From: an uncultured Flavobacteriales bacterium
GTDB taxonomy: Bacteria; Bacteroidota; Bacteroidia; Flavobacteriales_E; Vicingaceae
NCBI GenBank assembly: GCA_913056345.1
Contig: CAJXMH010000030.1
Span: forward strand, 1 to 32,938
Length of the DNA stretch: 32,938 nt
Reading direction: 5' to 3'
Shown: positions 1 through 32,938 of the stretch, one piece after another
Position numbering within the stretch: position 1 is the first letter of the stretch
How the letters are laid out: each line of letters begins with the position of its first letter
Made by a program: the position numbers and the translations under genes
The notes under the pieces: model-generated
Database searches by the model: none
Told to the model about the DNA's origin: nothing
What the model saw: the letters and a program-made list of their open reading frames with translations, nothing else

Positions 1-3000
1 ACAGTAATGGTATCTGTTCCTAGTTCCGTGTCAATTGAGATTATATTCAGGGCGATTGCTACGTTTGGCGCAGTTGGTTGAATTAGCCATGAACAATCAG
101 TGTTGTTGATGTAATTTGTGCCAAAGGGTGAGCCGTCGTTAAAGTTTCCAAAATTGGCGGTAAAGGTTGTGTTAGGGGAGCAGTAGCTATTTGATGAGTT
201 ATAGGTTGCGTCCCAGCCTCTACCAACTCCTCCTGCATCGGTTGTAAAAACTACAAACATGCTGCCACTAAAGGCTGTTACTGTCCCGGTGTTGTTAAAA
301 AAGAAGTTTCCAATCAAGGTTCCTGCGGCAGAGTTTCCATCGTAGATGCGAACTCGATCACCAAAGCTGCCCAAGTTACTGTTGTTGAGTGTTAAGGTTA
401 TTGAGATGGGGTTTCCACTAGGTTGAATGAGCCAGCTGCAATTCAAATTGTTGTCGTAATTGGCAGGCCCGCTGCCATCATCAAAGGAGCCACTTGGTGC
501 AGTTAAGTTAGTAGTTCCAACACAACTTAATGAAGAAACAATGTCGTATGCTGCTGTCCAACCTGCTGCACCGCCTGAGGCATCTGTTATAAATTCCACA
601 AACATTGAACCCCCGGTGGAGTTAATCGTTGCAGGAACGGTATTGCCCGAAAAGGCCCCTAATAAAGGAGCAGCATTAGAAGTTCCATCATAAACAAATA
701 CAGAGTCGCCATTAAGAAGGTCAATGCTTAGAAAGTCTAAGTTGATACTTTGAGCGGTACCCGGCTGAATTAGCCAAGAGCAATTTAAATTATCTCCATA
801 ATTGCTTGCTCCACTTCCATCTCTGAGCGTATCTCTAGGATTAGTTAGGGTTAGGTTACTAAAGCACTGGGATGTAGTTGAATTATAAGTTGCTTCCCAT
901 CCGCTGAGGTTACCAAAATTATCTGAGCGAAAAACCACTAGCATTTGTCCACCGCTTGAATTTACCCTTGAAGGTAGAGAGGTTCCCGAAAAGGCCCCAA
1001 TAATAGGTGCTGAGGTAGTTGAGCCATCGTATACGATTACTGAATCTCTTCCTGCTTGCGTGTCAAATCGATTCCAGTTTAGTGCGATCCGATTAGCTCC
1101 CGGAGGTTGAATTAGCCATTGGCAATTAGAGTTACTAATGTAGTTCGCAGTTGCTGCGCTGCCATCATCAAAGGTGCCCGTATTTGCTGTAAGGTTTGTG
1201 GTTCCGCTGCAGGCAGGAATAATTTGAGTGCTGTAGAAAGCACTCCATCCATTTCTGTTTACACTACCATTTGATTTAAAGGTTATAAACATGCTGCTCC
1301 CTGATGAGGAAATTACACCCGGCGGCGGATTAATGTTTCCTGAAAGGGTCTGTAAAATTGGTGCGCTAGAATTTGGACCGTCATAAATGGTCACTGTGTC
1401 ATTGTTTAGCTCTGTGTCAAAAAAGTTAAAGTTTAACCTAATTTGAAGGTTAGGGGCAGTGGGTTGAATTAGCCAAGAGCAATCACTATTGTTTGCATAG
1501 TTATTTGATCCCGAGCCATCTGCAAATGCGCCTGAGGTGCCTGTAAACGTATTATTAAGAACGCAAAAAGTATTAGAAGAACTATAACTAGCGTCCCAAC
1601 CTGCTGAAGTGCCACTTCCATTGCTGACAAACTCAATGAACATAGCACCAGAAAAAGCTCTAAGACTACCTCCTGTAAAAGTCCCGATACGTGTGCCAAT
1701 TAAAGTGCCTGCAGAAGAGGTTCCGTCGTAAACTCTAACGAAGTCTCCAAAGCTCAATGACATCGTTGTGAAATCCAAAGAGATTAAACTGGGTGAGCCG
1801 GTTGGTTGAATCAGCCAGCTGCAATTCAAGTTATTGTCATAGTTTGCTGTGCCGCTGCCATCGTCAAACGATCCATTTGCCGCAGTTAAGTTGGTGAGTC
1901 CTGAGCAGCTTAAGCTACTGGTGGAAGTGTAAGAAGCATCCCAACCTGCAGCTGATCCGCTGCCATTGGTGATAAACTCAACAAAAGCTGCAGGTCCATT
2001 AATAAGGGTGCTGGGTGGAAGGGTGTTTCCTGAAAAAGAGGCGGCAATTGGAGCGGTGTTGTCAACACCATCGTAAATTACCACACTATCAACATTCGCT
2101 TCAGTGTCAAATGCACTGAAATTTATGGTAATGCTATTGGCGCTAGGGGGTTGAATCAACCAGCCACAATTCAAGTTATTTTGGTAATTGTTCGTGCCGC
2201 TACCATCTGAAAAATTTCCACTATTGGCAGTTAACAGTCTGTTGGCTAAGCACTGCGTAGTTGTTGAGCTATAAGTAGCTTCAAAGCCTGTTAAAGTAAC
2301 TGTAGCATCTGAAGTAAATTGTATAAAAAGAGACCCTCCACTCGAATTGATAGTAGGAGGTGGCGTTGCTCCAGAATAAGTTCCTATCAGTGTTGCTGCT
2401 GAGCTCGATCCATCGTATACTCTCAAGAAATCAAATCCTCCCTCTAATAAGAAGCGATTCCAGTTTAAGCTGATAAATGTTGCGCCAGGTGGTTGGATCA
2501 ACCAAGAACAGTTTGAATTATTGTTGTATGAGGCGGTTGCAGCAGTCCCATCGGTAAAAGTTCCTGAAGCAGCGGTAAAGGTCTTTTGGCCTGAGCAGCC
2601 GTTATTTCCTGCATAGCTTAACTGCCAGCCTCTAGATTCGAGGTTTGCATCAGTATTAAATTCAATGAATAAGTTTCTTCCTGAGCTTGTAATAAAAGCA
2701 GGTAGATTTGCGCCTGTGTAGCTATTAATTAGTGGGGCGGAAGCGTTTACACCATCGTAAACAAATAAAGTATCGCCTCCTGCAAGGTCTAATGAATCAA
2801 AATAAAGCTCTACATTATCAATGTTTGCCGGAGGATTGATTAACCAGGAGCAATTTAAGTTTGGAGCGTAATCTATGCCACTGCCACTTCCGTCATCAAA
2901 GGTGCCACTTACCGCGGTTAAAGTTGTAGTGCCTGAGCAAGTCGGGCTACTGCCGCTAGAACTATAAGTGGCTTCCCATCCTGAAGCAGTTACACTGCCG

Positions 3001-3287
3001 TTTGTGGTAAATTCTACATAAAGTGAACCGCCACTAGAGTTGATCGCAGCAGGAATACTATTTCCTGTGTAGGTTCCAATTAAAGGAGCTGAAAAACTGT
3101 TTCCATCATAAACTGCAACCCTATCTATGGTATTGTCAACGTCAAAACGATTGAAAGTTAGGTTGATGGAAGATGCTCCTGGGGGTTGGATAAGCCAAGA
3201 ACAATTCAAGCTGTTGGCATAATTAGCTGTTCCGCTTCCATCATCAAAGGTGCCACTTGCAGTGGTTAAGGTATCACCACCATTACA
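1..3287 (-). repeat. Tandem CUB-module coding repeats, ten units of about 345 bp
   Basis: Each unit starts at a conserved Cys and repeats SGTFDDGSG, NCSWLIQP, VYDG and GWxAxY motifs. The leading Cys residues are at 547, 663, 777, 892, 1007, 1121, 1239, 1354, 1468 and 1582, a spacing of 114-118 residues. The tenth unit is cut by the window edge. DNA similarity is easiest to see at the WLIQP segment, which recurs near plus-strand positions 85, 430, 770, 1110, 1470, 1810, 2155, 2495, 2840 and 3190. The units are divergent rather than identical, so the expansion is not recent overall. Each carries two Cys (leading Cys and NCxW), compatible with one disulfide per module. Confidence 0.88.
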
Positions 3288-4925
3288 GGCTTGAATACTC
3301 GAATTTCCAATTGAGAAAGTAATGATATTACTACTTTCTGCAATGTTATTTAGATCTATCCCTGTGTTTGTTGCAAGGTAGGTTAGTGCACTTGGATTGC
3401 TGGCATCATTAAAAGCAGTATTGTTTGAGGTACCCGGAAAAAGATCGCCTGCATCGCTGCGGTTTACTTCATTGTCAAGGTCGTTTAAACCATCCGCTTC
3501 CTCTAGGTCAACGCCTTTTAAGCTTTCATCTCCATTGACCCGATTTCCAAAGGAATTTGTCTGGTTCGTATTAATATGGAAAATGGCTAATCCTGTTCCC
3601 CTTAATGATTGGTCAAGGCCAATAGCTTGTCGGTTCTCCAGCAAGAAGTATTCATTGTTGAGGTTTGTGTTAATGCGATAGATCTCGTTCGGAGTGGTGC
3701 TAGCCGGATTAAGGGTGTAGTTGCCAAAAGTAGTTCCGGAGATAACTGTTGGAGTTTCCCATCCATTTTCAACTTTACACCATGCAGAGAAATTGCTTGG
3801 CAAGTGTTCGCCACCAAGCCAAGTTCCACTAGCCATGAGGCACCATTCACCAATTCCTTCTGAATCTCCATTTGAATCATCTGTATCGTAAAGGTCAGGC
3901 AGCCCAAGGTTATGACCGAATTCGTGACAGAATACCCCTATGCCTACTAGGTTTTGATTACTGCCGCTTGTTCTGGTTTCAGGGTTCATCATGTAATCGT
4001 TGATGCTAACATTATCATAAGTGACAGCTCCTAGGTTGCCACCTGCCATTACCCAGCGGTGCGACCAAATGTATTGGGTTCTGCCGCCTTGTTCAGCGCC
4101 TGGTCCACTGTGTACTACCATGATTCCATCAACATCTCCGTCGCTGTCATTGTCGTAATTCGCGTAATTTACACCTGCAACTTCAGCGGCATCAACCGCT
4201 TCTCTTACTAAGTCTGCTGCCCGGTCATAGCCGCTATCGTTACTGTAATATAAATAACCGTTAGATGCTCTGTACCAACCCATAACGTCTACATCTATGG
4301 TTAATACACTATCAGAAGCTGTTTCATAGAAATATTTGAAGCTTCCATCTCCGCTCCTAAAGTTCTTTCCGTAAAGCAAGCTATCGAAGTCTGCTTTAGG
4401 ATAAATATTGTTTAAGTCAGGATAATCGATCAGTAATGCCAAGATTCGAATGTTTCCAGTAGTGGGATAGGTTTTGTTTTGAAGCTGGTTGCGCACTTGA
4501 TTTAGAACTGCATTTTTGAGGGGGTCAAAATCTGGCTTTAAGTGTTTTGATTGATTGGCTAAGAAGCTCTGTTCGGCTGCTGTTCTTGAAGTGGGGTTAG
4601 TGGCTAAAACTCCGGTTGGAACCAATTCGCCATTCAGCTTATTGGCATACTCGTAATTGCCTTGTGTATTTCGAACAATGGTGTAACCGTCCGTGGTCTC
4701 TGTCCAGGAGTTGTTCATATTTCCCTTTCCCACAATAGTGAGGGATGTGCTATTGGGCTGCACAATTAAAGTGGGTAGCGGAGATGCTATGCAGTTAGAA
4801 GGAGCAGGTATTGCTTCTTCCAAGCTGATCAAGGCAGGTTCTGAGCTTGGTTTTTGTTGCGCTTGACTTTGCGCAGAAACAGTGAAAACAAGTAAAAAAG
4901 ATAGGTAGCGTAAAGCGTACTTCAT
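1..4925 (-). CDS. Secreted M6-type metalloprotease with at least ten CUB modules (3' end outside window)
   Basis: The reading frame opens at the ATG complementary to 4923-4925 and stays open to the left edge, so 1641 codons are visible and the C-terminus is missing. Residues 1-23 look like a signal peptide (MKYALRYLSFLLVFTVSAQS). A propeptide-like stretch follows (WTETTDGYTIVRN around residues 65-80). The zinc motif HEFGHNLGLPD is at residues 334-344, with H334, E335, H338 and D344, as in M6 (immune inhibitor A-like) peptidases. From about residue 547 the protein is a string of CUB-like modules of about 115 residues each, sharing NCSWLIQPPG, VYDG and GWEATYSS motifs. The protein is presumably extracellular. 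A T9SS sorting domain would be expected at the unseen C-terminus, which is inference. Convergent strand context: it lies downstream of the S24 regulator but has its own 89-bp gap. Confidence 0.9.
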   Translation of the reverse strand, partial: MKYALRYLSFLLVFTVSAQSQAQQKPSSEPALISLEEAIPAPSNCIASPLPTLIVQPNSTSLTIVGKGNMNNSWTETTDGYTIVRNTQGNYEYANKLNGELVPTGVLATNPTSRTAAEQSFLANQSKHLKPDFDPLKNAVLNQVRNQLQNKTYPTTGNIRILALLIDYPDLNNIYPKADFDSLLYGKNFRSGDGSFKYFYETASDSVLTIDVDVMGWYRASNGYLYYSNDSGYDRAADLVREAVDAAEVAGVNYANYDNDSDGDVDGIMVVHSGPGAEQGGRTQYIWSHRWVMAGGNLGAVTYDNVSINDYMMNPETRTSGSNQNLVGIGVFCHEFGHNLGLPDLYDTDDSNGDSEGIGEWCLMASGTWLGGEHLPSNFSAWCKVENGWETPTVISGTTFGNYTLNPASTTPNEIYRINTNLNNEYFLLENRQAIGLDQSLRGTGLAIFHINTNQTNSFGNRVNGDESLKGVDLEEADGLNDLDNEVNRSDAGDLFPGTSNNTAFNDASNPSALTYLATNTGIDLNNIAESSNIITFSIGNSSIQACNGGDTLTTASGTFDDGSGTANYANSLNCSWLIQPPGASSINLTFNRFDVDNTIDRVAVYDGNSFSAPLIGTYTGNSIPAAINSSGGSLYVEFTTNGSVTASGWEATYSSSGSSPTCSGTTTLTAVSGTFDDGSGSGIDYAPNLNCSWLINPPANIDNVELYFDSLDLAGGDTLFVYDGVNASAPLINSYTGANLPAFITSSGRNLFIEFNTDANLESRGWQLSYAGNNGCSGQKTFTAASGTFTDGTAATASYNNNSNCSWLIQPPGATFISLNWNRFLLEGGFDFLRVYDGSSSAATLIGTYSGATPPPTINSSGGSLFIQFTSDATVTLTGFEATYSSTTTQCLANRLLTANSGNFSDGSGTNNYQNNLNCGWLIQPPSANSITINFSAFDTEANVDSVVIYDGVDNTAPIAASFSGNTLPPSTLINGPAAFVEFITNGSGSAAGWDASYTSTSSLSCSGLTNLTAANGSFDDGSGTANYDNNLNCSWLIQPTGSPSLISLDFTTMSLSFGDFVRVYDGTSSAGTLIGTRIGTFTGGSLRAFSGAMFIEFVSNGSGTSAGWDASYSSSNTFCVLNNTFTGTSGAFADGSGSNNYANNSDCSWLIQPTAPNLQIRLNFNFFDTELNNDTVTIYDGPNSSAPILQTLSGNINPPPGVISSSGSSMFITFKSNGSVNRNGWSAFYSTQIIPACSGTTNLTANTGTFDDGSAATANYISNSNCQWLIQPPGANRIALNWNRFDTQAGRDSVIVYDGSTTSAPIIGAFSGTSLPSRVNSSGGQMLVVFRSDNFGNLSGWEATYNSTTSQCFSNLTLTNPRDTLRDGSGASNYGDNLNCSWLIQPGTAQSINLDFLSIDLLNGDSVFVYDGTSNAAPLLGAFSGNTVPATINSTGGSMFVEFITDASGGAAGWTAAYDIVSSLSCVGTTNLTAPSGSFDDGSGPANYDNNLNCSWLIQPSGNPISITLTLNNSNLGSFGDRVRIYDGNSAAGTLIGNFFFNNTGTVTAFSGSMFVVFTTDAGGVGRGWDATYNSSNSYCSPNTTFTANFGNFNDGSPFGTNYINNTDCSWLIQPTAPNVAIALNIISIDTELGTDTIT

Positions 4926-5014
4926 AACGTTATTTTTAACAGGAAAATAGACGTATAAAAGTACGCAATGGTTGTCTAACGAAAAACAGCTAATATTCTG
5001 TTTTATAGCTTGTT

Positions 5015-5824
5015 CTATTCAGGCTTTTTTTTGAGGGTGTTTTTTATTTCTCTGAGCTCTTTGTTAATGTCTAGCATGCTGTTACTCAGTTGGTCTCGAC
5101 TTAGGTTGGGTTCAGGAATTTCTGCACTGATGTAATTCACAAATTTCCATACTTCAACCACTTCGTTCACATTGATTTCGTAAGGCTTATAAGTTGGATT
5201 TGTAGAGCAAAGCAGTAAACTTTGATTTTTGTCAAATTGCTTGTAAACAACTTTGAAAACCACTCCGTCAGATTCGGTGACAATGAGGTAGGGATAGCCA
5301 TCTTTGATGGTCTTCCAATTTTGGATGAATTCTCCTGTAACCCAAGATCGATCTGAAACAGGTGGCATAGAGTCACCGCTAATTTGAAAAGTACGGTATT
5401 TGCGATTTCTGTCTAAAAAAGGAAGCTGGAAAGTGGGCAGCACTTTGATAAAGTCAGGGTCTCCATAACCTGCGGTATAGCCAGCTTTTGCTTTCACATT
5501 TACCAACTCAATGTTCTCTTCATTTTGCTGGTCTACCGTAGTGGCTAAAACCCTCAATTTTCCTCCGGTAATGTCAATGTCCACCCCTTGTTCGAGTTGA
5601 CTAAGGTAAACCTCCGATACGGTGTTTAGGTCTAGCTTTAAAAGTTTGTCAATGGAGACTTTAAAAAAATCAGAAAATTTTAAAAGGGTCTCAAAATTGG
5701 GCTCAGTGTTACCGAGTTCGTAACCACTTAATGAACTTCTTTTGATTTCTAACTCTTTTGCTAGGTCTTCTTGAGAGATCTTTTTTCTCTTACGGAGAAG
5801 TTGAATGTTGCGGCCAAAATGCAT
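5015..5824 (-). CDS. HTH plus S24 peptidase repressor, LexA/CI-like (269 aa)
   Basis: Residues 7-60 form an XRE-type helix-turn-helix (ISQEDLAKELEIKRSSLSGY). Residues about 105-235 form an S24/LexA-like autoproteolytic domain. S152 lies in GDSM and K191 in FKVV, 39 residues apart, close to the 37 of E. coli LexA S119/K156. A candidate Ala-Gly cleavage bond is A114-G115 in KAKAGY, 38 residues before the Ser, with A118-G119 as an alternative. The last 30 residues are charged and helical-looking. The family represses stress genes and is inactivated by RecA-stimulated self-cleavage; that this protein does so is inferred from the residues present. A perfect palindromic operator sits over its own -7 box, and a related site lies before dinB. 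It could alternatively be a domesticated phage repressor, but no phage genes are nearby. Confidence 0.88.
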   Translation of the reverse strand: MHFGRNIQLLRKRKKISQEDLAKELEIKRSSLSGYELGNTEPNFETLLKFSDFFKVSIDKLLKLDLNTVSEVYLSQLEQGVDIDITGGKLRVLATTVDQQNEENIELVNVKAKAGYTAGYGDPDFIKVLPTFQLPFLDRNRKYRTFQISGDSMPPVSDRSWVTGEFIQNWKTIKDGYPYLIVTESDGVVFKVVYKQFDKNQSLLLCSTNPTYKPYEINVNEVVEVWKFVNYISAEIPEPNLSRDQLSNSMLDINKELREIKNTLKKKPE

Positions 5825-5844
5825 GACAAAAATATTATCAGTTA

Positions 5845-5880
5845 TTTGACAAATATAACGTCAAAATTGCAGATTGTCAA
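5845..5880 (-). promoter_or_regulatory. Promoter and autoregulatory operator of the S24 repressor
   Basis: Read on the minus strand, TTG (5880-5878), a 20-base spacer and TATATTTG (5857-5850) match the Bacteroidota TTG / TAnnTTTG promoter. The perfect palindrome TTTGAC-N9-GTCAAA (5865-5845) covers the -7 box, so a dimer bound there would block transcription. The repressor ATG lies 25 bases downstream. The -33 TTG touches the stop codon of the upstream transporter gene, so the regulator has its own promoter despite the short 52-bp gap. Confidence 0.72.
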
Positions 5881-8096
5881 CTTTCTTGCATGCTGTCTTT
5901 TTGAATAAGTACTTCACCAAAGGAAACTTCTTGGGCTGCTAAGGCTAGCACTGTAGTGGGTAAGTCTTTAATTCGATTTTGTACGCCTGCGAAATAGTGA
6001 TAGAAACTTTCGGAGGGCTTTGCTAATCCCATAAAAATGAGATCAGCATCTTGAGAGGACTTTTGTAAGATCTCGTCAAAGGGTCTTTCTTCACTTGGTA
6101 TGATGTGCACCTCTGCTTCTATCCGGATTTCTTCCAGCAAATGGCTAATGTTTTCTTCTGCTTTTTTGACGGCTGATTGCTGGTCAACCACCATTTTTAT
6201 TCTGATACTTGCTTGTCGCCACTCTAAGCTACCATTGATCAGGTAAGCTAGAATCATCATAAGTCCTCCGTTACCTTCAAGACCGCCCCACCAAATGTCA
6301 ATGTTGCTTTTGTTTCCAAAAGTGACTTCACTTTTGCCTTTATGCACAATCAGGACGTTCTTTTCTAAATTGTAAAAGGATTCGATCATTTTACAATATT
6401 CCTGCATGCTGTTTTCTGACTCTCTTTCTCCAATGATAATGGTATTTGGCTGCAAGGCACCCAAGCCATAGGATTGGGCTATACTGTTTAAGCCGATAAA
6501 ATGATTGGGAGCAGAGATTACTTTTACCAAAGATTGAATGCCTTTTTTGGACAGATAACTTTTTATGTTCTCCCGAATGCTGATCAGTTTTTTGGGGCTA
6601 ATGTTATCTTGGGTAAGTACACTAGCGATGCTCAATATGCCGCGATTTTGGGTGAATTTATTGGCAAATTCGATCAAATGCCAGCGTTTGGTAGGAGAGC
6701 CTGCTAAGACTAAGGGATTTGGTCGCCAATTTTTGGGATCATGGTCTTCACTTAATTTCATCAAGCTGGACTTTATAATAGCCATTCGAATGCCGCGCCC
6801 AATGTCGCCCCAAGCCGATTGAAGCTGTCTTCCTTTTAGCCAAACGAAGATGAGCACGACAAACAGCAGGGCGATTAAAGTGGCTCCGCCATTGATCAAA
6901 AACATAACTGCTAAGCAAGCAATGGCTCCTAAAAAAGAGAAAACCCAATGCACTTTAAATTTTGGTCTGAATGAAGGACTACCAAGAAAGCGTTCTGTTC
7001 CTGCTGCAACATTAAGCACCCCATAGGTAGTTAAGAAAAACATGGTGAGTACCGGAGCAATCAAGTTGAGGTCGCCAAACCAAACAGCAATTAGAACAAT
7101 CACCAAGGTTAATAAGGTACCTAGCCTCGGACTGTCCTCCTTGCCGGAACTTTTACCAGTCCATTTTAAGAAGCGCGGTAACACATCATCTTTAGCTAAG
7201 GCTTGTAAAACCCTAGGTGCGCCCAGTATACTACCTACTGCCGATGACAAAGTGGCTCCCCAAACACCAATCAATATAGCATCTCCCCACCATGAGATCT
7301 TGCGCATGATCAATGGGTCTTCTATTAAGGTTATAGCATCAGCTCGATTAGCTAACAAAATGGGAAGCAGCATGTAGATCAGGTAACCTACTCCAATGGC
7401 GGCAAAAGTTCCTTTAGGAATAGATTTTTTTGGATTTTTTAAGTCACCCGACATATTAACTCCTGCCATAATTCCTGTTACGGCAGGGAAAAAAACGGCA
7501 AAAACTGTCCAGAAGCCTTCTGAATTCTCTGAAGTAGCGCCCCACATTTCAATGCTTGAATCCTCTAAGGGTTTTCCAAAAATCAAAGAAATTAAGGAGA
7601 TGCCAATGCCAACCATGATCACATACTGAGCGCGAATGGCAGCCTTAGCAGAAGTTAGAGCAAGAGCGGTTACACCGAGTGTAGTGACCACGCCGATCAT
7701 GCGCTGACTTACTTCGGGAAATACCACGCTCATGCTTTCTGCAAAACCAACGGCATAAAGCGCAACTGAGAGCGCTTGTGCAAAATAGAGTGATATGCCA
7801 ATGGCTCCGCCTGATTCTATTCCCAATGAGCGGCTAATCATGTAATAGGCTCCACCAATCTTTACCTTTTGGTCGGTTGCAATGGAAGCAATGGACAAAG
7901 CAGTTAAGAAGGTGATGCTCGTAGAGAGGGTCACAATGATCAAGGTGCCAATTAGGCCGACATTTCCGACAACCCATCCAAAACGCAGGTACATGATAAC
8001 ACCTAAGATGGTCAGAATAGAAGGGGTAAATACTCCCCCAAAGGTGCCCAAGCCATTGCTTTTAGCGCTTGTTTTATTTATGGATGTGTTCTTCAC
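5877..8096 (-). CDS. SLC12-type cation-chloride cotransporter / APC permease (739 aa)
   Basis: The N-terminal half (about residues 20-430) is strongly hydrophobic with about twelve membrane segments. It begins with GVFTPSILTILGVIMYLRFG (residues 21-40), the prokaryotic counterpart of the first helix of Na-K-Cl cotransporters. Residues 208-222 (GIMAGVNMSGDLKNP) match the signature of that family. The C-terminal 300 residues are soluble, as in SLC12 proteins, and end with a fold resembling universal-stress-type domains. The likely role is coupled ion transport across the inner membrane; substrate is not readable from sequence, and annotation pipelines often call such proteins amino acid permeases. 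The gene stands between the helicase and the repressor with gaps of about 50 bp on both sides and no obvious terminator. Confidence 0.85.
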   Translation of the reverse strand: MKNTSINKTSAKSNGLGTFGGVFTPSILTILGVIMYLRFGWVVGNVGLIGTLIIVTLSTSITFLTALSIASIATDQKVKIGGAYYMISRSLGIESGGAIGISLYFAQALSVALYAVGFAESMSVVFPEVSQRMIGVVTTLGVTALALTSAKAAIRAQYVIMVGIGISLISLIFGKPLEDSSIEMWGATSENSEGFWTVFAVFFPAVTGIMAGVNMSGDLKNPKKSIPKGTFAAIGVGYLIYMLLPILLANRADAITLIEDPLIMRKISWWGDAILIGVWGATLSSAVGSILGAPRVLQALAKDDVLPRFLKWTGKSSGKEDSPRLGTLLTLVIVLIAVWFGDLNLIAPVLTMFFLTTYGVLNVAAGTERFLGSPSFRPKFKVHWVFSFLGAIACLAVMFLINGGATLIALLFVVLIFVWLKGRQLQSAWGDIGRGIRMAIIKSSLMKLSEDHDPKNWRPNPLVLAGSPTKRWHLIEFANKFTQNRGILSIASVLTQDNISPKKLISIRENIKSYLSKKGIQSLVKVISAPNHFIGLNSIAQSYGLGALQPNTIIIGERESENSMQEYCKMIESFYNLEKNVLIVHKGKSEVTFGNKSNIDIWWGGLEGNGGLMMILAYLINGSLEWRQASIRIKMVVDQQSAVKKAEENISHLLEEIRIEAEVHIIPSEERPFDEILQKSSQDADLIFMGLAKPSESFYHYFAGVQNRIKDLPTTVLALAAQEVSFGEVLIQKDSMQES

Positions 8097-8148
8097 GAAA
8101 ATTAAAGGTGGCTAAATGTAAGAAATTTGAGTGCGAGCATTGGAGAGG

Positions 8149-9846
8149 CTATAAAATAAAAGCCAATGCAATTTGGATGTTTTGATAACTTACCTTTCCG
8201 TTAAGCTCTTCGTAAATGGCCTTTATGCTCAGGGCCTCAGATTGTTTTGCGGTTTTGCGGTAAGCGATTTCAACTTGGTCTACGATGGATTTTTTAGGTT
8301 TGTAGTGACTTAAATTCGCTTCAGGATGGTCTTTTTTAATTTTGATTAGATGACCTGCTATGGTACCTTCATTAAGTCCCCGTTCTTTAGCAACCTCTTT
8401 TAAGGGCATCTGTTGCTTTAAATACTGGAAGGTTACTTCATAGGTGGAGGGTTTCTCTTTCTTGATCTTAGCCTTTAATTTGCCCTCTTTTCTTCTTGCT
8501 TTTCTTTTCTCTATTTCAGCTTGGTCAGTCAGTCCATCACAATCTTTAATGAACTGCTTAGCAGCCTTAGTTAAAGTTTTTTCTTTGAGCATTTGCTCTG
8601 CTTCATGAGAGAGTTCTTGAAAGCGGAGATCAGCTTTAAAAGCCAAGCGATCAATTTGCAGAGCTGTTTCATTAAAACCTTCAAGTACAAGATTTTTTAA
8701 GCTTTTTAATCGAGAAAGTGCCACATAGCCTTGCCCTGTTTCAAAGGTTTTTGAAAGGTCAATTTTGGCTGCTTCTAAGGTCATGCCTTGCGATTTATGG
8801 ACCGTAATCGCCCATGCTAATCTTAATGGAATCTGTTTCAGTGAAGCTAGCTTTCTTCCTTGTTCGTCTTGAATGCTCCATTCTTCCTCTTCAGCGGTAA
8901 TCGTTTTGCCACTAATTAATTTTACTGAAGGAAGGCCTTCGTCTGTAAAGCCAATTACTGATCCTAAACTGCCGTTTACAATGCCTTTTTCAGGATTGTT
9001 ACGCACAAACATCACTTTGGCGCCAATTTTTAAGTTTAATTGAACCGGTGCCAAAACGGAATTTTTCAAACTTTCGCAGAGCTTTTCGTTTCCTTTGGTT
9101 TCAGCTACATGGCTTCTTTCTCTCCCGTTAATTTTAGCGAGTTCCGCTTGGTTAATTCGATCAACGTCTACGTTGTGGGTGAAAAGTTGGGTGGGCTCTA
9201 TTTCTTCGGCTATTTTATGATGCTTCGCTTCCATGAGCTTGGCGTAGGCATTCTTGCTAATTTGCCCTGCCCGTATTTCATTTAAGATCTGATTTAAGGC
9301 TTGGTCGTTTTGTCTGAACTGCTCCGTTAAATAACAAATAACCGGGGATGCTTGGTTCCAAGCTAAACTCATGAAGGCAAATTTATCCTTGCTGCGTTCA
9401 TTTGCCTCTCCAATTGGGGGAAGCTGAAAGAAGTCTCCGCAAAAAACCACTTGAATTCCGCCAAAAGCTGATTGGTTTTCTTTGAAAAACTGCAAGACTT
9501 GATTTACCATTTCCAATTGCTTGCGGTGTAGCATTGAAACTTCATCTATGATTAGAACTTGGACTTTTTCTAGGTGCTTGGCTAAGTACTTTTTAGTCTT
9601 AAGTAGTACAAGCTGCTTCCTGCTCAAGCTATTTTTTACACCAATTCCAGACCAAGCGTGTATGGTCATGCCGTTCATGTGGGTTGCAGCAATTCCGGTT
9701 GATGCAGTTACCGCGACTTGCACTTTTCGGTCTTTAAGGTAATTGATGTATTGATTTAACACATAAGTTTTGCCAGTACCTGCCGAGCCTGTAAGAAATA
9801 CATTCTGTCCGCTTTTGAGAATTTCGAGGGCTTTTTCCTGCTGCAT
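8149..9846 (-). CDS. PIF1-like superfamily 1 DNA helicase with C-terminal HTH_40-like domain
   Basis: The Walker A motif GSAGTGKT is at residues 20-27, followed by TASTGIAA, a Walker B LIIDEVSML, CGDFFQLPP and the late AITVHKSQGMTL motif, in the order of PIF1/RecD-like helicases. The C-terminal 100 residues (VTFQYLKQQMPLKEVAKERG onward) resemble the HTH_40 domain found at the end of RecQ- and PIF1-type proteins in Bacteroidota. An ATG at 9912 would add 22 hydrophobic, Cys- and Tyr-rich residues upstream. I chose the ATG at 9846 (MQQEKALEILKSGQN) because the helicase family normally starts just before Walker A. Its role would be ATP-driven unwinding in replication or repair. It is divergent from the T9SS protein gene at 9993. 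Confidence 0.88.
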   Translation of the reverse strand: MQQEKALEILKSGQNVFLTGSAGTGKTYVLNQYINYLKDRKVQVAVTASTGIAATHMNGMTIHAWSGIGVKNSLSRKQLVLLKTKKYLAKHLEKVQVLIIDEVSMLHRKQLEMVNQVLQFFKENQSAFGGIQVVFCGDFFQLPPIGEANERSKDKFAFMSLAWNQASPVICYLTEQFRQNDQALNQILNEIRAGQISKNAYAKLMEAKHHKIAEEIEPTQLFTHNVDVDRINQAELAKINGRERSHVAETKGNEKLCESLKNSVLAPVQLNLKIGAKVMFVRNNPEKGIVNGSLGSVIGFTDEGLPSVKLISGKTITAEEEEWSIQDEQGRKLASLKQIPLRLAWAITVHKSQGMTLEAAKIDLSKTFETGQGYVALSRLKSLKNLVLEGFNETALQIDRLAFKADLRFQELSHEAEQMLKEKTLTKAAKQFIKDCDGLTDQAEIEKRKARRKEGKLKAKIKKEKPSTYEVTFQYLKQQMPLKEVAKERGLNEGTIAGHLIKIKKDHPEANLSHYKPKKSIVDQVEIAYRKTAKQSEALSIKAIYEELNGKVSYQNIQIALAFIL

Positions 9847-9945
9847 AAAGCGAAGGTAAAAGCAAAGCAAGTAATAAAAAGTACAATCCATGAAAAATTT
9901 TACCGCATTCATGAAAAGCTAAATGGTATTCGCCTTGGTCTGACC

Positions 9946-9953
9946 TAAGTTTG
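9946..9953 (+). promoter_or_regulatory. Candidate -7 box (TAAGTTTG) for the first T9SS protein gene
   Basis: TAAGTTTG matches the Bacteroidota TAnnTTTG box. No good TTG is found at the usual upstream spacing, so only the -7 element is supported. It lies 39 bases before the ATG at 9993, and transcription from it would begin downstream of the alternative ATG at 9951, which argues for the 9993 start. Confidence 0.4.
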
Positions 9954-9992
9954 TTGAATAAAGTATGCAAAACAATAAAGGAACAGCATAGT

Positions 9993-11909
9993 ATGAAGAA
10001 ATTAATAAGTGTGTTTTTACTGTATTCTGGGCTTTTAACTAGCTTGCTTGCCCAAAAAGGCGTTCAAACTAATTCTCTTCCCGAAGCAGAGCTAAAACCG
10101 ACAGTTCAAGCTTCTCTTGTGAAGAGGGCTAAAAATACTTCCCCAAAATCTCCCGGCACAGTTCATTATTCGGAAGATTTTAGTAGCGGCGGTCCGTTAG
10201 CGAATCAACTGCCAAATGGCTGGACGGTCCAAAATTTTGCAGGAAACAGCTATAATTGGATTTGGAGTACAAGCGCACCGGGGGGACAATATTCCGCTAA
10301 TGTTACAGCTTTAAATTCAACAACAGCTAGTAATGGCTTTATTAGCTTGCCAAGTGATTTTTACAACACAGCTTCCTTAATTTTTGTAAGCATGGATGCT
10401 AGTATTACTTCTCCAAGAATTAGTTTAAATCCGTCAGTTACTAATTATGTAATACAATGGGAGCAAGCACTTAACTACTGTTGCAGAGTTTCTGATGAAT
10501 TAGTGCTAGAGGTAAGCACAGATAGTATAAGTTGGACCAGCTTTGATGCAACTCAAGGGAGGTCTCCCAGTACTCCTTCACCCAATGGCGAACTTGTTTC
10601 TATTAATGTATCAAGTGCTCTAAGTGCTCAGTCTTTTGCCTATATCCGTTTTCGTCAAACTGGTGCTTCACACTTTTACTGGATGATTGACGACTTAAAG
10701 TTGATTGAATCAAACCCGGTAAGCGTTCAGTTTAACGATTTTGCAGTTTTGTTTGGAGATACTTTTTCCATAAATACTAATTATACCAAAGTGCCTTTAG
10801 AAATTTTGCCTCGTATTTTGGTTGGGGGGCAAATACAAAGCAATAGCAATTTTACGCACACCAATGTAAAGTTTTTTGGGAATTTATACCTCGATTCTAC
10901 TTCAAGTGGAAACGCTAATCCAATATTAATTGATCAAGATTCCGTAATTAGAAGTACTGTAATAGCTCCATTCACAACAATAACTGACACGGTAGGCTAC
11001 CTAAATGCTAATCAAAGAGGAAAAATGAACATTGAGTTTTACATGACCTCTGATTTAATCAACCAGGCAAGTGCTCAAAAACAAGTTTATCAATTTGAAG
11101 TTAGCGATACTGTTATAGCAAAAGATTATGGAGTCTTCAACACTTCAACCTCAGTAGCAAGTTTTCAATCTGGGGGTAATGATGGAGACCAATGGGGAAC
11201 ATTAATTTCAGTAGGCGGTTCGGGTGCAACTATTCGTTCTATTTCTGTTTATGTGGCTAACGACTCTAATGTTATCGGCTCTAGTATAAGAGCGATGCTG
11301 TATGAGGTATCTCCAAGTAATAATGCGATAAATTTGGTCATGGCTGGTAATGTAGTCAAAACAATTACGTCTTCTGATACCGCTAAGTGGATTTCTATCC
11401 CTTACAACAGTGGAGCAGGCTTTGGTCCCTTGCATATTTTACATCCCGGAAGGCAATATATAGTTGCTTGGGAGCAAGTAAGTGGAGCCTCTTCGGGCAG
11501 TTATTTTGCAACTGGTAGAGATACTTCAGCAGAAAAGTATGCACCGCCAGTATCAAATTTTATCTATCTTCCTTCTACCCAGAACTGGTCTTGGATTAAT
11601 CATGTTGCGGGTTTAAGAGCTAATATTTATCCGCAAACAACCGTTTCTTTAAACGAGGTTGAAGAAGAGCAAAGTAGTTTACAAGCTTTCCCCAATCCAA
11701 CAAATGGATTTTTACAAATTAAAAATTTACCCCTTGATGCACATACCTTACAAATCAGAAACCTTAGTGGTCAGCTCGTGCATCAAGAAAAAATTACTCC
11801 AGGTCAAAAGCAAGTGCAGCTTGATCTCAGCCAACTTCATAAAGCGATTTACTTCCTTGTAGTAAGGGGAAGTTCTACACAAAAGGTTGAGAAAGTGCTA
11901 CTGAACTAA
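9993..11909 (+). CDS. T9SS-secreted protein with MAM/cleaved-adhesin-like domain (638 aa), paralogue A
   Basis: The chosen ATG begins MKKLISVFLLYSGLLTSLLAQ, a clear signal peptide; an upstream ATG at 9951 would put 14 charged residues in front of it. After a short linker comes a jelly-roll-like domain of about 170 residues, with GWTVQN, NWIWSTSAPGGQ, FISLPSDFYNT, NYCC, YIRFRQTGASHFYWMIDD. This pattern resembles the choice-of-anchor J / cleaved adhesin type. The end (AFPNPTNG, then NLSGQLV and AIYFLVV) is a type A T9SS sorting domain, so the protein should cross the outer membrane and be anchored or released at the surface. The next gene is a paralogue in the same orientation. The function is not known; adhesion is a reasonable guess only. 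The only Cys residues after the signal peptide are the adjacent pair in NYCC. Confidence 0.85.
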   Translation: MKKLISVFLLYSGLLTSLLAQKGVQTNSLPEAELKPTVQASLVKRAKNTSPKSPGTVHYSEDFSSGGPLANQLPNGWTVQNFAGNSYNWIWSTSAPGGQYSANVTALNSTTASNGFISLPSDFYNTASLIFVSMDASITSPRISLNPSVTNYVIQWEQALNYCCRVSDELVLEVSTDSISWTSFDATQGRSPSTPSPNGELVSINVSSALSAQSFAYIRFRQTGASHFYWMIDDLKLIESNPVSVQFNDFAVLFGDTFSINTNYTKVPLEILPRILVGGQIQSNSNFTHTNVKFFGNLYLDSTSSGNANPILIDQDSVIRSTVIAPFTTITDTVGYLNANQRGKMNIEFYMTSDLINQASAQKQVYQFEVSDTVIAKDYGVFNTSTSVASFQSGGNDGDQWGTLISVGGSGATIRSISVYVANDSNVIGSSIRAMLYEVSPSNNAINLVMAGNVVKTITSSDTAKWISIPYNSGAGFGPLHILHPGRQYIVAWEQVSGASSGSYFATGRDTSAEKYAPPVSNFIYLPSTQNWSWINHVAGLRANIYPQTTVSLNEVEEEQSSLQAFPNPTNGFLQIKNLPLDAHTLQIRNLSGQLVHQEKITPGQKQVQLDLSQLHKAIYFLVVRGSSTQKVEKVLLN

Positions 11910-11937
11910 ACTGTTTAACATCAGCCGACTTGGAGTT

Positions 11938-11968
11938 GTCCGAGCCTTTCGGGGCTCGGGCATTTTTT
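11938..11968 (+). terminator. Rho-independent terminator after paralogue A
   Basis: CCGAGCC (11940-11946) pairs with GGCTCGG (11953-11959) around a six-base loop, extended by G-C and T-G pairs, and is followed by T6 at 11963-11968. It separates the two paralogous genes, so paralogue B probably has its own promoter in the short gap before 11989. Confidence 0.85.
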
Positions 11969-11988
11969 CCTTAACTTAACGACTCATA

Positions 11989-13896
11989 ATGAAAAGTATA
12001 ATCAGTGCTGTTTTTCTCTTTGGTTCAACGCTAATCGTAAGCGCTCAAACACAGTTGAGTTCTGATACTACCCAAAATATTGTGGTTTGGAAGAACAAGT
12101 ATAAAAAGCAAAAGGCTTTAGGTGATACTTTGTATTATGAAGATTTTGATTCTACTGGAAGAGCAACTAATAACTTTCTGCCTATAGGTTGGACTTCTGT
12201 GGACAATACAGGGCAAAATCATAAATGGATTTGGAGTAACCAAGCTCCAGGAGGACAATACTCTAGCGCAACAGCACCCTTAAACTCTACAAGTGGGGCA
12301 AATGGTTTTTTAAGTTTACCTTCAGACTTTTATAATACTTCTGCTTCAATGTTCATTAATATGAATGCAGCAGTAAGTTCGCCATCCATTCCGATTCCTC
12401 AGAAAGGAGCTTGGCTGCTGCAGTTTCAGCAATCGCATCGTTATTGTTGCGTAGGAGGAGATAGTGTATTGGTAGCAGAAGTAAGTACAGATGGTCAAAC
12501 TTGGACAGCCTTTGATGCTACTTTCAATCGCAACCCAAATTCAGCTACCCGCAATCCGCATTATGCTGAAATCAATGTCTCTTCGGTTTTGGCTTTTGAA
12601 GATACCGCTTACATACGATTCCGTCAAACCGGCCCTTCGCATTATTATTGGATGATTGATGATGTGGCTTTGGTGGAAGGGCCAAGCAACGCTTTTCAAG
12701 TCAATGAAATGACCTTGAATTTTAGCGACACTTTCTCTGTCAATCCGATTTACACTCAAGTGCCACTTTCAATGCTTGATTCTATTTCAGTTAAAACGAT
12801 CGTAGAGAATACCGGAGCTTTTGATCAAACCGGCTTTCGGATAGATTATTTAATCTATCAAGATAGTACCTTAAGCGGAGCATCTGGCAGTGGTTTGGTC
12901 TTTCAAGATTCAATCGTTTACAGTCAGGCTTTTCCTGCTTTTTCGGTTGATACGCTAACTTTTGATCATCCTAAATTTAAACCCACCCAAAGCGGCTATT
13001 ACCGAGCTGAAATTCAACTGAAATCAGATTCAGTTAATCAAATTGCTTACCTATCTTCTCAAAACCAAACTTTTGTGGTTTCTGATTCTATATTGGCAAG
13101 GGACAGAGGAATTTACATCGGTAGTTTCCGGATTTTTACCGGATTTGGAAATGCATACTCAGATAGTAATAAGGTAGGAGTATTAATTAACAGTGGCCAG
13201 ACCCATCAAGACATTAGAGCGCTTAGGTTTTTTGTTTCCAATCTTTCCACCAACTCTGGGGTCAAAATTAGGCCCATGTTATGGGAAATTGATTTGAATT
13301 TAGATAGTAGTCTAAACTCTTCCATTCATTTGGCGGCTCAAGATACAGCAGCAACCACCATCACGCAAGCCATGCTAGGAAGTTGGATTCAAATTCCATT
13401 TAGCACGGATCCCACTTTGTCTGATCTTACCTTAGATCCCGGTAAACAATATTTGATGGGATGGGAACAGATCAATGGGGCAAACGGATTACAATTTGAA
13501 GTAGGCCGAGATCGAGGGATGGAGCAAATCTCGCCGAATGTCTCAAATTTTGTGTTTGTGAATAATCAAAATCCCGGATGGGGATGGATGACTCAGGTGC
13601 CTGCGGTGAGGGCGGTGATTGAAACTTCTGCCGTAGGTTTAAGTCAAAAAGAAAAGAGAAGAGATTGGCAAGTTTTTCCAAACCCCAATCAGGGTCATTT
13701 TCAGCTTAAAAGAGCTAATCCTGCTGCTTTTGAGCGAATAGAAGTTCGTAATCTGAAGGGGCAATTAATTAGCAGACACAGGTTAAGTGGAGATAAGTTG
13801 CAGACCTTCAACTTTACCGACTGGGAAGCTGGGATTTACCTGATTAGTCTGATCGGTGAAGAGGCCCCTGAAACCCAAAAACTCATCATTCATTGA
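11989..13896 (+). CDS. T9SS-secreted protein with MAM/cleaved-adhesin-like domain (635 aa), paralogue B
   Basis: Signal peptide MKSIISAVFLFGSTLIVSAQ, then the same architecture as the preceding gene. The best matches to paralogue A are KWIWSNQAPGGQYSS, GFLSLPSDFYNTSAS, HRYCC, WTAFDATFNRNP and YIRFRQTGPSHYYWMIDDVA. A middle region with Ser/Thr-rich beta-type sequence and a third region (PGKQYLMGWEQINGANG, QNPGWGWMTQVPAVRA) are also shared. The C-terminus (VFPNPNQGHF, NLKGQLIS, AGIYLISLIG) is a type A T9SS sorting domain. It is a tandem duplicate that has diverged substantially. As in paralogue A, I see only the two adjacent Cys of the YCC motif. It converges on the small gene at 13898 with a gap of one base and no visible terminator. 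Confidence 0.85.
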   Translation: MKSIISAVFLFGSTLIVSAQTQLSSDTTQNIVVWKNKYKKQKALGDTLYYEDFDSTGRATNNFLPIGWTSVDNTGQNHKWIWSNQAPGGQYSSATAPLNSTSGANGFLSLPSDFYNTSASMFINMNAAVSSPSIPIPQKGAWLLQFQQSHRYCCVGGDSVLVAEVSTDGQTWTAFDATFNRNPNSATRNPHYAEINVSSVLAFEDTAYIRFRQTGPSHYYWMIDDVALVEGPSNAFQVNEMTLNFSDTFSVNPIYTQVPLSMLDSISVKTIVENTGAFDQTGFRIDYLIYQDSTLSGASGSGLVFQDSIVYSQAFPAFSVDTLTFDHPKFKPTQSGYYRAEIQLKSDSVNQIAYLSSQNQTFVVSDSILARDRGIYIGSFRIFTGFGNAYSDSNKVGVLINSGQTHQDIRALRFFVSNLSTNSGVKIRPMLWEIDLNLDSSLNSSIHLAAQDTAATTITQAMLGSWIQIPFSTDPTLSDLTLDPGKQYLMGWEQINGANGLQFEVGRDRGMEQISPNVSNFVFVNNQNPGWGWMTQVPAVRAVIETSAVGLSQKEKRRDWQVFPNPNQGHFQLKRANPAAFERIEVRNLKGQLISRHRLSGDKLQTFNFTDWEAGIYLISLIGEEAPETQKLIIH

Positions 13897-13897
13897 T

Positions 13898-14134
13898 CTA
13901 AACCTCTACCCATTCGCCTCGTTTGGGTCGCAGGGCATCGCGTACCGCAATCATGTTTTCTTCTCCTACAATTAAGTAAGCAATAGCCTGATCTCCTTGT
14001 TGAGTGGTTCCGCAGCCAAACTGCTCGATTTTTTCTCTTTTAGCAAATTCTTCTAGGTGAATGGCATGGTGCTCAGCGGTCTTCAAAGCATCCTCTCCAA
14101 AAAAGTCCCAAATCAGTTTTATTTTCTTTTCCAT
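13898..14134 (-). CDS. Small conserved-looking hypothetical protein (78 aa)
   Basis: The protein starts MEKKIKLIWDFFGEDALKTA and contains HHAIHLEEFAKRE, a Gly-Cys-Gly turn (FGCGTTQQGDQA) and a beta-rich end (IAYLIVGEENMIAVRDALRP). It has no signal peptide or membrane segment, so it is probably cytosolic. It begins one base after the stop codon of the sulfotransferase gene and is almost certainly translated from the same transcript. I do not recognise the family. The three His residues near the middle and the single Cys could bind metal, but this is only a possibility. The absence of an overlapping gene and the tight spacing favour a real gene. Confidence 0.65.
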   Translation of the reverse strand: MEKKIKLIWDFFGEDALKTAEHHAIHLEEFAKREKIEQFGCGTTQQGDQAIAYLIVGEENMIAVRDALRPKRGEWVEV

Positions 14135-14135
14135 G

Positions 14136-15236
14136 TTAGCTAAATAGTTTTCTAAAGATGCCTTTGCCTCCTTTTGGTTTCACAACAATTGATTCTTCAA
14201 ATTTCATAGGCTTGTAGTATGGAATTACCTGCTTGGGGTCTTGTTCAAAAAAACCATCAATCGCACTACCGTAAGCCTCCAATTGCTCCAAAGGGGTTAA
14301 ATCGCTTTTAGTAGCCGATTTAATCGCTTTTAAAAAGTCGCTATTCGGGAAATGCTGTTCCAATGCGTTCAGGTAGGTGGCATTCCAAATTTCAGTAAAA
14401 CGCTTTCCGTCTCTGATTTTTTCCTTGTCTAACAGTTGAAAGGTTAAAGCTTTAAAGAAATCGAGGTTTTTACGTAGGTATTTTTTGTGCTCCACGCAGA
14501 ATTCAAAAAAGCACCAACTATATACGTACGGAATAACGTGGTTGTATTTGTCTTTTTCAAACTTGAGCGAATTGCCGGAGTAATTAACTTTAACGCTGTT
14601 GAATTTTTGTAAGCCGTATTCATAAAGCTCCAAATCCAATTCATTGTGCTTTCTGATCAAGGCTTTAGTTTCTTCCGAAACCTCTTCTACTTTTGGTCTT
14701 CGAAAAGTGATACGCTTGGCTTCTAGTTTTCTTTTCCACTTAATATCAAGCACTTTGGCAAAGTGCTCCATAGACTTTTCAAATTCCTCAAAAATGCCGA
14801 GCTGAATCGGTACTTCATCAATGGCATCTAATATGTCGTCCAAGTCAGTGCCTTGTACGGGAACTTTACTGTATATGCGATTTCCTTTCAGAAAGTTAAC
14901 TACTCCGTTGTGCGTTTGTGGATGCTGTGCGTACTCTTCGAGGTTTCGAGGTTTACGATCAAATAATTCAATAAAGCCGGTGCGATCTTTTAAGAAATGA
15001 TATTCTGAAATGACTCGATCAACCGGATCTCGAAGCATCATGAATATTTTATGGCTTTTGAATTTCTCAAAGTTACGAGGCTGAAAAATGTCTCCTGAAT
15101 TGGAGATCATACTTTTTGCATCAATATGTCGGTAATTGAAATCTGGCTTGGTTTGCCAATAGCTGTCCATCAAGGCGGTGTTGATGGTGGTGCCTCCGGT
15201 TTTTGGAATATGGATAAAAATAATGTCGTCGCGCAT
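14136..15236 (-). CDS. Sulfotransferase family protein (366 aa)
   Basis: The N-terminus has the PAPS 5'-phosphosulfate loop IHIPKTGGTT (residues 8-17), and MMLRDPVDRVISEYHFL (residues 66-82) gives the 3'-phosphate binding motif with R69, D70, R74 and S77. This order and the short N-terminus without signal peptide are typical of the sulfotransferase family 2 type that modifies carbohydrates. The C-terminal 150 residues, rich in charged helices, do not match anything I recognise and may be a lineage-specific extension. The likely reaction is transfer of sulfate from PAPS to a surface sugar or small molecule; no glycan biosynthesis genes are visible nearby. Divergent from dinB, sharing a 124-bp intergenic region. 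Confidence 0.82.
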   Translation of the reverse strand: MRDDIIFIHIPKTGGTTINTALMDSYWQTKPDFNYRHIDAKSMISNSGDIFQPRNFEKFKSHKIFMMLRDPVDRVISEYHFLKDRTGFIELFDRKPRNLEEYAQHPQTHNGVVNFLKGNRIYSKVPVQGTDLDDILDAIDEVPIQLGIFEEFEKSMEHFAKVLDIKWKRKLEAKRITFRRPKVEEVSEETKALIRKHNELDLELYEYGLQKFNSVKVNYSGNSLKFEKDKYNHVIPYVYSWCFFEFCVEHKKYLRKNLDFFKALTFQLLDKEKIRDGKRFTEIWNATYLNALEQHFPNSDFLKAIKSATKSDLTPLEQLEAYGSAIDGFFEQDPKQVIPYYKPMKFEESIVVKPKGGKGIFRKLFS

Positions 15237-15331
15237 CTACTTCAGTTCAAATCTCCTACAAGCTTAGCCCTAATTTTTTTCAAAGAAAAGTGTTCTGTTC
15301 AAAACATAAATGACTAAATTATTGTCGAAAA

Positions 15332-15352
15332 AATGACGATAAAATTGTCAAA
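15332..15352 (+). promoter_or_regulatory. Candidate S24-repressor operator over the dinB promoter
   Basis: AATGAC-N9-GTCAAA, 8 bases before the dinB ATG. Aligned with the minus-strand site at 5865-5845 it matches at 16 of 21 positions, including TGACG on the left and TTGTCAAA on the right. TAAAATTG (15340-15347), one mismatch from TAnnTTTG, sits exactly where TATATTTG sits in the repressor's own promoter. A TTG at 15322-15324 is only 15 bases upstream, so the -33 element is weak. Confidence 0.68.
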
Positions 15353-15360
15353 ATAAAGTT

Positions 15361-16560
15361 ATGCTTCAGAATATCAAAGATCAAAACATTATTCACCTTG
15401 ATTTGGATTCTTTTTTTGTTTCGGTAGAACGCTTAAGAGAACCAAAGTTACGAGACATTCCTCTACTGATTGGCGGCAGTACTAATCGGGGAGTGGTGGC
15501 TTCTTGCAGTTACGAGGCTCGAAAGTTTGGCATTCATTCCGCCATGCCCATGAAAACCGCTCGGCGCTTGTGTCCGCATGCTACCGTAATTGGCGGCGAT
15601 TCAGAATTGTATAGCAAGTATTCGCATTTGGTCACCGATGTCATCAAAGAGCAGGTGCCACTTTATGAAAAATCTTCCATCGATGAATTTTATGTAGACC
15701 TCAGCGGCATGGAGCGTTTCCATAATTCTTACCTTCTGGCTAAGAAGATCAAGAAAGACATTAAACGTGAAAGTGGGCTGAACATCTCTTTCGGACATTC
15801 CATTAACAAAACAGTTTCCAAAGTAGCTACGAATGAATCCAAACCCAACGGCTACTGCCGAGTAGAGAAGGGGGCAGAAAAGTTTTTTCTCTCTCCTTTA
15901 ACGGTCAATAAAATCCCCCAAGTGGGGGAGAAGACCTATCAGACGCTACGTAGCATGGGGGTGTTAAAAGTGCGGACTTTACAGCAAATGCCGGTAGACT
16001 TGGTGGAGAATGTATTGGGGAAAAATGGCCGCAGCATTTGGCAAAAGGCGCAGGGCATCGACCATAATCCGGTAAAACCCTATTCGGAACGTAAGTCTAT
16101 GTCTTCAGAGCGGACTTTCAATCGAGATACCACTAATGTGTTTCAACTCAAAAGTTTGTTGGTAGGTATGACAGAACGCCTGGCTTTCAAGTTGCGTAAA
16201 GAGCAAAAATTGACCGCCTGCGTAACGGTGAAAATTCGCTACTCCGATTTCGATACCCAAAGCATGCAGTGTCGTTTGCCTTACACTGCCTGCGATCATA
16301 TCCTGATCGATAAGGTAAAAGAGCTATTCGACAAGCTGTACCAAAGGCGTATGTTAATTCGCCTGATCGGAGTGCGGTTCAGCCATTTGGTGGGCGGCGG
16401 TTATCAGATCAATTTATTTGAGGATACCGAAGAACGCATCAACCTTTACCAAGCCATGGACCACATTCGCAAGCGCTTTGGCGACAGCAAGGTGAAACGC
16501 GCCACCGCTATGCACCTTCGACACCCTAAAATGAATCCCTTTAACGGCATCGCCACTTAA
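15361..16560 (+). CDS. dinB: Y-family translesion DNA polymerase (DinB/Pol IV-type, 399 aa)
   Basis: HLDLDSFFVSVE (residues 12-23) supplies the first catalytic Asp (D14) and the steric gate F19. SSIDEFYVDLSG supplies D108 and E109. The helix-hairpin-helix region (NKIPQVGEKTYQTLRSMGV) and little-finger domain follow. QINLF near the C-terminus fits the beta-clamp pentapeptide consensus QL(S/D)LF. Length is normal for Pol IV. It copies past damaged template bases at the cost of mutations. It heads a two-gene cassette with the DnaE-type polymerase and appears to be under the S24-type operator just upstream. The gene is visibly more GC-rich than its neighbours (one 60-base row at 15541 is 60 percent GC), hinting at different codon pressure or transfer. 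Confidence 0.93.
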   Translation: MLQNIKDQNIIHLDLDSFFVSVERLREPKLRDIPLLIGGSTNRGVVASCSYEARKFGIHSAMPMKTARRLCPHATVIGGDSELYSKYSHLVTDVIKEQVPLYEKSSIDEFYVDLSGMERFHNSYLLAKKIKKDIKRESGLNISFGHSINKTVSKVATNESKPNGYCRVEKGAEKFFLSPLTVNKIPQVGEKTYQTLRSMGVLKVRTLQQMPVDLVENVLGKNGRSIWQKAQGIDHNPVKPYSERKSMSSERTFNRDTTNVFQLKSLLVGMTERLAFKLRKEQKLTACVTVKIRYSDFDTQSMQCRLPYTACDHILIDKVKELFDKLYQRRMLIRLIGVRFSHLVGGGYQINLFEDTEERINLYQAMDHIRKRFGDSKVKRATAMHLRHPKMNPFNGIAT

Positions 16561-16590
16561 ATGAAATAGTTTAAGTCGATTAAATCCTCT

Positions 16591-16640
16591 CTGCCGCAGG
16601 CAGTGATTAGCAGATTAGTCATTAACAGATTAGTAATTAA
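16591..16640 (+). repeat. Small hairpin and tandem 15-bp repeat between the two polymerase genes
   Basis: CTGCC-GCA-GGCAG (16591-16603) is a perfect 5-bp hairpin. It is followed by CAGATTAGTCATTAA (16611-16625) and CAGATTAGTAATTAA (16626-16640), identical at 14 of 15 positions, ending two bases before the TTG start of dnaE. No T-run follows, so this is not a terminator. A related CTGCC/GGCAG stem occurs at 30984-30997. Confidence 0.6.
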
Positions 16641-16642
16641 AA

Positions 16643-19600
16643 TTGTATTTAAACTGTCATAGCGTATTCAGTTTCCGTTACGGAACGCTCCGTATTCCTC
16701 AACTCTTAGCCTTGGCTAAAAAGTATGAGCAAGCAAGCTTGGTGCTCACCGACATCAACAACACTTCCGCTTGTCTCAATTTTGTGCGAGAGGCTGAATT
16801 GGCAGGAATTAAGCCTGTGGTGGGCATTGATTTTCGCAATAGAGCCAAACAGCAGTTTGTGGGCATTGCTAAAAATAACCTGGGTTTTGAGGAGTTGAAT
16901 CGGTATCTCTCCAAGTACTTACACCAAAGTGCAGGAGATCCGGATCGCTTGCCCAAATTCCCCAAACGGGCACCCGACTTTGAGCAGGCCTTTGTGGTTT
17001 ATCCTTTCGAGCGTTTTCGGCATCAGTTTATTCGCTTAAAGGCAAATGAATTCATGGGTATTTCCCTTGATCAGCTTAAGCATTTACCCTTCTCGCCTTG
17101 GCGCGGACATCAAGATAAATTTGTGTTATTGCAAACCGTAACGGTTGAAAGCAAGCGTGACTTCAATATTCATCGCCTGCTGCGGGCCATTGGTAACAAC
17201 AGTTTATTAGCCAAATTGCCGGCTAAAGAAGTGGGAAAACTGGAGCATCGTATGCTGCCGCCTCAGCAGATCGAAGAAGCGCTGGCTGAATTCCCTAAGA
17301 TCAAAGCCAATACCGAGCATATTTTGCAATCATCAGAAATAAGTTTTGTGTACAAGGGGCATCAAAAAAGTGGGGCGGTAAACCACAACAAACAAACCTT
17401 CACAACCTCAAAGGCAGAAGATCAGCAGTTGATTCGTCAATTGTGTAAGGAAGGCTTGTCCTACCGCTATCCTGACCCAAAGCAGCAGGAAGCGGTGCAA
17501 GAGCGCTTGCAAAAGGAACTCAAGTTAATTCACGAACAGGGCTTTGAATCTTACTTTTTGATCAACTGGGACATGCTGCGCTTTGCTCGCGAAAAAGGAT
17601 TTTTCTATATCGGTCGGGGTAGTGGAGCGAACAGCATAGTGGCCTATTTACTGCGCATTACCGATGTAGATCCGGTAAAACTGGATCTTTATTTTGAGCG
17701 TTTTATCAATCCCTATCGGGAAAATCCACCCGACTTTGATATTGATTTTTCATGGCGAGACCGGGAGCAGGTAACTGATTACCTTTTTGAAAAATACGGG
17801 ACGAATCATCAAATTGCCCTCTTGGCCACCTATACCACTTTTACCTACAAATCCTTGATGCGTGAGTTGGGGAAGGTGTTTGGCTTGCCCAAGCAGGAGC
17901 TCGATCGGCTGTCTAGCCAAAAGCAGCAAGAAGGCACTCCAGACGAGTACGTGCGTTTGATCTACCGTTACGCTGGCTATATGGACGGAATTCCCAATCA
18001 CCTGAGCGTGCACGCTGGAGGAGTGATCATTTCTGAAAAGCCGGTTTATCATTATTCTGCTACCAGTCTTCCGCCCAAAGGCTACCCCATTGTGCAGTTT
18101 GACATGGTGCATGCCGAAGATGCCGGATTGTACAAATTCGATGTGTTAAGTCAAAGAGGCTTGGGAAAAATCAAAGATTCAGTCGATCTGGTCATTCAAA
18201 AGGGCTTAGAGCCTGATTTGGATATTCACCAAACGGAACGCTTTTTTGAGGATGAAAAAATCAAAAAGCTACTTAAGAATGGGGATGCCATGGGCTGCTT
18301 TTATGTCGAATCGCCTGCCATGCGTATGCTTCTCAAAAAGCTCAAAGCCGATGATTATCTGAGCTTGGTAGCAGCCAGTTCCATAATTCGTCCAGGCGTG
18401 GCCAAGTCGGGTATGATGCGGGAATACATTTTGCGTTCACAGGCTAAAGACGAGAAATGGAAAGAAAGCACTCCTGAGATCATGCAAGAATTGATGGCCG
18501 AAACCTATGGGGTAATGGTGTATCAGGAAGATGTGATCAAAGTAGCGCATTATTTCGCCGGATTGGATCTAGGTGAGGCAGATATGTTAAGACGCGGCAT
18601 GTCGGGTAAGTTTCGTTCGCGCACTGAGTTTGCCAAAGTAAAACAGAAGTTTTTTGATAACTGTAAGGCAAAAGGCTATCCCGATTCAGTTACCGCTGAG
18701 GTTTGGCGACAAACGGAAAGTTTTGCCGGTTATGCTTTTTCCAAAGGACATTCTGCTTCCTATGCGGTAGAAAGTTATATGAGCCTTTACCTGAAAGCCC
18801 ATTATCCCATGGAGTTTATTTTGGGAGTGCTGAATAATGGTGGAGGATTTTACAGCACGGAAATGTATTTGCATGAAGCTAGAATGTTGGGTGCGCAGGT
18901 AGAAGCGCCTTGCGTCAACCATAGTGGGTTGCTTAATGTGTTGGAAGGCGAACAGATGATCTACATTGGTTTTTACATGGTGCGCGACCTTGAAGAACGA
19001 GTGGTGCAGGCTTTTTTAACAGAGCGTAATCAAAATGGGGCTTTTGACGGTTTAGCTGATTTTGTAGAGCGCTGTTCGATTTCTAAGGAACAGCTGATGA
19101 TCTTGGTGCGAGTAGGGGCTTTTCGTTTTAGCGGAAAAAGTAAGCCTGAGTTACTTTGGGAGCTCCATCGTTTGTTAGGAAATAAGAAGAAATCGCAAGT
19201 CGCTCAGCATTTGTTTCCTGCTGAAAGTCGAAAATTTAAAATACCCGAGCTTGACCAGTTGGATTATGAAGAAGCATTTGATCAAATGGAGTTGTTGGGT
19301 TTTCCGCTTTGCTCGCCTTTTAGTTTGTTGAAAGAGCGTCCAGTTAATGCACTTTTGGCTAAAGACTTAATGAGCAAGCTCGGCAGGCAAGTGAGCATCA
19401 TCGGTTATTTGGTAACCGTAAAGAATACCAAAACCACTCAAGGAAAACTCATGCAGTTTGGCACTTTTGTGGATCAAGAAGGCGGTTGGATCGATACCGT
19501 GCATTTTCCTCCTGTGGTGGCCAAAGTGCCTTTTCGTGGCAAGGCTTGTTACCTGATTGAAGGGAAAGTAGTAGAAGAATTTGGTTATGCTACTATTGAG

Positions 19601-19645
19601 GTGAGCAAGATGCAGCGCTTGGATTACGTCTCAAGAGAAGAATAA
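16643..19645 (+). CDS. dnaE2: Error-prone DNA polymerase III alpha subunit, DnaE2-like (1000 aa)
   Basis: The start is TTG: the nearest in-frame stop is at 16634-16636, the first in-frame ATG lies about 140 codons inside, and MYLNCHSVFSFRYG is where family members begin. An N-terminal PHP domain is followed by GRGSGANSIVAYLL (from residue 324), PPDFDIDF (362-369) with likely catalytic D366 and D368, VHAGGVIIS, YQEDVIKVAHYFAGL and a C-terminal OB fold (VSIIGYLVTVKNTKT). The PHP metal site looks degenerate: the usual LHxHS is LNCHS and TDH is TDI. Length fits the short DnaE form that pairs with a Y-family polymerase rather than the replicative one. No ImuA-like gene is seen here. Probably cotranscribed with dinB (82-bp gap). 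Confidence 0.88.
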   Translation: MYLNCHSVFSFRYGTLRIPQLLALAKKYEQASLVLTDINNTSACLNFVREAELAGIKPVVGIDFRNRAKQQFVGIAKNNLGFEELNRYLSKYLHQSAGDPDRLPKFPKRAPDFEQAFVVYPFERFRHQFIRLKANEFMGISLDQLKHLPFSPWRGHQDKFVLLQTVTVESKRDFNIHRLLRAIGNNSLLAKLPAKEVGKLEHRMLPPQQIEEALAEFPKIKANTEHILQSSEISFVYKGHQKSGAVNHNKQTFTTSKAEDQQLIRQLCKEGLSYRYPDPKQQEAVQERLQKELKLIHEQGFESYFLINWDMLRFAREKGFFYIGRGSGANSIVAYLLRITDVDPVKLDLYFERFINPYRENPPDFDIDFSWRDREQVTDYLFEKYGTNHQIALLATYTTFTYKSLMRELGKVFGLPKQELDRLSSQKQQEGTPDEYVRLIYRYAGYMDGIPNHLSVHAGGVIISEKPVYHYSATSLPPKGYPIVQFDMVHAEDAGLYKFDVLSQRGLGKIKDSVDLVIQKGLEPDLDIHQTERFFEDEKIKKLLKNGDAMGCFYVESPAMRMLLKKLKADDYLSLVAASSIIRPGVAKSGMMREYILRSQAKDEKWKESTPEIMQELMAETYGVMVYQEDVIKVAHYFAGLDLGEADMLRRGMSGKFRSRTEFAKVKQKFFDNCKAKGYPDSVTAEVWRQTESFAGYAFSKGHSASYAVESYMSLYLKAHYPMEFILGVLNNGGGFYSTEMYLHEARMLGAQVEAPCVNHSGLLNVLEGEQMIYIGFYMVRDLEERVVQAFLTERNQNGAFDGLADFVERCSISKEQLMILVRVGAFRFSGKSKPELLWELHRLLGNKKKSQVAQHLFPAESRKFKIPELDQLDYEEAFDQMELLGFPLCSPFSLLKERPVNALLAKDLMSKLGRQVSIIGYLVTVKNTKTTQGKLMQFGTFVDQEGGWIDTVHFPPVVAKVPFRGKACYLIEGKVVEEFGYATIEVSKMQRLDYVSREE

Positions 19646-19683
19646 GCAAGAGAAACTGCTTATATTTGGGCTGCTAAAGAAAA

Positions 19684-20292
19684 ATGAATCAGATGAACAC
19701 TCTAAGAACAAAGCTTAACCTATTGGTACTTTCACTATTTGTTTTGGCTGTAGTAGGCTGTAACCCAGAAGACGGCGATACTGGTCCTGTTGGACCTGTA
19801 GGGTCACCAGGTGCTACCGGACCAAAAGGTGATACCGGCCCTCCCGGACAGGATGGACAGGATGGTCTTGATGGGAATGCGAATGTGAGCGCTATAACTT
19901 TTAGTTTACCAAGTACTGCTTGGTCTACAGGAACTATTAAGACATACTCAAGAGGTGTTGCAGAAATTACACAAGATGTAGTGGATGATGGATTGGTAAT
20001 GGTTTATCAAAGACAAGCTCCCGATACTGATTGGGGTGCATTACCTTTTACCTATAACATTACTCTCTCAAGTGGGGGCCAAACATTCAATGCCATAATT
20101 ACTACTCAGTTTAGTTATGATACTGATAGTTTGTTTTTGACCAATAGCAACAGTTTAAGGGCGAATATTACAAACAGTGCAACTTTTCCAGGAGATCGAG
20201 AATATAAAGTTGTCATTATTCCTCCTGCAAATTTAGTGCAAGGAATGAACTACGAAGACCACGAAATGCTTCAAGCCGTTTACGGCATCTAG
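19684..20292 (+). CDS. Lipoprotein with short collagen-like repeat (202 aa)
   Basis: The N-terminus has a hydrophobic stretch ending in the lipobox LAVVGC, so it should be lipidated at that Cys. Next come about twelve Gly-X-Y triplets (GDTGPVGPVGSPGATGPKGD and on to GQDGLDGNA). The remaining 130 residues are beta-type sequence (AFSLPSTAWSTGTI-like) that I do not recognise; similar lipoproteins with a collagen-like linker occur in marine Bacteroidota. A second Met at residue 4 could be the true start. The TATATTTG box at 19661-19668 is a possible promoter, 16 bases before the ATG, without a good -33 partner. A strong terminator follows. The function is unknown; outer-membrane attachment is likely. 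Confidence 0.78.
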   Translation: MNQMNTLRTKLNLLVLSLFVLAVVGCNPEDGDTGPVGPVGSPGATGPKGDTGPPGQDGQDGLDGNANVSAITFSLPSTAWSTGTIKTYSRGVAEITQDVVDDGLVMVYQRQAPDTDWGALPFTYNITLSSGGQTFNAIITTQFSYDTDSLFLTNSNSLRANITNSATFPGDREYKVVIIPPANLVQGMNYEDHEMLQAVYGI

Positions 20293-20318
20293 AAGGGAGT
20301 GTGAAGAAAATTAGAAAG

Positions 20319-20347
20319 AAAAAGGAGCTAGATCAGCTCCTTTTTTT
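20319..20347 (+). terminator. Rho-independent terminator after the lipoprotein gene
   Basis: GGAGCT (20324-20329) pairs with AGCTCC (20335-20340) over a five-base loop, extended by A-T pairs on both flanks, with T7 at 20341-20347. It isolates the dps transcript from the upstream genes. Confidence 0.9.
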
Positions 20348-20387
20348 GTAACCATATCATTTATAAAATAGATATCGGTATATAAAA

Positions 20388-20425
20388 TATCAATTTGATA
20401 AATAATTAGATCGTGCCGACCTTTG
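20388..20425 (+). promoter_or_regulatory. Candidate dps promoter region with an inverted repeat
   Basis: TATCAA-T-TTGATA (20388-20400) is a perfect inverted repeat. It overlaps a TTTG (20394-20397) that lies 20 bases before GACCTTTG (20418-20425), an imperfect TAnnTTTG box missing its leading T. The ATG of dps is 39 bases further on. A regulator binding the repeat would cover the -33 region; which regulator cannot be told. Confidence 0.35.
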
Positions 20426-20464
20426 TTTCATATTAAAATACAATACATTAAAAACCAAAATACA

Positions 20465-20935
20465 ATGAATACGATAACAGGATTAAAAGGACAATCAAAT
20501 CAAGAAATTGCTCATAAATTAAATGAGCTATTAGCGAACTATGAAGTTTATTATCAAAACTTAAGGGGTTTTCACTGGAACATTAAAGGCAGCGACTTTT
20601 TTGTCTTACACGAGAAGTTCGAAGAGTTATACAACGCTGCTCAACTCTCAATTGATGAGGTGGCCGAGCGAATTTTAACTTTAGGAGAAAAGCCTTTGCA
20701 CACTTACACTGATTTTGTAGCTGCTTCCTCTATCAAAGAATATAAAGATTTGTCTGATTCAAAGTCGACCGTTGAGGCGCTTTTAGAGAGCTTACGAATT
20801 TTGATCAGTTTAGAAAGAGAAATCTTAAGTATGGCAGGAGAGGCAAATGACGAAGGAACACTTGCTTTAATGAGTGAATATTTGGCTGCTCAAGAAAAAA
20901 CGGTTTGGATGTTTGCCTCTTTTCTAAACAAATAA
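20465..20935 (+). CDS. dps: Dps-type ferroxidase / DNA-protection protein (156 aa)
   Basis: All four ferroxidase ligands are visible with the normal spacing: H37, H49, D64 and E68, matching the 12-15-4 spacing of E. coli Dps H51, H63, D78 and E82. RGFHWNIKG and HEKFEELYNAAQLSIDEVAERI are classical Dps signatures. The start used is the ATG at 20465; an in-frame ATG at 20423 would add 14 residues and would begin inside the presumed -7 box. Twelve subunits normally assemble into a shell that oxidises iron with peroxide and stores it, protecting DNA. There is no long lysine-rich tail, so direct DNA binding is uncertain. It is followed after 31 bases by the pirin gene. Confidence 0.93.
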   Translation: MNTITGLKGQSNQEIAHKLNELLANYEVYYQNLRGFHWNIKGSDFFVLHEKFEELYNAAQLSIDEVAERILTLGEKPLHTYTDFVAASSIKEYKDLSDSKSTVEALLESLRILISLEREILSMAGEANDEGTLALMSEYLAAQEKTVWMFASFLNK

Positions 20936-20966
20936 ACCCAAGCTGAGTTAATCAAAATAAAACACC

Positions 20967-21716
20967 ATGCCAACAGAGATTATTCGTAAAAATCAACAAG
21001 CAGCAGGACAGTTTAACGGGGGTGAGATTTTAGAGAACAAACCCATTGGTTTTCCTAGAGAAGGCGGCCATCAACGACCGTATTCCAATCTTTTTTATTG
21101 GTCCCATGCTTGGTCTGATCACGGCAGTACCATCGGCTTGCATCCCCACCAGGGTTTTGAGATCCTTTCCTTTGTGATGGAAGGTTCTATAGAGCATTAC
21201 GACACAGGAGATCAAGAGTGGAAAAAGCTCGATACTGGAGCAGCGCAGATCATTCGTTCAGGAAGTGGAATTTCTCACTCAGAGAAATTAAATGCTGGAG
21301 CACAGATGTTTCAAATTTGGTTTGATCCTGATTTGTCTAAAACATTAGAAAAGCCGGCTTCTTATAATGACTTCCAAGATCAAAAGTTCCCTGTAGAAGA
21401 GAAAAATGGAGTAAAAACAAAGGTGTTCAAGGGAGCGGGGTCTCCCTTACTGATGGATTCGCCAGGGGTTGAAATTTTGCAACATACGCTTCTGGAAGAA
21501 GACCTTAAGATAGAATTGGCAACTGACCAAATTCACTCTTTTTATATCGTGGATGGTTCAGTAAGTATTGAGGGTGAAAAATTGGAAAGGGACGATTTCT
21601 TTAAGATCTCTGAAGAAAATCAGTTAAATTTCAAAGCAGAAAAAAACACGGTTTTGTTTAGGGTTTCTGTTCCACTCCAACTGGCTTATCAAACCTATGC
21701 AGATCGATTGAACTAA
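20967..21716 (+). CDS. Pirin family bicupin protein (249 aa)
   Basis: HPHQGFE (H59, H61) and GISHSEK (H104, E106) reproduce the four metal ligands of human pirin (H56, H58, H101, E103). The N-terminal cupin is well conserved (FYWSHAWSDHG; SIEHYDTGD; MFQIWFD), and the C-terminal cupin is more divergent. Some bacterial pirins act as quercetin dioxygenases and others bind metabolic enzymes; the role here cannot be inferred. It is cytosolic. The SDR gene starts four bases after its stop, so the two genes are very probably cotranscribed, with dps just upstream; a redox-stress theme is plausible. Confidence 0.9.
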   Translation: MPTEIIRKNQQAAGQFNGGEILENKPIGFPREGGHQRPYSNLFYWSHAWSDHGSTIGLHPHQGFEILSFVMEGSIEHYDTGDQEWKKLDTGAAQIIRSGSGISHSEKLNAGAQMFQIWFDPDLSKTLEKPASYNDFQDQKFPVEEKNGVKTKVFKGAGSPLLMDSPGVEILQHTLLEEDLKIELATDQIHSFYIVDGSVSIEGEKLERDDFFKISEENQLNFKAEKNTVLFRVSVPLQLAYQTYADRLN

Positions 21717-21720
21717 AAAT

Positions 21721-22479
21721 ATGAGTAAAATAGCATTGATTACGGGCGCAACAGCTGGAATTGGAGCTGCTTGCGCCCGCCTTTTTGCAGCAGAAGGTTA
21801 CAGCCTAATGCTTACTGGAAGGAGAGAGCACTTGTTAGAAGTGTTGAAGAATAAAATTGAAAATGAGTTTAAGGTCAAGGTGTTGACACTTTGCTTTGAT
21901 GTTCGAGATAATCAAGCTGTGGAAAGTCACCTTGGTAATTTACCTGAAGAGTGGCAGACGATTGATGTCTTGCTTAACAATGCGGGTTTAGCTAAGGGTT
22001 TCAGCGATATTCAAGATGGAGATCTCAATCATTGGGAAACCATGATCGATACCAATATAAAGGGTTTGCTCTATGTTTCTAAAGTCATAGTGCCTTTGAT
22101 GGTTAAACGCAAGCAAGGTCATATCGTCAACATTGGCTCTATAGCAGGGAAAGAGGTATATCCTAAAGGAAATGTTTATTGCGCAACCAAGCATGCAGTT
22201 GATGCCCTAACCAAAGGAATGCGAATTGATTTGCTACCGCATAAGATCAAAGTATCTTCGGTTTGTCCGGGTGCAGTCAATACAGAGTTTTCTAAAGTGC
22301 GGTTTGATGGTGATGAAGCTAAGGCAGAAACGGTATATGAAGGTTATGAGCCTTTATTGGCAGAAGATATAGCAGAAGCGATCTTTTTTGTAGTCAGCCG
22401 ACCAAGTCGTGTGAACATTAATGATCTTTTGATCATGCCTACCGCTCAAGCTAATTCGGCTCACCTTTTAAGGGACTAA
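21721..22479 (+). CDS. Short-chain dehydrogenase/reductase, YdfG-like (252 aa)
   Basis: The NAD(P)-binding motif TGATAGIG (residues 8-15), NNAG (86-89), catalytic S140, Y153 and K157 (YCATK), and PGAVNTEF are all present. The basic residues after the second strand (TGRREH) suggest NADP(H). The closest familiar group is the YdfG-type oxidoreductases acting on serine, 3-hydroxy acids or malonic semialdehyde. Cytosolic, full length. It follows pirin with a four-base gap and converges on the GSCFA gene with a 12-base overlap of the coding ends. Confidence 0.92.
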   Translation: MSKIALITGATAGIGAACARLFAAEGYSLMLTGRREHLLEVLKNKIENEFKVKVLTLCFDVRDNQAVESHLGNLPEEWQTIDVLLNNAGLAKGFSDIQDGDLNHWETMIDTNIKGLLYVSKVIVPLMVKRKQGHIVNIGSIAGKEVYPKGNVYCATKHAVDALTKGMRIDLLPHKIKVSSVCPGAVNTEFSKVRFDGDEAKAETVYEGYEPLLAEDIAEAIFFVVSRPSRVNINDLLIMPTAQANSAHLLRD

Positions 22480-23454
22480 GGATTTTTGCACCTCTTGTAT
22501 TTCAGCTTCATAATCAATACCATGTTTTTGTTGCAGCTCCTTTAATTGCTGTATTAACTGTTTTAAGAAACTTTGATGGGCTTCTGATTTTGGATTAAAT
22601 GCCCGATGATTTAAGGCTTGATTTATTCGGTTGGTTTCTTTCAATATTTTTTGGGTTTCCGTATCAAGATGAGTCTCTGTGAACTTAGACCATATGTATT
22701 CAATGGCCAACTCGTTGGGATGAAGAAGGTCTTCCGCGTAAAAGCGATAATCTCTAAGGTCGTCTTGTAAAAGCTCATAGGCAGGAAAATAACTGACATT
22801 TTTGTATTTAGCTTCAATGGCTGCAACTGCCAGTTGAAGTACTGCCTTGCTAAGCTGATTTTCCCTAAAACCATCTTTTAAATGTCTAACCGGACTAATG
22901 GTGAAAATAAAGTCAAAAGTGCTTTGATAGGTATCTTCTAATGTTGTTTGCATTTTTTCAAAAGCTTCTACAATAGTTTCAACATCAATTAACTCCTTGT
23001 AAAATAAGTTGCTAGGCTCCTTGTGGCAATTGTTTACCAATTGTTGCTTGCTTTTCAAGCGGTAGACCCATGCTGTACCTAAAGAAAGGATTATTACAGG
23101 CTTTTGACTAAGTTGTTCTTGTTGGTTTTTAAGTGTCCGCAATGTCTGTATAGCATATTCTTCAACGGAAGTGGCATTTAAGGTGGAGTGAAAATCATAG
23201 TGATAAAACTGCTCTTCTCCTTTTTTGAGTTCTTTCATTTTCAACTGTAGTGTGCTTTCATTTAAACTCAAATGTTGGAAAAGGGAGAGTGGATTGTAGC
23301 TGATTCCAAAGGGATTGAGCAATACATTAAACTTGTTGGATTGCAACTTGTATCCAATGTTTTCTGCAAAGCAAGAGCCACAAAAAAGCAGTGGAGTATG
23401 GTGGTTCAACTGCACTTCGTGCTTTGGAAGCTTTATTTCAGTTCTGAGTTTCAT
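22468..23454 (-). CDS. GSCFA-domain protein (328 aa)
   Basis: LFCGSCFAENIG (about residues 23-34) is the signature that names the GSCFA family, a set of Bacteroidota and proteobacterial proteins with a fold close to GDSL/SGNH hydrolases. Further conserved pieces are NPFGISYNP, LSLGTAWVY, FTISPVRHLKDG and a late DLLHPNELAIEYIW, which supply possible SGNH-type catalytic Ser, Asp and His. The C-terminal 70 residues are a charged helical tail. No signal peptide is evident. Substrate unknown. It is divergent from the K+ channel gene, with only 39 bases between starts, and convergent with the SDR gene. Confidence 0.88.
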   Translation of the reverse strand: MKLRTEIKLPKHEVQLNHHTPLLFCGSCFAENIGYKLQSNKFNVLLNPFGISYNPLSLFQHLSLNESTLQLKMKELKKGEEQFYHYDFHSTLNATSVEEYAIQTLRTLKNQQEQLSQKPVIILSLGTAWVYRLKSKQQLVNNCHKEPSNLFYKELIDVETIVEAFEKMQTTLEDTYQSTFDFIFTISPVRHLKDGFRENQLSKAVLQLAVAAIEAKYKNVSYFPAYELLQDDLRDYRFYAEDLLHPNELAIEYIWSKFTETHLDTETQKILKETNRINQALNHRAFNPKSEAHQSFLKQLIQQLKELQQKHGIDYEAEIQEVQKSLVP

Positions 23455-23493
23455 ATATTAGCCAATTGAAGGCTTGCACGAAGTTAGAATAGA

Positions 23494-24342
23494 ATGAGCA
23501 AACTAAGACCAGAATACAGTAAAATCGATCAAAAGCAAGCACCTGCATGGAAACTTAAGATGCATGAGGTGATTTTTGAGGCTGATACTCCAACGGGAAA
23601 GCTGTTCGATGTGGTATTGCTTTGGGCAATAGTTTTATCGGTTGTTGCAGTTATGCTCGAAACCGTTGATGCATTTAGCGATAGACATCGAGATGCTATG
23701 GTGATAGCAGAATGGACATTTACCATCCTATTTTCCATAGAATATATTCTTCGGCTCATATCGGTTGGTAAGCCCTTGAAGTATGCAACGAGTTTTATGG
23801 GCGTGATCGACTTGCTCTCCATTCTGCCAACTTATATCAGTCTTTTTGTGGCAGGTCCACAGTATTTATTAGTGATTCGTACCATTCGTTTGCTTCGGGT
23901 TTTTAGAATTTTAAAACTTGGACGATACGTTTCAGAGGCACAAGTTTTGATCAAGGCCCTGAAGAGCAGTTTTGCGAAGATTACTGTTTTCATAGGAGCA
24001 GTGGTTGTTTTGGTGCTGATTATGGGGACGGTGATGTACATAATTGAAGGGCCTGAGCATGGGTTTACCTCCATTCCTACCAGTGTTTACTGGACCATTG
24101 TAACCATTACCACAGTAGGTTATGGAGACATTGCGCCTCAAACCGTTTTGGGTCAAACTATCGCTTCTGTGGTGATGCTTTTAGGTTACGGAATTATTGC
24201 TGTACCAACTGGTATTGTTACATCAGAGCTGACCAGGTCTAGAGATGGGAATAAAGTTAGTCGGAAGGCTTGCCCGAATTGCTCAAGAGAAGGGCACGAT
24301 GATGCGGCAGTGTTCTGCAAGTATTGTGGTACTTCACTTTAA
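23494..24342 (+). CDS. Voltage-gated potassium channel-like protein with C-terminal zinc ribbon (282 aa)
   Basis: Six membrane segments are visible. The S4-like helix carries R129, R132, R135 and R138 in a three-residue repeat. The pore filter TTVGYGD is at residues 206-212, as in Kv and KcsA-type channels. The last 25 residues hold C260, C263, C275 and C278 (CPNC...CKYC), a zinc-ribbon type knot in the cytosol. The channel part resembles bacterial ion transporter family proteins such as KvAP relatives. It would pass K+ across the inner membrane in response to voltage. The zinc tail is not part of the basic family. Its end overlaps the M23 peptidase gene by nine bases on the other strand. Confidence 0.92.
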   Translation: MSKLRPEYSKIDQKQAPAWKLKMHEVIFEADTPTGKLFDVVLLWAIVLSVVAVMLETVDAFSDRHRDAMVIAEWTFTILFSIEYILRLISVGKPLKYATSFMGVIDLLSILPTYISLFVAGPQYLLVIRTIRLLRVFRILKLGRYVSEAQVLIKALKSSFAKITVFIGAVVVLVLIMGTVMYIIEGPEHGFTSIPTSVYWTIVTITTVGYGDIAPQTVLGQTIASVVMLLGYGIIAVPTGIVTSELTRSRDGNKVSRKACPNCSREGHDDAAVFCKYCGTSL

Positions 24343-25620
24343 GGATGCTAGACCTTGTTTTCGATCAGCTTCTAATTGCAGACTGTCTAGGGAATTTCCC
24401 CATTTTTTAAGCTCTTTTTTAAAATCTTCTAAATGCTCGGCCTTGATTGGTTCGGCAGCAGGAAAATCCTCTTTTAAATGATCGACTTGCTTCCCATTTT
24501 TCCAAAAACGATAACATACGTGCGGGCCGGTGGCTAAACCTGTGCTTCCGACGTATCCAATAATGTCGCCCTGTTTTACACGTTGACCCACTTTTGCGTT
24601 TCGCCTGCTCATGTGCAAGTACTGCGTAGTGTAGGCACTGTTGTGTTTTACTTTTACGTATTTACCGTTTCCTCTGGTATAAGAAGAAGCAATCACTACC
24701 CCATCACCGGTGCTCATGATTGGTGTTCCTGTTGGAGCAGCATAGTCTGTGCCTAGATGAGCTTTCCAGCGTTTTTGTACAGGATGAAACCTTCGCATGG
24801 TATAGCGGGAGCTTAGGCGACTAAATTTGAGTGGAGACTTTAAAAAGGCCTTTCTTAAACTATTGGCTTCTTCGTCAAAATAATCTCCTTTACCCTCTTG
24901 TTCAAAATAGATTCCCAAATAGGGTTCGTCGAAGTGTGAGAATTCAACCGCTAGAATTCTTCCAGTTCCAATCGCTTCTTCATCAACGTATTGCACTTCG
25001 TAGATTGCTTTGAACCAATCTCCTTTTTGAATGCGGTAAAAGTCAATAGACCAAGCAAAAATATCAGCTAATTTAACCGCTAGGGCAGGGCTACTTTGCT
25101 GTTCCTGTAGGGTTTCATAAAGAGAAGATTCAATCACTCCAGCTACGCTTTTAATGCGAACTTCAACTTCTTTTTGGCCTCTTTTTATTTCAATGCTATC
25201 GCTCAGCTCATACACTACATAATCAATCGCATTAGGCTGGTAAACGAAGTATTGCGCTTTTTCAAGGCTGTCTTTACTTTTAAAAATGGTGTATTCCTTA
25301 CCGGCAGCTAATCTTCTTACATCAAAAACAGCCTTTGATTTTTTTGCTAATCGATCAATGGTTACGTAATCAATGTTATGAGGCAATAGGAGATTTGCTA
25401 GGAACTGATTTGGCTTGATGATTCCTTCAACTACTTGAAAAGAGTCTCTATTAATGCCAAACTCAATTTTAGCAGCAGGCTTGGGTGCTGCAGTATCTTG
25501 AATTGTAACGATCTCTTCTTCTTCAATCTCTGAATAAACAGCATCGAATATGAATAAACCAACGCTAAAGGCGAGCAGTATGCTCAAGGCAAGAATGATC
25601 TTATTCAGCTTTTTCTTCAT
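24334..25620 (-). CDS. M23 (LytM-type) peptidoglycan endopeptidase (428 aa)
   Basis: An N-terminal membrane anchor or uncleaved signal (residues 8-28) leads into a region with two beta-type segments and then the M23 domain at about 280-385. Zinc-site residues are H288 and D292 (HLGTDYAAP), H336 and H367 (GPHVCYRFW). The usual HxH of LytM is HVC here, so C369 stands in the place of the last zinc ligand; I recall this variant as common in Bacteroidota M23 proteins, so it may still be active. It should cleave peptide cross-links in the periplasm during growth or division. Its ATG overlaps the TGA stop of the tryptophan dioxygenase gene (ATGA), implying translational coupling. Confidence 0.9.
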   Translation of the reverse strand: MKKKLNKIILALSILLAFSVGLFIFDAVYSEIEEEEIVTIQDTAAPKPAAKIEFGINRDSFQVVEGIIKPNQFLANLLLPHNIDYVTIDRLAKKSKAVFDVRRLAAGKEYTIFKSKDSLEKAQYFVYQPNAIDYVVYELSDSIEIKRGQKEVEVRIKSVAGVIESSLYETLQEQQSSPALAVKLADIFAWSIDFYRIQKGDWFKAIYEVQYVDEEAIGTGRILAVEFSHFDEPYLGIYFEQEGKGDYFDEEANSLRKAFLKSPLKFSRLSSRYTMRRFHPVQKRWKAHLGTDYAAPTGTPIMSTGDGVVIASSYTRGNGKYVKVKHNSAYTTQYLHMSRRNAKVGQRVKQGDIIGYVGSTGLATGPHVCYRFWKNGKQVDHLKEDFPAAEPIKAEHLEDFKKELKKWGNSLDSLQLEADRKQGLASLK

Positions 25621-26627
25621 GCCTTCGCTTCCTTTCTAAAAACATGTTCTTCTACCCAAGCTTTACCCCAGTTGTCTTGTTCTTCTTTGCTCCATAATTC
25701 AGGATAAAAAATACGTTTTTGAAAACGGGGTGGTAAGTATTTCTGCCAATTTGTTCCGCCGGTAGCGGCAATGTCTTTAGGGTCTTGTTGTAAGTAGCGA
25801 ACAGCCGACTTATAATGCACCAAGGGCCAGTTAATGTTCACATTCACATCAATGAAGCGTAATTCGTTTATCAATTCTTTGTTTGCCTTGTCGTTAGCCT
25901 CAAGTTTTTGGTAAACTGCCCAAAGGTTTTTGTCCACGTACTCTTCTGCTAGTTCCTTAAATTGTTTGGAGTACTTCTGCTCAAACTGCTTGAGGGTAAG
26001 GGTTTTTTCACCAGTTGCCAATTCGGTAGCGCCCTTCTTCCAATAAATGAATTCATACATCTTTTCAATGTTTTCCTCATTTATATCCAAAGACTTAAAT
26101 GCTTCACGGTCCTCTTTGTCCACCAAGTTTCTAAAATCAGTAGCGCATATTTCGATCATGCGGTATTGACCCGACTGAAAGCCACTGGCTGGGAGTAAGG
26201 ACATTCTGAACTTTAGGAATTGTTCCTTTTCCATTCCTTGAATCATAATATCAAAGGAAGCGGTCAGGGCTTTAAAATAATTGTTGATCCGGCGTACTCT
26301 GGTCTTGAACCAATCTGCTGTAATGGCCTCTTTTTCTCCAATTTGCTTGAATTCATGAAGCGCCAGTTTAAAATAGAGTTCAGTGATCTGGTGGTACATG
26401 ATGAAGATCTCTTCATCAGGGAAAGCGGTTTTAGGGTTTTGAAGACTTAAAAGGGTATCCAAATGAATGTAGTCCCAATAGGTTAAAAAATCAGCATAGA
26501 TCAAACCATCTAAGTAAGCCCCAAGGTCTTGACCCATTGCGGCATACTTTTCTTTAAGCAGCTGAATTTTATCTAATATGTCTTCTCCCAAATCATGAGG
26601 GATCTTATTCGGATTGGCTGTTCCCAT
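25617..26627 (-). CDS. kynA: Tryptophan 2,3-dioxygenase (336 aa)
   Basis: The conserved heme-site elements are present: FIMYHQITELYFK with H79, RMSLLPASGFQSGQYRMIE with R141, the axial histidine H271 in WPLVHYKSAVRYL, and the substrate loop ATGGTNWQKYL. It opens the indole ring of tryptophan with O2 to N-formylkynurenine, the first step of the kynurenine route. Other kynurenine genes are not in the window. The protein is longer than the usual 270-280 aa bacterial enzyme, with an extended middle section (residues 170-250), a feature I associate with Bacteroidota forms. The M23 peptidase gene follows with a four-base overlap, a pairing whose logic is not obvious. Confidence 0.92.
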   Translation of the reverse strand: MGTANPNKIPHDLGEDILDKIQLLKEKYAAMGQDLGAYLDGLIYADFLTYWDYIHLDTLLSLQNPKTAFPDEEIFIMYHQITELYFKLALHEFKQIGEKEAITADWFKTRVRRINNYFKALTASFDIMIQGMEKEQFLKFRMSLLPASGFQSGQYRMIEICATDFRNLVDKEDREAFKSLDINEENIEKMYEFIYWKKGATELATGEKTLTLKQFEQKYSKQFKELAEEYVDKNLWAVYQKLEANDKANKELINELRFIDVNVNINWPLVHYKSAVRYLQQDPKDIAATGGTNWQKYLPPRFQKRIFYPELWSKEEQDNWGKAWVEEHVFRKEAKA

Positions 26628-26657
26628 GTAAGTGTTTTTACAAAGTTACAAGAAAGC

Positions 26658-26683
26658 AAAAAAGAAGGCGGGCTGCCTTCTTT
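26658..26683 (-). terminator. Rho-independent terminator after the DUF3108 gene
   Basis: AAAGAAGGC (26661-26669) and GCCTTCTTT (26675-26683) form a nine-base stem around GGGCT. Read on the minus strand it ends in T6 (26663-26658), so it stops transcripts of the gene at 26724-27542 before kynA, which must have its own promoter. Confidence 0.8.
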
Positions 26684-26723
26684 AGTTTCCAACAATGTGC
26701 TTGTTAGGTAAATTGAATTCTTT

Positions 26724-27542
26724 CTAATCAATTTTAGCCACCGGGTTTGCTAAGTTTTCGTATCCAGTTAATTCCATGCGAATTGAACCCACTAATACTT
26801 TGGCTTTGGCTAGAATCGGAATCTTGTTTTCGTCTTTGGTAATGTAAACAGTCAGGTCATCATCGTCAGCAAATATTCTACCTTCTTGCACCACAGGATG
26901 AAATTTCATGCACTTGAATTTTCCTTCTTTTATTTTCACCGTTTCATCGCCAATGTAGCGAATCCTTAAGGGGAAGAATTCTTCATCTACAAAAGAAGGC
27001 ACCGTAAAAACTTGGTTCTTTTCAGCACTTTGAAAGTCTAGGGTTCGAGCAAAGTAAAAAGCAGAAAGCATATCCTGCACCCCATGAGGCACTTTGTAGG
27101 TCGAATCTTCCTCATTTTTAACGTAGCCTTTGTCTTGGAAGAACTGGTAGTCTTGATTGATAATGTAACCACCTTCATCAACTCTTCTGATGAATAACCA
27201 TGGAAAGAGTCCTTCTTTATCAACGTAAGACTCATAGCGGTCTCTCACCTTAAAAAACCAGTCAAAGCTTTTAACGGTTTTTCCTTCACCAACAATGTGC
27301 AAGAGTTCGCGGTTTTTAATCTTTCGGTCAACTGATTTGACTTCTATTCTTGCCTCTCCAGCATTGATCCAGCCATAAGCTACTTTGTATTTTAATACTT
27401 CGCCAACGCCAAAAGCCTTGTTGTTGATTTTCTGAAATTCAAAAGGTTCTTTTTTACTGCTTGGCTCCTTTTCTTGGGCAGCACTATGTGCGCTAAATCC
27501 CATTAAGAATAGAAAGCTTAGGGAAAGGATTAATTTCTTCAT
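26724..27542 (-). CDS. DUF3108-type periplasmic or secreted protein (272 aa)
   Basis: The ATG at 27542 gives MKKLILSLSFLFLMGFSAHS, a good signal peptide; an earlier in-frame ATG at 27632 would overlap the SpoU gene and bury the signal, so I reject it. The mature protein begins with a Lys/Glu-rich linker and continues GVGEVLKYKVAYGWINAGEA, the start of the DUF3108 fold, followed by VDEEFFPLRIRYIGDETVKI and LTGYENLANP at the end. The family is common in Bacteroidota and Proteobacteria and has no firm function. A 56-base gap follows the SpoU gene on the same strand, so the two may share a transcript. Confidence 0.82.
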   Translation of the reverse strand: MKKLILSLSFLFLMGFSAHSAAQEKEPSSKKEPFEFQKINNKAFGVGEVLKYKVAYGWINAGEARIEVKSVDRKIKNRELLHIVGEGKTVKSFDWFFKVRDRYESYVDKEGLFPWLFIRRVDEGGYIINQDYQFFQDKGYVKNEEDSTYKVPHGVQDMLSAFYFARTLDFQSAEKNQVFTVPSFVDEEFFPLRIRYIGDETVKIKEGKFKCMKFHPVVQEGRIFADDDDLTVYITKDENKIPILAKAKVLVGSIRMELTGYENLANPVAKID

Positions 27543-27598
27543 GACTCTTTTTTGCTTGAATAGATTCAAACAATGTGCCAGAATAGAATTGAGTCCTT

Positions 27599-28135
27599 TT
27601 ACCATCTGTTGATCTTGCTTAAAAGGTCCCACAGAACCACTCCTACGCTTACTGAAATATTAAGAGAGTGCTTCGTTCCAAATTGCGGAATCTCAATTGC
27701 TCCATCGCAGGCATCAACTACTTCTTGCTGAACCCCTTTTACTTCATGCCCAAAAAATAAGGCGAGTCGCTCAGTAGGGTCAACCGAAAATTCATGAAGG
27801 TTTACAGCGCCTTCCGTTTGCTCTATAGACAAGCAGCGGTAGCGCTTCTTTTTTAAGGCTTCAACCGCATCAAGGGTGTTTTCAAAGTATTTCCAGTCTA
27901 CTGATTCTGTGGCACCAAGGGCAGTCTTGTTGATTTCACGATGTGGAGGTTTAGCCGTAATGCCACAAAGGTAGATCGCTTCTATCGCGAAAGCATCAGC
28001 AGTTCTAAAGGCTGCTCCTACATTGTTTAAACTCCTGATGTTATCCAAGACCAGCACTAGCGGATTTTTAGGCATTTCTTTAAAGCTTGAAAGCTCAGGT
28101 CTGTCTAATTCTTCGTTTTTTAGTTTCCGGTCCAC
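27599..28135 (-). CDS. SpoU/TrmH-family RNA 2'-O-methyltransferase (178 aa)
   Basis: The three SpoU motifs are clear: LDNIRSLNNVGAAFRTADAF (motif 1, about residues 30-49), LFFGHEVKGVQQEVVDACD (motif 2) and IPQFGTKHSLNISVSVGVVL (motif 3), which form the knotted SAM-binding site. There is no extra N-terminal substrate-binding domain, so it is a minimal SPOUT enzyme like TrmL or TrmH. It should methylate a ribose 2'-OH in tRNA or rRNA; the exact nucleotide cannot be told. It is divergent from mutS with 96 bases between start codons. Confidence 0.9.
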   Translation of the reverse strand: MDRKLKNEELDRPELSSFKEMPKNPLVLVLDNIRSLNNVGAAFRTADAFAIEAIYLCGITAKPPHREINKTALGATESVDWKYFENTLDAVEALKKKRYRCLSIEQTEGAVNLHEFSVDPTERLALFFGHEVKGVQQEVVDACDGAIEIPQFGTKHSLNISVSVGVVLWDLLSKINRW

Positions 28136-28231
28136 GGCTTTATTTTTTGTGAAAAACTATTGATAAATCAGGCTTTCAAAAGTACTAAGCCCTAGGGCAT
28201 CTTATTACTTTTAGGCTTTAAAATAGCTTAG

Positions 28232-30871
28232 TTGGCAAAGAAGACAAAAGGTAAAAAGCAGTCAGGCAAGGAAACGCCTTTAATGAAACAATACTATCAG
28301 ATCAAAGGGAAGTATCCCGATGCGCTGCTGTTGTTTCGAGTAGGAGATTTCTATGAAACCTTTGGGGAAGATGCAGAACGCGCTGCAGGAGTTTTGGGAA
28401 TTGTGCTTACCAAAAGGCACAATGGTTCTGCCAATGAAATTGCCTTAGCAGGTTTTCCGCACCATTCCCTTGATTCATATCTGCCAAAATTAGTGCGCGC
28501 CGGTCATCGGGTAGCAATTTGCGATCAGTTAGAAGATCCTAAAAAGACCAAAAAAATAGTCAAGCGTGGTATAACTGAATTGGTGACGCCAGGAGTGTCT
28601 TACAATGATGAGGTGCTTCAAAAGGATAGCAATAACTTTTTGGCTGCCGTTCATTTTGGAGCTAAAAATGCGCTTGGTATTTCTTTTTTAGACGTTTCCA
28701 CCGGAGAGTTTTTGACAGCAGAAGGCGATGAGGAATACATCGATAAGCTTTTGCAAAGCTTCAATCCTTCTGAAGTGCTTTTTCAGAAGCAAAAGAAAAA
28801 GGCTTTTGAAGCAGCTTTTGGAACTTCCTTTTTTACTTATATGCTTGAGGATTGGGTTTTTACAACTGAGTTTGGAGAAGAAACCTTACTTAAGCACTTT
28901 AGCACCAATTCCTTAAAAGGTTTTGGGGTGCATGAAATGGAGGAAGGAATTATAGCTGCAGGCGCTGCTTTGCACTATTTAGCAGATACCCGTCATGATC
29001 AACTAAAGCACATTGCAGCATTGAGTCGCATTGAAGAGGAACGTTATGTTTGGCTTGACCGCTTTACCATTCGCAACTTGGAGCTCATGTATTCTCCGCA
29101 TGAAGGGGCAACCACCTTAATTGATGTGCTTGATGAAACCATTTCTCCCATGGGAGGAAGAATGCTTAAACGCTGGATTGCACTTCCCCTGAAAGAACTA
29201 AAGCCCATTCAAGAAAGGCTTTCTGCGGTAGAATATTTGTTGAAAGACCAGTCCATAAGCGAAAAGCTAAAACGTGAAATTGCTCAAATCGGAGATCTTG
29301 AACGCCTAATCTCTAAAGTTTCTACCGCTAGGATCAACCCTAGAGAAATGGTTCAGTTAAGGCAAGCGATCAGTATGATCGAACCAGTCAAAAAAGATTG
29401 TGCTTCAGCAAAAAATGAATCATTAAAACGCATTGCAGAGCAACTGAATCCTTGTATCTCTATTTTGAATAAGTTATCCGAACAGCTGCAAGATGAACCG
29501 CCGGTTTTGGTGCAAAAAGGGAATGTGATCAAAGAAGGAGTAAGTGCAGAATTGGATGAACTCAGAAATTTGCAAAAGTCCGGCAAAGACCGCCTTGCCG
29601 AAATGCAACAGAGGGAAATCGAAAAAACTGGTATTTCTTCTCTAAAAATAGCCTTTAACAATGTTTTTGGCTATTACATTGAAGTGAGGAATACCCATAA
29701 GGATAAAGTGCCTGAGCAGTGGATTAGAAAACAAACGCTTGTAAGCGCTGAACGCTACATTACGGAAGAATTAAAGGAATATGAGTCGAAGATCTTAGGT
29801 GCTGAAGAGAAGATATTAAGCTTAGAGACAGATTTGTTTAACCGCTTGGTGTTGGAAGTAGCTGAATATATTTCACCCATACAACTCAATGCCAATTTAC
29901 TAGCTCGCTTAGATTGTTTAATGGCCTTCGCTACCATTGCTGAGGCAAGAAATTATACCAAGCCTGAACTGAACGAAGGATTGGCAATTGACATAAAATC
30001 AGGTCGACACCCTGTGATTGAACAGAATTTACCTTTGGGTGAGCATTATGTGGCCAACGATATCTATTTGGATAATGAAGCGCAGCAAGTGATGATGATT
30101 ACTGGACCGAATATGTCGGGTAAATCTGCTCTTTTACGGCAAACTGCACTAATCACTTTAATGGCTCAGGTGGGAAGTTTTGTGCCCGCTAAAAGCGCCA
30201 AAATTGGACTAGTAGACAAGATCTTTACCCGAGTTGGGGCTTCCGACAATATTTCATCAGGGGAGTCGACTTTCATGGTGGAGATGAATGAAACCGCAAG
30301 CATCTTGAATAACATCTCAGAACGCAGCCTGATCTTGTTGGATGAAATTGGTCGCGGAACCAGCACCTATGATGGTATTTCTATCGCATGGGCTATTGCA
30401 GAATACTTGCATGAGAACAAAATGGCTAATCCCAAGACGCTTTTTGCAACCCATTACCATGAATTGAATGAAATGGCTAAAAGCTTTAGCCGAGTTAAGA
30501 ACTTCAATGTGTCGGTAAAAGAGGTAAAGAAGAAGATCATCTTCATGCGCAAGTTGGTGCCAGGAGGCAGTAACCATAGCTTTGGTATTCATGTGGCAAA
30601 AATGGCTGGTATGCCGGCTACCTTAATCCGAAGGGCCAATCAGATCTTGGAGGAACTGGAGCAGAAGCATCAAAACAACAGCACTCAAGAAACCTTGACC
30701 GAAGCCCAACGAAAAAGTGATTACCAATTGAGCTTTTTCCAATTAGACGACCCTGTTTTAGAGCAAATTAAAGAAGAACTCACTAAGATAGAGATAGATA
30801 CTTTAACCCCAGTGGAGGCTCTTATGAAGCTGAACGAGATCAAAAAAATGGTGGGAGGGAAACAGCAATAA
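28232..30871 (+). CDS. mutS: DNA mismatch repair ATPase MutS (879 aa)
   Basis: The mismatch-reading motif FYETFGEDA is at residues 40-48 with F40 and E42 (E. coli F36 and E38), which marks it as MutS1 rather than MutS2. The Walker A GPNMSGKS is at residues 625-632, and [14 protein letters not shown] and [16 protein letters not shown] follow. Length is normal. I take the TTG at 28232 as start because it gives [20 protein letters not shown], as usual in Bacteroidota; the first ATG, at 28283, would remove 17 basic residues. It binds mispaired bases and recruits MutL. The end has no hairpin terminator before the tRNA promoter. Confidence 0.96.
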
Positions 30872-30899
30872 AAAAAGGCCACGATTTTTTAATTTGGGC

Positions 30900-30929
30900 T
30901 TTGTTGAAAATAAAAAAATGCTACTTTTG
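30900..30929 (+). promoter_or_regulatory. Strong tRNA promoter (TTTG / TACTTTTG)
   Basis: TTTG (30900-30903) is followed after 18 bases by TACTTTTG (30922-30929), a full match to the Bacteroidota TTG-N17-23-TAnnTTTG promoter. A start near 30936 would give a leader of about 185 bases before tRNA-Gly that includes the tRNA relic. Confidence 0.75.
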
Positions 30930-30970
30930 TAGCCCTCTTAAAGAGGAACGATCTTATCAATATTGAACAA

Positions 30971-31080
30971 GCGAGAGTAGCCTGCCTATCGGCAGACAGG
31001 CTCAGCTGCCTGTCCGGCTTTTAAAAAAGACGGAGTAGAGCAAGATCAGCCTAAGGCTAATCGGGGTAGCGGTTTGTCTC
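30971..31080 (+). pseudogene. Degenerate tRNA-Gly copy interrupted by palindromic sequence
   Basis: Collinear pieces of the downstream tRNA-Gly recur here: GCGAGAGTAGC (30971-30981, exact 5' end, also preceded by AA in both), TCAGCTG (31002-31008), GTAGAGCA (31035-31042), then GCC-AAGG-like bases, TCGGGGTAGCGG (31061-31072, one mismatch to TCGGGGTCGCGG) and GTCTC (31076-31080). Between the first three pieces are 20 and 26 extra bases that are rich in CTGCC/GGCAG and GACAGGC/GCCTGTC palindromes. The anticodon arm is replaced by an AGCC-TAA-GGCT hairpin and no T arm remains, so it cannot be a working tRNA. Alternatively it might be a leader RNA that happens to keep tRNA-like ends. Confidence 0.65.
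30979..31020 (+). repeat. Palindromic insert inside the tRNA relic
   Basis: CTGCC-TATC-GGCAG (30984-30997 region) and GACAGGC-TCAGCT-GCCTGTC (perfect 7-bp stem, about 30995-31014) form two overlapping hairpins. CTGCC/GGCAG stems also occur at 16591-16603 in this window. This looks like a member of a short dispersed palindromic (BIME-like) family. Confidence 0.55.
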
Positions 31081-31121
31081 AAAGAAGAAAAGAAGTTCAT
31101 TACATTTTGAAAGATAAATAA

Positions 31122-31194
<73 letters not shown>

Positions 31195-31196
31195 CA

Positions 31197-31226
31197 AAAT
31201 CCTCCTGACAAGGGAGGATTTTTTTT
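31197..31226 (+). terminator. Terminator-like hairpin between the two tRNA genes
   Basis: AAATCCTCC (31197-31205) pairs perfectly with GGAGGATTT (31213-31221) over loop TGACAAG and runs into a stretch of eight T. A second perfect hairpin, TTGAAT-TATT-ATTCAA (31225-31240), fills the remaining space up to tRNA-Leu. The pair may act as a terminator or as processing signals. Confidence 0.8.
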
Positions 31227-31241
31227 GAATTATTATTCAAT

Positions 31242-31326
31242 GCTCGAGTGGTGGAATTGGTAGACACGCAGGACTTAAAATCCTGTGGCCATTGCGGCCG
31301 TGCGGGTTCAAGTCCCGCCTCGAGTA
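31242..31326 (+). tRNA. tRNA-Leu (anticodon TAA)
   Basis: An 85-base class II tRNA: acceptor GCTCGAG/CTCGAGT (G-T at the end pair), anticodon stem CAGGA/TCCTG with loop CTTAAAA, long variable arm TGGCCATTGCGGCCG-like, T arm GCGGG/CCCGC with loop TTCAAGT, discriminator A. No encoded CCA. Only 47 bases separate it from tRNA-Gly, with no room for a promoter other than inside the tRNA-Gly gene. Confidence 0.95.
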
Positions 31327-31336
31327 CTTTGATTAG

Positions 31337-31369
31337 AAAGGGATTGCTAGAAATGGTAATCCCTTTTTT
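31337..31369 (+). terminator. Rho-independent terminator after tRNA-Leu
   Basis: AAAGGGATT (31337-31345) pairs with AATCCCTTT (31358-31366) over a 12-base loop, running into a T-rich tail to 31369. It ends the tRNA transcript. Confidence 0.85.
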
Positions 31370-31384
31370 AATGTTAAAAAATTG

Positions 31385-31410
31385 GTGGAGTGTCCCTGTG
31401 GAGTGTTCCT
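31385..31410 (+). repeat. Tandem 13-bp direct repeat next to tRNA-Leu
   Basis: GTGGAGTGTCCCT (31385-31397) and GTGGAGTGTTCCT (31398-31410) match at 12 of 13 positions and are adjacent. They lie in the 184-base stretch between the tRNA terminator and the unknown gene at 31554, where I see no coding sequence. Direct repeats of this kind beside a tRNA 3' end resemble arm-type recombinase binding sites, but no integrase gene is visible, so that reading is tentative. Confidence 0.5.
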
Positions 31411-31553
31411 TCTCTTTGGGTAGGTATTGTGGACCTTGACGGTGGCTAAGTAGAAGCTGTATTACCAACCGTGTAATCATAAACCCTAAAAATTGGGGTC
31501 TATGTTGACATGAAAAGTAAAGCACTTATTGCTTATTCGAATTTGGAATTTTT

Positions 31554-32450
31554 TTAAAAAGGAGCTTCATCGCTAAATTTTAGGGTCAAGTATCTTTCCT
31601 TATCATAGATCTCGGTGAATTTAAAAATGGTTTCAAAAGCTTCTCCTTGCAGGTAGATCTCACGATCAATCACCTTTAGGGTGAATGGACTTTCATCATG
31701 CACCTCACAGTTCCATGAGCCGGAGTAAAAGTAATGCGAACTATTTAAGTCTGAAGCTTCCGAAAACCACGTTTCATCCAAAGACACATAACTAGTCAAA
31801 GCCTTTTGAATGCGGGCTAAATAACGCAACTCACTCTGTAGGTATTTTAAAGTAGCAAATAAGTTGAAAAAGGGCTGAAACGCTTTAATGTCCCAATCCA
31901 TCTGCAAACTCCAATAAAAGGACTGGTGCTTTTCTATCCAGTGGTTCAGCCGATCAGGGTTTAGGATGATTTGTGCCTGCTCATTTTTCAAGGCTTGCAC
32001 GGCATCTTCTGCATACTTTACCTTTTGGCGGTATTTATTGTCGGCTTTAAACCCAAGCTTTTCATCTTTGTAAGTATATAGGTCTAATGCATTTGGTCTC
32101 GCTGTCGGAAAAGTGCCTTCAAGGTAGCTAACTTGCTTGGTAGGTAAAGCAGTCCCGTTGATGAAATCATTTACTTGGTTTTGAAACTTGGGTGTTAAAA
32201 ACTTATCGTGAACTGCAACCACCTTTCCTTGAGCATCTCTTTCTACCCAAATGGCCTGGACGTGAGCACTTATAAGGTAGCAGATATAATAATGACCTGA
32301 GCCCTGCGGCAGGTTCCGAATCTTGACTTCAGCCTTGGGATCTCCGTATTGTTGAAGTTGATGCCTAATTACTACGCACTTGCGCAGAAAAGTGTAGTAG
32401 GGGAGGGAGAAATAAGTGATGGCGGGGGTGAAATATAATTTATCAGACAT
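31554..32450 (-). CDS. Hypothetical protein directly downstream of hsdR (298 aa)
   Basis: I do not recognise this family. It has no signal peptide or membrane helix and an ordinary mix of beta-type and charged helical sequence, with many aromatic residues. Notable stretches are GHYYICYLISAHVQAIWVE (residues 52-70), a Pro/Ala-rich GTFPTARPNALDLYTY, a helical centre with WIEKHQSFYWSLQMDWDIKAF, and a beta-rich end (CEVHDESPFTLKVIDREIYL). It starts two bases after the hsdR stop codon, so it is probably translated from the same transcript and may belong to the restriction locus. It could equally be an independent passenger of the island. No nuclease or methyltransferase motif is evident. Confidence 0.75.
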   Translation of the reverse strand: MSDKLYFTPAITYFSLPYYTFLRKCVVIRHQLQQYGDPKAEVKIRNLPQGSGHYYICYLISAHVQAIWVERDAQGKVVAVHDKFLTPKFQNQVNDFINGTALPTKQVSYLEGTFPTARPNALDLYTYKDEKLGFKADNKYRQKVKYAEDAVQALKNEQAQIILNPDRLNHWIEKHQSFYWSLQMDWDIKAFQPFFNLFATLKYLQSELRYLARIQKALTSYVSLDETWFSEASDLNSSHYFYSGSWNCEVHDESPFTLKVIDREIYLQGEAFETIFKFTEIYDKERYLTLKFSDEAPF

Positions 32451-32452
32451 GA

Positions 32453-32938
32453 CTATGCTCTTCTATCATAGACGCTTTGCCCATTGCCGTAATAATTAGA
32501 GAAAATGTGCTGATAAATTTCAGTGCTCAATGTATTCAATTCATTATCTGGATAGCTTTCTTGAGGGAGATGATACAATTGATCAGAAATGAATTGTTTA
32601 ACTTGAGCGGTAATTTGGCGGCTTTCATGCCATCTTTCAACGTTTAATTTTTCAGTCTTTAGTTTTTCCAAGGTTTCTTCTGCAACCTTTTTTACTTGCT
32701 TTTTATCTTTTGCATCTAAAGCTTTGTTTTTTGTCAACAGATCGAAAATAGCCAGGGTCTCTTGATCTTTTAAGTTTTCCTTAACGGCCCGCTTTTCTTC
32801 AAGCGTTAATTCTTTAACAAAATCATTCAATCGTTCAAAAGCCCTAACTGTGTTCTCTAATGACTTTCCATCATTATAAGCCTTAATTATTTCTTTGTAA
32901 CGTTCATAAAACTCTAAACGCAGCGGGTTCTCTCTTAA
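32453..32938 (-). CDS. hsdR: Type I restriction enzyme R subunit, C-terminal end (5' part outside window)
   Basis: The frame is open from the right edge, and 161 residues are visible before the TAG stop. LRENPLRLEFYERYKEIIKA, then AIFDLLTKNKALDAKDKKQV and KLNVERWHESRQITAQVKQF, ending QESYPDNELNTLSTEIYQHI, is the helical C-terminal region of HsdR that contacts the methyltransferase core. The ATG at 32830 is internal, not a start. The R subunit translocates DNA with its helicase motors and cuts it; those parts are beyond the edge, as are hsdM and hsdS. The next gene on the same strand starts two bases later. Confidence 0.85.
   Translation of the reverse strand, partial: LRENPLRLEFYERYKEIIKAYNDGKSLENTVRAFERLNDFVKELTLEEKRAVKENLKDQETLAIFDLLTKNKALDAKDKKQVKKVAEETLEKLKTEKLNVERWHESRQITAQVKQFISDQLYHLPQESYPDNELNTLSTEIYQHIFSNYYGNGQSVYDRRA

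What the first reader, a model, noticed from the sequence alone, without database searches (positions are those of the whole stretch)
30971..31080. tRNA-Gly relic split by palindromic DNA upstream of the intact tRNA-Gly
Four or five collinear fragments of the intact gene recur about 150 bases upstream, including an exact 11-base 5' end, but with palindromic insertions after the D-stem start and in the D loop. It lies in the leader of the same transcript. It may be an old tandem duplicate broken by a mobile palindrome, or a leader RNA that pairs with or mimics tRNA.
Basis: partly seen in the sequence, partly recalled or inferred. Interest (0 to 1): 0.55.

Follow-up and report, generated by a model that had tools for sequence, protein, structure and literature searches.

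The report
Hairpin-broken partial copy of tRNA-Gly gene
Just upstream of a normal glycine tRNA gene lies a broken, hairpin-filled partial copy of it, one example of a recurring pattern in this bacterial group in which tRNA genes carry truncated tandem copies, often next to small DNA-cutting enzyme genes.

Summary
Window 30971-31080 contains five collinear pieces of the intact tRNA-Gly(GCC) at 31122-31195, split by palindromes. Its chain score was reached by 0 of 2000 shuffles, 0 of 609 other window stretches and 0 of 4760 genome-sample stretches.

It is a 5' partial tandem copy, not a tRNA, lying between mutS and the intact gene, after a probable promoter.

The pattern recurs. In five Bacteroidota genomes, 43 of 174 tRNAs have at least 11 nt of themselves within 600 bp; 5' pieces lie mostly upstream, 3' pieces mostly downstream. 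Palindromes sit in the D arm, anticodon arm or T loop. The palindrome's only other genomic copy (2 mismatches) is also inside a tRNA relic.

Small GIY-YIG nuclease ORFs lie beside tRNAs at 15 of 25 loci; one relative has a tenfold tandem array with tRNA ends. Phage SegB, a GIY-YIG nuclease that cuts tRNA genes and drives their amplification, is a published precedent.

Most likely origin: partial segmental duplication after breakage in tRNA arms, then decay with hairpin insertion. The nuclease's role is inferred; none is present at this locus. A functional leader RNA is not supported here, not excluded in general.

The parts
28232..30871 (+). mutS-like gene upstream (879 aa ORF)
30900..30929 (+). 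probable Bacteroidota-type promoter (TTTG ... TACTTTTG)
   Evidence: read in sequence; by eye a similar TA..TTTG motif precedes the leader in relatives; consensus is recalled, not tested
30971..30981 (+). relic piece 1 = tRNA-Gly positions 1-11 (exact)
30980..31001 (+). imperfect palindrome inserted in the D arm after GTAG
31000..31008 (+). relic piece 2 = tRNA-Gly positions 10-18
31009..31034 (+). second insert, D loop, predicted hairpin
31035..31042 (+). relic piece 3 = tRNA-Gly positions 19-26
31044..31062 (+). anticodon arm replaced by a near-palindrome; anticodon lost
   Evidence: read in sequence
31061..31067 (+). relic piece 4 = tRNA-Gly positions 41-47 (variable region)
31076..31080 (+). 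relic piece 5, 5 nt, weak
31122..31195 (+). intact tRNA-Gly(GCC)
31242..31327 (+). intact tRNA-Leu(TAA), next gene

Best explanation
The feature is a decaying 5' partial tandem duplicate of the tRNA-Gly(GCC) gene in the leader of the tRNA-Gly/tRNA-Leu unit, with hairpin-forming DNA inserted into its D arm and substituted for its anticodon arm. Shown: the relic, its polarity, and recurrence of the same architecture at many tRNAs and in several Bacteroidota. Inferred: breaks in the hairpin arms of a tRNA gene were repaired by segmental tandem duplication. Because one intact copy must survive, 5' fragments are left upstream and 3' fragments downstream, and these free copies then take up palindromes. 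Also inferred, and less certain: the breaks are made, at least at some loci, by small chromosomal GIY-YIG endonucleases that live beside tRNA genes, working like phage SegB. At this locus no nuclease gene was found, though the orthologous operon of a relative has two such ORFs, one with an internal stop.
For: Chain far above controls. 43 of 174 tRNAs in five genomes have own fragments within 600 bp: 34 '5' up' and 39 '3' down' events against 12 of the opposite polarity (P about 8e-12 by event, though arrays make events non-independent). Own-identity rate is 24.7% against 210 of 5820 (3.6%) for other-identity pairs. The palindrome's other genomic copy lies in a tRNA-Leu(CAA) relic. Relatives G004, G006 and G007 have Gly relics with different palindromes. 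Perfect palindromes (stem 7 or more) occur in 15 of 29 5'-relic and 19 of 36 3'-relic intervals against 10 of 108 and 17 of 103 control flanks. Among tRNAs of 80 nt or less, breaks fall in the D arm (10 of 15) or at the anticodon arm (5 of 15) for 5' relics, and 14-21 nt from the 3' end, about the T loop (9 of 17), for 3' relics. 15 of 25 small GIY-YIG loci lie within 1 kb of a tRNA, all 15 on its strand (12 downstream, 3 upstream), chance about 2.2% per locus. G009 has ten 457-bp units of GIY-YIG ORF plus tRNA-Met 3' end, and five GIY-YIG ORFs (the last cut short) with four tRNA-Asn 3' ends at 379-bp spacing. G004 has two GIY-YIG ORFs right after tRNA-Leu in the orthologous operon. SegB cuts tRNA genes (its motif is, by my reading, the T loop on the other strand) and is needed for tandem amplification (PMC13096335).
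Against: No GIY-YIG hit in window 30851-32000 (tblastn with two such proteins), and most relic-bearing tRNAs have no GIY-YIG ORF within 1 kb (15 nuclease loci beside tRNAs against 43 relic-bearing tRNAs). The window's own palindrome is imperfect and fails the perfect-stem test (counted as 'none'). 3' relics are not special to this group: E. coli K-12 has them at 12 of 56 tRNAs in the stretches taken, no rarer than here (27 of 174; P 0.31). The Leu-CAA relic with its palindromes is identical over 61 nt between two genera while the 47-column spacer has 11 differences and the flanks diverged, which simple decay does not predict. Three of the four added genomes (G004, G006, G060) were chosen because a relic had been seen in them.
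Confidence: 0.6

Rival explanations
1. REP/RAYT-type mobile palindromes jumped into a pre-existing spare tRNA copy. The tetranucleotide GTAG present in the tRNA D arm (and at the foot of REPs) gives the target site.
For: The palindrome directly follows GTAG in the window and in G006. One Y1 transposase-like gene was found in the genome, beside tRNA-Gln, which has a short 3' piece downstream. E. coli RAYT cuts the GTAG motif of single-stranded REPs (PMC3733652, passages).
Against: Only two copies of this palindrome in the genome. Unrelated palindromes occupy the same arms in other relics. The Y1 ORF is only 129 aa from its ATG and may be degraded. PMC3733652 lists CGTC, not GTAG, repeats for Bacteroidetes. 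It does not explain the duplication or the polarity.
Confidence: 0.2
2. The relic is a functional leader RNA: hairpins upstream of the tRNA that guide processing, antitermination or tRNA-dependent regulation.
For: It lies between probable promoter and tRNA. The Leu-CAA relic is identical over 61 nt in G000 and G004 with a diverged spacer. Anticodon-arm palindromes differ in sequence but stay hairpins in the Asn 3' relics of G009, G019 and G025. The G004 Gly relic folds with z = -4.0 and the Leu-CAA relic with z = -2.5.
Against: The window relic has z = -1.0, 34 of 200 shuffles fold as well. A Gly relic is absent from most relatives (5' relic at 6 of 51 mutS loci; 4 of 25 genomes). No T arm. 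Gly relics of G000 and G004 carry different inserts.
Confidence: 0.13
3. Ordinary replication slippage or unequal recombination at tRNA hairpins made the partial duplicate, with no nuclease and no transposase; perfect palindromes arose by snap-back copying.
For: In two relics the anticodon arm is the 5' half followed by its own reverse complement (Leu-CAA, Leu-TAG). E. coli also has tandem tRNA 3' ends. Most relic-bearing tRNAs have no nuclease ORF beside them.
Against: Does not explain 15 of 25 GIY-YIG loci beside tRNAs, nor a palindrome shared between different tRNAs (Leu-CAA and Leu-TAG of G004).
Confidence: 0.25
4. Attachment-site fragment left by an integrated phage or island.
For: Known source of prokaryotic tRNA fragments (PMC9897764, abstract and passages).
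Against: Only about 150 bp between copies; the fragment is the 5' end, upstream, broken inside by palindromes. The ORFs of 28000-32938 were not searched against families, so a hidden integrase is not formally excluded.
Confidence: 0.02

Closest known systems
E. coli tyrT/tyrV repeats with rttR RNA (and the 18-19-nt 3' repeats at lys and arg tRNAs)
   Same: Short copies of a tRNA gene's end next to the intact gene, broken in the T loop; seen here in K-12; the '178-bp repeat' name is recalled
   Different: In the stretches taken E. coli has only 3' ends (0 of 56 with a 5' relic); arm-replacing palindromes were not looked for there; no GIY-YIG gene annotated in the tyr stretch
Phage T6 SegB GIY-YIG homing endonuclease and segmental tRNA amplification (PMC13096335)
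   Same: GIY-YIG ORF beside tRNA, tandem amplification of a tRNA-plus-nuclease segment, cut motif matching the T loop
   Different: Phage, intact tRNA amplified; here bacterial chromosomes, truncated tRNA copies. Three ORFs tested match no PHROG or NCBIfam family. Cutting not shown.
REP elements and RAYT transposases; Rickettsia palindromic elements (PMC3733652)
   Same: Short palindromes, sometimes inside genes, tagged by GTAG or CGTC
   Different: Here a two-copy family, both copies in tRNA relics; many unrelated palindromes at the same arms
tRNA fragments at integrated elements (PMC9897764)
   Same: Partial tRNA copy near an intact one
   Different: There about 9-23 kb of inserted DNA lies between copies (attR sites); here about 150 bp and a 5' piece

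Membership tests
tRNA gene (functional) | complete cloverleaf with anticodon and T arm | tested here: not met
   No ARAGORN or Rfam call on the relic
Partial tandem tRNA duplicate | collinear exact pieces of the neighbouring tRNA beyond chance | tested here: met
Partial tandem tRNA duplicate | relatives with the empty state | tested here: met
   Gly: 21 of 25 genomes inspected have no relic; Leu-CAA: promoter joined directly to the tRNA in several relatives
REP element (GTAG type) | palindrome tagged by GTAG | tested here: inconclusive
   GTAG precedes the palindrome, but GTAG is also native tRNA sequence
REP element (GTAG type) | many dispersed copies in the genome | tested here: not met
   2 copies at 3 or fewer mismatches
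SegB-like amplification locus | GIY-YIG ORF beside the tRNA | tested here: not met
   Not met at this locus; met at the orthologous operon in G004 and at 15 of 25 small GIY-YIG loci
SegB-like amplification locus | nuclease cuts the tRNA gene | not testable with these tools
   needs biochemistry
tRNA-like leader RNA | conserved structure with covariation at this locus | tested here: inconclusive
   fold z -1.0; different inserts in relatives; no covariation count made at this locus
Phage/island attachment site | 3' tRNA fragment with an inserted element between copies | tested here: not met
   5' fragment, about 150 bp apart

The most novel reading that the evidence does not exclude
Bacteroidota chromosomes host a tRNA-parasitic system: free-standing GIY-YIG endonucleases cut tRNA genes in their hairpin arms, drive tandem segmental amplification of tRNA ends plus their own gene, and leave truncated copies whose arms are replaced by palindromes that can no longer be cut. 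The window's Gly relic would be an old scar of it.
Probability: 0.25. Interest if true: 0.8.

Novelty: new variant of a known kind. Interest (0 to 1): 0.58.

Why it matters
Partial tRNA copies are usually put down to integrated elements. Here about a quarter of tRNA genes in five genomes carry short-range broken copies with marked polarity, hairpins in the arms and a strong link to small GIY-YIG nucleases. That makes it directly testable whether chromosomal nucleases reshape tRNA gene copy number, as SegB does in phages. It also warns that tRNA leaders in this phylum may hold hairpin-rich relics that look like regulatory RNAs.

Tried and rejected
Chance similarity: rejected. Functional tRNA: rejected. 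Abundant mobile palindrome: rejected for this family; a search of the whole relic against its own genome gave, beyond itself, the second palindrome copy (E 0.017) and weaker hits with E from 0.39 up. Att-site fragment: rejected by layout. 'Only in Bacteroidota': rejected for 3' fragments by the E. coli control; kept only for 5' relics (19 of 174 against 0 of 56, P 0.005). One of the 57 E. coli ARAGORN calls (a tRNA-Arg TCG call in L376, on the strand opposite to the annotated Arg genes) was dropped as false, leaving the 56 annotated tRNAs. Leader boxA idea: GTTCTT is in 14 of 173 leaders against a shuffle mean of 3, max 8, too rare to build on. NCBIfam and PHROGs gave no family for three GIY-YIG proteins. 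PMC8040213 (passages) gave nothing on tRNA relics. Ten paper searches (three returned nothing, and several of the others listed only their best 10-15 papers) showed me no account of 5' palindrome-broken tRNA relics or of chromosomal GIY-YIG/tRNA arrays; most subscription papers and all bioRxiv preprints are missing from that library, so this is weak evidence of novelty. My notebook says 10 of 17 T-loop breaks and about 67 identical nt in the Leu-CAA relic (entry); the answers give 9 of 17 and 61, used here. Event counts treat array units separately, and two neighbouring tRNA-Val genes of G060 share the same relics, so events are not independent. The mutS set is the best 80 of a capped search.

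Full report
Observation. The stretch 30971-31080 holds five collinear exact pieces of the tRNA-Gly(GCC) gene at 31122-31195, in order, with the first 11 nt exact. A chain score that tolerates insertions gives 26; 2000 dinucleotide-preserving shuffles give a mean of 9.7 and a maximum of 21, 609 other window stretches a maximum of 16, and 4760 stretches from a 384-kb genome sample a maximum of 18. The pieces are split by an imperfect 22-nt palindrome in the D arm, a second insert in the D loop, and a near-palindrome in place of the anticodon arm. ARAGORN and Rfam call only the two intact tRNAs in the window.

Setting. The relic lies between mutS (28232-30871) and the intact tRNA-Gly, after a probable promoter at 30900-30929 (motif recalled), so probably in the leader of the same transcript; transcription was not tested. 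The order mutS, tRNA-Gly(GCC), tRNA-Leu(TAA) is common in Bacteroidota: of 80 mutS loci kept by a capped search, 51 have tRNA-Gly(GCC) on the same strand. Six of these 51 have a 5' relic upstream of the first one and nine have a 5' relic upstream or a 3' relic downstream. Among 25 genomes inspected from the relatives search, four (own, G004, G006 with at least three tandem units, G007) have a Gly relic, each with other palindromes, while others such as G009, G019 and G025 have none (two stray hits explained).

The pattern is general. The only other copy of the palindrome in the genome (2 mismatches) lies in a 5' relic of tRNA-Leu(CAA), just upstream of the intact gene. In five genomes (own, G004, G006, G009, and G060, the Draconibacterium mangrovi genome) 174 distinct tRNAs were scanned; 43 (8 of 33, 12 of 28, 11 of 34, 3 of 33, 9 of 46) have at least 11 nt of their own sequence within 600 bp. 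Events: 34 5' pieces upstream, 39 3' pieces downstream, 9 5' pieces downstream (8 of them in G060), 3 3' pieces upstream. Counting tRNAs, 19 have a 5' piece upstream and 27 a 3' piece downstream. As a rough background, other-identity tRNA pairs match in 210 of 5820 (8 of 1012 in the own genome); these share tRNA motifs and relics, so this overstates chance.

Palindromes. Perfect inverted repeats (stem 7 or more, loop 8 or less, AT-rich and terminator-like ones removed) are found in 15 of 29 5'-relic intervals and 19 of 36 3'-relic intervals, against 10 of 108 and 17 of 103 flanks of tRNAs without relics (5.5 and 6.5 per kb against 0.56 and 0.88). The window's own palindrome is imperfect and does not count in this test. 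For tRNAs of 80 nt or less, breaks in identity fall in the D arm (10 of 15) or at the anticodon arm (5 of 15) in 5' relics, and 14-21 nt from the 3' end (9 of 17), about the T loop, or 31-32 nt (4 of 17), just past the anticodon arm, in 3' relics. In G009 Asn and G006 Arg a like palindrome replaces the anticodon arm in both the 5' and the 3' relic of one tRNA, and in the Leu-CAA and Leu-TAG relics the arm is its own 5' half folded back.

GIY-YIG link. Small GIY-YIG ORFs (PF01541, under 200 aa) lie within 1 kb of a tRNA at 15 of 25 loci in the five genomes, all 15 on the tRNA's strand, 12 downstream and 3 upstream; chance is about 2.2% per locus. In G009 ten 457-bp units of GIY-YIG ORF plus the last 27 nt of tRNA-Met follow the intact gene, and five GIY-YIG ORFs (the last cut short) with four copies of the last 32 nt of tRNA-Asn at 379-bp spacing follow another. 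In G004 two such ORFs, one with an internal stop, follow tRNA-Leu in the operon orthologous to the window's; in window 30851-32000 none was found. PMC13096335 (abstract and sections 7, 9, 10 read) shows that phage T6 SegB, a GIY-YIG endonuclease, cuts inside tRNA genes with a motif that I read as the T loop on the other strand, and is needed for tandem amplification of a tRNA-segB segment.

Control outside the phylum. In 14 stretches of E. coli K-12, 13 of 57 ARAGORN calls have own copies; one is an opposite-strand false call, leaving 12 of 56, all 18-19-nt 3' ends at Tyr, Lys and Arg genes and none 5'. So 3' tandem ends are a wider theme (tyrT/rttR), no rarer in E. coli (12 of 56 against 27 of 174, P 0.31), while 5' relics like the window's were seen only in the Bacteroidota set (19 of 174 against 0 of 56, Fisher P 0.005). 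The stretches were picked for tRNA clusters, not at random.

Against simple decay. The Leu-CAA relic is identical over 61 nt, palindromes included, between G000 and G004, while the 47-column spacer to the intact gene has 11 differences and both flanks have diverged. Of 60 genomes searched (own included), only the own genome and G004 matched across relic and gene; G048, of another family, has weaker pieces that may be a similar relic and were not followed up. In genus g10 the anticodon-arm palindrome of the Asn 3' relic differs between G009, G019 and G025 but stays a hairpin. Either the hairpins have a use, or conversion keeps them. At the Gly locus there is no such sign: fold z is -1.0, with 34 of 200 shuffles as stable, and relatives carry different inserts; the G004 Gly relic itself folds strongly (z -4.0).

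Verdict. A real, decaying 5' partial tandem tRNA copy with arm-replacing palindromes, one case of a recurrent process. That it is a duplicate is close to certain; that breaks in tRNA arms, partly by GIY-YIG nucleases, cause it is a good but unproven model.

Noticed in passing
L349 (G009:C9:905000-911000) and L350 (G009:C9:624200-627400): Ten 457-bp units (GIY-YIG ORF + tRNA-Met 3' end, nearly identical) and five GIY-YIG ORFs with four tRNA-Asn 3' ends at 379-bp spacing, in tandem after the intact tRNAs.
   Followed up: partly
L074 (own genome, tRNA-Leu CAA) and L227 (G004): Leu-CAA relic with palindromes identical over 61 nt between two genera although spacer and flanks diverged; unexplained by decay.
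   Followed up: partly
L163 (G000:C14 about 4599-5390): The one Y1-transposase-like hit of the genome (129-aa ORF) lies beside tRNA-Gln and its short 3' piece; by eye a nearby repeat resembles the tRNA-Arg relic palindrome.
   Followed up: partly
L159 (G000:C2 about 167200-168000): A small GIY-YIG ORF lies near the tmRNA gene, with segments repeated between them (by eye).
   Followed up: no
L049 (G000:C13 9675-9748, upstream of the gene): Three tandem 63-bp units, each the first 12 nt of tRNA-Arg(TCT) plus an imperfect palindrome, directly before the intact gene.
   Followed up: partly
L224 and L227 (G004), L074 (own): Anticodon arms of Leu relics are the 5' half followed by its own reverse complement, as if made by snap-back copying.
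   Followed up: no
L373, L375 and L376 (E. coli K-12): Lys and Arg tRNA genes carry 18-19-nt 3'-end copies downstream, like the tyrT repeats.
   Followed up: no
G048:C152 about 2607-2775: In another family, pieces matching the Leu-CAA relic and gene start (80% and 97%) suggest a similar relic.
   Followed up: no
tRNA leaders of the five genomes: GTTCTT within 60 nt upstream of 14 of 173 tRNAs against a shuffle mean of 3; looks like a boxA (recalled).
   Followed up: no
L351, L360 and a few other loci: Runs of N beside or within the GIY-YIG/relic stretches, either assembly gaps or withheld sequence.
   Followed up: no
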